From assembly GCF_003144115.1 (NCBI RefSeq), contig NW_020312004.1:712871-776870 (forward strand): 64,000 nt of DNA. The letters are read 5' to 3'. Both the position numbers and the translations under genes were made by a program. The stretch is from Tilletiopsis washingtonensis (lineage: Eukaryota; Basidiomycota; Exobasidiomycetes; Entylomatales). Every line of letters starts with the position of its first letter. Position 1 is the first letter of the stretch. Below the pieces are notes generated by a model. The model did not search any database. It was not told the origin of the DNA and saw nothing but the letters and a program-made list of their open reading frames with translations. Of the stretch, positions 1-64,000 are shown in pieces.

Positions 1-170
1 CCCCCCCCCTCCCCTCCGGCGGCCGTGGGCCGCATTGCGCATTCGCAGATCCGCAATCCGCGCTTCCGAATCGCCGTTGTTCGCAAGCAAGGCAGCCGCG
101 TGACTTGATTTCGCAAAAATCGCTGACGCTTGATATCCCGCTCCACGGGGACGAACACAAAACCAAACAG

Positions 171-220
171 TGCCGCTCATCGTCGTCAACGTGCTGGTCA
201 TCATCTACGAGCTCATCTGA
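171..220 (+). CDS. Possible last exon of a small membrane protein (5' part off-window)
   Basis: After an acceptor-like AACCAAACAG, one frame reads PLIVVNVLVIIYELI and then TGA. This is a very hydrophobic tail like the C-terminal membrane helix of a small tail-anchored or two-pass protein. A branch-point-like CTGAC lies upstream at about 123. The exon would start with two bases of a split codon. No family can be named from 15 residues, and the upstream exons would lie before base 1 or are unrecognised. A chance hydrophobic stretch cannot be excluded. Confidence 0.3.
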
Positions 221-1788
221 GCCTGTCAACGATGCGGCTGGAAGATTGGCAAGGCGTACGGTGGACGGTGGACGGTGGACGGTGGACGGTGGACGGTGGA
301 CGGTGGACGGTGGACGGTGGGCGAGCGGGATGGGAGGGTCGGATTCGAGGCATGAGGCGTCGACAGAACGGGGTTGATTGAGAAGAGGCGAGGGACGTAG
401 AAAGAGAGAGGAGAGGAGAGAGAGAGGGTTACCAATAGTCACGCTATATTTTCTTGCTTTACCCTCTCCCGCGTCGTCGCAAGCGCTGAGAGCGCGGGTT
501 GCGTTGAGGGCAACGGCGGGGAGCGGAGAGAGAGGGAGAGAGCTCTCTCGAGATACGACGTTGGCGACGGCATGGAGTGGCTGACGATTGACGATGGACG
601 TGACACTCTACAAGGGGGCAAAGCATCAGTAAAGAGGGTGGCGTCGGGCGTTGCTCAATCCGCCCTTCTTTGTGCGTCTCTGACTCACGGGTGGGCCTTT
701 GAGTGCTCCCTGTGCGCATCCACGCGCCACGTGCTCCCAGTCCAGCGTCAATCATCCAAGCCTGCGACGCCAGGCACAGCCCGTGTAAGAGACGCAAATC
801 GTCACAACAAGGAGGAGGAGTAGTGTGGCCCGTCAAGGGGTGCCGTGCTGGTCCTTCTTGTCAATCTGGAGGGGAGAGAGCAACGTAGCGGGCAATGATG
901 CGCTCAAAGCCATGCCTGGAAAAAATGGTCCGTGTCTTTGACGTGCGTGGTTGGCTGCTTGCAGTAAAGGGTCTCGAGCAACGTCACACGCGGGCAGAGA
1001 TGAGGCCACGCGCGTCCACAGCATCAACTGTTGCCTTCTGCCAGAGCCAGCACTGCAGCGGCTTGCAGGTTTCTGCGACACCGAGCCGAGTTGCCACAAA
1101 GACATTGCCAGCCGTCAAGAATTCAAGGTCGATGTTGCACGTCGATTGCCAAAGAGCTAGCCTGGGGCTGCGTCAGTAGGCTTGATGGCGTCCCTCGACG
1201 CCATGGCGCATCTTTCTGTGCGCGGCAGCGTGGCACCCAGATCAACCTCCAAACGGCCATTGCGCGAGGCGGCTGGATGTGCCAGCCGTCTGGCTGGCCA
1301 CGTCGCGTGTCTGCTGCAGCTGCCTGTAGTGCAGCAAGTGTGATGGCACTCAAATTCCTGCTCCATGGCGGGCTGCAGCGTGTCGGCACCGTTGGAGGCA
1401 GCAGCAACCTCTGCACTCGCTCCACCTCTGCAGCTGCTTGTGCGGCTTGTGAGCTGCTGCAGGCCCCGATTGCCTCGTGCCGCTCCGCCAAGCGTGAAGG
1501 AGATCGATGGAGTGCGCAACCTTATTAGGCATGCAACAAGCGTGCCGCTCCTCTCGCAACGGAGCCGGGCTGTTTGCCATGAGCCACGCCCAGACGCGCG
1601 CGGGTCATCAAGTCCAGAAGCGTGAGCCACTGCTGAGAAAGATCATTTTACAAGCTGGAATCGTCACACGTCGTCGCCCCTGCCCTCTACCCTAGTAAGA
1701 CTCGCTCCCCATCGCCTGCCGCTCCGCACGCCTCGTCGTCGACGCCTCGCTGCGGCGATCAGATCAAGATCAACGAGCGTCGAGAGGC
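221..1788. other. Intergenic region, no supportable gene
   Basis: Apart from the heptamer array there is a purine-rich stretch (about 380-430, GAGAGAG-like). Short overlapping open frames exist on both strands, but none shows a protein-like composition or splice-consistent continuation. I see no RNA gene. The region probably holds the 3' flank of an upstream gene and the downstream flank of NFS1. Confidence 0.6.
258..320. repeat. Heptanucleotide tandem repeat, 9 perfect copies of ACGGTGG
   Basis: Nine uninterrupted copies of ACGGTGG are seen directly. A 7-bp unit shifts the reading frame at every copy, so it encodes a VDGGRWT-like period in all frames, but no gene uses it. It is not a telomeric unit. 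It is probably a minisatellite prone to slippage. Confidence 0.95.
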
Positions 1789-4017
1789 TCAGCCGCTCCA
1801 CTGGATCGTCTTGAGGTCGATGCCCTCCTGCACCATCTCGTACAGCGGGCTTGGAAGACGTTCGTGTCAGCGGCTTACTCTGCACGGCTCGACGACCACA
1901 GCGGCCCCACGTCAGCGCGAACTCACCTCATCTCGCGCAGCCGCTCGACGACCTTGATGATCTTCTCCGCAACGTAGTCGACCTCCTCCTGCGTCGTGAA
2001 GCGTCCAATGCCGAATCTCAGACTCGAGTGTGCGTTCTCGTCGTCCAGGCCAAGGGCGCGCAGGACGTAGCTCGGCTCCAGCGATGCGCTCGTGCAAGCG
2101 GAGCCCGAAGAGAGACAGATGTCCTTGAGCGCCATGAGCAAGGACTCGCCCTCGACGTATTGGAAGGACAGGTTGGTGCAGCCGGGGTAGTGAGAGGCCT
2201 CGTCGCCGTTGATGAGCACGTGGTCAATCGCGCCGAGCAGACGCGTCTTGAGACGGTCGGCGAGGTAGGAGATGTGCGCGTGGTCGTACTGCGCGTGAGG
2301 ATCGCAATGTCAGCTTTAGGGCACGATGAGCAAAGCAGGAGCTGCCAGCGACAACCAAAGCAGACTGCAGGGACTCAAGACCCCTGCATACGGGATCATC
2401 GCGCCGCAAAGACGCTCCCACTCATGCCGCGCGCGAGTGACGAGCTCGATGCTCACTCGACGCCGCCGTTGAGCAGCTCGAGCGAGCAAGCGAACTCTCC
2501 TCCCGCGCGCATCGGCGATGAGGGCATGCTGTTGTTTCATCTTCGTCCCTGCCCCTTCATCTTCCTGCGTCTCCTCCCTCCACAATGGCAGCTGGTAGCA
2601 CTTGACTCACCTTCATCTCGACCTTTGCCAACCTCGCCGCCTCTCCAAAGCCGACGACGAGATGCGGGGCCAGCGTGCCGCTGCGCAGACCGCGCTCCTG
2701 GCCTCCGCCATTGATGAGCGGCTCCATGCGCACACGCGGCCGACGGCGCACGTAGCACGCGCCCACGCCCTTTGGGCCATAGATCTTGTGGCTCGAGAGC
2801 GACATGAGATCGATGCCCATCTTGTCGACGTCGAGCTCGATCTTGCCCACGGCCTGCGCTGCGTCGGTGTGGAAGAGCGGCTTGCCGGAGAGTCCGGCAG
2901 ACTTGGCCAGCTGGGCACCCTTGGTCTTCAGCAGCGCGCCAATCTCGGCAAGAGGCTGAATGACGCCAATCTCGTTGTTCACGGCCATGATGGACACGAC
3001 GCACGTGTCGGGCCGCAGAGCCGCCTCAAGCTCTTGCATGCTAATCAGGCCGTTGGACTGGACCGGCAGGTACGTCACCTCGAAGCCCTCCTCCTGCAGC
3101 TTGCGCGCCGAGTCGAGCACGCACTTGTGCTCCGTCTGCGTCGTGATGACGTGCTTCTTCTTTGCGCCGTAGAAGCGCGCCACGCCCTTGAGCGACATGT
3201 TGTTGCTCTCCGTGGCACCGGACGTGAGGATCATCTCCTTTGCGTCGGCTCCGATGAGCGCACCAATGTGGGCGCGCGCAGTCTCGACGGCCGCTTCCGA
3301 CTCCCAGCCGTAGGCGTGCGTCTTGGAGTGAGGATTGCCGTACTGGTTGGTGAGGAAGGGAAGCATGGCGTCGAGCACCCGAGGGTCGACGGGAGTGGTG
3401 GACTGCGCATCGAGATAGATGGGACGCGTGGCCGAGTCGCCGACTGAGGCCGTCTGCAGAATCGCATCGAAGTCTGTGAAGCAGCTCATGAGTGACTGCG
3501 GGACAGGCAGATGCTGGTCGCTGCAGCGAGCCGCGCCCGCAGTGGCGCGAAGCGAGCGGCGAGTCCTGTGCCACCTATACGTGCCGCCAGATGCGGCCAT
3601 TGGCATGGTGCCGCAAGAGACGCATAGCGGCCACAGCCGTCGCGCAGATTCCAGCAGCGTGATGGCGCAGCGACCGTATCTCGCTCTCCGTGCTGCCTTG
3701 CGTCGGTGCGCGCCATGCCTATCTCCGCACCGGCGTCTTTCCATGCGCTATCCGTTCCACTCTCGCTCTTCCCTCACACCCCAGCCTCCCACTCTCGCGC
3801 ACGTCGACTTACCAGGCGAGCGTCTCTGGGCGCTTCCGCGGCTCTGCACCACGGGCTTGACCTCCTCGATGGGCGTCGGCGTGTGCGTGGCGAGGTGCGC
3901 GGGCGGCGTGGGTGCGACATAGCTGCGCGTGGCGCCGACGGCGGCGGGCAGCGCGCTGGGGCCTGCCGCTGCGCGGCGCAGTGCGGGCAGGGAGCGGGAG
4001 AGCAGACGAGAGGCCAT
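1789..4017 (-). CDS. NFS1: Mitochondrial cysteine desulfurase NFS1
   Basis: PLP enzyme that removes sulfur from cysteine for Fe-S cluster assembly on the ISU scaffold, normally with Isd11 and frataxin; family members also support tRNA thiolation. Exons 4017-3813, 3473-2611, 2288-1927 and 1849-1789 give 496 aa with all phases consistent. The N-terminus [19 protein letters not shown] is an Arg-rich mitochondrial presequence. Visible family marks are [16 protein letters not shown], the ATESNNM loop, [12 protein letters not shown] with the PLP lysine (about residue 297), the SGSACTSAS loop with the catalytic cysteine (about residue 418) and the diagnostic C-terminus [17 protein letters not shown]. 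Introns are 339, 322 and 77 nt; the two longer ones are long for this locus. Head-to-head with DSN1. The call is certain; exon 1-2 splicing is chosen on phase. Confidence 0.96.
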
Positions 4018-4534
4018 CGTGCGGGATGTGTGATGGGGGTTGACGTGGAGAAGAGGGCGGAGCGAGCGGCTCGAGCGATGCTTGAGAGGCGAGAGGCCCA
4101 CTCGAGGACCCACGCCACGCGCTTATTCAGCGGCGCCGCGGCCGGTGCGGCGGGCGAGAGATGCGTGGGAGCAGCGCTCGGACGGCGTGGTCACGTGCAC
4201 GCGGCGCGCTTGCCCGGGGCGCCCGCCATCGGGCCGCCGGTGCGCGGGGCCACTGAGTGGCAGCATGTGAGGCGCATGGCGGCCGGCTGAGGCGAAGTGG
4301 CTGGGCATGGCGAGCTTATGACGGCGAGGTGCCGAGTGCTGTGCGCACGAGGCGGCGATGCATGGCGCCGCGCGGGCGTGTGGTGGGAGCGGCGGCGGCG
4401 GCGCGGCTGGCGGAGCAACACGCGACGCGTCGGCGCGCGCCTTGGCCTTGCTTCCCCACCGCCTCCATCTCATACCCCTCGCCCTCCTCTCTCGCGCGCG
4501 CCGCCTCGTCCGCGGGCGCCTGCACACGCCCACC
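4018..4534. promoter_or_regulatory. Divergent promoter region NFS1 / DSN1
   Basis: This 517-bp spacer separates two opposite start codons and must carry both promoters. It is extremely GC-rich (CGCGGC-type runs). I see no clear TATA box or named regulatory motif. Confidence 0.5.
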
Positions 4535-6397
4535 ATGTCGCGACGCAGCACCCGTCTCTCCGCCACGCTCTCCTCTTCTGGCCCGTCGTCTGCGGCGTCC
4601 GCCTCGGGCTCGCGCTCCTCGCCCGGCGCGCTGCCGGCAACATCTACGCGCCGCCGCGCCGGCGCGGGCAAGGAGCGCCGCTTCGAGGACATCCTCGCCG
4701 GTGCCGGCGACGAGACGCGAGACGTAGGCGGGCAGAGCGACTTTGTGCATCACGTGCACAAGGAAGCGCCAAAACGGCCGGCTGCGGCGCCGGCGAAGAG
4801 AAAGGCTGAGGAGCCGGCGCGCAAGGAGAAGGCGACGGTCAGGAGACCGAGGAAAAGTGAGTGTCGCATGCGCTGCGCGAGAGCACAGGACGGATGCGGA
4901 GCGCGGATGCGGGCAGTGCATGCTGTCGGCCCGCGAGAGATGGGCGAGGAGAGAGAAAGAGAGGGTCGGGTGCTGGCGCTGCCCGGGCGACGAGAGAGGC
5001 AGCCCGGCTCGCCTCTGCAGCCGGACCTTGCTCGGGCAGGCCAGAGGGCGTGTTGCTCTGTGCCCTGCGCATCGACAGCGCTTCTTCCGCACATCGATCA
5101 TGCTCAGCCGCTGTTGTGTCGCGCGTCGCAGGTGCTGATTCTCTCTCACCTAGCGTACGGCGAAGAGAAAGGCGAAGACGACTTCATCTTTTCTCGCACC
5201 GCTCCTTCTGCGCCTGCCGCCATCGGCTCTAATGCAGCTCTCGCGCCTCCATCAAAGAGCACCTCCTCGTCTCGGCGCGGCATTCCCGGTGCTCTCGGCG
5301 CACCGCCTTCTTCCGACGCAGCTTCCGCCGGTGATGCCTCTCGCTTCACGTCTCGCACTCGCATGGAGCCCATGCCGATGGAGGAAGAGACGCCCATCAT
5401 TCGTCGCAATCAAGCACTGCGCGCCGGTCTCGGCTCCAGCGCTGCTGCCTCTTCCTCCTCCACAGCCGCACGAGTGGGCGAAGGCAGTAGTGAGCCCAGT
5501 AGTGCGGCGCCGAAGCATCGACGTCGAGATTCAATGGGCCTCAAGACTACACGTCGAGTGTCGTCGCTCTCCAACGGCGCAATGGCGCACCCACACGAGT
5601 CCGTGCCCTTTTCCGAGCTCTTTCGGCATGCCTCGACGTCGCTCGCGGACGCGCAGCGCATGCGCACCCTCGTGTCGTGGATTCTGCGACGCGGCGTGGA
5701 GAAGGCGAAGCGCGGAGAGTGGGAGGTGGGAAAGGGAAAGAAGAAGGTCGGGATGAAGGAGGAGGAGAGGGAGAAGGTCAAGGGAATGGAGAGCGTGTTG
5801 GAGAAGGTCATGGAGGAGACGCTGGAGGAGCTTGAGAGGGGCAGGATTGACGTCGACTGGAATACGCGCGCACGGGTGAGTTGCCTCGTCCTCTGCGGCC
5901 GTCACACAGCATGGTCGCGCTGACAGATCTCCCTCCTCTCAAGACGAGTTACTCGAGCGCCACTGTGCATCCGCGCAACGTCACGAATGCTGCAAGCGCC
6001 ACTCGTCTGGAAGGAGTGGTAGGCAGCATGGCGCGTGAGGTGTCACGCTGGGAAGCCGAAGAACGCTCGATCGAGGCTTTCGAGGCCGAGACTGCCAGGC
6101 TTCTCTCCTCGCTCGACTCTGCCGACTCGACGCACGAGGAGGAGTGGCAAGAGACGGACCTGGATGGCGAAGCGCAGGAAGCGTGGAACTTGGCCAACAA
6201 GACGTTGGCGAGTGAGGCAGCATGGCTTGAGGAACGCAAACGATCGAAGAGCGGCGCGACGCAGATCAGTGAGCAAGTCAAGGCTGTGGAAGCCGAGATT
6301 CGGCGTTTGGCTGCGTCGTCGTCGAGCTCGTCGACGGAGGAGGTGGAGGGCACGCAAAGAGATGCGAGGTTTGGAGAGCTCGAGTTCAACGTGAGTT

Positions 6398-6431
<34 letters not shown>

Positions 6432-6833
6432 CTCCCTTGCTTTGGCGCTGTGGAAAGCTGACCCTTGTGCCTTCAGGTGGATCGGCTGCACTCGCTCTCT
6501 CATTCCTACGTCCAGCTCTCCGCCCTTGCCTCTCGCTACGTAAGCGCCATCTCTCTTCGCGCCGCAAATGCGCTGCAAGCACAGCGCTCTCTCTCCAACA
6601 CGGGCGCCTCGTCCAGCAGCGCCGCGGCGTCGTCGTCGAACGATGCGGACGGAGCGGCACAGGCCGAAACGGCAGGAGGCGCGGCAGCCAAGAGTCGCGA
6701 GGACGTAGAGAGGCTTCTTGCGCGCCTGGCGGAGGAGACCGAGATGGGCGACGGGCAGGAGGAAGAGGAGGACGTCGTCGCAGAGGAGAGTGCGGGAGAT
6801 CTGTTGGCCGCACTCGTTGGCAAACGCAGATAG
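4535..6833 (+). CDS. DSN1: Kinetochore protein DSN1/Mis13 (MIS12 complex)
   Basis: Subunit of the Mis12/MIND complex that links centromeric chromatin to the Ndc80 complex. Exons 4535-4856, 5154-5875, 5944-6390 and 6477-6833 give 615 aa in phase. The N-terminal ~245 residues are Ser/Ala-rich and basic. The Mis13 core begins near residue 250 with HPHESVPFSELFRHAS and continues through AQRMRTLVSWILRRG, a charged helical stretch (EEEREKVKGMESVLEK), then VHPRNVTNAA. The C-terminal part is predicted coiled coil (SQIS/VEAEIRRLAA-like heptads) and ends in an acidic tail. The start has CACC before ATG. Intron 2 ends in a strong polypyrimidine acceptor (TCTCCCTCCTCTCAAG); a nearer AG would break the phase. 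The family call rests on core motifs seen by eye. Confidence 0.85.
6401..6429 (+). repeat. (CTG)n microsatellite inside DSN1 intron 3
   Basis: About nine CTG units begin 10 nt after the donor of the 86-nt third intron. Length changes would alter intron size only. Confidence 0.95.
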
Positions 6834-7103
6834 ACCGCCTTTCCCCTCCACGTCTTGCGTCGACGTCAAGACCTTGCGATCAATCCTACAGCTTCTCCTC
6901 GCGGCCACCGCACATTGCCACGTTCTCGACCTCGCTCCCCTCACATTTCATGGTCGCCTCTCTCCCGGCGCCCTCGCACTCTGCCTCGCTCGGTCTGCCA
7001 TACCCTCACGCTCACGAAGATACGGCTCAATGCAATTAGCAACGATTCACGCTCTCCGCTCTCCGTCTCTACTGCTCCTAGCTTGACGTCCCTCGCGCTC
7101 CCT

Positions 7104-7587
7104 TCACTTGAAGCTCCGCGCTCCCCGCAACGGCGCAAACGAGCCGTGTGCGGGCCCGCCGACCTCCGAGGCCGAGACGAGCTCCATGGGGCCGTGCATG
7201 CGCTTCAGCTGCACGTGGCCGCCCATCAGGAGGTCATGCAGCTTTTGCTGTGCGGCGGGGCAGCATCAGCAGGAGAAGGCGGCGGCGCGAAGGGGTGCCA
7301 AGGCGGGCGGGCGGGCGGGACGCACCAGATCAGTGACTCCTCTGGCTCTCTCGAAGTCATCGCGCAGCCACTGCACCGTCTCGAAGCGCGCCTGCGGGTT
7401 GGGGATGTTGCGCGTGGCGCGCAGGAAGCTGCGGTAGAGCGAGATGCCGCGGTTGCGCATCAGGAAGTGCTCCAGCGTGCCGCCGGGCAGGTCGGGCAGC
7501 TTGCGCCGACGCGGCGGCGACGGAGCAGACAAGGAGGAGGCGGAGGTGGAGGAGGCGGAAGAGGAAGAGGACCTTGAAGAGGAGACA
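7104..7587 (-). CDS. LYRM2: LYR-motif (Complex1_LYR) protein, LYRM2-like; 5' end unresolved
   Basis: Small mitochondrial LYR protein. LYRM2-type members bind the acyl carrier protein and are linked to respiratory-chain biogenesis. Supported exons are 7587(?)-7326 and 7247-7104 (78-nt intron, phase 0). Seen are LPGGTLEHFLMRNRG, then LYRSFLRATRNIPNP with the LYR tripeptide and conserved downstream Arg/Phe, then LRDDFERARG and LMGGHVQLKRM, which match LYRM2 in order and spacing. The stop follows GARSFK. No ATG lies in frame upstream of this homology. The first Met (7460) falls inside the conserved helix and would give 92 aa. A separate upstream exon, or splicing from the neighbouring gene, is needed for a full N-terminus. 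Convergent with DSN1, 270 bp apart. Confidence 0.75.
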
Positions 7588-7789
7588 CTGCGAAAGGGGA
7601 CGGATGCGTTTCAATGCTCTGATATTGCGCAGACGAGAACAGACGGGGAGAAGTGGGCTGAGAGCGGGGAGAGAGAGTGCGGACCTGTCTCCTCCCCCTT
7701 CCCCTTGGCCCGATGCAAGCCTTTGCAGAACGTGCCACTGCCCTTCGAACCGGTGCGGAGAAGGATGGAGAGGGGAGAGAAAGGCAAGC

Positions 7790-10700
7790 TCACGTCCGGC
7801 TGCTGCCATCGGCCTTCTTGCCGCCCTCGTTTGAGCCGCCATCGATGACTGGGCGACGCTTTCCCTCTGCGCGCGAAGGCGAAGGTCAGCATATAGCATG
7901 CATCAGCTCTCCTCCCGCTCTCGAGGACGAAGGGAGGCACGCAATGCGCGTAAGGCAGCAAGGCCGAGCCTGAGGAGATACAAAGGCAGACACTCACCGT
8001 GCTCGTTGAACTGCGAAGAACGACGGTTGGGGCCCCAGCCCGTCGTGGAGCGCTCCTCGGGCGTGACGGCATCTGCGCCTCCACTGAGGGCACATAGTGT
8101 GTGTCGTGGGTAGGAGAGGAGGGAGTGCGTCAGCTCCACGCTTTGAACGGCGCTTGAGCAGCAAGGGAACGGCATGAGGGAAGACGAGGGGCTGAGACGG
8201 CTAGAAGAGGAGAACACAGGAGACGTTCACGTTGCGCTCCTCCGCGAGGGCTCTCGGCACTCTCTCCCTCAGTACACTCCGCGCCACGTCCAAGCTCGCA
8301 ACTTGGCCGAAGAGAATCTTCGGCAAGCCTGCGAATTTGGCCAGGGCGAAGGACACACTGAAGAAGAGAGCGTCGAGCAGAGCAGCAAGCAGAGCACCAT
8401 CTCCTCGACGCTTCGGCCTTCCGTCCGTGCAGCAAGACTCCCTCAACGAGCTTGTCTCTCGATTCGTAGCGCACGGCTACAAGTCGAGGCGAGAGCTCGT
8501 TGAGGAACGCCTCGCTGCACGATTGGACGGATGAAGAGAAGCGCTCCTTCCATCATTTCCCGGCTCCGCTCGTCATCCCTCAACTCAGAGAGCGTTGCGG
8601 AAGAGACTCTTCCGCAAGCTCTGCGAGTTGAAAGATGACGAAGGGCCGCGGAGAACGAGAGGAGGAGCGCGACGATGAGGACTAGCAAGCAGCCATAACT
8701 CCATGCTCGAATAGCAGAGAGAAGCTCTTCGACAAACTCCTTGCCTCGGAGCTGCTCGGAGGTATCCAAGTGCTCAGAGCCGAGACGTATGCTTGTGCTT
8801 GTCGAAGGGCTTCTCTTTGCACCATCGGACAGTTGAGGAGATGAGAATCCAGCACGCTCCTCCCCATCCTTCGCCGCGTCCACGTGCGCCATCATTCAAC
8901 TCGCCGCTGTTGCGCAAGAGCATGCTTGCGCAAGAACTGCGAGTTGAAGAGCGACGAAACAAGGACGCGGGGAACGGCGGGCAGGAAGGTGGTCGCGAGA
9001 AGCTGCAGTGTCCTCAGCCATCCATGCAGAGAAAGCTCTGCGTCGAATCCTCTCCTCCTTTGACTCAGAGCTGCTCGGAGGCATCCAAGGGCTCTGAGTC
9101 AAGGAACAAGCTCGCCGCACAGGTCCTTCTGCATGAATTGCTGAGAGAAGAGGCGCATCTATCGCTGCTTCGTGCTCTCATCCTTCGCTGCAGCTGAACG
9201 AGAACAGGCAACTCGAGGACCTTGCGCAAGATCCTTGCGCAAGGTCGACGAGTTGCACCGCTCCTCCCTCAGCCGCAGGGAAGGATGGGAGCGCTAGTAG
9301 CGCTCCGCCTGGCGCTGACGGATGGGGAGGTAGCGGTGATTCTTTGCAAGCGAGGCAGAAGCAGCAACGCATCATGCTTTCTCGCATCCGGAGCGCTCGG
9401 AGCAGCGCTCGGAAGCTCCGAGCGCTCCGGATGCGAGAAAGCATGTTGCGCAGCCGCTTCTGCATCCCTCGCAGGGAGACTAGCGTCGCCCATCTCCCCC
9501 GCATCGCCCGCTTCTCCACAGCGCAGCGTGCACGTAGAAATGGACACGCAGTGATTCATCGAAGAGAATCTTCGACGAACCACTCGAGTCCACTTTCTCC
9601 AAGCACGATGCGCCATGAAGAGCAAGCGATGAGGAGATGAGAGGGCCGACAAGCACGCCAGCGCGCCGCTTGTTCCTCGTCGCCCGCTTGGCCTTCTCAG
9701 CGCGTCAGTCGTTCCCGGCGCAACTCGACCGCCATGCCGAAGCAGAATCTTTGGCAGGGCTCTCAAGTTGTGCCGGTCCCGCATGACGCGCTGAGAAGGA
9801 GAAGCTCGAGAGGAGTGAGAGGCAGGCAGAGCGTGCCATGTGCCCCCGTCGCGCCCTCATCGAGCGAGCAAGACAAGCTTGCTACTGCCTCGCCGATCTC
9901 CGCACGCTGTCCACTGTTCACAGCGCTCATCTCTGGAACGCAGCGTATAGGCCGACCGCGCGCGAGATGTCCTGCGTCCGCAGCGGCGAAAGCAAGGACA
10001 TCTTGCGCGCAACCAGCGTGAGCACAGCGCTCGGAGTCTGATGCGCTGGAGCAGAGAGGACAACGACGAGGATGGCATGGCAAAGGGTCCCTTGGACCTC
10101 CTCTCCCAGCTGGCTCTCGCGACCGAAGGAGCCGTCAGGTAGACGAAGGCAGCTGGCAACATGATGCGTCGCACTTACTTTGACGCGAGCCACACGCGAG
10201 CGCTAGAGCTCAAAGACAGGCATGTCCTCGAGTTCTAGCGCTCGCGCCTGGTCCATATCAAAGTGAGCGCGACGGATCTGCCGCAAGCCTGCCTTCGTCT
10301 GTCTCTCCAGCTCGCATCTCTCAAGCTTCTTGGCTCGTCTTCGATCGAGTCGCGCTCACTAGCTCTGCCACTGCAATCTGCGAGGAGCAGCATGCAACCT
10401 CGTCCTCTATCTCCTTGGCGCCGCCCACACTCAGCGCCTCACGTAGCCCACGGTACTCACATCTTTGCGCCCTCGGCCATCGTCGCCGCCTCGGGGTGCG
10501 GCGCCGACGTCGTGCTACCGTGCATGGCCACGCTGCATCATCTCATCAGCATCTCATCTCATCTCCACCTCTTTCACTCTGCACTCACCTACTCCCGGCA
10601 CTCCCCTCAGGCGGCGCGCTCATCTGGCTGGGATCCTTGCTGGTGATGGGCTCGTCGGCACGCGTGTAGCCCGGGTGCTGGTGCAGCGCGCCCTTGCCCG

Positions 10701-10791
10701 TCGCGGGCGACGTGCGCGAGGCGTGCGTGGGGCCGGGCATGGGACGTGCGCCGGGCACGGCCTTGAGCAGACGGAGGGCGGAGGCGCGCAT
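7790..10791 (-). CDS. Small conserved-looking mitochondrial-type protein, 139 aa, with a 2.4-kb intron
   Basis: Exons 10791-10589, 10532-10461, 8083-7998 and 7848-7790 join in phase at all three junctions and end in TGA. The start MRASALRLLKAVPGARPMPG is an Arg-rich, acid-free N-terminus typical of mitochondrial import. The rest is short, polar and likely disordered: GALHQHPGYTRADEP, HGSTTSAPHPEAATM, VTPEERSTTGWGPNRRSS and GGSNEGGKKADGSSRT. I do not recognise the family. The composition differs from the surrounding non-coding frames, and all donors are GTGAGT. Intron 2 (10460-8084) is 2377 nt, far longer than any other here, and carries the hairpin array. The stop TGA overlaps a possible donor GTGAGC. 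An alternative is that exons 1-2 and 3-4 belong to different genes. Confidence 0.55.
8290..8341. repeat. Hairpin unit 1
   Basis: An 8-bp perfect stem GCCGAAGA/TCTTCGGC around a GAA loop is flanked by outer arms matching as CCAA..TCGCA..CTTG. The apex is identical to that of unit 9. Confidence 0.8.
8421..8530. repeat. Hairpin unit 2
   Basis: About 50-nt arms: CCGTCC..GTGCAGC and CCTCAACGAGCT on the left are mirrored by AGCTCGTTGAGG, GCTGCAC and GGACGG on the right, with CGTAGC/GCTAC near the apex. Mismatches and small bulges make it resemble a pri-miRNA-like foldback. Confidence 0.85.
8571..8640. repeat. Hairpin unit 3
   Basis: A perfect 11-bp core TTGCGGAAGAG/CTCTTCCGCAA has one central base. 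Outer pairs are AGAGC/GCTCT, CAACTC/GAGTTG and CGTCATC/GATGACG, so nearly the whole 70 bp folds back. Confidence 0.9.
8714..8820. repeat. Hairpin unit 4
   Basis: The 22-nt arms match at 20 positions: GCAGAGAGAAGCTCTTCGAC.. on the left pairs with the right arm ending GGGCTTCTCTTTGC. The ~63-nt interior has further partial pairing (CTCGGAGC / GAGCCGAG-like). Confidence 0.85.
8895..8948. repeat. Hairpin unit 5
   Basis: Core TTGCGCAAG/CTTGCGCAA encloses AGCATG. The outer TTCAACTCG and CGAGTTGAA boxes are perfectly complementary. Confidence 0.9.
9057..9104. repeat. Hairpin unit 6
   Basis: A perfect 12-bp stem TTGACTCAGAGC/GCTCTGAGTCAA surrounds a 19-nt interior; the flanking CCT/AGG extends it after one bulged T. 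Confidence 0.85.
9208..9256. repeat. Hairpin unit 7
   Basis: A perfect 12-bp stem ACCTTGCGCAAG/CTTGCGCAAGGT with ATC loop, plus perfect outer boxes GCAACTCG/CGAGTTGC. Confidence 0.9.
9374..9446. repeat. Hairpin unit 8: perfect 31-bp stem
   Basis: Arms 9374-9404 and 9416-9446 are perfectly complementary over 31 nt around an 11-nt spacer (AGCGCTCGGAA). Weaker pairing continues outward to about 9320 and 9515 (GCGAGG..GCAGAAGC against GCTTCTGC..CCTCGC). The perfect core suggests recent origin or selection on the fold. Confidence 0.95.
9536..9598. repeat. Hairpin unit 9
   Basis: TCGAAGA/TCTTCGA around GAA continues as GTGATTCA/GAACCAC and GAAATGGAC/GTCCACTTTC with few mismatches. The apex is the same as in unit 1. 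Confidence 0.85.
9692..9799. repeat. Hairpin unit 10: ~50-nt arms
   Basis: Left CCTTCTCAGCGCGTCA is perfectly mirrored by TGACGCGCTGAGAAGG. Inside this, CCGG.GCAACT and ATGCCGAAG pair with AGTTGTGCCGG and CTTTGGCA. Weaker complementarity extends tens of bases outward on both sides. Confidence 0.9.
9958..10010. repeat. Hairpin unit 11
   Basis: The 16-nt arms GCGCGCGAGATGTCCT and AGGACATCTTGCGCGC pair at 15 of 16 positions around a 21-nt interior. Confidence 0.85.
10195..10246. repeat. Hairpin unit 12
   Basis: The 17-nt arms CGCGAGCGCTAGAGCTC and GAGTTCTAGCGCTCGCG pair at 16 of 17 positions around an 18-nt interior. Confidence 0.85.
10262..10360. repeat. Hairpin unit 13 (outermost, wide loop)
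   Basis: Perfect 12-bp ends AGTGAGCGCGAC/GTCGCGCTCACT are 75 nt apart; the interior has only partial pairing (GATC/GATC, AAGCC/GGCT). Confidence 0.75.
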
Positions 10792-11467
10792 GATGAGAGA
10801 GGCAACGAGGGTGGTGGTGGGGGGGAAGCAAGGGTGCACGGCGCGCAGGGAGATGCCTGTGCGCGCGCTGGCGGCTGGCGGCTGGCGAGGCGCCGCGACG
10901 AGGCGCGGCGTTACGTCATGCGTCGCCGCGCCGCTCCCCATGGTCCCTGTGCTCTCATCTGTGCGCGCGAGGCGCCCGCGGCCGCCTTGCCGTGCGCGCT
11001 GCGGTTGCGCTGCCTGACTCCCACCTCAACCTGAAGTGCGCCCATCACAGCAAAGCTTCGCACTGCTACGGAATGCACACAAGCACGGCCTCATCGCGGC
11101 ACGTCTCTTCGTTCTCTCGCTCGTGTCTAGCTCAGCCGCGCGCGGGCAGGCTCACGCCGCTGCGCACGGCGCACACAGCCTTCCGCGCGATGCGCCTTCC
11201 GCGCGCCGTGCCTGCTCCTGGGCCGGCCAGCCCCCTGAGCGCGCTGCGGCAGGGACGCCGCGGCGCGCAGCACTCGATCAGCTGGCTTCTTCATCTGCGC
11301 GAGACAAAGTGGTGTGTTGTGTTGCTCTGCTTTCTAGGCGAAGGTGGCAGCCCGAGCGGCACCGTCGCTGCCGCAGATGCGCAACTGCGGCCCGTGTGCG
11401 CGCCTTGTGCAACACCATCCGAGCACCTCTCTTCTCTTGACACTGACCGCGCAGTCTGCTCGCCACC
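10792..11467. promoter_or_regulatory. Divergent intergenic region
   Basis: This 676-bp spacer lies between the start of the 139-aa protein gene and the start of the large membrane protein. It is GC-rich with short overlapping open frames only. No TATA box or named motif is seen. Confidence 0.5.
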
Positions 11468-14400
11468 ATGCTGACAGCCACGCTCATCCCGACGCTCGCC
11501 CTGGCGCTCGTCTCGCTGCTCTGCACCATCTTCGTGCTGCTGCGCATCCTCCTGCCCTCGCTGCCCGCCCATCCTCTCAGCACCACCACACCCACGTCCG
11601 CGCGTCTCTCCAACGTCCGCGCCAGCGGCGAGACCGCCCGCAGCAGTATCACGCTGGTCGAGCGCGCCTCGAGTCCCTGGCAGCGCGAGGGTCTCGACGC
11701 AGCAGACCGCAGCGTGGCGCGGCCCCGGCTGCACTCCGCGCAGCGGCTCCTGGCGTACGTTGCCTTCGCAGACCAGGCCAGTCTGGCCATCTTGTGAGTG
11801 TCATGCTCGTACTGCACCTGTGTGCTGTGCTGAGTCTCTCGCGCAGCATCGTGTACTCGATGAAGATCGACAGTCTTGCCTCAAATCTCCTCGGCGCCGG
11901 CGGATCGTCAGACGCGGCGCTCCTCTCCGTCTCCGTCCTTCTGCGACCGGTGCTTCTCTCCTTGCTCGCAGCCTCGTCGTGGTCGCGCATCACCCTTGGC
12001 CACTCGCCTGCGCTCGGACGCTTCGATCACCGCCTCATCGCGGCGGCCGTGTTCGTGGCCGCTGCGCTGTCTGCGACAATCTACGGTCTGGCTCAAGTCT
12101 CGCCGCGCACGGCGTGCGCTCTGCTCCTCGTCTTCTGGAGTGCCCTCGTGCTCAGCGCCTCGGTCGCGTTCATCTCCTTGGGCATCTCGGTCTGGACCGC
12201 CCGAGTGCTGGCCCGCCGTGCGCAGCAGTCGAGCGCCAGTCCTCGCGCCGCAGGCAAGCGCACGCCGTTCGACTTCCAGCCCGTCCCACGGCCGCTCGTG
12301 CTGGGCGCTTCTCAGTATGACAAGCTCGCGTGGCCGCGCTCCGCCGGCGCAATGACCGAGTTTGGCGCCCTCAAGGCATCGCAGGAAGAGCTCGACACGT
12401 TCGGACGCCGCCGGTCTGAAGTCGATGGCGGCTTTCCAAAGGCCGCGCTGCCACGGCACCAGGCGGCGACGGGACTCACGATCAACACGCATGGCACGGG
12501 AGCTAGCGCGGTGCCTTCGAGCATGGACGCCTACGGCTTCGACACTGCGCGCGACGAGGCCGGGAGCCGGCAAGCTCTCCCCCACCTGCTCGTCCCAGTC
12601 GGGCCGAACAGCATGCGTGGCTCGGCCAACTCTCGCAGGCCCAGCGGTAGCTCACGCATACCCGTCGCTATTTCTCAGCGCCGCGCGAGTGCCGGGGCAG
12701 GTACCCATCCGCAAGGCGATCATGCAGGCGCGGCACCGACAGCTGCAACCTCGGAACTGGCGACGACGGGCTTTTACCACCATTGGGCGGCGCAGAGCAG
12801 TGGCGATGCGTTGCTGCCCGCAGACGATCGTGGGGCATTCGGACAGACGCAGCGCTCTTCGCCGCCGCCGCCCAGTCCCAGCCTCTCGGCTTTCATCGAT
12901 GACCGTCTGCGCTCGCCGGAGAAGGGAGGCGACATCAGCTACCTCGACCTGGACGCTTCGTACCATCCAGTCGGCGCAACCAGGGGCCGACGCTCCGCCG
13001 GCTCAGCCAAGTCCTTCGCGGGCGCCCCGGTGCCGCACACCTACACGCAGTTCGACGGCACCTTTGGCACGAGCAGCGGCAGCCCAGATGCGTCGCGCAG
13101 CTTGACGGCTGCAGACACGCCCGCGAGGTCTATGACGCCAGTCTCGTTCGCTGCTCCGCCCTCGACGTCGCGCAGCGGCACACGCAGCCGGATGCGCACG
13201 GCACTCGAGACGCACGAGCCTGGCTACGTGACTGTGCGGTCGCTGCGCAGCTTCCTGTCGGGCGGTGTGCCGCCACGCATCGAGCATTGCGTGCAAGGCG
13301 GCGGAGAGGATCTTCTCGGCGCCAGCGGCGCCGTGTGGGCTGCCATCGAGGCTGCACATGCCGCCGAGGCACGCATGCTGAACAAGGGTGCTGTCTCGGC
13401 TCTTCATGCCGACGACCAGGAGCGCCTGAGCGAGGCGGAGGCTCGGCGGGCACTTGTGCGCATCGGTGGCTATCTGGCCGGTGTCCTACTTCCCTTCGTG
13501 AGTTCAGAGCCGCGAGTAAGCTAGTGCGGCCGCGCAGGAGCTCATCTTTGACCCACAGGGCCTAGCACTGCCGTACATCGTCTTCGCGCTGATCGAACCC
13601 GCAAGCCGACCCGCGCCGTACATCCTCCACCTGCTACTTGCGCTGGCTGTCACACTCACGGGTGAGGTCCGTCCCGCACGCCCGCTCAGGCAAAGACTGA
13701 CTCGCCGCCCGGACAGGTCCTCTCATCGCCCTGCAGATGCTTCTGACCGACGGATCAGGCTTCACGTTCGGCGACACGCTCGCCAGCTCGATGCCGATCT
13801 GCCCGAAGCCGACGCCGGAGTCCTTCAGCAAGCTCCGTCCGCTGCACCTCAACGCTGAACCTGCGCCGGTCGCGGGCAACGGGTTTGGCGGCTTCAACGG
13901 CTACGATGTGCCTCTGATGGCGGGCGCGTACCCTCCCACGCCTCTCTCAGCACGCATGGCCCAGATCACCGGCCCTGGCACGCCTCTCGACAACACGCGT
14001 GCTGTGGGCCGTGCATCTCACATCCTCGAGCATCAGCGCCGTGCATCAGACCCGCGGCTCGCGACGACGCGGCGACGCTCAGCACCGCTGCTGGCCGAGG
14101 CGCCCGCTGTCGGCAGTGTCGCGTATGAGCCTCAGCACTGGCGCGCGCAGACAGTCGTGGGAGACCAGGTCGTCGAGTCCAGACCTGCGTACCGCCGCAT
14201 CGCCAGCTTGCTCTGGGCGCCGCACCCGCGGCTCGAGGTGCTGCCACCTTCTTCGCGCGGATCCAGCCTTGGGTCGAGGCCACGAGACGACTACTGCGCC
14301 AACGCTACCGACGACGGTGCAGCGGACGATTGGCAGCAGGCTGGCGCAGCTGGCGACTGCGCTGCGAACGACGCAAGCCCGGCGAGGGCTGTGGGCAGCA

Positions 14401-17400
14401 CTCCTCAGCCACCTGGACGCTTCCCCGATGACCTGAGACAGTCAGTGGCGCGCTCGCTGCGGCGGCACTCGAGCTTCCTGCTCGACGGACTCAGCGCCAT
14501 GCTGCTGCCGAAGCTCGTCCCCGGCATTCGCATCGGCCCCAACGTGCGCATCGCCGACGACGATGAGCGCACCCTCGTGGATGAATATGAAGCGCATCGG
14601 TGAGCCACGTCTGCCCAATCGAACCCGGATTGCCCAGCTGACCTTTGCCCAGTCGGCAACAAGCTGCTTCGCCCACATGGCGTCCCTTCTCGACCGCTGA
14701 GTGTCAAGCGCTGCCGAACGACGGGCACTACGGCCCCGATGTCCGCAGTGGCTCAGACACTTGCGACACGTACGAGCAAGCAGCGGTGGAAGGCCACTCG
14801 CGGCTCCCTACTCAGACCGCCGATGAGCTTTCCAGCGATTCGCTGGGCGACGACAGCTTCTCGAGCGCTCAAGACGGCATGCAAGACGACGACGCTGATG
14901 GCGAAGCCGACGACGAGCCCGCAGGATACAGCGCAGCCGTGCTGTCCGAGAGCTTTCTGCGTCGTCGTGCGTCCGTGCTTCGCCTCGAGGTCTCCTCAAG
15001 CCCCTCTCCGCTGTCAGCAAGAGCTGCTTCGTCGAGCCCGCGGTCACATTCGAGCGGAAGGGGCAGCAGTCTGAGCCTTCACTACGCCCACCCGGGCTCG
15101 TTGACATCGCGTTTCTCGCCGGCGCGGTCGCACTCCCGCGAGAGCAGCCTGCCCGTGGCCTCCTCGCACGTGTTCATGCCGGTCGAGCTGGTCGATTTCA
15201 CGCGGCCACCCGTCTATGCTCTTGAGGAATCGTCTGCACTCACGTCCATCCGTGTCGATCCGGTGTCGCGACCGAGGAGCGGCTGCACCACGCCCGTCGC
15301 CGAACAGCACTCGCCCTCGCATCCCGCGAAGGGCAGCACTCCCGTACAGGAGAGCTCGACGACCCCAGATCTCCCAGACCGCACCGCTCCTGGCGGGCTC
15401 TCTGATGTCAAGCGCTCGCTTGCTGGTCACATGGGCATGGTGCGCGCAAGCCCCGCTCCCGAGTCAGCATCGCGATCGAAGCGCCACGACGTCTCGTGCT
15501 CCGATGTCGCGGCCAAGCAGCAGAGACGCCGCAGTCTCGGCTCGGAGATGGGCTTCGACCAGTTCATCAGCGACGCGCTCGCGGGTGAGAGATCCGCGGC
15601 CGAAATGTCGCCCAACCGGTCCAGCGACGCCAACTCTCGACGCGAGACGGGAGCAAGCATCCTGTCCTCGTCGTTCACGCTCGACGAGGACATCGTCATC
15701 TCGCCCGACAACACGTTCCGCAGCGAGGCGCACGTGGAGTCCGAGTCTGCACATGAAGACACGCCCGACAATGTCCTAGCCCTCGAGCGCGTCGCCGAGG
15801 ACGCAGAGGCCCTCGACGCCGAGCAGCTCATGGCTGACATCGAGGCGTCGCTGTCCCTGTCCGGCTTCGGCGGGGTCGACGAAGGAGTCGCGACGCCGGC
15901 CGAGATCCTCAGCGAGGATGCATTCGGTTCCATCGCCATGGATCCGCTCACGCTGCATCGCCACCTCTACCCTGCGCTGCCTCTTGAGACGCTCGACGAG
16001 GTGACAGAGGATCTGACCGGCCATGCAAGCGCCAGCTGGGACGCGCATGTCAACGCAAGTCTGGACCAGATCTGGCGCGGCGGCCAGCATCAGCGCCAGC
16101 AGAGCAGTCTGAGCAGCGTGTGGACAAGCGAGCATGCTCACGGCCCGCTCGGCGATGCCGATCGTTGCGTCATCAGCGCGCCTGTCACCAGTCGAGGTAG
16201 ACTCGCCTCCTCCAGCCCGCGCCGAGCAGACGCAGCTCCCGCCTCCAGCCTCACCGAAGTCTCTCAGGCCAGCAACCAGCCGCCCAGCACGCCTTCGTCG
16301 ACCTCATTTGGCTGGGCGCATGTCGAAGAGCCGATGCCGCGTGTCGTCGTGCCGCTCTGCGAGCTGGCACACCGGACGCGGACCATGTCGACGAGGAGCG
16401 ACAGCACCATTGCCACTCCGGCGCGCGCCGTGGGTCTCAACACGTCCTTCTGGGCCTCGTCGCCGCCACCGCTGCCCCTGGCCGCACCGTCGCCGATCCA
16501 CGCGCGGCAAAGCGAGACGGCGGCGGCCGCTGAGCTGCCTCGGGCAGACGGCGAGGAGGCCTCATGGGTACACGAAGACGCGCCGGAGGCTCATCCCGGC
16601 GAGCCCTCGGTGCTTCAGCGGCAGAGCAAGCGGCGCTCGATGATGTCTTTCCTGTCGACGACGTCTGTCATGACGCGGCACTCGTCGCCGGTCGGCAGCA
16701 GCAGTGCTGCGTCGAGCAAGTGGCGCTCGTCTGCTTCGCTGCTAGGCATCCGCGACTCCCTCCCGCCGCGCACACCGTCGAGTCGCCGCACGCTGCTGCG
16801 CACCAGTCAGGCGAGCCCGGGCGCCTTGTTGACCAGCAGCGACCAGGCGTCCGCAGCCACGGTGCCAGCGTCGCCTTGGCAGGTCATCAACGAGAGCGGC
16901 CAAGTCAAGACGCTGTCGAGTCCTGCGTTTGCGCCTGCACCTGCGGCGACGCGCTCGCCGATCCAGCACGTTGTGGCCACGCCAGCCCGCCGCGTGCGCC
17001 GCAAGCCCGTGCCAGTCGGGCTCTCGCCCAGGACGCTGCCGGGCACGCAGGACGCGGAGGCCTGGGCGGCCTCGGTGCGAACGCGCATCGTGGCGCTCGA
17101 GGCAGCCCGCACGGAGCGTACGCCGCGGCGAGCAGGTGCCAAGCAGGGCGCACGGCCAGCACAGCTGAGTGAGTCACGTCGCTCGCACCATCTCCCCGGC
17201 CACTGACGTGGAGTCCGGGTGGCCAGAAGTCGTCGTGCTGACCGAGCGCATGCGCTTCCGCCTCGAAGCTCCGCTGCCCAAGCTTCCCAGCGCCGCCGAC
17301 GGCGGCTGGACAGACGAGGCAAGCGAGGACCAAGCGCAAGGCGAAGCCGCAAGTGCGCCAAGGCGAGTGCTGCACGAGAGCAACGGCGAGACGCCTCGTC

Positions 17401-17648
17401 GGTCCTCGCCACCCAGCACGCCCAAGAGGAACACGCCGCAGACTTTGCGGGCCGCGGGCGCATCGACTCCGCATAAGACTGCCGCGGCGGCGACCGTGTC
17501 CCCGCGCGCCAAGCGTGGCGCAGGCCGCACGCGAAGCGACCAGGAGAACATGCCGGGGCTCGAGGCGGCCCTCTCTCGCAGCCCGCGCAAAGAGCAGCGA
17601 GGGCCGCTGGCGCGCTCGATCGGCAGGCCGATGCAGTCGCTGCGCTAG
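11468..17648 (+). CDS. Very large multi-pass membrane protein with Ser-rich disordered tail (1973 aa)
   Basis: Unrecognised family. Exons 11468-11793, 11847-13497, 13538-13661, 13717-14599, 14653-17168 and 17227-17648 give 1973 aa, all in phase. The start has CGCCACC before ATG. Residues 1-36 hold an N-terminal membrane segment (ALALVSLLCTIFVLLRILL). Hydrophobic helices follow at about 95-120, 130-150, 165-190 and 195-225. After a ~400-residue polar loop, two or three more helices sit around exons 2-4 (YLAGVLLPF, ALPYIVFALIE, LHLLLALAVTL). This suggests about seven helices with a very long third loop. Everything after about residue 675 is Ser/Asp/Glu/Arg-rich, low-complexity, probably cytoplasmic and phosphorylated. 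A receptor-like topology is only an inference. The intron at 17169-17226 is placed by phase. Confidence 0.7.
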
Positions 17649-18024
17649 TGTCGTCCTAGCCATCCCTCACCTCCATGTGTATACCGTTGTACCTCTGTCC
17701 GTTGCGAACGCAGATCTGTGCCAGCTATGAATCGCATTCTCACGTCGACATCGCCTGTGCGCCGCCCTGCTTCTCCAACTCGGCCCTGCAGGGGGCCTAG
17801 GGCGTCAGCGCGTGGGCCAAAGCGTGAGCGTCGTGGCGCGGTCCAGCCTGCCGCCAACTTCTTTGCCGTGCAGCGAGCAGCAGCCGGGCGATAAAACGGC
17901 CCATGTCTCTCTGCCTCGACCCAAACTTTTGATGCTCTGCCCCGGCAGCAACGTCGACGCCACACCGTCGGGGCAGCATCACGCCGCCCAAGGGCGCGAC
18001 ACTCTCGAGCACCAGCGCCGTCCA
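17649..18024. other. Convergent intergenic spacer
   Basis: This spacer lies between the stop of the large membrane protein gene and the stop of SEM1. It would carry both 3' ends. I see no RNA gene or repeat. Confidence 0.5.
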
Positions 18025-18452
18025 TCATGTCTCTGCTGGCGAGGCTGATCGCACGCACCTGAGCGCCAGACTGAAGTCATCCTCGATGTCATCGTCGTCC
18101 CAGTTGTCCTCCCACAGGTGGTCGGCGCCGGCGGCGCGGTCGCCGCTCATGCTGGCGCCGCTTGCAGCGCCGGCATCGGCCTTTGCCAGATGTGCCAGCG
18201 ACGTGGCTGAGTCGTGCCAGTCTGAGGAGGCGACAGCAGGTGTCAGCAGCTGAGCTGTGGCACGCAGACACCCGGCGCGGTGCGCCTGCGCCGGTGCGAC
18301 TGACCCTGCGCCTCGAACTCCTCAAACTCGTCGTCCTCGTCGAGCACGCCGTTTGCGGGCAGCGGCTCGGCGGCCTGGGTGGCGGCGGCGGCCGGTGCTG
18401 CGCCGGCTGGCGCCTTGGAGCCGCCTGCAGGCGGTGCAGTGTTGCCCGACAT
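18025..18452 (-). CDS. SEM1: 26S proteasome lid subunit SEM1/DSS1
   Basis: Small acidic subunit of the proteasome lid, also found in TREX-2 and recombination complexes. Exons 18452-18305 and 18221-18025 give 114 aa. The acidic signature is present in two blocks: LDEDDEFEEFEAQ then DW.., and HLWEDNWDDDDIEDDFSLALR near the C-terminus. Between them is an Ala/Ser/Gly insert that makes the protein longer than the usual ~70-90 aa. The family normally continues LRAEL after this block, whereas here the frame runs LRCVRSASPAET and stops. A donor-like GTGCGT sits exactly at that point, so a further small exon may replace this tail. The gene call is secure; the last 12 residues are not. Confidence 0.88.
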
Positions 18453-18845
18453 GCTGTGTGTGTGTGGTGTGAGGCGTGGCGTGGTGGAAGGAAGGAGAGG
18501 TGCGCGCGGCGCGCGTCTCCCAGCCAGGCCAGGCGACGCGCGGCCGGCAGCGCTCGCCGCGATGGCTCGAGCGCTGCATCTGCTGCTGCACCTGCCGCGC
18601 GGCGGCGCTCGCGGCACGCCAACTCACTCAAGCCAGCAGCGCGCGTTGCTTCTGCATCTTCCCAGACGACCTCAAGCACCTCTACACCAGCCAACACCAG
18701 CCTTGACCGGCGCCACATCGCTGCTGTCAGCTTTTGCCGCAGCCAAACCAGCTTCAGCGGCGCCTCCACGGACAAGAGCGCCCGCGAGCCGTCCAGCGCG
18801 GACCGCCGCACGCGCCTGCCTCCACTTCTTCGTGCACCTCTGCCG
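18453..18845. promoter_or_regulatory. Divergent promoter SEM1 / HDHD5
   Basis: This 393-bp spacer lies between opposite starts. It contains GT-rich and CGCGGC-rich stretches but no recognised proteasome-associated control element such as GGTGGCAAA that I could find. Confidence 0.45.
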
Positions 18846-20384
18846 ATGTCGCTCCTCCAGCCGGCCCGCTCGCTGCCGCGCAGCCTCGGCGTGCGCACGC
18901 TGCGCCAGTCTGCTGCGCCGCCGCCCGGCTCCTCGACCAGCCGCGTCGCATTCGCCTTCGACATCGACGGCGTGCTCAAGGCCGGGCCCACGGTGCTCGA
19001 GCCGGCGCGCCGGGCGCTGCAGCTGCTCGAGGGCAACAATGCACGCTCCGTGCGCGTGCCCTACGTCTACGTCACCAACGGCGGCGGGCCGTCCGAGACG
19101 GAGCGCGCGGCGCTGCTGCAGCGCGAGCTGGGCGTTCCGGTGAGCATCACAGCGGTAGAAGACTGGGGCGCAGGATTGGCGAAGGGCTGCCCTACAAGCG
19201 CGGCAGAGGGCGGAGCAGGGCTCTAAGGGTGCAGCAGTTGTGCCCGAGGCACCACTAGGGCGCCGTAAATGTTCACATCGAGGTCCAGCGTGAAGCCTGC
19301 CCCGCTGCTGACTCTCGATCCCCAGGTGTCGCCAACGCAGGTCATCCAGGCGCACACGGTGATGCAGTCGTTGGTGCAGGACTTTGGCGACAAGCCGGTG
19401 CTGATGATTGGCGGGCCAGAAGGCGTGCCCGGTGCCAGCCGTGCGGTGATGGAAGGGTGAGTGCGGCGTCGGCCCGGCCGCAGTGACGCGCAACTGACGC
19501 GACGCCGCGCCGCAGCTATGGCTTCCGCGATGTGTACACGGCGCAGGACATCCAGGCCTGGGCGCCTCCGGTGTATCCCTTTGCGAAGCTGGACCCAAGG
19601 TGGCACGAGGCTGGCGCTGTGCGGGTGAGTTGGGCCGGAGCATCTCGACGTCTGCTTGCTGACGTGGGCCTTGCCTTTCACTGCATCAGCAAGCAGACTT
19701 CTCGCAGGTGCACTTTGCCGCCATCATGGTCTTCCACGATTCGCGCGACTGGGGTCGGGACATTCAGCTGATGTGCGATGTGCTGCGCAGCCGCGACGGC
19801 GTCGTGGGCAATGTCGGCGACGACACGCACCCGCAGGTGCCGCTCTTTTTCTCGCACGGCGACCTGCGTGAGTGGCTCGTGGTGCGGCTGCCAGAGCTTG
19901 AGCTCACGCTGGCACCCTGCAGTCTGGGGCAATGACTTTCTCGCCTCTCGCTTTGGCCAGGGCGCCTTCCAGCACGCCGTCGCTGCAGTCTACAAGGCCA
20001 CTTCGGGCCGTGACCTCGTGGCGACGACGTTTGGCAAGCCCGAGCGGGGCACGTACGAGTATGCGCACGAGCGGCTGCGCGCCCGCGCCGCTGAGCTGGG
20101 CCACGAGGCTGGCGAGCTGAATACGTGGATGGTCGGCGACAATCCGGCGTCTGACATTGCCGGTGAGAGAGACGCGGCGGTGAGGCTCTTGCGTGCATTC
20201 GCTGACGCCAGCGCCAGGTGCCAATGGCTACGGCTGGGCCTCTGCACTCGTCCGCACGGGCGTCTTCCGCGACGTCGAGGGTCCGCCGGCGCACCAGCCG
20301 ACGATCATCGTCGACGACGTGGAGGGCGCAGTCCTGCACGCGCTCGAGCAGGAGTGGGGCACCTCGGCACAGAGGAAGCACTGA
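18846..20384 (+). CDS. HDHD5: HAD-superfamily hydrolase, CECR5/HDHD5 type (mitochondrial)
   Basis: Six exons (18846-19139, 19326-19456, 19516-19624, 19690-19867, 19923-20162, 20218-20384) give 372 aa with every phase consistent. An Arg/Ser-rich presequence (MSLLQPARSLPRSLGVRTL) suggests mitochondrial import. HAD motif I is AFDIDGVL (nucleophile Asp about residue 39). Motif II is YVTNGGG. The late lysine region is GKPERGTYEYA, and motif IV is MVGDNPASDIAGAN, which is split by the last intron. FVF-type HDSRDWGRDIQ is typical of the CECR5 subgroup. The substrate is unknown for the family. The short C-terminus RTGVF..HQPTIIVDDV is complete. Confidence 0.9.
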
Positions 20385-20570
20385 CCGCAGGCACGGATGC
20401 GCATCGCCGGCGACGCAGCCATCAATAGAGACACCTTGACGCTTCTCTGTGTCGTCCGAGAGCGTCCTTGCCGTCCGAGAGCGGATGGATGAGGGCCGCG
20501 GCGTGGTCCAGGCCTTTGCGGCGTCATGTCTTGCGCTAACATGGCTGCCGCTCCCCAACAGATGATCGTC

Positions 20571-20571
<1 letters not shown>

Positions 20572-20613
<42 letters not shown>
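20572..20613 (+). repeat. (GCA)14 microsatellite
   Basis: Fourteen uninterrupted GCA units, 188 bp after the HDHD5 stop. It lies outside any supported coding region. Confidence 0.97.
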
Positions 20614-20614
<1 letters not shown>

Positions 20615-21056
20615 GCAGAGCGGGCAGCATGCAGCAGCCTGCGCTGCCAGCACCAGCGCCTCCCGGCGAGACGTGACGACGCCATCGCCGCGACGGCTGC
20701 ATGACACCTCGGCGCGACACGGCCGCAGCTCCACGTACCCACGCTTTGCAGGATGCGTCAATGCGCAGAGTGCGCCTCGGGCGGCCCGGCGCGCAGCATC
20801 AGCGTGCGTGTCGCTGTGCGCGCTGCAGCGGCCAAAGCAGCCTCAACGTCGAGTCAGAGTTTCACAGCGTGCAGTGTCAGCATGCAGCAGCGACAGCTGC
20901 CTGCCTGCTTTGGACGTGTGCCGCGCCTGGCGCGATGCCCCAGATGCAGAGTCGGCGGCGTCGCGCTGTCCTCGCTCCGCCCATGCGCCGCCGAGCTGCG
21001 ACGTCGTGCGGGCTGCGGCGCCGCACCGACGCCGCGCGGGGGCGCGAGGGCGCTCG

Positions 21057-21080
21057 CGGCTCCGAGGCGCCTCGGAGCCG
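21057..21080. repeat. 24-bp perfect palindrome
   Basis: CGGCTCCGAGGC followed directly by its exact complement GCCTCGGAGCCG, with no spacer. It could be a site for a dimeric factor or a cruciform-prone sequence; no function is known. Confidence 0.9.
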
Positions 21081-22130
21081 AGACGCTGCAGCCACGCTCC
21101 GCCGCAGCACAGCGCCTCTCTCTGTCTGCATCTGCATCCTGACGCGGCCGTGCCCGTCGGGCACGGCGTTGCTATTTCGATGCGGACATCGGCCTTGAAC
21201 GCTGCATCAGCTGGAGCGCCAAGGCCACGTCCATTGCACGGCGAGCACCGCTGCCGGCTGCTGATGCTGCGGCCTGCGCTCGTCAGTCGTCACTAGACTC
21301 GACTGGTGCTGGGCGGACAGTGCAGCTGCGCCGTCTTTGCCCGCGAGAGAGGCAGCAGCACCTGCACCGACACTCACTTGGGCTGCACCTAGTAGCGCAC
21401 GTAGCGCACAAGGCTTTGAGGTGCAGCATGTTCGCTGAATCAGCGCCAGAGCCTCGTGCTCCCTCTCACGCTGCCAGCTTCTCGCAGCACCAGAGCAGCA
21501 GCAGCGCGGCCCTCTGGCTCTGGCTCTGCACGCTGCGCGAGCCCGCGGGTTGCGTCCGCGCCTCCTGCCCTCGCCAGACCAGACTCCGCTGCGTCCGACG
21601 GGATGCAACTGCGGCACGCGCGGCGCCGCCGCCCCGCCCTTCTCGGAGCCGAATGGGTCGGGGTGGCTCGCTTGCCTGCTGCTGTTGCACGAGCAGTCTA
21701 GTCGCGAGAGGGGCGCGGCGCGCTTCTCCCGCTGTCAAGGGCGGCGCCATCGCACCCGCTGCACGAAGCTCCCCGCACTTACGGTCGCAGCAGCGTCAGC
21801 GAGGCGCCACCGATCGCCAGACGCACGGCAGGCTTGAGCGTAGAGCTGCGCGCCAACTCGAGGTACTGGCCGCCGCGCTGGGGCGAGGGCAACGCAGCGT
21901 CGGAGTCGGCAGGGCTGGGGGATGAGGAGCGCCTCAGTTGCTTTCCTGCCTCCGGGACCTGCATCCGCCCTCTGCTCCGCTCGTCGGGCGCTGGACGGCG
22001 AGGTACCACTCCTTCTGCGCTGCGGGATACCAGCGATGCAGCACCGCAGACGGCGGGCGTCCACCATGGCCGTGCTGCAGCAGCACGGCGAGTGCACTGA
22101 ACAGCGAGCGTGACGCCAGGGGGCGGCGCA

Positions 22131-22146
22131 GGGGGGGGGGGGGGGG
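22131..22146 (+). repeat. Poly-G run (16 nt)
   Basis: Sixteen consecutive G bases. The exact length may be an assembly or sequencing estimate. Confidence 0.9.
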
Positions 22147-22893
22147 CAGCGCGGGACTGCTGCCACTTGCAAAGCCCTCGGTGGCCCTTTCGTCGCCGTG
22201 CCCAGCTGCAAGAGACTGAGTAGAGTGGCAAGTCGAGCATGGACTCAGGCCAGCCACGGCGGAAATGGCGCTGGCTTGCGCAGTGCGGAGGCGAGGTATT
22301 CCGCTGCTTCGCTTCGTCGTGCTAGCATCTGTGGAGCATCCGCACGCCGCTTGGCCGATGCAGACCGGAGCCGCATCGCCGGTGCAGCACCCAGTCGGCT
22401 GCACGCTCCAAATGAGCGGCTGCGGGCGAGTCAAGTGCAGCAGCCGACGGTGGCTGCGGTCGCCTTGGCCCGAGGAGCGGTGCGCCGGCTGCACACTGCA
22501 AGATGGACGCGGCCCCAGATGCAGTCGGCGGGCCTTGGCCGGGTGCGTCCGCTGCATGCTTGCTTGCCAGGCTCGGACCAGCGCCTCGGGGGCCGTACCG
22601 CACGTCGGACCGTCAGCAACGAGCGCTCATGCGTGCGCCATGCCTCCCGCGGCCGTCTCGTCGCTGTGCTGCAGCGAGAAGCGAGGCGAGCGCCGGAGCC
22701 GTGCCCAGGCACGCCGCATGTGGGCTCGCTCGGGCGTGCGTCGGCGACCTGGGCGCCGGCCCTCTCGCCGGCGCAGAGCAGCTCGCACACGGCGCTGAGC
22801 CTCGCCCATCGACGCTGGCCCCGGTGTGCCGCGCAACCTGCTGTGCTTTGGGGAGCGGAGTTGTGCTCGCTGACGTGCAAGAGCCGTCGGCGC

Positions 22894-22915
22894 CTCTCGG
22901 CGTAGGCGCCGAGAG
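22894..22915. repeat. Short GC hairpin
   Basis: A perfect 9-bp stem CTCTCGGCG/CGCCGAGAG with TAGG loop. A second 8-bp hairpin, GCGCCGGC/GCCGGCGC, lies about 140 bp upstream. Confidence 0.8.
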
Positions 22916-25900
22916 ACCGGCCAGCGCTTGCTGGGCTGCCGTCGCAGGTGGAGGGACGCGCACTGAGCAGGTCGACGAGCCGAGCCGCAGTGCGGTCGCG
23001 GCTGAGCACGCTGCTGGTGCACTCGAGGGCTGAGCTCAGCTCTTGCCAGGGCTGCAGCACAGCCGTGTTCAGCCGGCATCGGCAGGCAGGCGGGGCGAGG
23101 AGACGTGAGGTCTGGATTGGCGATCGCGGACGCGGCCTTGAGCGACGCTGCGCAGGCTGCCGCGATGGACCTAGGACGTGCTGCCTGGCGAGCTGCGCTG
23201 CGTCCGCGGAGGCGCCACCAGTCATGCACGATGTGTCCATTTTGCAATACGCAGCCCCCCGAGCGGCCAGAGCGCAGAGGGGCGAGACTGGCGTTGCGCA
23301 CCTGCACATTCTCGGGCCACGCCAGGGCACGGAGCTTGGGCGGGGCGCAGCGGCAGCATCTCTCAGGCGCCCTCGGCCGCAGCCGGCTGGTCTAGCTTGC
23401 GCGCCTGAGATGCGATGCACCTGCTGCAGCATGCAGCGCAGCAGCAGATGCACGCCGCCGGCAGAACACAGCATAGCATCCAGGCAAGCGCGACGGAGCG
23501 GCAGCCATGGTGTGAGTCCGCGGAGGCTGCCGGCCTCGCTGCGGCCGTGCGCAGGGCGGCGAGGAGGAGGCGACCTCCAGCACCCGGGGCCGAGCGCCGG
23601 CGCCGATGCCGAGGCTGAATCTGCTGCCGACGCTCAATGCTGCTGCTGCATGGGCGACTGGGCCTTCTGAGCGGCTGCAGCTGCGAGGGCAGGCAGGAGT
23701 GTCTGCAGGCTGCTGCGTGCTGCCGTAGGCGCAACGGCGGCCGAGTCAGCGCAGAAGCCGCACAGCAGCGGCAGCAACATGCAGCCGTCGGCCTGCCGAC
23801 TGGGCGCTCTCGGCGCACTCTCGTGGTTTTCGGGACGGGCAGCATCAGCATGCAGCGTGCAGCACGGCACCTTCGCTTCCACATAGGCTTGGCCGCCACA
23901 TGTGCCGTCTCCCGCAGCCGGACGCATGTCCGCAGCCCGGAATGCAGCGGCGGGCGTGTTGGGCCGCGCCGGCGCGAGAAGATCGTCTCTTCCGCGCTGG
24001 CGTCATGCGAGACGAGTCGAGTGCGAGACGAGAGCGCCAGCTGCATCGCGCAGACGTGAGAGGAGCGGAGGGGGCACACGCGCAGCCGCCGGCAGCTCAG
24101 GCGAGGACGCAGCAGAGCGTCGGTCGCCTCTTCCTGCCTCTGCTGGGGCTGCTGAGAGGCGCAACGCCGGCTCGGGCCGCGGCGCATGCATGATGGCGCT
24201 CGCACGGCCGTCGGCTCCCGCGGCCCCGGCTGACTTTGAGTCTATCTGCGTCTGACGCAACGCCCGGGGCCGGAGAAGGAGGCGTCGGCCGCTGCGGCGG
24301 CGGGGGCGGCTACGGCCGAGCTTGCCGCCCCAGAGCGTGGTGCCATGCGGCCGCGCTGAGACTTGCATCTGCACCTGCAGCGCTGCTGACGCTCGCAAGT
24401 CGCAACTCGCAGCGCAGTGTGGCCGCAGCCGCAGCCGCAGTAGCAGCGCAGCGCAGGCCAGCCGCTGGACAAGCGGGCAGCTGCTCGCTGCTGCAGAGGA
24501 GGCAAATTCAGATTTCGACGCCCGAGCCGACGCAGCTTGGCCCTCCGGCCCCTCCACGGCCTCCATGGCGGCAGCATCCACTCGACTGCCAGGCTGCGGC
24601 GGGCGCCTTGAGCAGAGGAGAACTCGCGCGCCCAGCGTCAGCCCAGGGGCAGCGGCTCAGACTCCGAGCTCCGCCGCAGATGCATCTCCATGCTGGCCTG
24701 CCTGCTGTGCTGCTGCCGCACCCGCACCCGCGGCCTCGCCGCTGCTGCAGCGTGCAGCCACAGCCGCTCCACGCCGCTCGCGGCATGGCAGCAACCTGGC
24801 GCACAGCCGGCGCCGGAGCCGGAGCGTGCATGAGGCGAGGCGAGGCGGCTGGAGGCTGCACGGCGTGCGGGCGCGCTGTGCTGCGGCTGCGATGCTGCAG
24901 CAGCGGCAGCGCGCCTCCCTCGCTCCTCATGCTTGCGCTTGCCCCAGCAGCAGCAGCAGCGCTGCTTTCGGGCCCGCTGCAGCGCCGAGGATGGAGGCGC
25001 AGGACGGCTCGGCACGCCGCATCGCATCGCATGCTGGAGGCCGCGGCGGCCATATCGAGGGCGCCGCCCACGCATGTCACGGCTGCAGCTGCGCATGCGC
25101 ATGCTCGCTGCCTGCGGCTGCCTGCGGCTGGCGCTGCTGCGGGCGCCTGATGCTGGGTGCTCGGCGCCGTTTCTCGGCTCCAGACGCACCAGTTGCAGCA
25201 GACAGGTCGCGAGTCGAGTGGCCGCCGCCGCCGCCGCCGCCGCAGCAGCAGCACGCCAGGGCGCTCTCGCTCCTCGGCCTCGCCCTTGCCTCTCGAGGCC
25301 CTCTTCACGTCCACATCTCCACCGCCCACGGCGCGCCGTCCTCCAACAGGCGTCCCCTCTCCCGTGCCTGCAGCCCGTCCGCTCCCTCGACCGCCCGCAC
25401 CGGCACGCCCCGTCCGGCCTCCTGTGCGGTGCTCCCGCGCCTCGCCGGCCGCTCTCGACAAGCGCCGACAAGGTGCTGCCCCAACGGGCTGCTCCACCCA
25501 CACCAAGGTAAGCAGAGTCGCGGCTGAGCTCCAGTCCGCAGCCACACGTCCCGCTCGCCCGCTTCGGCTGGCGCACTTGCTCGGCACCCGCATCGATACG
25601 GCACTTTGGCGCGTGTCGGCACGTCCGGCTGGCCAGTCATCCTGCCCGCGCTCACGGCAGTCAGAGTCGCGGCATCAGACGTCGGTGCCGCTCGCCAGCA
25701 ATGGCTGCTCGGCAAGGACACGCGTGCAAGTGCCAAGTCGCGTCCGTGCGAGCCGTGGCGCTTCGGCATTCAGGGCGTGACGCGCCGGCCGGCGCCGGCT
25801 CCGCGCGCGCGCGAGCGCTGCCGCCGACGTGACAATCTGCCGCAAGGACGTCCATCCGCATCTCCTGCCAGCAGCTGGCATGCGAGCGCAGCAAGCCAAG

Positions 25901-26965
25901 TGGCCAGCCGAGCTGCTGCGAGCCGTCACCATTGGCCACGAGGCCAGAGAGCTTGCCGTCTCGCCAGCGTGCTTGCCGCGGCGCGGCTATATTGGCCGAC
26001 GAAGCTCTCGATCGATACGGCGTCGCGCAGGCAGCTCCGTCTCCGGCCTCTCGACTCGCGGCCGTCTGTACCCCTCTTGTTCGGCGATGACTTGCGCCAG
26101 CGGCGAACACTTGCGGCACCAGAGGAGTGTCAGCCAAGCAGCCGTCGCGGATAGACTTCAATCTAGCCGCGACGTCTGCTCCTTCATCGCACGCCAGTCG
26201 GACCTCGTCGGTCGCGTCGCGGTGCCGCAGCAGCACCAAGGAGCGACAGGGGCTGCGGGCGCGGCAGGCCGCCGCACGAGCTCGTCTCGTCTCGCACGCG
26301 TCGGCATCGTGGTGTGCCTTGTCCTCGCCGCAAAGTGCTTCTCCTCGCGCGGCCGTCGCCCTCAGAGGTGCCAAGGCGTGGCCTGCCTGCACCTGGCACG
26401 GCGTCACGGAGCGTCGACGTCGCAGACGAACGCTTTCCGGCCGCGCGATCCGACTCGTCGTTGCGCGGCAGCAGCACCAAGGGCAGCTAGGGCCTCTCCC
26501 AGCGTGCCGCCTTGTGCTCGACGCGCGCCGCGCGTCACTCGCGGTCGTGTTGTGATGTTGTCGTCGCGTGGACGGCCAGCTCAGGGACGAAATTGGTGCG
26601 CTGGCCGCAGCGTGCGAGCACAGCGAATGCCGGGCAGGCCACGCACGGACGGTGATCCACCTGCAGCTGTGCTGCTTGCGGCTCACCTCTTTGTCCCCGC
26701 GACGCACGCGACCGAGACGGGTCCGCACCAGCTCGACCATGGGGCCCGAAGGGGGCAGACTGCATCCGCTCGGCGATGTTCCTCTTTGCTTCCATGTCCC
26801 ATTGCCATATGCCGCTCCCTTCTCCCTGCACTCCACTGACACCATCCCTCGCCCTCAAGGTGCACGCCAGACCAGCCGCCTCGTCAGGCCACCGCTACGC
26901 CAGGCACTCAGCATCTGATGCTGGCATAGGTCCGTCGGCGCCTCCTCACCTGCCTGCCCTGCGAC

Positions 26966-29081
26966 ATGAGCCGCACGCCCTTCTACGACGGCCGCGACGG
27001 CGCTCCGCGCGCTCCTGCTCGTGCGCAGCAGGGCGACGCCGCTGGCGCTCCCGACGAGTCGCGAGAGGCATCCTCGCACTATCCCGCCTCCGCACGGCCG
27101 CACCACCCTTCGTCTGGGCCTGGCACATCCTTGCCGGGCATCGCCTCTCTCGGCGCGCGGCCGGCCGGTGCGGCTGAGGCGCCGTCTGCACACGACGCTC
27201 CCCACTGGTACCCGCAGGCGCATGGCCCAGGCGGTGCTCCGCATGCGCAGGAGGCAGCGGGCGCGTTCCGCGGATACGCCCAGCCGTACCAAGGCCCGGG
27301 CCAGCCCTATCCGCCGCGGGAGGAGTTCGGCAGAGGCGCTCAGGCGTCGAGCAGCGGCGCTCGCTCGCTCCAGCCCGGTCCGTCGGTGAGTGGCCGCATG
27401 AAGTGACGCAGCAGACGAGGGTTGACCAGGAGGCGCCACGATTCCAGTCACGAGGGCGCGCCGGCAGCGGCTCATTGTACGCGCCCTATCCTGAGCCAAG
27501 TCGCTCGCCGCCCGCGTCGCCGAGCACCGCCGGCGGGACGGGGCCGAGGCGTCGCTCGCGAGGCGACGTCGTGCCGGGGCCGTACGGCCCGCACGGCACC
27601 GCATCGATGACGAGTGCTGGCAGCGGCCGTGCCGCAGCGCCGGGCGCAGCGTACGCTTCTGCGCCCGGCGGCGTTGGGCAGGGGTCGGCGCCCGTCGCAG
27701 GCGGCTACATGCCACCACCGCCAGGCATGGGCGCTCCCTTTGCGATCCCGACAGGCATGCCGGCCGTGCCGCGGCCCTCGCAGAGCGCCGAAGCCTCCGG
27801 CGCTGGCAGCAGCAGCCAGGCTGCGACTCGGCCGCCTGAGTCCACTGCGCCCAAGGCAGCTCTGGAGGGCATCTCTCGCGTCAGGAACGGATGGTGAGCA
27901 CCGCGCCAGATTGCTGCCTGCGCCTTCTGACCGGCATCGTGCAGGCGCTACAGGCTCGTGGTCGTGCAGCATCCCAGCCGGGCACGCATGTGCGGCTTCG
28001 GAGACAAGGTGTGTGCCGCTTATGCGCTCGACATCGAGCTGTAGCTCACCACGCGTGCTGCTGCCAGGACCGTCGGCCGCTCAGCCCGACCTTGATCGTC
28101 AAGCTCATCATCACAGACGAGGCCACCGGCAAAGACGTGCCTCCATGGTGAGCGTTGGTGTGCAGCCACGGCCGGCCTTCTGGCTGACCTTCTCCTGCAG
28201 GGACGTCAACACCTCCCTCTTCTTCCTCGCCTCCGATCTCTGCCATCCCGACGAGCTCATGGCGTCGCCGCGCAACGTCCTCGTCCATCACCACGCGGCG
28301 ACGGTGCCGGCCTCCAGCCTGCAGCAGCCTGCTGGCTCCGCATCCGACGGCGCAGCTTTCTCCGCCTCTGTGCTGAGCCCAGTACCGCACGACGGAGCAG
28401 GCTCCTCGGGCGGCTCGGGCGGCGTGACGCCCAGTGGCCTGCCGTCGTTGGGCTCCCTCAACATCGGTCGCTCTCGCTCCTCATCCGACGGCCGCGGCGA
28501 CGCCGGCGAGCACTTCGACCCCGCAGGCGTGGCCAGCGGCAGTCTGACGACCATCACCACCGAGTCGTACACGCGCAACCTCGTCGGCGCCGCCGTGGCC
28601 AGCGCCAACGTCTTGAAGGACGAGCAGGACGTGTTCCGCATCTTCTTCGTGCTGCAGGACCTCTCGGTGCGCACAGAGGGCTCGTACCGCATCAAGCTGG
28701 TCTTCGCGGATCTCGCACAGTGAGTAGTCACGGCTCGGCGTTGCTAGCACGCGCGCGTGGTCTGACACGAGAGAGCGCAGGGATGGGCAGACGAACGACG
28801 GCGTCTCCAACGCGCTCGCAGAGGCGTACACCGAGCCGTTCAGTGAGTTGCGCCGTGAACAGCTTCGCAGCCGCGGTGCTGACCATCGCGCAACAGCCGT
28901 CTACTCGCCGCGCCGCTTCCCGGGCATGCACGACCCGACGGAGCTGTCGAAGAAGCTGGCGGCGCAGGGCGTCAAGATTGCCACACGCTCCGACCGCAAG
29001 AAGCGCCGCCGCGACTCGGCGGGCCCTTCGGGCGGCGGCGGCGACGGCGGTGAGGGTGGCGAAGACGAGGAAGACGAATGA
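26966..29081 (+). CDS. velB: Velvet-domain transcriptional regulator, VelB-like
   Basis: Fungal regulator of development and secondary metabolism; the velvet fold binds DNA and dimerises. Exons 26966-27385, 27448-27893, 27945-28008, 28068-28147, 28201-28719, 28781-28842 and 28897-29081 give 591 aa in phase. The long Pro/Ser/Gly N-terminus covers ~1-288. The velvet domain starts WRYRLVVVQHPSRARMCGFG, then DRRPLSPTLIVKLII, WDVNTSLFFLASDLC, then an insert of ~90 Ser/Gly-rich residues, and resumes RNLVGAAVASANVLKDE, FFVLQDLSVRTEGSYRIK and PFTVYSPRRFPGM. A split velvet domain is a hallmark of VelB. The C-terminus is acidic with a basic RKKRRRD stretch that may be a nuclear signal. The acceptor of exon 2 is the least certain. 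Confidence 0.92.
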
Positions 29082-29188
29082 CATCACCTCTAGCCGATGC
29101 TGCGAGTGTCAGTCAGACCTGCTCTGGCCTTGCCCTTGCTGCACGTCGGGAAGGACCGTTGCATGTGTGACATTGAGCAGCCATGTCA

Positions 29189-32100
29189 CTACCGCTGCCA
29201 AGATGCAACACGCTTCGCCTCGGCGGCGACGTCGGCGTTCGCGCTCCGCATCAGCAGGTGCAGCTCCCACGCCGCCTCGCCGGCGCCGAGGGGTCGAGCG
29301 GCATCGACGTCGTCTGACGTGGCGTCGTATCGCCCGTCCTTTGCGCGGTCTTGCGTGTCCAGGAATGCCTCGAGGCGGGCGTCGCGTGCCACGCAGGCGC
29401 GGACGATGCCGAGCAGCCGGATCGCAGTCGCCGGCGGCAGCTGCAGCGCGCACGTAAGGGCGCGCTTGGCGAATGCTGCCGTCCGCTCCGAGGAGAGCGT
29501 CGCAGCGCGAGGCCGGAGCAGAATAAGCTCCAGCGCCCGCAGGAGCAGGTCGGCGTCAGTGCGCAGCAGATGCACGCCCTTGTCCTTGCCGCCAGCTTCG
29601 GTGTTGGGGCCGCCAGAGAGCAGCTCCGGCGCGTCCTCAATCGTGGGCGACAGGCTCAGCGGGATCATGATGCCGTAGAGGTGCGCAGCCATGTCAGCCA
29701 GGTCGATGTTGAGCGCCTCGCCCTGTCCGGAGAGCAGCTCGAAAGCAGTGACAAGGCAGAGCAGTGCCTCGCGCATGCCGTTTCTTCGCTGACTGCGCGT
29801 CTTTACGGCGTCCGCGCCCCAAGCCGCCGTGCCTGCGTCTTCCTCGTCATCGCCTGCGTCTTCGTTGTCGCTGAGCAGCTCTGCGCCGCCGTGCGAGGCG
29901 CGAGGCTGCGTCTCCGCTACTGCCAGTGCCTCGCCGACGTGCGTGCGCAGAACGGCGAGCAGATCGCGGAAGAAGTCCACGTTGATACGATGTGCGAAGC
30001 GCGCCAGGCCCTCGAGTGCAGACGCGAGCAGCGGACCAGGCACTGACGTAGCCTTGAGGATGGAGAAGTACAGGACGAAGAGCAGCTTGAGAGTCTCGGT
30101 TTGCTGATCAAGACGTGTCAGTGATGGCTCGGTCCGCAACGCACGCCCCACTCACGTTGCGCGTGCGCTCCTCTACGTCGACCTCTGCGTCTGCCTCCCG
30201 CAGCTCTGCCTCAATCTCCTTGCGCTCTCGCATGCTCTTGACTTCCTTCTTGCTCAGGTGCTTTCCGAGACCTTTGCGCACTTCCTTCGGCGTCGCCTTC
30301 CCCTTGCCGATCTTGGCGCGCTTGGGAGTCCGCGCGTCTTCGTTGGCGACATCGCGGGGATCCTTGCGGTCCACGAAGCGCATGTCGCCTCGCCGCCCGC
30401 CAAGCTCGTCGCGCAGCCGAAGATGCAACAGCAGGTCGAGCACTCGCGCATTGACGCGGTAGCCGCGCTCCTTAATCATGCGGTTGAGCAGGCGCACCAC
30501 CTCGAGCGAGACGTCGCCGCGCAGGTCGGCCCGCAGGACCTCTGTCAGCGCAGAGGCACATGCGGCGCTGTCTTCGCTCCAGCCGCGGCGCGAGAGCTGT
30601 GACACCAGCGCACGAATGAGGTTCGTGCGGTAGTTGAAGTGCGTCGCACGCGTGAGCAGCAGGCACATGCTGCGCAGCGCCACGGCCGACAGAGGGATCT
30701 TCACTGTAGGTGGGCGCGTGAGCGTCATGCGCACACCCGGCAGTCTCCGGAGCTCACCTCGCAGGATCTTGTCACAGATGTCCAGGAAGCTCCGGTATGT
30801 GTCGACGAGGCCCTGCTCCCACTCTCGCCGCCGCGCAGTCTCCTGGTTGGTCTTCTCCTTCTGCTCAGCGTCGGTGAGCGCACGGATGCGGTAGCCGGGC
30901 AGAATATCGACGAATACGGCACACATGCTCATGATCGCCGCCGCACGGATGGCATCGTCGACCTGACGCTTCGGCACCTTGCCGTCGCCGGCGGGGCGCT
31001 GGTCCTCGGGTGCCGAAACGGCGCGGCCAGCAAAGACGGCCAGACGACGCAGCATGCCGAGCGACACCTCGGGGTCTCCGACAATGTCCGTCGACAGGCG
31101 CGCAATCTGCTCACGGGCAGCAGCAACGCGCTCGGACCGCTTGGGCAGGCCGAGAATGGCGTACGGCGCCAGCATGCCGAAGCGTGCGCCGGTTGTGATG
31201 GTCGACGTGGGCTGAGCGGCTCTCCTCTTCGCCTCCTCATCCTCGCTCGACGTCGACTCCTCGTCGTCCTCCAGTGGTGCGTGCACAGCGCGGCTCTTGG
31301 CCGCTGCATCGGCGTCGTCACTACTGATTGTGCTCTCGTCCTCGTCGCCCGAGACATCAGAGGCGGACTGCCAGCCCTCCGCGGCGCGCACGGGCAGGCG
31401 CCGCTTCGCACGCTCGGCGCTGAGGGCCGCATCGCTGGCCGCCTTGCGTTTCTGCTGCACACGGATGCGCGCTGCGTGCTCTGCCTCGACGTCGACTTCC
31501 TTGACCGGCGCGCGCGGCGCCGCGTCATCGTCCGAGTCGGAGTCGAGCTCCTCGTCCGAGTCAAACTCGAGCGAGCTCATGTCTGAGCCGCTGGCCACGT
31601 CGGACCCACTGGCGATGGACAGGCCCTCCATGTCTGTGCTCGCGTCGGACTCTTCGGCTGCCTGCGCACGCTCAGCACGCTGTCGTGCAGCGTGGTTGCG
31701 CTCGGAGCGCTCGGCGGCACGCTCTGCCTTGGCGATGCGTGCGATCTCCGCTCGTGAGCTACGGAAGCGTGTCAGTTCGGGGCGCGCGCAGCGGCGAGCT
31801 GTCGGGCGTGCTGTTCCGTCGTTACACTCACCGGCCAATGGCCTGGCTGTCCAGGTTGAGCAGGAAGTCGACCTGCTCGGCGTCCTTGCCCTTGCCCTTT
31901 GACTCGCGGCGCCGCTTGGCCTGCCGCTGCCCTGCGGCCTCCTCCTCGCTGCCCTCCTCCTCACTGCTCTCGCCAGCGCCGGCCATCTCCTGCGCCTCGA
32001 GCGCCGCGCGGATCTCCTCGTCCTCGTCCTCGTCCATGTCGGAGCCGTCGGCGGCGGGTGCGCTGCGTGCGCCGTTTGCGCGGTTGCCGCGCGGCAGGTC

Positions 32101-32223
32101 GATGGTCGTCTTGGGCCCTCTGCGCTTCTTGGCGCCGGCTGCGGCGCCGCCCACTGCGGCGGCGGCCGCGGCAGCTGCGGTGGAGGATGCGGCGGGCCCG
32201 CGGTATGCACGCTTGGACGGCAT
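29189..32223 (-). CDS. NOC3: Nucleolar complex protein NOC3
   Basis: Ribosome biogenesis factor acting with NOC2 in 60S pre-ribosome export; in yeast it is also tied to replication initiation. Exons 32223-31832, 31758-30156 and 30103-29189 give 969 aa in phase. The N-terminus has Ala-rich and basic patches (RRGPKTTIDLPRG), then long acidic stretches (DEDEDEEIRAALEAQ; DSDEELDSDSDDD). The NOC3 domain starts near residue 318 with RFGMLAPYAILGLPKRS. A basic linker (KGLGKHLSKKEVKSMRERK) leads into the CBF/NOC-type C-terminal domain beginning QTETLKLLFVLYFSILK. Longer than the yeast protein, mainly through the acidic N-terminal half. Convergent with the velvet gene (107 bp). Confidence 0.92.
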
Positions 32224-32964
32224 GGTGTGGGCGGTGTGGTGGTGGGTGCAGGCCGTGAGGGAGCAGCAGGCTGATGCCGGCGGTGCAGCTCGAGCAGCGC
32301 AGCGCATCCTTCTCGCCTCGGCTGCGCCTCAAAATCTGGGCCGCCGCTCTCTTTTCGCAGGCGGCACGCCGCGGCGTCCGCGGAGCCGTAGCTGTCCGCC
32401 GGCGCCGGTGTTGCTCTCACGCTCCGCGGCGCGAGGCGCGTGTCACTTTCATACGCGCCCCAGCACCGCTTGCTGCTCGCTCGCTCGAGAGAGCCGGCAC
32501 AGCATACCTCGGGGCCTGATCGGGGAGCGGCGAGATGGCGGCGCTACACGCGCAGCGGCCGGAGCAGGGTGCAAGTGCAGTTCAGTGCATCGTGCGAGAG
32601 AGGCGCGTTGCAGCCGAGGTGAGCCGCGGCTTGCGGCGCGGCTGGAGGTAGAACGCCGGGCCGTTGGGCAGCCCCGCAGGACAGGAGCAGCACACCAGCA
32701 GCCATCGGGCCGCAACTGGCGCAAGCACCCAGCTTCCCTCCCAACCACCACCACCGCCCTGCGCAGATCTGTGCGCGCCACAAGCCCTGCTCCACACGCC
32801 GCCCGCCGGCACCTGCCGCCGTCCGCACAAGCAAGAGCACGCACGCCGCGTGGCCGGCGCTGCAGCGGCAAGTGCGCCACCTGTCCGTGCACGCGCCGGC
32901 GGGCGTCGAGGAGGAGATCTGCAGCCACGCCACGGCTCTGCGCTGAGCCGCCTCGCTCGTCGAA
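32224..32964. promoter_or_regulatory. Divergent promoter region NOC3 / lipase
   Basis: This 741-bp spacer lies between opposite starts. It contains CGCAGCGGCC-rich DNA and short overlapping open frames. No named regulatory element is recognised. Confidence 0.45.
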
Positions 32965-35900
32965 ATGGCCGCGCTGCTGCGGCCCTACCTCTTCGGCGGC
33001 AGCGGCCCCAGCACGCCTGTCGAGGGGGCGCCGCCCGTGCCGCCGCTCGGGCCTGCAGACGGCGGGAGCGCGCTCAGCCAGACGCAGCGCCGCGAGCTGG
33101 AGCAGCGCGCGCTGCGACTCGTAGCCAAGCATGAGGCAGACCGGGGTCTCGTTGCCGCAGCCGGAAGAAGTGAGTCGTTCGGCGAAGGGTGTGCCACGCA
33201 GCGGTACTCATGAGCCCTCGCCGCAGCGCTGCTGCCCGCCCAGGTCGCTGAGCTCGTCTCGGCCCTCTCCATCCTGGCGCGGGTCTCGCTGAAGAGCACC
33301 GCATTCCTCATCGAAGTTGTCCTCGAGGCTGCAAAGCATGGCACCGGCATGGGCCTCGGCCTGACTCGCCGGGCGCTCATCACCGCCGTCGGCACCGCTC
33401 GGGCGGTGCATGCCATTCGCGGCGGTGACAACGAGTGGAGCTTCGAGAACGGCGAGGCGCGAAGCACCGGAGGGTGAGTGTGGCACACGTGAGATGACGA
33501 TCTCTGCTGACAGAGTGGCGACAGCGATGCGTTTCTGAACGTGCTGGACCGCTACACGAGGTGAGCCGCGTTCTCGACGGCCCCCCGCGTGCGCTCGCTC
33601 ACATTGCGCACCAGCCTCGGCATCTACCTCATCCATTCGACCTTCACCATGGCTGAGCTGCTCGCGATGAGCAGCTTCCATCTCGCCGACGCAGGCATCC
33701 GCGGCGGCCTAGCAGCTGCCGACGAGTCTGTGCAGCTGATCGATGGCATCTTTGGCTCCAACGAGACGAGCCGGGCGCTTGCCAGCTTCATCACGCTCGT
33801 ACGCAGCGAGCTCACGCAGGATGCCGAGTATGCCGCGCACACGGGCGGCAGCTGGTGGGGCCTCGCGGCGCTCACGAAGGCACTCACCACGTTTGCGGTG
33901 CTGCAGAACGCCACGTACAAGCGCACGGCGCGTGCGCAGCGCATGCGCGTCGTGTACGACTGCACGGTGCTGGGCACTGCAGAGACACGGTCGTGGGCCG
34001 CAATGATCGTCGGCCCGGGCAACTTCACCAAGAGCGGCACCGCTGCACAGCCGCGCATGCTCGAATCGAGCTCGCCGATGGGCTCGCCGCCGCTAGGTGT
34101 GCCGCCGCGCGCGTCGAGCCACTTCGGAGGCCGCTCCGACATGTCGGCGTCGCATGCATCCAGCAGGCGCATGTCGCGCAACAGCATGCACAGCGGCTTC
34201 AGCACGGTCCGCCGCTCGCAGTCCATCTTCGCCGGCTTGGACGAGCCGACAGCGCTGGAGAGCGTCGAGTACGGCGACGCGCACGGCAGCAGCTCGCCGT
34301 ACCAGTCGAGCATCGACGGCAGTGCGTCGGTACTGGAAGACCTCGAGTATCTCGTCGGCACCGCTCCGGATGACGAGGACCCGAATGAGACGTTTGCGCT
34401 GCCGCAGAGCGACACAGGCTCCACCATCGTGGCCGGCCGTGACGAGCTGCCGGAGGAAGTGCTTCGCGCTGTTCGTGGCGCGGATGACGAAGAGCTGCGG
34501 GAGGGCGTTGCGCTAGACTCCCCGGCGGAGGACACCCGGCGCATCGTGCGCCGCTATGCCGGCGGAGGCGGTCGCGAAGAGCTGTCCGAGGTGGTCACCG
34601 AGACGATCGAGGTGGTCGAGACGACAACGACGCTCGAGACCAGCGAGGAGCCGGTCAGACGGCGGCGCAAGGGAAAGGCGGACGCCGCAGCGCCTGACCA
34701 GGGCGCCTCTCGTCTCGGCCGCCGCCTCGCCAATCCCTTCAGCGCGCTCTTGACCGACAGCCGCTCGCTGGAGGGCAGTTCGCGAAGCCGAACCTCGCCA
34801 AGGGTGGGCGCCGAGGACGAGGACGACGAATGGCTGGAGGTCTCGCACTCCGCGTCGGCGAGTGGCGTTCAGCAGGCAGCCTTGCTGCACGGCGGCGGCG
34901 AAGCAGAGACGAACCTGCGCCGTCTCTTGCACGAGGACAAGCAACGACAGCCGCTGCCGCTGCCACCGAGCAGCGAAGGACAGCAGAGCGTTGCGGCGCG
35001 CGCGCGGCAAGAGGCGCTCGAGGATCCCGAGGAGAGCCGCCAGCGCATGACGCTGCGCACAATCACCCGCAAGCTGGTGCAGAAGCGGCGCACGGTCCGT
35101 CGCGTGCACGACTTTGATGACGCCGGAGCCAGCACCGCCGCTACTTCGCCGCAAGTCTCTCCGCCTCGCTCGCCCAAGGCTAGTCGCCGAGGACTGACCG
35201 AGCGTCGCGATGCGCCGACGTCCGCGCGAACGGAGCAGGGACGATCGGCCTCGGCAGGCAGCGAGCTTGCCGAGGGGATCCAGCGAGCTTTTGCAAAGGC
35301 AAAATCGTCGGTCATGGGCGGATCGAGTGCGAGTGCCTCTCGCTCGGCGGTGTCGGCCAGAACGGGCGCGAGCCTCAAGGAGATCTCCAATCTGCAGTCT
35401 CCCGGCCCTTCGTCCGGTGCCAGCACACCTCGAAGGGTCGTCAACGAGCGGGCGCAGCCAGACATTCCCGTGCGCGCATCGCGCCGCACTGGGGTGCCGG
35501 CGGCCGGTTCAGCAAGTGCTCCTTCGCGGCACAAAGAGCTGCCTCGTCCTCCGGCACCTCGCCCGCCGCCAGACCCGCAGTCTCGCGCCTATCCGCCCGA
35601 CTCGTCGCAGACACGCCGTCCACGCACAAGGAGCATCAGCTCTGTGCGCTCCATCACGTCGCAGTCGCACATGCGCAGCACCACCACCACAACGCGCGCC
35701 GAGGCGTCCGCCCATGCGGAAGGGCCGCACGGGGCGCCAGGAGCGTTTCCGCAGCAGCGGCTGGCCACGAATCTGCGGCGCTTCATGCGGCACGCCAGCG
35801 CCTCGTACGGCCAGAACTTCATGCGTCTGCTCGGCATCGGCGAGGCCGATGTGATGTTCACGCAACGACAGCACCACCCCAACGTCTACGCATAGTGAGT

Positions 35901-37399
35901 TCGCAGCGCTGAGATCGAAGGCGCACTGCTGACGCGTCCAGCAGCTGTCATCACGTCGGCATCCCCGCCGAGCACATGCTGCTCAGCAGCTATTCCGAGG
36001 GCGGCGGGGTCCTGCCCTTCTCCAAGGCCCTCTCGCCGATCGTGAACTTCATCTCGATCGACGACGCCTCGCGCGCCATTGTGCTCACCTGCCGCGGCAC
36101 GATGGGCCTCTCGGACATCCTCGTGGACCTGACGTGTCTGTCGGAGGACATCTGGGTCGACGGCGGCGATCCGAAGCACACGTATCAGGTGCACTCGGGC
36201 ATGGCTGCTTCTGCACGCCGCCTCGCAAAGGGCAGCACGGTGCTGGAGACCCTGCGACAGGCGCTCGAGTCTCGACCGGACTACGGTCTCGTGCTGACCG
36301 GTCACTCGCTCGGCGGCGGTGTCGCATCGCTCCTGGCGCTCCTGTGGAGCTCTCCGGCGCACGTCTTTCACGACCGCAGTCTTGCGCAGCCAGACGGGCA
36401 GCCGCGCGTCCGACATCCGCCCATCGAGACGCCTTTTGTCACCTCATTCGACTCTGGGCTGCCGCCCGGCCGGCCGATCCACTGCTTTGGCTTCGGCGTG
36501 CCGGCCGTCTTCAGCGCCGACCTGTCGCGCTGGAGCCAGGGTCTCTGCACGTCGCTCGTGCACGGCTTCGACATCGTGCCGTCGCTCTCGCTTGGCGTCT
36601 TGCACGACCTCAAGGCAGTAGCCAAGAGCCTTAGCGAGGAGGACAGCGTGATGGCGCAGGAGATCGTCGGGCGCGTGATCGGCCTCTACCAACGGCAGCA
36701 CGCGGGCGGCTCGAAGCTGCTTGCGGAGCAGTCCAGCGGCGCCGCTGGCACGCGTCCGTCCGATGTGCCGCTTCACGAACGCGAGCAGCGTCTGGACCTC
36801 CGCGAGCTGGCCGAGGGCCGCACACGCAATCGAGCAGCTGAGGCCGGCTACACCGATCCGCGTCTTTCGGCTGAGCCTGGCGAGGATGCCGAGGCAGAAG
36901 AGCTGCCGCGCGCGAAGCCGGAACGTGGTGGCTACAAGAGCAAGAAGGCCGATCCACAGACGGACGAGGAGCTGGCGGACTGGCTCTGGGACCTGCTGCA
37001 GACGATGCGTGCCGACATGTCCAACGACAAGCTCGTGAGTGGCCGCGGAAGGGAAGGCGGCTTCATTTGCTGATGCGGAAACAGTATCCGCCGGGCCGCG
37101 TGCTCTGCATCGAGGCCTTCGCCGTCTACGTCACGGCTGCCTCGTCGGGCACGTCTGCCTCGTCGCCGTTCATGCAGGCCGGCCAGTCGTCGTCCAAGCG
37201 CAGCGAGGCACACCGCGTGGTGCTGCGCGAGTGCGAGGACGTGCGCGCACGCTTCGGAGAGCCGCTCTTTGCGCGCTCCATGCTGCGCGACCACACGCCG
37301 CCGGCGTACGAGCTCTGCACGCAGCTGCTGTACGATGCTGTCGTGGACGACTCTGAGCGCGCGCAGACGGGCGCCCGGGAGAACGCCGGCATGTCGTGA
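32965..37399 (+). CDS. Class-3 lipase (diacylglycerol-lipase-like), 1391 aa
   Basis: Exons 32965-33169, 33227-33473, 33525-33560 (36 nt), 33615-35894, 35942-37034 and 37085-37399 are in phase. An N-terminal segment with amphipathic/hydrophobic stretches (about 70-330) is followed by a ~550-residue Ser/Arg/Glu-rich disordered linker with a DVTETIEVVETTTTLE-like acidic patch. The lipase domain lies at ~925-1290: VLTCRGT oxyanion loop, LVLTGHSLGGGVASLL with GxSxG Ser about residue 1042, and VHGFDIVPSLS with the catalytic Asp about 1133. A C-terminal acidic/basic tail carries PPGRVLCIEAF. This matches fungal sn1-DAG-lipase-type proteins acting on membrane lipids. The acceptor at 35941/35944 is a CAGCAG tandem, allowing one residue of variation. 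No signal peptide is evident. Confidence 0.88.
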
Positions 37400-37660
37400 T
37401 CCACGACCCAGAACACAGCACGGACCTCATCGCGACTCCTGACTCCACTAGATGACGATACTCGAGGACTCCCTCTCTCGCACGACCTGCGGCATGCGCA
37501 ACACACACTTCACGCGCACCGCCCTCACGCCAACTCATGCGGACTGATACCCGTTACGCTATGCCCTGGTGCGAGTGCGAGGAATGAGGCGTCTATGTGA
37601 GGCGAGGCGACGGCGGAGAGGTATGCATGATCCGAGAGGATGCGAGTGTGCTTGCGGGCA

Positions 37661-39899
37661 CTACCCATTGAAGGCGTCCTCGTCGATCTCGACGCCGAAT
37701 TCGGCGGCCATCTCGGACATGCCGGCGGCGAGGTCGTCCTCGAAGCCGCGCTTGCGCTCCTTTGCCGGCAGCGGCTTGAGGCCGAGCGCGCCGAGCGGGT
37801 ATTTGAAGAAGAGCTCGACCCAGTGCACGAGGCGGCTCGACTGGAAGAGCACGTCGATGGCGAGCAGGGCCGTGCGGAACTTGAGGCTCGCGACGCGGTC
37901 GGCGAGCGTCGTGTGCTGCTCGGAGACGAGCGCAGAGGCTGCGTGGCGCGCGAGGATGTTGAGGCGGTTGACTGGCGAGCCGACGGTCTGGCAGTTGGCC
38001 TGGGTGGAGGGTGAGCAAGGCGAGGCGAGCGAAGTGCGCGAGCACGCACCTGTACGATGCGCATGCTGCGCCCCACAAAGATGAGCTCCTTGGGCACAAG
38101 CTCGACGTTGTCAAGGAACTTCTTCATCTTCTCGCGCTGCACCTCGGCCTCGCTCCTGCCGCTGGCGCGGCGCTCCTCGCGCGCCCGCTGCTTCTCCTCC
38201 TTGCTCTTGCCCGACCACGGGCGCATGAGCGTGGCGCTGGCGAAGAGCTCCGAGCCCTCTTCGCCGATGCCCCAGGACGACATGATGCGGTTCATGCCGC
38301 GCATATCGACCTCGTAGATTGCTGTGAGAGGTGGTGAGCCATGTGCGAGCGAGCACTCATCGCTGCTTCTCACCTTTCCACAGCTGGGCGTACTGCTTGC
38401 GGAAGTCTGCAGCAGGCGTGAGCAAGCGGCGCGAAGTGCAGACGACACCGCCACATACCGTCGGTCAGGCGCACAACGAGGCCGTGGTCGATGATGACGA
38501 TCTGGTGCTTGCCCTTCTTGCCGTTGGGGTGCTGACGGACCAGCACGTTGCCGGCATGTCCATCGGCGTGCACAAGGCCTGGAGACGGGTCAGTGACGCT
38601 GCAGTGGTCGCGCATCAAGTGGCTTACCATACTGGAAGATCATGCTGCGGCGCAGGTGTCAGCCCAGAGCTCGGCTGCCCTTGCCACGCCACTCACCTCG
38701 AGAAGACCTCGCAGACGCTGCGCGTCGCCTCCTTGACACTGAGCCCCATCTCCTCGATGCGCTTCACGTCCGTCATCTTGGCCGCGTGAGGGATGTAGTC
38801 CATGACGAGCACCTGCTCGCCGCTCAGCTCCTCGTAGATGCGCGGCACCATGACCGTCTCGCGAATGAGGCGCATGGGATCGCTCTCCACGGCCTTGCGC
38901 AGCGCCGTGGCGTTGGCAGCCTCCTTGACGAACGACGTCTCGTTGAGCGTCTGCTGCGAAATGTACTGGCCGAACGCCGACATCGGCAGATCGAAGATGC
39001 GCTCGTAGACGTGCAGCATCAGTCGGAAGCACAGCAGATCCCACCCCGCCTGCGCGATGATCTCGGGCCGCTGCACCTTGACGGCAACGGCGGCACCCGG
39101 CTCGCCGGAGGGCGTCTTGAGGCGGGCGACGTGCACCTGCGCTATTGACGCAGCCGCCAGTGGGGTGTGGTCGATGGAGTGGAAGAGCTCTTCGACAGGA
39201 GCGCCGCGGTCCTTCTCGATGACCTTGCGCACCACCTCCCAGTCCATGCGCTCGGCATCGTCGAGCAGCTTGGCGAGCTGCAGGTACGGCTTGGGCAGCA
39301 CGGCGCCCTGGCTGCCGAGCGCCTGTGCCAGCTTGGTGTAGAGGCCGGCGTTTGCCTCGCATGTTGCAAGCATGCGTGCGGCGCAGCGCTCGTGCAGCGC
39401 ATGGCTCGACTCGAGGCTGCCGTCCCAGACGAATCTGCCAGGGCGTCAGCAATGCTCATAGGGAATGCCCCTCTCTGCAGCGCGAAGACCGCACATCTCC
39501 GCGAACGCCTGCCATCATCGCCCGCAGCTCTGCCCATTCAGGACCAGGGAAGCCATTGCCGCTGCTGCGTTCCCGTACTCCTGGCCGTGTTGCTCTCGAG
39601 CATGCTCACTTGTAGTCGACGGCGATCTGCGCCGCACACCACGCCGTGCGCAGGTTGCGCTCCAGCACGCGGTGCCACAGCCAGCGGTCCGTCGCATACA
39701 CGCCCAGCCCGGCGGCGACGAGCAGCGAGACGATACGAGTGCCGCGACGCCGTGCGACTGGTGGTGGCGCAGCTGCGGCGCTACTGGAGGCAGCGGCGCG
39801 CGAGGAGCTCGAGGCGAGGCGCAATGGCGGCGGCACGCCGAGGCGTGGCCACACGCAGAGCAGCGCGGGCCGCGGCGGCGCACGGGGCAGGCCGCGCAT
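37661..39899 (-). CDS. MCP2: ABC1/UbiB-family atypical kinase-like protein, ADCK1/Mcp2 type
   Basis: Mitochondrial protein of the UbiB family; Mcp2/ADCK1 members affect mitochondrial lipid balance. Exons 39899-39610, 39434-38697, 38644-38628 (17 nt), 38578-38459, 38406-38374 (33 nt), 38321-38050 and 37999-37661 give 602 aa in phase. The presequence is MRGLPRAPPRPALL, followed by a membrane segment (IVSLLVAAGLGVYA). The family motifs are NAGLYTKLAQALGSQG (the KxGQ motif reads KLAQ), the Ala-rich loop LAAASIAQVHVARL, AVKVQ, SFVKEAAN (ExD-type helix), the HADGHAGN catalytic loop and VIIDHGL in place of DFG. A further in-frame ATG at 39974 would add 25 residues. Active-site divergence suggests no ordinary protein-kinase activity. 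Confidence 0.88.
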
Positions 39900-40704
39900 G
39901 CAGGATGCAGCTGCAGTGAGGGGGTGCTGGGAGGTGGAAGTGGGAAGTAGAGGTGCGCTGCGAGGGGCTGACATCGGCAAGTGCCTCGGGCAGGCGGAGC
40001 AGGGCGAGGTGGAGGAAGCTGACCAACAGAGCGTGGGAGCACTGCGCGTGAGAGCAGCGCAGGCCGGCCTCTCATCGTGCAGGCGCGTGCAGCACCTTGC
40101 ACGCAGCTGCGCTGAGGACGCATGGAGGGCAGCTGGTCTTGCACGCCGTCGGCACGCTCGTCTTCAAGAGGGCCTGCTGCTGTGGTTGGGGACAGGCACC
40201 AAGGGCGTCTCGAGTAGGCGGTCTGGACGTCGCAGCTTCTTGCACGAGCGGCGTGAACGATGAGAGCGAGGTTGCAGCGTCCGAGGCGCGTCGGGGCTCC
40301 GCGTCCGAGACGAAGCCATGGCTTCAATGTCGCCCAGCCATCATCTCGCCAGCAACTGGAGCCTCAGATCACACGACGTAGCACCTCTGCGCTGCGCCCT
40401 GATTTCGACGTATTCACCTCGCTGTCAGGCGCACATGCTGCTGCGCTGCGGCGGCGGCGAGATGTGCCAGGGGGGGCTGCTCGTGCCACGCGAGCGGTAG
40501 CGTGAGGCTAGGGGCGGCAGCGCGGCGGCGCGGCGCGCGCGGCGGCGAGGAAATCTGAAATCGGCGGCGGCAGCGGGCACGGCGCGAGAGGGACGCAGCC
40601 GCACCTGATGCTGTGCCAGGGTGCAGCAGGCAGCGCAGACGCCGCCGGGTGTTGCATCCGCCGCGCTGCTTCTCTCCTCCTCACCACCACCCATCACCGC
40701 AGCC
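39900..40704. promoter_or_regulatory. Divergent intergenic region Mcp2-like / LEA2-type gene
   Basis: This ~0.8-kb spacer has an alternative in-frame ATG for the Mcp2-like gene at 39974. The rest shows no gene. CT-rich and CCACC-rich sequence immediately precedes the ATG at 40705. Confidence 0.45.
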
Positions 40705-42480
40705 ATGTCCTACAGCGCTGCCGACGCATACGCCTCTGCGCCGTCGCCCGCCTCGCCGACGCGGCCCGCGCCCGTGCAGCAGCCGCGCTACTCGACGAGC
40801 AGCGGCGCGCGTGCCTTTGACGCCGGCGACTACGAGGCGCGCGCCGGCACGGCCAGCCGCAGCAGCATGGCCAAGCACGCCGGCGGGCCGGCGCAGGCGT
40901 GGCGCGAGGAGAGCGAGAGCGAGGGTGAGTGGCGCAGGGGCGCAGCGTGGTGAGGCGAGATGTGCATGAGGGCCGAGGACATGCGACAGGGGCGCAGTGG
41001 CGCAAGGCTGCGAGAAGAGGCGTAGGCGAGGGGCATGCCATGCAGCCGTGCTCTCCCAGCATCCCTTGCCACGGCCACCAGCTGGGCCATCGTAGCGCCG
41101 CCCGATGCGGCTGCGAGCCGCGCTCTCCACGCACCTCTCGGCCTCTCACCCCGGCCCTGGCTGACGCCGCTCTTGGCGCAGACGAGGACTGGAATGTCTA
41201 CGACGACTTTAACAACGCCGCGCCGCTCAGCGCCGCCGGCTCGCGCTCCATGATCGCCGGCGTGACGGGTGCGGGCGGCGGCGCCGCCTCGGCGGGCCGG
41301 CCGTCCGGCGACGGCTACTGGGGCCCGCAGGGCGGCTCGCGCAACGCGCGCAACTCGCGCGGCTCGGCGCTGCTCGACGCCTCGGCGTTTGGCTTTGACG
41401 CGCAGACGTCGGACCCGCGCGTCGTGGGCGACCAGCCGATGCCGTCGTCGCCGTCGTACGCCTACGGCGGCAACTACGGCGGCTACGCGGCTGCGCCGCC
41501 GGATACGCCTGGCTCGTACGCGGGCAAGGAGACGGGCGAGGGCATCGAGCTGATCACCGTGCCCGCGCTCGGCACCGAGTACACCGACGAGGAGCGGCGC
41601 ATGATGAAGGGCCGCGAGCGCCGCAAGTCGAAGCTCGCCAAGAAGAAGAACCGCATCGGGCGCTCGACGGGCAAGTGGGCGCGCGGCGAGACGAAGCTGT
41701 GCGGCTGGCTGAGTCCGCGGCTGGCGGTGTTCCTCGCCTTTGGCATCCTGATCTTGTGAGTAGATTTCAGGTTTCGCAGTGCGGCAGAGGGCTGACTCCT
41801 GCGGCAGGCTCGGCATCACGCTATACTTTGTGATCCCTCGCGTGCCCAGTGCGTGGGCTTGGGTCCTTCTGTGCTTCGCGCTTGCTCATCTTCCCCTGCA
41901 GCGTTTGCGTTCTTCAGCGCACAGCCGCTGCTGGCCGTGCCGAACGCCGGCTCCATGTCGACGACGTACACGCCGACGCGCTCGTTTGCGTGAGTGCCGT
42001 GGTGTGGCAGCCATCGCCGCTGCTGACCCCTCCGCCAGCATGCGCATGAACATCTCGCTCGCCGGCGACAACCGCGGCGGCTACATTCCCTCGTCGGCGA
42101 CGGACCTCGACATCAAGGTGTACTCGCTCTCGACGCGCAAGCTCGTCGGCGAGGGCAAGATGGACTCGCAGACGTTCCCGGGCAAGAAGCGCACGCAGTT
42201 CCTCTTCCCCATCGACTTTAGCTACACGAGCCTCAACGCGACCGCGTCGGGCGACTCGACGTTCCAGGAGTTCTACCAGGCGTGCGGCCACAAGGGTGCG
42301 TCGCGCGCGTGCCTGCAGCAGCGGCAGTGCTGACCACCCCATGCAGTGCCCGGCACGGCGCGCCCGACGCTCAACCTCGCCGTCAGCCTCACGATGAAGA
42401 TTACGGGGCTCATCGGCCGGAAAGGCGCCAGCACGCAGCTCAACTCGATTGAGTGTCCGTTTGAGCTCGACTCGGAGTGA
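40705..42480 (+). CDS. LEA2-type single-pass membrane protein (437 aa)
   Basis: Exons 40705-40924, 41182-41755, 41808-41848, 41902-41989, 42039-42295 and 42347-42480 join in phase. The N-terminal ~190 residues are Ser/Gly/Ala-rich and cytosolic. A basic juxtamembrane block (RERRKSKLAKKKNRIG) precedes one helix (LAVFLAFGILILLGITLYFV, about residues 247-270, spanning two introns). The extracytoplasmic or lumenal part has a LEA2-like beta pattern: AFFSAQPLLAV, MNISLAGDNRGGYIP, LDIKVYSLSTRKLVGEG, TLNLAVSLTMKITGL. This domain is known in plant NDR1-like and fungal vacuolar or plasma-membrane proteins, where its role is probably lipid or protein contact. Function here is not known. Confidence 0.75.
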
Positions 42481-43089
42481 GTCGCGAGGAGGCCGACGGG
42501 CCAACCCATGCTGACGCCCACGCAGTCAGTGATTGCTGCGCCTCGGCTTGCCCCTTCTCCACGCGATCAATTGATACGGTGCACACAGAGCAGTGCAGAG
42601 CGGTAGCGCGAGAAGTGCACGTGCGCGGCGCTGCCGTGAGCATGCAGAGGCATCCATCTTCACGCCGCTGTTCAGCGTCACAGCACGCCTGTCGTCGCTT
42701 CGCCCTTGCAGCCGGCTGGGGGCTCGTGACGACGCGACGGGGTGCGTGAGGACACTCCCGTGTCACACGATCGCGCGCATACCGCTGTACAGCTGCAGGG
42801 CGCGGTTCGGGCCATGGACAGCACGGAGAGATCCGGCGCTGCGATGTCGAGAGCAAGCACACCCGCAGCCGGCATCCGTCCCTCGGGGGGGGGGGGGGCA
42901 ATTTTGCGGCGTGAGTGACAGCGAGCGGCGCTCAGCGTCGCCCTCGTGAGCGATGCAAGGTCAGGACGTGGCGCACATGCGGAGGCGAGCACCGCCGTCG
43001 CCTGCTTGTCCGCTGGAAGAGCCGCCGGCGCCCCGGCTGTGAGAAGACAGAACGGGTTGCCGGGCCTGTGGGCACGAAGCAAAAATGAA
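42481..43089. other. Intergenic region with G14 run
   Basis: Downstream flank of the LEA2-type gene up to the first tRNA. Fourteen consecutive G bases occupy 42885-42898. No gene is seen. A T-rich stretch just below the tRNA 3' end on the minus strand (ATTTTTGC at about 43083-43090) fits a Pol III terminator. Confidence 0.55.
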
Positions 43090-43182
43090 TGCTTGGACGG
43101 GGAATCGAACCCCGGGCTCCCGCAACCGTTGCGATTGACTCGCTCATGGCAAGCGAGAATTTTACCACTAAACCACCCAAGC
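43090..43182 (-). tRNA. tRNA-Gly(GCC): tRNA-Gly(GCC) with intron, copy 1
   Basis: A 93-nt gene. Acceptor GCTTGGG pairs with TCCAAGC, discriminator A. D-arm/A-box TGGTTTAGTGGTAAAA. Anticodon stem CTCGC/GCGGG holds loop TTGCCAT, anticodon GCC. A ~22-nt intron follows the base after the anticodon, at the canonical 37/38 site. T-arm CGGGGTTCGATTCCCCG. No CCA is encoded. It is followed by a short T run on its own strand. Confidence 0.96.
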
Positions 43183-43521
43183 GCCATACTCACCGGCTCA
43201 ACCAAACAGTATATGAACCCTTTGCTCAGACAGAAAGTGCATCAAGCATTCTGAGGCACAAGTCACCTCTCTGATGCAGAGAGTGAGTTGTGCTGACACA
43301 ACATGTGTACTCTTGGCATCAGCACCTCCTGCAATATGCTTTACAAGCTCAGGCAGCAGTCATCAGCCCAACCAGCACTCTTGCTGTCGATCAGCCTTGT
43401 GTGCTAGCTCCTGACAAGGAGCTGCCCTGTGTGCTGCCTCTCAATGCTCGGGATCTGCTGGTGAGCGCAGTCTTTCCAGCAACAGGTTCATATATTGTTT
43501 AGTTGAGACGGCAAGTATGGC
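43183..43521. repeat. Spacer between inverted tRNA copies, with homologous 5' flanks
   Basis: The inner 5' flanks of the two tRNA genes are alike for ~38 bp (GGTTCATATA.TGTTT.GTTGAG.CGG..AGTATGGC on each coding strand). So the inverted duplication includes upstream sequence, probably Pol III promoter context. The central ~260 bp is less GC-rich than the rest of the window and holds no gene. Confidence 0.8.
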
Positions 43522-43614
43522 GCTTGGGTGGTTTAGTGGTAAAATTCTCGCTTGCCATGAGCGAGTCAATCGCGACGGTTGCGGGAGCCCGGGGTTCGAT
43601 TCCCCGTCCAAGCA
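43522..43614 (+). tRNA. tRNA-Gly(GCC): tRNA-Gly(GCC) with intron, copy 2 (inverted)
   Basis: Same 93-nt structure as copy 1 in the opposite orientation. The only difference seen is one base in the intron (GCGACGG against GCAACGG). The mature tRNAs are identical. It is followed by CACTTTTTG, a Pol III terminator. Confidence 0.96.
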
Positions 43615-43906
43615 TTCACTTTTTGCCCGCTCCTCGGCAGTCTTTTTGTGCCCCCGGAGCGCCGCGTGCTTGCGCGTTCTCGTTCCCCCACCCACGCGGC
43701 ACGCAAAGCCAGACCAGGACCATGGCTGGAGAGGTATGGCGGTCGCAGTCGATGCTGAGCCGACGCTACCCGGCCGAACATGTTCCTTGCCGCCACCCTT
43801 GCTGGCGCTCCACGCGTGCGGCGAACGGCAGGGGGATGCCTGCTTCTCGGCCTCGTCGTCCGCTTCACACAACATCGGGTGCAGTCTATAGTCTATCATT
43901 GCATCA

Positions 43907-46900
43907 TCACGCCGGCGAGGCGCTGCGGGCCGTGTCGGAGGCAGGCGTGCTAGCCGCCGGAGAGTCATTCTGGACTGCCGGACTGTCGCCCTCGCCGTCG
44001 CCCTTCTGCGCATTGCGCTTCACAACGCGGATGAAGAGCCCCTCGAGCGTAATCGGCCCGAGCTGCCAGCCCTTGACGCCGGCGGCGGCGCGCTGCTCGG
44101 GCGAGACGGCGAGCCGGCGGTGCAGCTCGGCGAGCGACGCCTGCTCAGCGGCCGCGGCGCCGAGGTCGATCTCGTAGCGCAGGCCGAGGTCGGAGCGCCG
44201 CGCCTCGGGCACGCACGACGTGACAAACGCATCGACCTGCTCCTGCGAGGCGCCGCGCTCAATGTCCATCTGCAGCTCGTACAGGCCCGGGTAGGCGCCG
44301 CGCAGCGCGCGCGTGTCGCCGATGAGCAGCAGCGCACTGGCCTGGATGGCGAGCCGCTGGCTGATGGCGAGCTCCTGCATGCTGTGCGTGCAGAGCAGCA
44401 CGCAGCGCTGCCCGTCGTGCACGACGCGCCGCAGCACGCTCCACAGTGCGCGCATCGTGCCGGGGTCGACGCCGCTGCTGAGCTCGTCGAGGATGACGCA
44501 CGCCGGGCTGCCCATGATCGAGAGGGCCAGCGAGAGCTTGCGCTTGTTGCCGCCAGACAGCGCACCGGCCTTGCGCGCGCGGTACTGCCGCAGCTGGCAG
44601 AGGTCGAGCAGCGTCTCGACGTCCGCAGCGCGGTCCGCCCGCGCGACACCCTTCAGCCGCGCGTAGAAGCGCAGGTGCTCCTCGACGGTCATCGAGAGGT
44701 CCAGACCGTCGTGCTGCGGCACGGAGCCGAGCTTTGCGCGCGCGGCGTTGCTCTGCTCGTCGAGGTCCACGCCGCCGATGGTGACGCGGCCCGTGTCGCA
44801 CAGGTCCTCGCCGCGGATGCACCGCAGCAGCGAGCTCTTGCCGCCGCCCGTGGAACCGGCGAGGGCGAAGATGGTGCCCTTCTCGATGCCGAAAGACACG
44901 TCATCCACGGCAAGCGTCTTGCCAAAGCGCTTCGTGAGGTGCGACACGCGCAGGGCGTCGCCGTCGCTGGCCGCACTCTCCACGCGCGCCGCCTCGTCCG
45001 TGACGCCCTCGCCCGTCTTGTGCAGGCGCGACTCGTCGTCGACCGACGTCTTGCGTGCCTTGCGCCAGGGCCGGCCGAGCTTGCGCCGGAACGGCACCAA
45101 CGGCGCCACGTCGGCCGAGGCGCCGTCGCGCCACACGAGCACGGCAAGCAGCACGAGCGACCACAGCACCAGGTACAGGACCGGGGCGCCGAGATGCGTG
45201 ATAGCACGCATCGGCAGGTCCGAGTCGCCGCCGCGGCCGTTGCACAGGCGCGAATAAAGGTTGATACTGACCTGTCCGGCCTGCGACGCGGCCACCGCGG
45301 GCGAGAGGAGCGCCGTGATGTAAAAGACGACGTCGAGCGCGGCCAGCACGTTGCCGCCGACGTAGTACGTCAGCGTCAAGAGCGATGCGGCAAAGTAGAT
45401 CAGGAACGCAATGACGGACCACGCTGCGCACAGCGCAAAGGCGGCGAGGGCGTTGGGCGCGAGGAGCGAAAAGACGAAAGCCTGCAGCGTGCCGGCGATG
45501 CCGTACAGCGCGAGGCAGACCCACAGCAGCCCGACGCCTGCAAACGGCGACGCGCCAGAGGTCGACTCCAGGCTGCCGAATGCCGCAGCAACAGGCACCG
45601 TGGCGATGAGGACGATCGGTAGCTCCCAGAGCAGGTGCCCGGACCAGAACGGCAGCGCGCGCATGCCGTTTGTCTTGGTCATCGCCTTGGCGCCCGAGGC
45701 GCGCTCGCTCGTGGGGTACAGCGTCGCAAACGCCGGCCAGACGGCCTGCGCCAGGCCATACACGACGGCCCACTTGCTGTGCGGGCGTCAGCATAGCCCT
45801 GCCGCGCGTCACACGTTACTCACAGAGCATCGCCCAGGCCCGTGCCCGCAAAGCTCGACGAGATGCGCAGCGAAAAGGGAAAGATGATCGGCGCATTCTC
45901 GCTGGCCTGGAATGCCTGCGCATTGGCCACGAGGTTCGCCAGCGCTGAGGCCGGCGCCTGGAGAGCGAGAAAGTCGGGCTGTGCCTGGTAGGCAAACTGC
46001 GGCGTCTGTCCTTCGACGAGCAGCGCGCCGCCAAAGCCAATGTCGCGTGCCGTGTCAAACGACGAGAACGTCTGGTTGTACTCGGCCGCCGAGATCTGCG
46101 TCAGCGACGAGGCCTGCAGCGGGTACGAGGCGCCGAGGATCGTGTCCAGCGGGCCGGGCGGCGCGAGCAAGATGTCTTGCGGTGGTGTCGTGAGCCCCAG
46201 GATGCTGCCCGCGGACGGTTCCAGGAACAGCGAGCGGCGCACGTTGCGCTGCGCACGCGGTCCGCCGCATGACGGATTCCGGTCATCAAGAAAGATGTAA
46301 GTCGGAATGAGAGAACCGAGGATCGCGACGGCAATGGCGCCAAGCGGCGCGAACCACGAGCGGCGGAAGATGACGGCACGCTTGAGCCACTGCGCAATGG
46401 TGAGCTTGAACCAGCCGCGCTGCTTGCCCTCGTGGAGGTTGAGCGAGTCCTGCGCGTCGATCTTCTCATCGAGCACCTCGACTTCGCGCCCGGCAGCCTG
46501 CTCGTGCGCGGCACGTAGGCGGAGAAAGACATTCTCGAGCGACGGCCCGTGCACATCGTAGTGCAGCACGCCGAGTTGCTCCTTGTCCTTCTCGACGGCA
46601 TCCAGGGCGCGCTGGACAGCAGCCGTATCTTGGGTGCTGAGCCGGAGGCTGACCTCCTCGACGCTAGGTGCCGCGATCCGGCGCGTGGCCACGTCCTCGC
46701 CCACGGCAGCGGCGACCGCCGACTCAACCGCAGCAGCTTGCGCAGCGTCGCGCAGCACAACATGCACCAGCGTGCCGTCCTCGGCGCCGAGCGTCTGCTT
46801 GAGCCGCACGGGCGAGCCGCGCGCCAGCTGCTTGCCGGGCGCGCCGAGGATGATCACGTCGTCACTGAGCACGTCGACCTCGTCGTCGATGGCATGCGTC

Positions 46901-48970
46901 GTAAAGAGAATCGTGCGGGTGCCGCGCTGAGCCAGCAGGATCTTCCAGATGCTCCGGCGCGCGAGTGGATCCAGGCCAGTGGTGGCCTCATCGACGAGCA
47001 GCAGGGAGCTGTCGCCGACGAGCGCCATGGCCAGCTGCAGCTTGCGCCGCATGCCTCCGCTCATGGCGCCCGGGCGCGTCTTCATCTTGTGTGCCAGCTC
47101 GACGTGCTCCAGCAGCGCCTCGTGCTTCGCGCGCGAGGATCGCTTCCCGGATCGATGCTTGATGGCATGGAAGACCTGCACGTGCTGCAGCGCGTTGAGC
47201 TCGCTCCAGTTGACATTGCGTTGTGGGGCGAAGCCAACCGTGCCCGGCGGCATCATGTCGCGCGGCCAGCCGTCGACGAGAATCGAGCCGCTCGAGAATG
47301 CCTCGAGGCCAGTCACGCAGGCCATTGTCGTCGACTTGCCGCTGCCGTTGCTGCCCAGCAGCGCCGTGAGGCCGCCCTGCGGCACCTCGAAGGACAAGTC
47401 GTCGACCGCAAGGACGCCCTTCTTCTTGCGCCCGTAGCGCTTGACGAGATTCGTGATCTCCAGCGCAGGGCGCTCCTTCTCGCCTTCCTCGGCGCGGGCA
47501 GCTGCGGCGCGCTTGTCGGCACGCGAGGCGCTGCGGTAGAAGAGGCGGCGCTCCACGGCCGCGGCGAGCAGGGGAAAGACGATGATGGCGACGAGGTTGA
47601 TCGCATACTGCGCGATCAGCGTGCCGCCAATCGTCTCGCTGCCGCTGCCGTCGCTGGGCGCGCGCTGCACAAGGTTCGTCGCCCGGCCGGCAGTCTCGAA
47701 GCGCGACGCAATTGTGAAGGAGTATGTGATGGAGCTGGACGGCAGGACGAACGCGATGGGCACGGCGGCGCCGTCGCCCGAGTCGTTTGTCAGCAGTCCG
47801 ACGATGAGGCCCAGGATCGCAATGCCTGTGACGACGATGCCGGAGAGGGCGCTCGAGCGGAAGAAGGTCGAGAGAAAGAGCGACCAGGCGGCGAGCGCTA
47901 GGGCCGGCAGCACGTAGAAAGCCAGCACGGCGGCGGCGCTTGTGCGCGTGAAGAGCGTCGTGGCATGCACGCCGGCGCCGATGAGGTAGGCCGGGAGATA
48001 GGCCACGCCCTCGGCGGCCATCCACGAGGCCAGCCGCGCGGCTTGCGAGCAGCCGGCGCTCGTCAGCAGGTCCGTCATGCCGCCACTGCGCTCGCTCGAG
48101 ACGCTCGCCGGCAGGTGATACGGCACGCCGAGGAAGAGAATGCCAAACGCCAGCACAAGAAAGGATGCTGTGCGGCTGGGTCAGCGCGTGCGCGCACAGC
48201 CCATCCTGCCGACTCACGCATGCCGCTGAGGAACTGCAGCCGCTTGTCCTCATCCTCCTCCGCATTCGTCTGCCGCGAAAAGGGCTGCTCGAGCGGCACA
48301 GGAATGTCGGCGAGCTGAGCGTCGCTGAGACCCAGCGAGACCTGCATGATGGCGCGATCCAAGGCATTCTGCAGCGGCAGTCCTGTGCGCTCATAGTCGC
48401 CGTCATTGTCGGGCGCACGCACCACCGTCAGGCCGGCGCCATTGAAGCGCAGCGTGTAGTTGACCGCCGGACGCGAGTCCTGCAGCGTGATGGCATCGAC
48501 CGAGAAGGCAGCGAAGCAGTCCGACCGCCCCGCGAAGCTCTGCGGGCAGGCAAAGCCCAGCTCGGCGTCGGAGGTGTACTCGATCAGCTGGCCCTGCTGC
48601 TCCGTGCTCAGCGTGGACCGCAGCGCATCGACAACGGCGCGCCCGTCAAAGGAGGCGGCCGAGGGTGTCGTCTCGTTGATGAGGTAGTAGAGCGGCGAGC
48701 TGCCGAGCGCCTCGCTCAGCGGGCGGATGGGCGTCGGCTGGCCGAGGCCGAGGTCGTTGCTCGTGCCGAGCAGCTCCTTGGCGTAGCCGAGGAACTGCAG
48801 GGAGGCGATCAGGGGACAGCCACTGGCTGCAGCGGCCCTCCAGCACTCACCACGGCATAGCCGACGGGCACGATGAGGCATCGCAGCAGATTGATGGGCC
48901 AATGCCGCCACAGCACGATCCACTCCTTGCGTGTGAGGGCTAAGAACTGCTGGAGCGGGACGCGCGCCAT
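43907..48970 (-). CDS. Full-length ABCA-type ABC transporter (1636 aa)
   Basis: Membrane lipid-type exporter with the order TMD1-NBD1-TMD2-NBD2. Exons 48970-48851, 48794-48218, 48167-45824 and 45776-43907 are in phase. The first helix (WRHWPINLLRCLIVPVGY) and a ~190-residue lumenal loop are ABCA-like. NBD1: Walker A GSNGSGKST (~505), signature MSGGMRRKL (~600), Walker B LLLVDEATTGLD (~625), H-loop TTHAIDD. NBD2: Walker A GSTGGGKSS (~1321), signature LSGGNKRKL (~1419), Walker B CVILDELSSGVD (~1442), H-loop CTHSMQE. Both sites keep the ABCA-typical basic residues after SGG. TMD2 has several helices (VAAAFGSLE.., LLWVCLALYGIAG, VLYLVLWSLVLLAVLVW). The substrate cannot be deduced. Confidence 0.95.
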
Positions 48971-49379
48971 GGCGGCGGCGTGGCGGAGGGTGTGCGAGGT
49001 CAACGAGGTGGTGGTGGCACTGACGAGCTCATGGCGAGGGCAGAGGCGAGGAGAGCATCGCAGGGTGGAGCGGACACGGCACGGAGGCAACGAGGCGAAC
49101 GGCCGCAAGCGCTCCGCGGACGGGCGCATGCCCGAGGCTTGGCACGCGCTGCATCTCGCAGGCGTAGCATCAGCCGATTTGAGCGCAAGCAAGCGCTGAC
49201 CTCAGCGGCGTCAGGGTGCTGCGGGAGCTTGGAGCCCGCGGGATCTGGCGAGGCGGTGTGCCGGCTTGGCATGGCGCGCTTTCGGCATGCCTCACGACGC
49301 TCACACCCTCACTCGCCCTCCATGGACCACGAATACATTACTCGACCGCCGCTGCGGGCTGCTCACACTGCATTGGCGC
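48971..49379. other. Promoter of the ABCA gene and 3' flank of the FAD oxidase
   Basis: This 409-bp spacer lies between two minus-strand genes. It is GC-rich apart from a less GC-rich patch near 49310-49350. No motif is recognised. Confidence 0.45.
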
Positions 49380-51332
49380 TCAGAAGTCGCCGCCCTCGAA
49401 GCGCGGGCCGCCCGTGTGCTTTGTCACATACGAGTCTGCGTCGTACTTGGCCTTGATGCCGCGCAGCCTGTCCAGGTTGCCGTAGCTCAGCAGCGGCTGC
49501 TGGTCCGCCGCGGCGTAGTTGATGAACAGCGGACTGCATCAGGTGTCAGCACAATGCTGCGCAGCACAAATCTTGCTGAAGCAGGCTCACATGTCGTCCG
49601 AGCCCGCCGTCGTCGCCGCCTTGGCCGCGGCGAGCAGCCTCTGCTTCTTGTGCGTGGGCAGCGACGGCACCCACTGCACCAGGTACGTCTGCGCCGTGAA
49701 GCCACGTCCGGCGGCCCAGCCCTGCGGGTTGCCACCTGCGGCAGCAGCCTTCGCCAGGCCGCTGGCCGTGAAGCTCTCGTAGGAGAGGCTCAGGCTCCAC
49801 CAGAGGCCGACATTCTTGGTCGCAAAGTCCTGAAACGCGGCGTAGATCTCACGCGCCTGCGTCTTCGAGAGATACGAGGATGAGGTGCGGAAGTGCGTCG
49901 ACGAGCCGTAGAGCGCTGAGCGAAGGGGTGAGTGCGTGAAAGATCAGCTGAGGGGTGAGGACTCACAGCCAAAGTCGTAGACCCCGTTGATGTCTGCCCC
50001 GGCTGTCAGCTGTGCATCGGATGCACCCTATGCTTCTACGCACCGGCGTAGCTCGACTTTCTCGTCGTGTCGGCCACTGGCTTGAGGTCGAAGAACATGT
50101 CAAAGATGCCCTTGGGGCGCGATGGGCCGTGATAGGCGAGCCCGACCAGCAGCAGCGCAGGAGTGGGCAGGTCGACCCAGGTAATCGTGGGCACGATGGC
50201 CGCCTTCGTGTCGTTGAACGAGTCGTACTTCGCGTTATACTCTGCAAAGGCACGAGATCAGCGAAGCCCGTCCCGGCATCACACAACGCTCACCGGCGAC
50301 AGCATCGACAAACGCGTCGACTTGCGTGGGCAGGAACGTCAGCAGGCCGCCCCACCACTCGCCGACGTCCTTGGTGAGCAGCTTGTAGTTGACGACGATG
50401 CCCATCTGGTTCGTGCTGCCCTTGAGCGCCCACCATAGGTCGGCGTAGTCGCCCCCGGACCCGGCTGTCACGAGCTCGCCGGACGGCAGCACGATGGTGT
50501 ATGACATAACGTTGTCGGCGATGAGACCATGCTCTGGCGTGAGGTGCGAGAGACTGCGCAGCGTGTCAGTAAGAGGGGACTCCACAGCTGCGGCGGCACA
50601 CTCACCCGCCACCGAGAACAGCGCCCATGCCGACTTGGATAGGGTCAGCACTTCGCATCATCGCCGCGTCTCCGTGTCGAGCTCACCGTTCGACACGCGT
50701 CCGCCGACGACCGTCTTGCCCTGCGCCTCCAAAGTGCTGTACACCTCGCCCCAACGACATCCGGGCGCGATATCCGCCGTGTTGCCATCGTCGCTCAGCG
50801 TGACATCACACCACTGGCCAAAGTCGATGAAGACATCGGGCGACGAGTTCCAGCCGTAGTTGGGGTTGTGACCGCCGCCTCGCACGCCATAGCCGGCGCC
50901 GGCTGCCTTGACGGCCGCATAGGTGTCGACGACGTGCGAGGCTTGCGTCGCGAGGACACTGCACGTCGGCTCTGCGAGCGCTTCTCAGCTTGCTGCTCGC
51001 TCCAGCGTGTGCGGCAAAAGTGACTTACTGTACGCGCGCTGCTCTGCATTGTACGCATGGTCGACGGACTGGAAGTACGCCGTGTCGACGAGCGTCGTCT
51101 GGAGCCGCACCACCTTGCCGCCGAGCTTCTGCTGCAGATCGTCGCAGAGCTTGGACACGGCCTCGCTGCTGGCTGTGCCATGAGGGGCACCCTTGCCAGC
51201 GAGCGCGGGCGCGGGCGACTGAAGCGCGCCGGACTGGAGCAGCTGGCGTGAGGACAGCGGCGCTTTGTTCAGATCTGCCAGCGCGGAGGCAAACAGCGTC
51301 GAGGCGACGGCAAGAAGGGATATCGACTTCAT
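49380..51332 (-). CDS. Secreted berberine-bridge-type FAD-linked oxidase
   Basis: FAD oxidase of the VAO/BBE family; fungal members oxidise sugars, aromatics or secondary-metabolite intermediates. Eight exons (51332-51029, 50971-50687, 50633-50606, 50553-50294, 50241-50044, 49993-49967, 49915-49591, 49533-49380) give 526 aa in phase, including 28- and 27-nt microexons. Signal peptide MKSISLLAVASTLFASALA. The FAD loop VRGGGHNPN supplies His136 for 8-alpha-histidyl FAD. VGMGAVLGGG lies on the second FAD motif. LSHLTPEHGLIADNV lacks the cysteine that makes the second FAD bond in bicovalent enzymes. The C-terminal BBE region reads FINYA..LSYGNLDRLRGIKAKYD. Exon 6 has two possible acceptors 8 nt apart (outcome differs by a few residues). 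Confidence 0.92.
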
Positions 51333-52133
51333 GGCGCAGAGAAGGACCGAGAGCTGGAAAGAGGAAAGGAGGGACGGAGTGGTGAGAGAGAGGTAGCTCG
51401 CCAAGAAGCGCCTTCGACGCGATGCTCCTTCAGGCGGGCGAGATCGCCCTTTTAGGGCCTGCCACAAATACACCGCTCCTGTCGATCGATTGACAGAAGC
51501 ATGCCCAGTTCGCGAGGAGAGTGATGAGCCCCTTTGGCGCAGGCTGCGCCCCTGGCGTAGCGTGAGCAGGCCCCTGCGCGCTCGGGCCTCGGCCAGCACG
51601 CCTTCAGCAGCAGATCTCGCAGGCACGCACGGAGTGCTGCGGAGGCGCTTGCTTTTGGCTCCGGCGGGCGTGGCGGCCCGCTCTGCTGCCCGAAGGGGCT
51701 TGCTTGCTGCCCTGAGTGCGGAAGGAAGATCTCACGGCCTCGCATGCCCCCTGACGCGCCGCGCTACAGGCCGGCGCCGCTGCCGGCTCTCGAGTCCGGT
51801 GCCGATCCTGCTCTGGCGCTCGACGGCCGTCTCGGCAACGCATAGCCGGCGCCGAGCAGGCACGGCGTGCCGTTGTCCGCAGCATCTCGCTTGAGTGAGA
51901 GCTGCCTCTAGTACAGCGCTCCGCCTGTGCAGGCTGCGGTTCGCCAATGACAGCAGGCACAGCGACGCACGGACCCCATATGCATGACTGCAGCTGTCGT
52001 GACATGGTCGATTGATGAGTGAGGCAGCCCTGTGCGGACGTGCCGAATACAAGTACATGATGCTCGGAGCGATTAGGGCGAGGACGAGTTGGCGGGAGTG
52101 CAGGCGTTTGCAGAGCTTGCGTGCGTGGCATGG
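51333..52133. promoter_or_regulatory. Promoter region of the FAD oxidase gene
   Basis: This 801-bp stretch runs upstream of the oxidase start to the SSU72 stop. A CAAATA patch near 51466 may be a core-promoter element. Open frames here are short and unrecognised. Confidence 0.4.
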
Positions 52134-53514
52134 CTAGTAGAAGCTGACAGTGTGCAGCAGAGCATGCGGATGCTTGCGCTGATGCATCTCGAGGATGCCG
52201 CCAATGTCGTCGTCGAGATTGTCGGCCTGCTCGATCTGTGCACGGAATGCGTGTGAGCGAAGCGATGTTATCCAGCCGTCAGAGGCGCACTCACTGCTCG
52301 CGCCAGCTCGAGGATCGCCCGGCCGGCGATGAGCGCCTCCTCGTGGTTATCCTTGATCTCAACGTTGATGACGTGCACGCTGCGGTTCATCTCGCCGTTG
52401 CGTGCGAGCAGATCTGCGCCGCAGCAGAGGGAGCGTATGAGCACAGGCGGCGCTTCGCTTCGTCGAGACGAGACGCACCTTCGCAGACAGAGTCGAAGCA
52501 GCGCTCCTCGCAGGTGATGACGATGTCCGGCTCAGCCCGCGTCTCGTGCCACTTCTCCGGCGCCAGCTTGACGCGGCGGTTCCGGTCCAGCATCGGCAGG
52601 AGGCCATTCGCAGCGTATCTGAGCGGGCCGTGAGCACACGCAGCAGCTCGTCGAGACGCAGCCGGACTCACAGCCGCGCATCCTTGCTTTCCAGATCGCG
52701 ATACATCGTGTCGTACGGCGTGCCGAACGTGTAGATGTTGGGCTTATCGATGCTCGGACCTGGTAACCGCACAGCCGAGCCCGTGCCCGCAGATGTGACT
52801 CGCAGCCCAGCATGTCTGACAAGCGAGCTTCAGCACGGCTCGAAGGCGCTCGCACCGACCGCACACTCACGCGAGAACGTTGTGCGCTTCCATCGAGCGA
52901 TTCTGCGGGGCGAATCGTCAGCAACGGTCCTTCCCTGCGTGCGCTCTCCTTCCTCTCAGGAAAGTCCAGGTGTGCTCCGGTCCTGCGCCGCCAGCTGGCA
53001 GCGGCGCATTGGCTGAGCGGACTCGGCAGCTTCGAGCTGCGCAGCGCGAGGCCGCGCCTCGGCAGGCTCTCTGCGCCCTTTTCATCCTCCGAAGCGCACA
53101 GAAAGGTCCAATGCTGCAGTTCGCTTAGCACGAGTCGCTTCTGCGCCTCTGCCGAGCTCGTCACACGACGCAAGCGGGCCTGACCGACTACGCACTCTCC
53201 GCACGGCAGCGCCCGCACCTTTTCCGCCCGCCTGCGCCGACACGCCGTCGCAAGCTACGCACATTGTTACTCGCACAGACAACACAGAACAGCTTCCCCA
53301 CGCGTTCTGCCTCCTGCTGTGTCGCGCCCGCCTTGAGTGCGCTGCGTACCGCCCGCGCCGCAGCCGACTGCGGCTGCGACTGTTGCGGCTGTGCGCCTCC
53401 GCGCGGCAGAGGTGCACGCCCGCCGGGCATGGGCCCCAACGGCGCTTGGCCTGGCGGAGGCAGCGGCGGCAGAGGTGCGCTGGACGCCTGCGGGCGTGCG
53501 AACGAGGGATCCAT
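52134..53514 (-). CDS. SSU72: RNA polymerase II CTD phosphatase SSU72
   Basis: Removes phosphate from CTD Ser5/Ser7 within the cleavage and polyadenylation machinery. Exons 53514-53263, 52902-52871 (32 nt), 52815-52672, 52618-52479, 52413-52295 and 52235-52134 give 262 aa in phase. A Pro/Gln-rich N-terminal extension of ~70 residues precedes [21 protein letters not shown], which contains the CX5R catalytic loop (Cys80, Arg86). The first intron (360 nt) splits the loop between its second and third Asn. Then [61 protein letters not shown] with the conserved late acidic region, and [15 protein letters not shown]. The last residues [10 protein letters not shown] match the family end. Confidence 0.96.
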
Positions 53515-56500
53515 CAGGGCAAGACAGGGTGGAGTGGAGAAGAGGGCAGAGCTGTTGGAGGCGGCGCTGGCTTGTGCAGGGCCGCGGCGCGCTGCAGCCT
53601 TTCTCGCGCGAGAGGCATGCGGCTGCTCCCGCGCTGCTGCTCGCACGCTTGCTTGTCCCGCCCTCCTCTCCCTTCGGGCCGTCCTCGCTGCGACCCTTGC
53701 TCTCCTTCATCCACGTGATCAGACTGGCAGCATCGCGATCTCTGTCTGCGCTGCTGCACGTCAAAGCTGCGAAATGATTCATCACATGGCAGGCCCCATC
53801 GCGGGCATTCCAGACGCAGCGTCGCCGAAGACGGCGGCGCGCTCGGCGCTGCAGGCACAGCGCCGCGCCGGCCGCTGCGGCGTCCCGAGGTTCTAGCGCC
53901 CTGTCGCGGGCGCAGCGCCGCTCCATCTCGGCCAGCACATGTCTGCGCTCCGAAGCGGATCCTTCTCCTTCTGCCGCGACTGCGCTGTGCCGCGAAGAAG
54001 CCGTGCCGGAGGCAGACGTCGCGGCGCGGCTCCGAGCTCGACGTGCCGACGCCGCAGACTCCGCCGCGCCGCGCCACGGCATGCGCGTCGCGCCCTTGTC
54101 CACCCCATGGCGCATCTCACCGCCTGGCCTCCTCCGGGCTCGTCGCCGCAGCGTGTTTTCTTCGAGATCACTGCGGCCCGAGGAGCATGCGATGCTTCGA
54201 TTGCATTGGCCGGCAGCTCCGCCTCAACTCTGCTGCTTCCCGCGGCAGGCCGTGCTTTGTGCTTGGCGGATTGGCGCAAGCTGCGCTGCGCAGGAGAACA
54301 ACACAGACGCGGGATCAGCGCTCGGCACGCCGGCCACAGCCCCAGCGCGCAGAACGACGCCGTCTGGCTGCCTTCTGGACGCTGGCGAGGAGGATGCCTC
54401 GCTCCTCTCTGCTGCTGCGCTGCGTGTGCGGTGCTGAGAGCTGCGGCGCTGGTGCTGAGGCTGGGGATGCCGATCAGCCCCCGTGCTCCCGCGGTAGCGC
54501 CGGAGAGCAGGCGCGAGGGCACCGGAGCAGAGGGCCGGCGCAGCACGCTAGCGTCTGGCGCAGGCGCAGGCGCGTGGCGCACCGCCGCTGTGCCGCGCTC
54601 CCCCCGCCAGCAGCGTGCGCCGGACAGGCAGAGCGAGCGCCGGCACGGCGTCGGCGAGGAAGGGGCAGCCTCTCGTGGTGCGCTGCTGCTCGGCAGCGTC
54701 CACTTTCAGGCGCCGCGACAGGCGCAGGGCGAGGATCAGCCCGGTGCAGATCAGGGGTGGTGACAGGCGCAGAGGGAGCTCGGAGCGGCTCCATCGGCGC
54801 GGCACATCGCCGAGCGCATGGGCGGAGCGGAGCACGCGCCGCCGCGGCGCGTCGCCGAGCTGCTGCCTGCTGTCCCGGCCGCCTGCAGCTGCGTTGTTGT
54901 CCTGCGCTTCTCCAGCTCATCCGCTCCTTCCTTTGTCACCCGATCTCGCTCTCGCTCCTTGTGCGTGTGCATGCTCCCTCGCAGCAGCATCGCACTCCCA
55001 TCCCATCCTGCATCTGCACGCTCGGGCCTGTCCTCTTCTCACCTGCACCTCCCTCTCTCCCCACACCCGTGCCGCCGCTCCGCACCCCTGACGCAGGGCA
55101 CTGCCGAGCGTCCTCAAGCTCCGCGCCTCGACTGCGCACCTGTCTACGCACTGCAGCTCAGCGACGCACCCTCGGGCACAGTCTAGTGCAGTCACTCGCC
55201 TCGAGCGCTGCCTGCCCGCTGCTCGCCGCCTCTCACGCGGCCCGAGCGCACCTGCGTGGCGCGCGTTGTGCGCACCAGCCAGCAGCAAGCTGGCTGTCGC
55301 ATCCTGCTCGTGGGCCGATCCCGGCGCTTAGCGAGCAGCCGTCATCATGCGTGAGTGCGCTTGCGCTCGGCTTCCCATCGTTGCCTTGATCCTTGTCCGT
55401 GATCGTGCTGTCCGTGACCCGTGCGGGAGCTCGCTGCTGGGTCGTCCATCCGCCGTGATGAGTGGCGCTCTGACCATCGCGGGAGCGGTGAGAGCTGCGC
55501 CACTTCTCAGCGTCAGGGTGCGCCGGCTATGGTGGTACTTGCGTCCATCACTCCTAGCCATCTCGCTCTCTGCCTCTCATGGCCTCCTCCTCTGCTGCGC
55601 GCTCCATCTCTCCCGAGCTCCAGCGCTTTAGCGCCGATCTCGACTCGGCGTTCGGCAGCAGCGGCGACGCAGCGGCACCATCGAGCATGTCCTCCGTCGT
55701 CGAGCAGGCCTCTGCTGGCGTGTCTGTGCCACTGGCAGCGCGGGATCTGCCACGCCTGCCTGAGCCGCCGCGCCATCGTGCCGTCTGGCCGCGCACCAGC
55801 TTCCTGCGGCGCAAGCCTAGTGGCTCGACTGTGCGCGCTGCCTCGGCGATGGCTGTGTCGTCCGATGCGCCGCAGGCTGCAGCGGCTCTGTTGGCTGCGA
55901 CGCCCGCGGCGCAAAGGCGGCAGAGGCGAGCGGCGAGCTTCGGCGGCGTGTCGGGAGCGTACGATCCGGCCGATGACGAGGGTGCGTCTCGAGCGGCGCA
56001 GATGATGGCGACGCGCTGCATGGGTGAGCGATGTGTCTGGAGGGTTGCGTAGATGGCACAGCTGCGAGTCGATGTGCGAGCCGATGGGAGTCGAGCAGGC
56101 AGCTTGGGCGCGGAAAGGCAAGCGAGAGGGGTGCATGCGTGCCTCGGGCTTGCACCCGTCTTTGGCTGGTTGGCGCGGTCTTGTTCCGCAGCAGGGGCGT
56201 GCGCGACCCTTCGGTGCCTGACAGCGCTCCGCATGAGCGCTGTTTCGGTACCACTGCCTCGTCCACGACCTGCGTGCGCGTGATATGCGTCCCTCGAGGC
56301 AGCAGCCGCTCGGGCTGCACGCAGTACGGCGCGCAAGCCGCGCCGACGAGCTCAGGAGGCTACCCCTCGCAAGGTTGCGCGCATGGACAGGTCCTGATGG
56401 CTTCTGCAATGAGGCCAGAGTGCCACGTTGTGCCGGCGGCAGACACTTCACAGCACGCCGCGAGTAGAAGCGGCTGCTCCGTGCGCGCGCACTCTCGCGC

Positions 56501-56659
56501 CAGCAGAGGAGCGGTCCGGTTCCTGGCCTGCTCGCAGGAGGAGCTCAATGAGCTTGTTCTCGCAGCCGCGAGCCTTCTCACCCAAACACGATGATAGCAA
56601 GCCGCTGACGCTTCGCTTCGCTCCCCTCTTCCTCTCCCATCCCTCCGTCCTGGTGACGC
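53515..56659. other. Gene-poor 3.1-kb region
   Basis: GC-rich DNA with overlapping open frames on both strands and no recognisable domain, apart from one weak candidate at 55579. The part immediately upstream of SSU72 is presumably its promoter. A pyrimidine-rich, less GC-rich patch (about 54930-55080, CTCTCCC/CATCC words) could be a promoter of a plus-strand transcript. Confidence 0.5.
55579..56049 (+). CDS. Hypothetical ORF (156 codons), weak
   Basis: ATG is followed by ASSSAARSISPELQRFSADLD, a Ser-rich plausible protein start, then proline- and arginine-rich sequence (RLPEPPRHRAVWP) and YDPADDEGASRAAQ. Possible donors GTGCGT and GTGAGC occur in the last third, so it could be a first exon of a longer spliced gene. 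I found no convincing second exon before 56660. The family is not recognised. Confidence 0.3.
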
Positions 56660-59600
56660 ATGATGCCCTTTCCCTCGCCTCGTCGCGGGAATACGCCGTC
56701 CGTCTCGCCCACGTCCATCTCTGCGCCCTTCAACGTGGTGCACGGCGGCGCGCCTGTGTCTCGCCTGCGCTACAACTCCACCACATCGCGCCCGACAACG
56801 GCGGGTCACGCTGGCCGCTCGCCGACGGAAAATGGCTTCGTGCTCGTCGAATCGCCGACACTGACTGACGATGGCGCCGATCGCTCGCGCTGGTCCATGC
56901 CGGGCTCCGCATATGCGCTGCGCTCGCCGCGCTCAGTGACGCTGCCTGTCCTCCCGCCTGGCGTGCTGGCGGCGGACTCGCCGTCGTACATCTCCGCACG
57001 GAGCGCCAATTCGCTCATCTCCTACTCGCGGCCGACGCGCATCCAGGCCGTCACGCTGCACTACCTCAACCGGCTGCTCGATGAGCTGCTGCTGCTGATT
57101 CTGACGTCGGCGCGCTCGCTGGCGACCGACCGCATCAAGACAGATGGCGTGCTGCGCGTCCTGGGCTCGACGGGCTCGGGCGCTCTGCTCGCCAAGAACG
57201 CGGTGCTGGAGGCGGAGCTGGAGATGCGCTCGTACGTGGACGGCATGCGGAAGGAGGGCAACCGCGTGCCGCTGGGGCTCAGCGCGACGAGCCGGCTCGA
57301 CGGCACTGAGGGCTTCCCGGTGAAGAGCGCGTACGAGGCGGTGAGTGCGATGCAGCGGCAGCCGGGTGCGTTTCGTGCTGACCACGCGCCCCTCCCAGCT
57401 GCGCATTCGCTGCCAGTACTACAGCACGCTCGGCTCGCTCGAGGACCCCTCGCCGCACACGCCCTCGGACACGACCATCATGTCCGCCGACGGTCGCCCG
57501 ATCGCCTCGATCACGCCGCCAGTGTCCATCTACGTGACTGCGCTGCTCGAGTTCGTGGCTGAGCACATTCTCGGCAACGTTGGGCGCGTCATCGAGCGCG
57601 ACAACTCCGACGAGGCCAGTCTGACCGACCTGCGCAAGGCGCTGGAGGAGGACGAGAGCTGCTCGTCGTGGTGGGACCGCATGGCGACGCGCACAGAGGT
57701 CGAGACGCGCGAGCGGGAGCTGTCCGACGGCAAGCGCGGCTCGGCGCGGCCCTGGATGGTACCGGACGACAGCGAGCTCGACGAGGCGGCGGGCCGCAAG
57801 AAGTTCGCGCGGCAGAGCCTGAACATGGGCGGCGGAGCAGCAGGTCCTGCTGTGCGCGGACTGCTGCAGCAGCAGGCCGCAGAGCGCAGCTACAGCGCGA
57901 GCGCGCAGGGCCACGGCGAGCGCGACGCAGGTGCGCAGAGCCCTGGCAGCACGAGCATGACGCACACGACCTCGGCATCAGCGACAGCCAGCTCCCTTGC
58001 AGGCGCCAGCGCGTCGACCGGCGAGACGTCTCGTGCCGGCGAGTTTGGCACGCTGACTCGGCGGCCGAGCATGGACAAGGGCTGGGGCATCCTCACCGGT
58101 CGTCGGCGCGGCAGCTTCCGGGGCAGCCAGGACCTGTCGTCGCAGCAGCCCATCATCAAGCAGCTCTCGCCCAACGATGCGCGCCAAGCAGGTGACGAGG
58201 AGCCGGCCGACGATGACTTCGAGGCTCTCATGATGAGCGGACAGACGATGAAGGTCAGCCTGACGCCGAACCGACTGCGGACCATCGAGGTCGCCAAGGA
58301 AGAGGAGGACGGCAAGCGCAGCACGCGTCGGAGACCAGGCACTCTGACAATGCCTCTACGCGATGGAGGCGAGCTGGGTGTGCCGTCGTCGAGCGGCTCG
58401 CGAGGTGCGATCTCGCCGGCGCCAACGATGGTCTCGCGCATCAGCCAGCAGAGCTCGACGCCGAGCGTCATCGAGGAGAAGGGTCCGTACGCTGTGCCTT
58501 CCCCGCCTGCCAGTGGTGGCGTCGCGCGTGCCACTCGCAGTGGCTCTACTTCGACGAGCTCTCTCCGCGGCGCATCAAACGGCGGCCTCCGCTATCCTAG
58601 CGGCGGCAAGGCTTCCAGCCAGCCGCCGTCGGCGTATCGGGGCCCCGCAGACATGACACGGTCTCTCGACTCGGGCTCACGCGGCAGCGGCAGCGTTGGC
58701 GAGGATGTCGACGACGAGGAGCTTGACCGGCCGGCCAGCGGCAGCACTTCGCGTCTGCAACCTCGCGACGAGTCACAGACGTCCTCGATCAAGGGTATCA
58801 AGGAAGTCGTCAGCCTGCTCCAGACGACGCCGCCCAGCCCCGTCTCGCCCCCGCAGTTCGACTCCATCAGCAGTGGGCGCGAGAGCCGACAGAGCGACAT
58901 CAGCCAGCAGGGTGGCACAGAGGGCCGCAAGAGCGCGCTCGGCGGCAGACTGCGATCCGTCTTCGCCAAGCGCAGCAGCGTCAGCGGCACGTTCGCAGCT
59001 CCGCAGCCGCGGCGGGTTGGCTCCAGCGCTAGTGCGCGCAGCGGCCCATTCGGCTTTACACATACGAACGGCAGCGAGGACAATGTCGCGAGCTCGACGG
59101 GCCACTCGAGCAGCTCACAGCAAACAGCTGCTGCTGCTGCTCTCGCGCGTGCGAATCGAAATGGCGCGCCGCAGACCCCGCCCAGTGCGCTGCTGTCTGA
59201 CGGCGAAGCCACGCTGCTCGAAGATCCCGAGATCGAAGCACTGGCGCCTGTCATTCCCATCGAGAAGGACCTCACGCCGCAGGCCAAAGAGGCGCCGCTT
59301 CCGCCACTCCCTGATCTGCCGCAGCAGGACGTCGCTGAGGCGCCGGCATCAGGCCTCGTCGGCCTGTACGAAGAGCCACTGCGGCGCACGCCCACGCCGC
59401 CATCACCTGCGCCGGATCCGAACAACCCGCGCACCGAGCCGCCGAGCCGCAAGGTGCCATGGAGCTACTCGCGGAACTCGACGAGCAGCGCAGCGGCGAT
59501 CGGCGCTTCCATCCGGAGACCCGGCAGCTCCGCCGCCGTCGAGCGCAACGCCGCCGCCGCGGCAGCTATGGCCGGCAGTATGGACGGACACTCGAGCTCC

Positions 59601-60581
59601 GGACAGCATCACGCGCCTAGCGCATGGAACGCGCAGCACATCAGCGAGGATGCCTCGGGCGTCAACACGCCGACGCCCAGCCACGGAGCGATGGGCAGCA
59701 TCACTGGCGGTGCCCTGTCTGGCGACTCTGCACGCAGTTCCTTTGGCGCGCCGCGCATGTCCGCCTCTGGTGGCCGAAGCGAATTGACGCGCGCCCTGTC
59801 CGACCTCGACTTGCGCATGCGCGAGTGCACCAGCGTCGAGGAGTGCCGCCTGCTGGTGGCCCAAGCGCTGGCCGTCTCCGCTGCGGCATCAGTGCACCCC
59901 AGCAGCGGCGGCTTCCGCGCGCGGCCGGGCGCCTCTACGCCAGGTGCCTTCGTCGGCGATATTCCCGACGAGGGCTCAAGCTCGGCGTCTGTGCCGCTGC
60001 ATACGATCGGCTCGCGGCCGGCGACCGGCAAGGACTCGCTCGCGGGCGCCGCTGCTGCTCAGACCTCGCCAGCTCCGATCAGCGAGGCTCGCCCGCAGCC
60101 CCTGCTGGCGATGGCGGCGGACCACGACGTGTTCTCTGACGAGACGTCCACAACGTACAAGCAGTCCGGCGTGCTCGCCGCCTGGCTTCTCGACGGCGAG
60201 GCCGGCCCCGTTGCCGAAGCGCAGCCGGTCCGAGTGCAGCCGGCTGACGAGGCGGTCGGCGCAATGAGCTCGATGCCGTCGGACAGCACGCTCGGCGAGG
60301 ATCGTGAGGAGGACTACGAGACGGCCTACGAGCGCGACGCAGGCCTCTCGCCCGTCAAGCCGCGCTACCTGCCGCGCACGTCGCTGGGCAGCAGCACCTC
60401 GGACCAGAGCCTCGCCAACCTCTCGCTGCCCGCCGCGCCGTCCGACTCCGAGGCGACCTTCTCGCAATCGCGCGCGTCTGACCGCTCGCTCAATCGCCGC
60501 ATCAGCAACGTGCCCTCGCTGCAGTCGCAGCAGTCGTTCCGCGACGCGCAGGAGGAGCTCGAGGCCGAGATGGCTGCCTGA
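56660..60581 (+). CDS. 1287-aa protein with histone-fold-like N-terminal region and disordered tail
   Basis: Exons 56660-57340 and 57399-60581 are in phase. Two ATGs are adjacent at the start. After ~125 disordered residues a helical domain follows: RIQAVTLHYLNRLLDELLLL (from ~127), then LGSTGSGALLAKNAVLEAEL. Beyond the intron, PPVSIYVTALLEFVAEHIL (~268) and DEASLTDLRKALEEDESC (~298-315) resemble helices 2 and 3 of histone H2A (PVYLAAVLEYL..EIL; HLQLAIRNDEEL). The remaining ~950 residues are Ser/Gly/Pro-rich and disordered, with a moderately conserved-looking LTRALSDLDLRMRECTSVEE helix near residue 1030. Fungal proteins of this layout exist as uncharacterised hypotheticals. Function unknown; chromatin binding is inference. 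Confidence 0.75.
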
Positions 60582-60751
60582 GCTCGTTCCCGCTATCTAC
60601 TGCCACCTGGCTGCTACCTCACTGCTGTACCTGCTACCTGCCGCGATGCCTATCTATACCTCGTCTCCAGCCTCCCAACTGCCACACGCGCGCGCCGTCG
60701 TTGCAACGTGAGTGAGCATTTGTCTATGCGTGCGTGAAGGGAGCATTCCGT

Positions 60752-63700
60752 CTAGAATGAGAAGAGGCCGCCGCCACGGATCTTGCGGCCGCCGAAGATG
60801 TAGGCAAGCATGGTGGCGGCGAAGAGGCCGACGGTCTAGGGGAAGGGGGTGTGAGCGGCAGTGCAGAGCCCGGCAGCTCAGTAGCACGCACGAGACCAAT
60901 GGCGACCTCGACGAGGCTCTGCGCCACCTGGAAGCCCGAATTGAAGTTGCGCGTGGCGCTCGAGCCTTCGCCGACGTTGGCAAAGTTGAGCAGGCCGCCG
61001 TTGGAGAGACCGGACGGCAGCTGGTACAGGATGCCTAGTGGGGGAGGTGAGCAGATGCCAGACGCGGCCACGTCGCGCGACTCACCTGGCACAGCGACGA
61101 CGAAGGCGCGACCGTCAAAGATACGCCCGTAGATGTTGGCGAGGATGCCGACGCAGAGGCTGCCGAGCGCAGAGGTGATGTCCTGTCTGCCCTTGAGCGC
61201 CTGCGCCGTGGCAGAGAAGTGGTTGCACGCCCAGCCGGCGCAGGCAATGAGCACCATGACGGGGAACTCCTTGCGGTTCACCTTGACCTGGTTGCGCAGC
61301 GAGAGGGAGATGGAGAAGCCAGGCACGGTGAGGAGGGCGTAGTAGAGCGGCACCGTCTGCCGCCACCAGATGCCCGGCGGGTGCACCACGTCAGAGCTGC
61401 AGCCGTACGTCGTGAGCTGGCTGGTGGGCGAGCCGCTGAAGAGCAGCCAGAACGACGAGCCAATGGAGAGGCCAAAGCCGAGGAAGAGCGAGTAGATGAT
61501 GGCGTACACGAGGCGCACGGAGCCGGCGATGAGGTTCTTGCTCTGCAGCTCGAGCGAGCCGGAGAGCACGATGAAGCCGGGCAGGATGAGCACGATGGAG
61601 CCGGACACGACGGCGGCGTAGCAGAAGTACTCGGTCGAGGCGAGCGCCGAGGCGACGAAGGAGTTGATGGCGGCGAACACGATCTCGAAGACGTTGGAGA
61701 AGAGCTCGGTGGTGATGACGCTCTGGCAGAAGACGAGGAAGACGCCGAGCGGGAACGCCGCGAGCGCGTCGAGCAGACTGCCGTTGAAGCCCATCGAGCC
61801 GACGCAGATGAAGGCCGAGCAGAAGCCGCCGATGATGCACATGGGCCAGAGGCCGATGACGGGCTTGCGGCGCATCAGCTCGTCGAGCTGCTGGCTCGCC
61901 TCGGCCACGCCGACCTTGTCGTGGATGACGTTCCAGTAGATTGCGTGCATGTCGGTGAGCTTCGTCAGGTCGAGCCCGCCGGCCTGCTTGATGAACTTGG
62001 TCTCGCTCGTGTGCGTCGCGTCGTCGCCGAAGGCGAGCAGCATCAGGTTGGGCAGGTAGATGCAGCGGCAGTTGATCTCGAGCACGCGCGCCGTCTGCTG
62101 GATCTGCGTCTCGATGCGGTGCGTGGGGGCGCCGAACATCATGAGGGCACGCGCGAGCTTGAGCAGGAACTCCTGTCGCTGCAGGATGGCAGCGACGTGC
62201 ATGGTGATCTGCGGAGCGATGGGTCAGGCGATGCACGGTGACAAGTCGGCACAGGGCACTCACGAAGATCTCCTCCTTCTTGCGCTTGTCCTTGGCGCGC
62301 TTCTTGAGCTTGCGCTGCCACTCGATCTTCTGCAGCTTCTCGTCCATCTCGGGGTCGATGCTGCCGAAGTAGTCGCCGCCGTCGGCGTTGAGGCCGTCGG
62401 GCGTGTTGACAACGGACTTGGACCAGGCGTGGCGGCCCATGCCGGGACGGTGGTGCAGCACGTTGCCGATGCTGCTGCTGAGACGATAGTGATTCTTCTG
62501 CTCTGAGCTGGCATACGTGGCGCCCGTTTGGCTCCGTCCGGGCGTCAGCAGGCCAGCCGCACGTCCGCCGCGCCCCTTGATCGGCGAGTGCGGGTGGCCG
62601 TCAGGCGTGCCCGCCGTCGTGTCGTCGGGCAGAGGACTCGTGGTGCCGCTCCGGTTGCCCGGCGTGCCCGGGATAGAGCGACGTGCAGGCCGTGGCGCCG
62701 CATCGGCGACGAGCTCGGCCGTCTTGCGCAACGTCTTCTCGTTCATCTCGGGCAGCAGATAGCGGTCGAGCGTGTAGCCTGGCCGCTTGGGATTGGGGCC
62801 GAGCTGTGCGTGTGCAGGACTGACGGCGCCGATCAGGTTGCCCGTCACGGCGATCAGGCCACCGATGGTGCCGGCAGCCGAGCGACTGGCCTTTGGCCGG
62901 TCGTCGAGCGGCTCGTCAAAGCCGGCTTCGCGCGCCGCGACCTGCGCCACCTTCTTCGTGACGCCGGCCACCTTGGCCGACGTGTCGGCAATGGCCGCCG
63001 TGTACGTCGAGGTGCGCGGACTCGAGGTGCCGCTGCTGAAGAGGCTGCGTCGCGCACGATCCCGCCGGCTGTTCGTCGAGACACTGGGTGCAGTGTGGGC
63101 ACGCTCGCGCGCTAGCTCAGCGGCCACAAGGTCCGACATGTTGGCGTCGTGGCTATCGCGCATAGCCTGCTGCTGCAGCCGCATCTCTCGCGGGCCAGGC
63201 GAGTCAAGTGGACTCGTGGCGCCACTCTCCATGGCGCGCTTCTCGCGCTCAGCCTCGCGCTGCTGCTGCTCGTACAGGCGCAGCAGGTTGCCTAGCACGC
63301 CGCCGGTGTGTACGGGCCGCGCATCGAGGTTGGCAGCGGTGTCGAGCGCATCGGGCGTGCTCGCTTCTGAGTCGAGGTGCTTGCGGTTGATGCTCGGCAG
63401 GCGGCCGAGCGCAGCTGCTGGCCCGGCACCGTCCAGCGAGCTGCCTTGTCCTGCCATGAGGCGGTGGGCGCGCACCAGCCGAGCCGCGTCGCGCTCGAAC
63501 TTGGTCGGCCGCGGTCGCGGCCCCGAGTGCACGCCGCTCGAGGTGGCTACCGGCACGCTCTTGGTGTTCGTGGGCCCGCCCTGATCGTGACTCAGCGACG
63601 TGGTGGGCAGGCCCTCCTCGTCGCCGTCGCCCTTGCGGCCCATCATCGCCCGCAGCCGTGCCCAGCCCTTTGGCTGTTCGGCCGCCTCGAGCGCCTCGTT

Positions 63701-64000
63701 GGTCTTCTGGCGGCGCGGCTTGGACGGCATGCCGTCGGTCTCGCCCGGCTGGAAGTCGATGTGGCCCAGGTCAGAGTCGTTTGCCGGGTCGTAGCTGCCC
63801 GTGTCGGACGTCCAGTCGCCGCCGCCGGGCGTGCTGGTGCCGCTGACACTGGCGCTGGCCGCCCACTCGGGCGTGTCGATGCGGCGCGCGGCATGCCGGC
63901 GGCGCTGGTACTGCTGCTGCTGCACGTCGGCGTGGTGAGGCGACGAGGAACGTCCTACGCCCTGGCCCTCAGCGGCGTCGTTTGGCGAGATGTCGGCCTC
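60752..64000 (-). CDS. PRM10: PRM10/ThrE-family membrane transporter, 5' end beyond window
   Basis: Member of the ThrE / pheromone-regulated membrane protein 10 family, probably an exporter of small metabolites. In-window exons 64000-62264, 62208-61086, 61034-60892 and 60835-60752 give 1028 residues in one phase; the frame is open to base 64000. A ~575-residue polar N-terminus (poly-Gln, many SP/TP sites, basic KLKKRAKDKRKKEE just before the domain) precedes the ThrE domain: LLKLARALMMFGAPTHRIE, LPNLMLLAFGDDATHTSET, GLDLTKL..MHAIYWNVIHD, then about ten helices (GFCSAFICVGSMGF, VVSGSIVLILPGFIVLSGSL, VYAIIYSLFLGFGLSIG). It ends YIFGGRKIRGGGLFSF. Convergent with the histone-fold gene (170 bp). 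Confidence 0.92.

Follow-up and report, generated by a model that had tools for sequence, protein, structure and literature searches.

A tandem array of long hairpins within a DUF6425-gene intron of Tilletiopsis washingtonensis, with signs that the host-strand RNA is what is kept

The window, that is, the whole 64-kb stretch of DNA analyzed here, has a GC content of 54–75% per 500 bp. Ten of its 65 open reading frames (ORFs) of at least 260 amino acids were scanned for protein families. Genes of kinds known in fungi were found among them (an aminotransferase class V protein, which we take to be NFS1-like, a MIS13-family protein, NOC3 and a ThrE-type transporter); five of the ten had no family match, and none of the ten was a transposase. 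The gene of interest lies on the minus strand and was modeled as follows:

7791–10791, minus strand: host gene, DUF6425, 145 amino acids in four exons, stop codon excluded (gene model and Pfam)
10791–10589, 10532–10461, 8083–7998 and 7866–7791, minus strand: exons of the host gene (gene model)
8084–10460, minus strand: host intron, 2377 nt (splice signals and frame; the DUF6425 profile runs across the junction)

The stretch 8084–10460 is predicted from homology, splice signals and reading frame to be a real spliceosomal intron, because the exons on its two sides each match DUF6425 and join collinearly. In a Pfam profile search with a cut-off of 25 bits for DUF6425 (PF19989), the exons upstream of the long intron matched profile positions 98–171 (63.3 bits), those downstream matched positions 175–227 (85.9 bits), and the joined protein matched positions 98–227 (159.6 bits, E = 1.7e-46). 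The original prediction had allowed that the exons might belong to unrelated genes, against which stands the single profile that spans both sides in collinear order; it had also given the protein 139 amino acids, which became 145 on remodeling. The long intron begins with the donor GTGAGT at 10460 and ends with a CAG acceptor at 8084, and a branch-like CTGAC lies at 8133, 50 nt from the acceptor end. It is the middle one of the three introns (56, 2377 and 131 nt) in the model of this gene. DUF6425 is a family without known function, which leaves the 'mitochondrial-type' label of the original prediction a conjecture, and was not mentioned in the open-licence literature searched. The host protein had no match in the PDB and no relatives in collections of prokaryote and viral contigs, which say little here.

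Just downstream of the host gene, on the same strand, a LYR-motif protein (PF05347) is encoded at about 7140–7800. Read in frame, it seems to follow on from the last DUF6425 exon through a possible intron, the donor of which, GTGAGC, overlaps the DUF6425 stop codon, and an alternatively spliced DUF6425-LYR fusion is possible.

Folding of the minus strand, with the span of pairs limited to 200 nt, gave a row of rods in which twelve long hairpins of 112–185 nt and 46–73 bp each fill positions 8249–10307. The limits of h5, h9 and h12 were trimmed by hand. Members of the largest group of related hairpins are marked as A family:

h1, 10134–10307, minus strand: 72 bp, −114.6 kcal/mol
h2, 9892–10076, minus strand: 73 bp, −103.1 kcal/mol
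h3, 9674–9814, minus strand: 53 bp; A family; plus strand more stable by 0.6 kcal/mol
h4, 9488–9646, minus strand: 70 bp, with nine G-U pairs; possible relative of the A family
h5, 9335–9480, minus strand: 58 bp, including a 31-bp uninterrupted helix; limits trimmed
h6, 9174–9292, minus strand: 52 bp; A family
h7, 8995–9165, minus strand: 67 bp; related to h9
h8, 8857–8987, minus strand: 53 bp; A family
h9, 8702–8830, minus strand: 46 bp, two loops in the fold; related to h7; limits trimmed
h10, 8541–8670, minus strand: 58 bp; A family
h11, 8420–8531, minus strand: 47 bp
h12, 8249–8375, minus strand: 50 bp; A family; limits trimmed

Eleven of the twelve have a single loop; the exception, h9, is also the weakest, with the plus strand more stable by 4.0 kcal/mol. 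The apices lie at 8315, 8473, 8606, 8767, 8922, 9081, 9232, 9409, 9567, 9746, 9984 and 10221, so that the ten leftmost are spaced by 159 bp on average (133–179), with wider gaps of 238 and 237 bp before the remaining two. Inverted repeats were also counted by ungapped arm scores, and 13 centers scored at least 24, the thirteenth being a small one at 9297. Twenty dinucleotide shuffles gave three such centers in total (best 26, against 95 observed), and the best center in the remaining 61.6 kb of the window scored 33, a value exceeded by 10 of the 13 array centers. The mean z-score of the minimum free energy inside the array was −3.6 on the minus strand and −3.4 on the plus strand (27 windows of 160 nt wholly inside), compared with about 0 outside (−0.05 on the minus strand, n = 771; lowest −4.85 minus and −4.71 plus). 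By these measures the window has no comparable cluster elsewhere. The hairpin observation of the original prediction holds in nearly every detail tested: at least 13 inverted repeats in one intron, twelve of which were resolved here as long hairpins; a mean spacing of about 159 bp for the first ten, reproduced here; stems of 8 to 31 bp, measured here as uninterrupted helices of 9–31 bp with G-U counted; and a signal that shuffles of equal composition clearly fail to match. The description of an intron filled with hairpins applies to 8249–10307, which is packed, and not to the ends of the intron at 10308–10460 and 8084–8248, which fold weakly. The rods cover neither splice end nor the branch-like site but sit between them. 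None of the 65 long ORFs overlaps the array, a tandem-repeat scan listed no array inside 8084–10460, and Rfam 15, at gathering score, had two tRNAs as its only matches in the window and none in the array. As a separate observation, ATG triplets in 8084–10460 exceeded their number in dinucleotide shuffles on both strands (40 versus 26.2 on the minus strand, 31 versus 23.0 on the plus strand).

The hairpins are in part copies of one another. Clear relatives are h3, h6, h8, h10 and h12, and h7 and h9 form a second pair that shares an apical block of 44 nt with 84% identity. Local matches in apical register exceeded 200 shuffles for h6/h8, h6/h10, h8/h10, h8/h12, h10/h12 and h3/h12. The units h7+h8 and h9+h10, whose copies lie 316–319 bp apart, look like the result of one old duplication. 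Membership of h4 is doubtful. The mean arm identity of the A family with h4 was reached by 2 of the 924 groups of six, itself counted, for either arm, and the apical match of h4 to h12 exceeded 200 shuffles; its arm identities to the others were at chance. A covariance model built without h4 scored it at 39.9 bits (E = 5e-7), which is no proof of kinship, since h5, h1, h7 and h11 also scored 43.7, 37.0, 26.0 and 24.2 bits with the same model on the minus strand with filters off. A similarity between h10 and h11 was set aside, as the same bases had been read twice. A single family of foldback units, as had been proposed, is thus seen for the five A hairpins and the h7/h9 pair, and the other five are without clear kinship. 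Comparison of the array with the rest of the window yielded three short matches (best 15 nt, not above shuffles), and the five-copy covariance model gave no E-value below 0.42 beyond the array, so that by sequence comparison and covariance model the window holds no other copy of the array.

The two strands of the array are not equivalent, on which three interrelated measures agree. The whole intron folded to −1370 kcal/mol on the minus strand versus −1279 kcal/mol on the plus strand. Hairpin by hairpin, the minus strand was more stable in 10 of 12 with a summed difference of −100.1 kcal/mol (Wilcoxon p = 0.0024), a sum that 1 of 300 control sets drawn at random from elsewhere also attained; the limits were taken from the minus-strand fold, which gives a slight minus bias, and the controls were random stretches, not hairpins. 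The arms were also aligned in a strand-neutral manner, with G-T and A-C mismatches scored alike. Read on the minus strand, these alignments contained 71 G-U versus 31 A-C mismatches (on the plus strand, 71 A-C and 31 G-T) over 13 hairpins, the thirteenth of which (8086–8242) had no G-U or A-C cell. The excess gave p = 9e-5 against 1:1 and p = 0.0026 (one-sided) against composition, cells within a hairpin not being independent, and was present in 10 of 12 hairpins and absent in h3 and h9. Thirty stems elsewhere in the window lean the opposite way, with 81 G-T and 58 A-C on the plus strand. Because G-U pairs hold RNA helices, the RNA of the host-gene strand is likely the object of selection, and it is the signs that this RNA is what is kept that are new here. 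Strand-biased mutation could contribute to the G-U excess. A nucleosome-spaced DNA element, one of the readings originally offered, is disfavored, because DNA gives no reason for an excess of G-U over A-C on one strand.

Whether pairing is kept between copies was examined on the paralogues of this one genome, which were aligned by sequence alone, with the structure taken from the same sequences. A first covariation test that included h4 found 23 of 37 pairs changed on both sides and 87.8% of cells paired, with none of 500 shuffles reaching any measure. It was repeated with five copies after the arm identity of h4 had proved to be at chance. When the analysis was confined to the five clear copies, both partners of 19 of the 47 pairs had changed in one copy or more, and 84.0% of cells were paired, compared with 41–47% when partners were slid; 1 of 500 shuffles, which ignore the relatedness of the copies, reached the double-change figure, and none reached the other four measures. 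With h4 included, mean identity of the stem columns was 55%, and 88% of stem cells were paired (of 222 cells, 169 were Watson-Crick, 26 G-U and 6 A-C). The covariation term of RNAalifold was +0.28 for the five clear copies, which is no support, versus −4.16 with h4. Most of the double changes come from distant, less surely aligned pairs, since they are rare between the closest copies (h8/h10, 3 of 31 shared pairs; h6/h8, 3 of 26; h7h8/h9h10, 2 of 39), and misalignment can make false covariation, as discussed in part of one study (PMC8250186). The cleanest double changes are gap-free apical pairs, in alignment columns 57–72 and 58–71.

The helix adjoining the loop is the best conserved part across the five copies, and the apical AAG/CTT helix is unchanged in all five. 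Because the copies share this apical register, the hairpin should predate their split. Stem columns were more alike than unpaired columns in 14 of the 15 pairs of the six copies, so that sequence is constrained too. Arms free of constraint would have diverged from each other just as the copies did, whereas here pairing seems to have been maintained through sequence change. The RNA fold itself is therefore probably of use to the cell, perhaps by supplying small RNAs. The original proposal of a tandem foldback family carried in a transcript therefore stands insofar as strand asymmetry and pairing-keeping changes both point to the host-strand RNA, less firmly from covariation than from strand asymmetry.

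The explanation that we tentatively prefer, giving it somewhat less than an even chance, is that the array is a tandemly amplified hpRNA or miRNA-like cluster in the host intron, cut by Dicer-type enzymes. Judged from sequence and folding, the DUF6425 pre-mRNA would carry about 12 rod-like hairpins of 46–73 bp. Selection would keep these paired as host-strand RNA while much of the sequence drifts, a step with moderate to good support; the rods would be freed, either from the pre-mRNA or from the spliced-out intron; and a Dicer-type RNase III could then cut them into small RNAs that silence targets, as in hpRNA and intronic miRNA clusters. Small-RNA production from the array is plausible given the shape and length of the rods, their tandem amplification, the pairing kept with changing sequence and the place in an intron. 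The array also has the feature by which hpRNA loci are recognized, a long, nearly complete inverted-repeat RNA in one predicted transcript. A 22-nt duplex of miRNA quality was found in 12 of 12 hairpins on the minus strand, but also in 12 of 12 on the plus strand, and the test is weak, as 89 of 383 control windows (160 nt, not length-matched) passed on the minus strand. Qualifying duplex positions numbered 3–64 per hairpin, above the highest control (24) in 8 of 12. The first 24 columns of the 5′ arm contain 18 that are invariant among h6, h8 and h10, and no invariant 20-nt arm stretch runs across the five copies; since conservation of a mature arm is limited to those three hairpins, classical miRNAs are not well supported. 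No candidate target was found in the window, where no match to the array exceeded shuffles.

Ustilaginomycotina are listed among the groups with loss of RNAi in a review (PMC7763443). The lineage may lack RNAi, which we count against cutting by Dicer. The window contains long uninterrupted ORFs of up to 1078 amino acids, not all of them shown to be genes. Some basidiomycete groups with RNAi loss are intron-poor, and the long ORFs would fit such an intron-poor lineage. Should the lineage lack Dicer, the array would instead be a repeated structural intron RNA of a new class. Rods that Dicer does not cut would mean that a strong repeated RNA structure is kept in a long intron for another reason.

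Known systems resemble the array in part. The passages on hp-CG4068 of Drosophila (PMC10317233) describe tandem long hairpins in a common transcript, as predicted here, with an unstable copy number (20 copies in D. melanogaster and 9 in D. simulans). The siRNAs of that cluster, which are lost in dcr-2 mutants, have been shown together with a target, whereas the present array is predicted from sequence, has strongly diverged copies and lies within a DUF6425-gene intron. The miRNA cluster of mouse Sfmbt2 intron 10 likewise consists of many hairpins, amplified as head-to-tail copies within a single protein-gene intron, but that region, according to sections of PMC3212979, covers 55–65 kb and is rich in B1 retrotransposons and CA/TG microsatellites, in contrast to the compact 2.4 kb here. 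Intronic miRNAs of Chlamydomonas have their precursors in introns of protein genes and are described, in excerpts of PMC4817775, as DCL3-dependent without a requirement for splicing; the tested intron holds one stem-loop rather than a tandem dozen, and processing was shown there. Fungal milRNAs also have hairpin precursors, with a high intronic share in Cryptococcus neoformans, but in the parts of PMC9757828 that bear on this they are very rarely wholly intronic outside that species. The words 'tandem', 'cluster' and 'polycistron' did not occur in its main text as searched, and a fungal intronic hairpin array was not among the matches listed in the open-licence literature (titles and abstract openings). 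On re-analysis in the same source, only about 10% of published fungal hairpin small-RNA loci fell into the highest support tiers (PMC9757828). Such loci being poorly established, a dozen diverged hairpins packed into one intron and bearing an RNA-strand signature would make a strong natural test case, the copies of which permit comparison within one genome. A bolder reading, to which we give rather less credence than to the hpRNA or miRNA-like cluster itself, is that a fungal intron might serve as a nursery of fast-evolving hairpin RNAs, a counterpart of animal hpRNA arrays in which the rods are selected more for pairing than for sequence and each gives its own guide RNAs.

The leading alternative is that the array helps splicing by its structure, which we consider unlikely enough to rank as a minority view: rods that form co-transcriptionally would shorten the 2.4-kb intron and hide false splice signals, pairing mattering and sequence much less. 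The contrast between 55% stem identity and 88% paired stem cells in the six copies with h4 is consistent with such a role, as is the position of the rods between, not over, the splice ends and branch-like site, and intron stems of yeast are described in part of PMC12350175 as shortening distances and diverging fast in sequence. Those zipper and downstream stems, however, are defined by a position close to splice signals, unlike the dozen rods here, which are away from them. Branch-like CTRAY was below shuffles on the minus strand (3 versus 8.5), but it was about as rare on the plus strand (2 versus 6.6), and donor-like GTRAGT was not depleted on the minus strand (2 versus 0.7), so that these two motifs, compared with shuffles, gave no strand-specific signal for the masking of false splice sites. 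Near-perfect rods of 46–73 bp also seem to go beyond what compaction would need.

Less probable is a noncoding RNA scaffold or decoy, in which the rods would bind a dsRNA-binding protein uncut, either as part of the intron RNA or on an independent transcript from that strand. It would share the RNA-strand signature and the kept pairing, and similar rods of different sequence would suit recognition by shape, as would the unchanged apical AAG/CTT helix suit the scaffold itself; the array has no Rfam match, though.

We regard as similarly improbable an origin at the DNA level, with inverted repeats made and renewed by template switching or arm-to-arm conversion, or left behind by fold-back elements, and no function as RNA. 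In its favor, the 31-bp uninterrupted stem of h5 is such as fresh conversion would give, covariation support is mixed, and some of the G-U excess could be imitated by strand-biased C-to-T mutation. Against it, conversion should bring back Watson-Crick pairs on both strands alike and leave neither strand with more G-U than A-C; stems elsewhere lean the opposite way; no copy of the array was found elsewhere in the window; and none of the ten ORFs scanned, out of 65, was a transposase.

Two further features of the window were recorded. The two tRNAs are tRNA-Gly (gcc) genes of 93 nt each, in opposite orientation and about 340 bp apart at 43090–43614, and the pair adjoins the 500-bp stretch with the lowest GC content of the window. 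The heptamer ACGGTGG occurs in nine perfect copies at 258–320.
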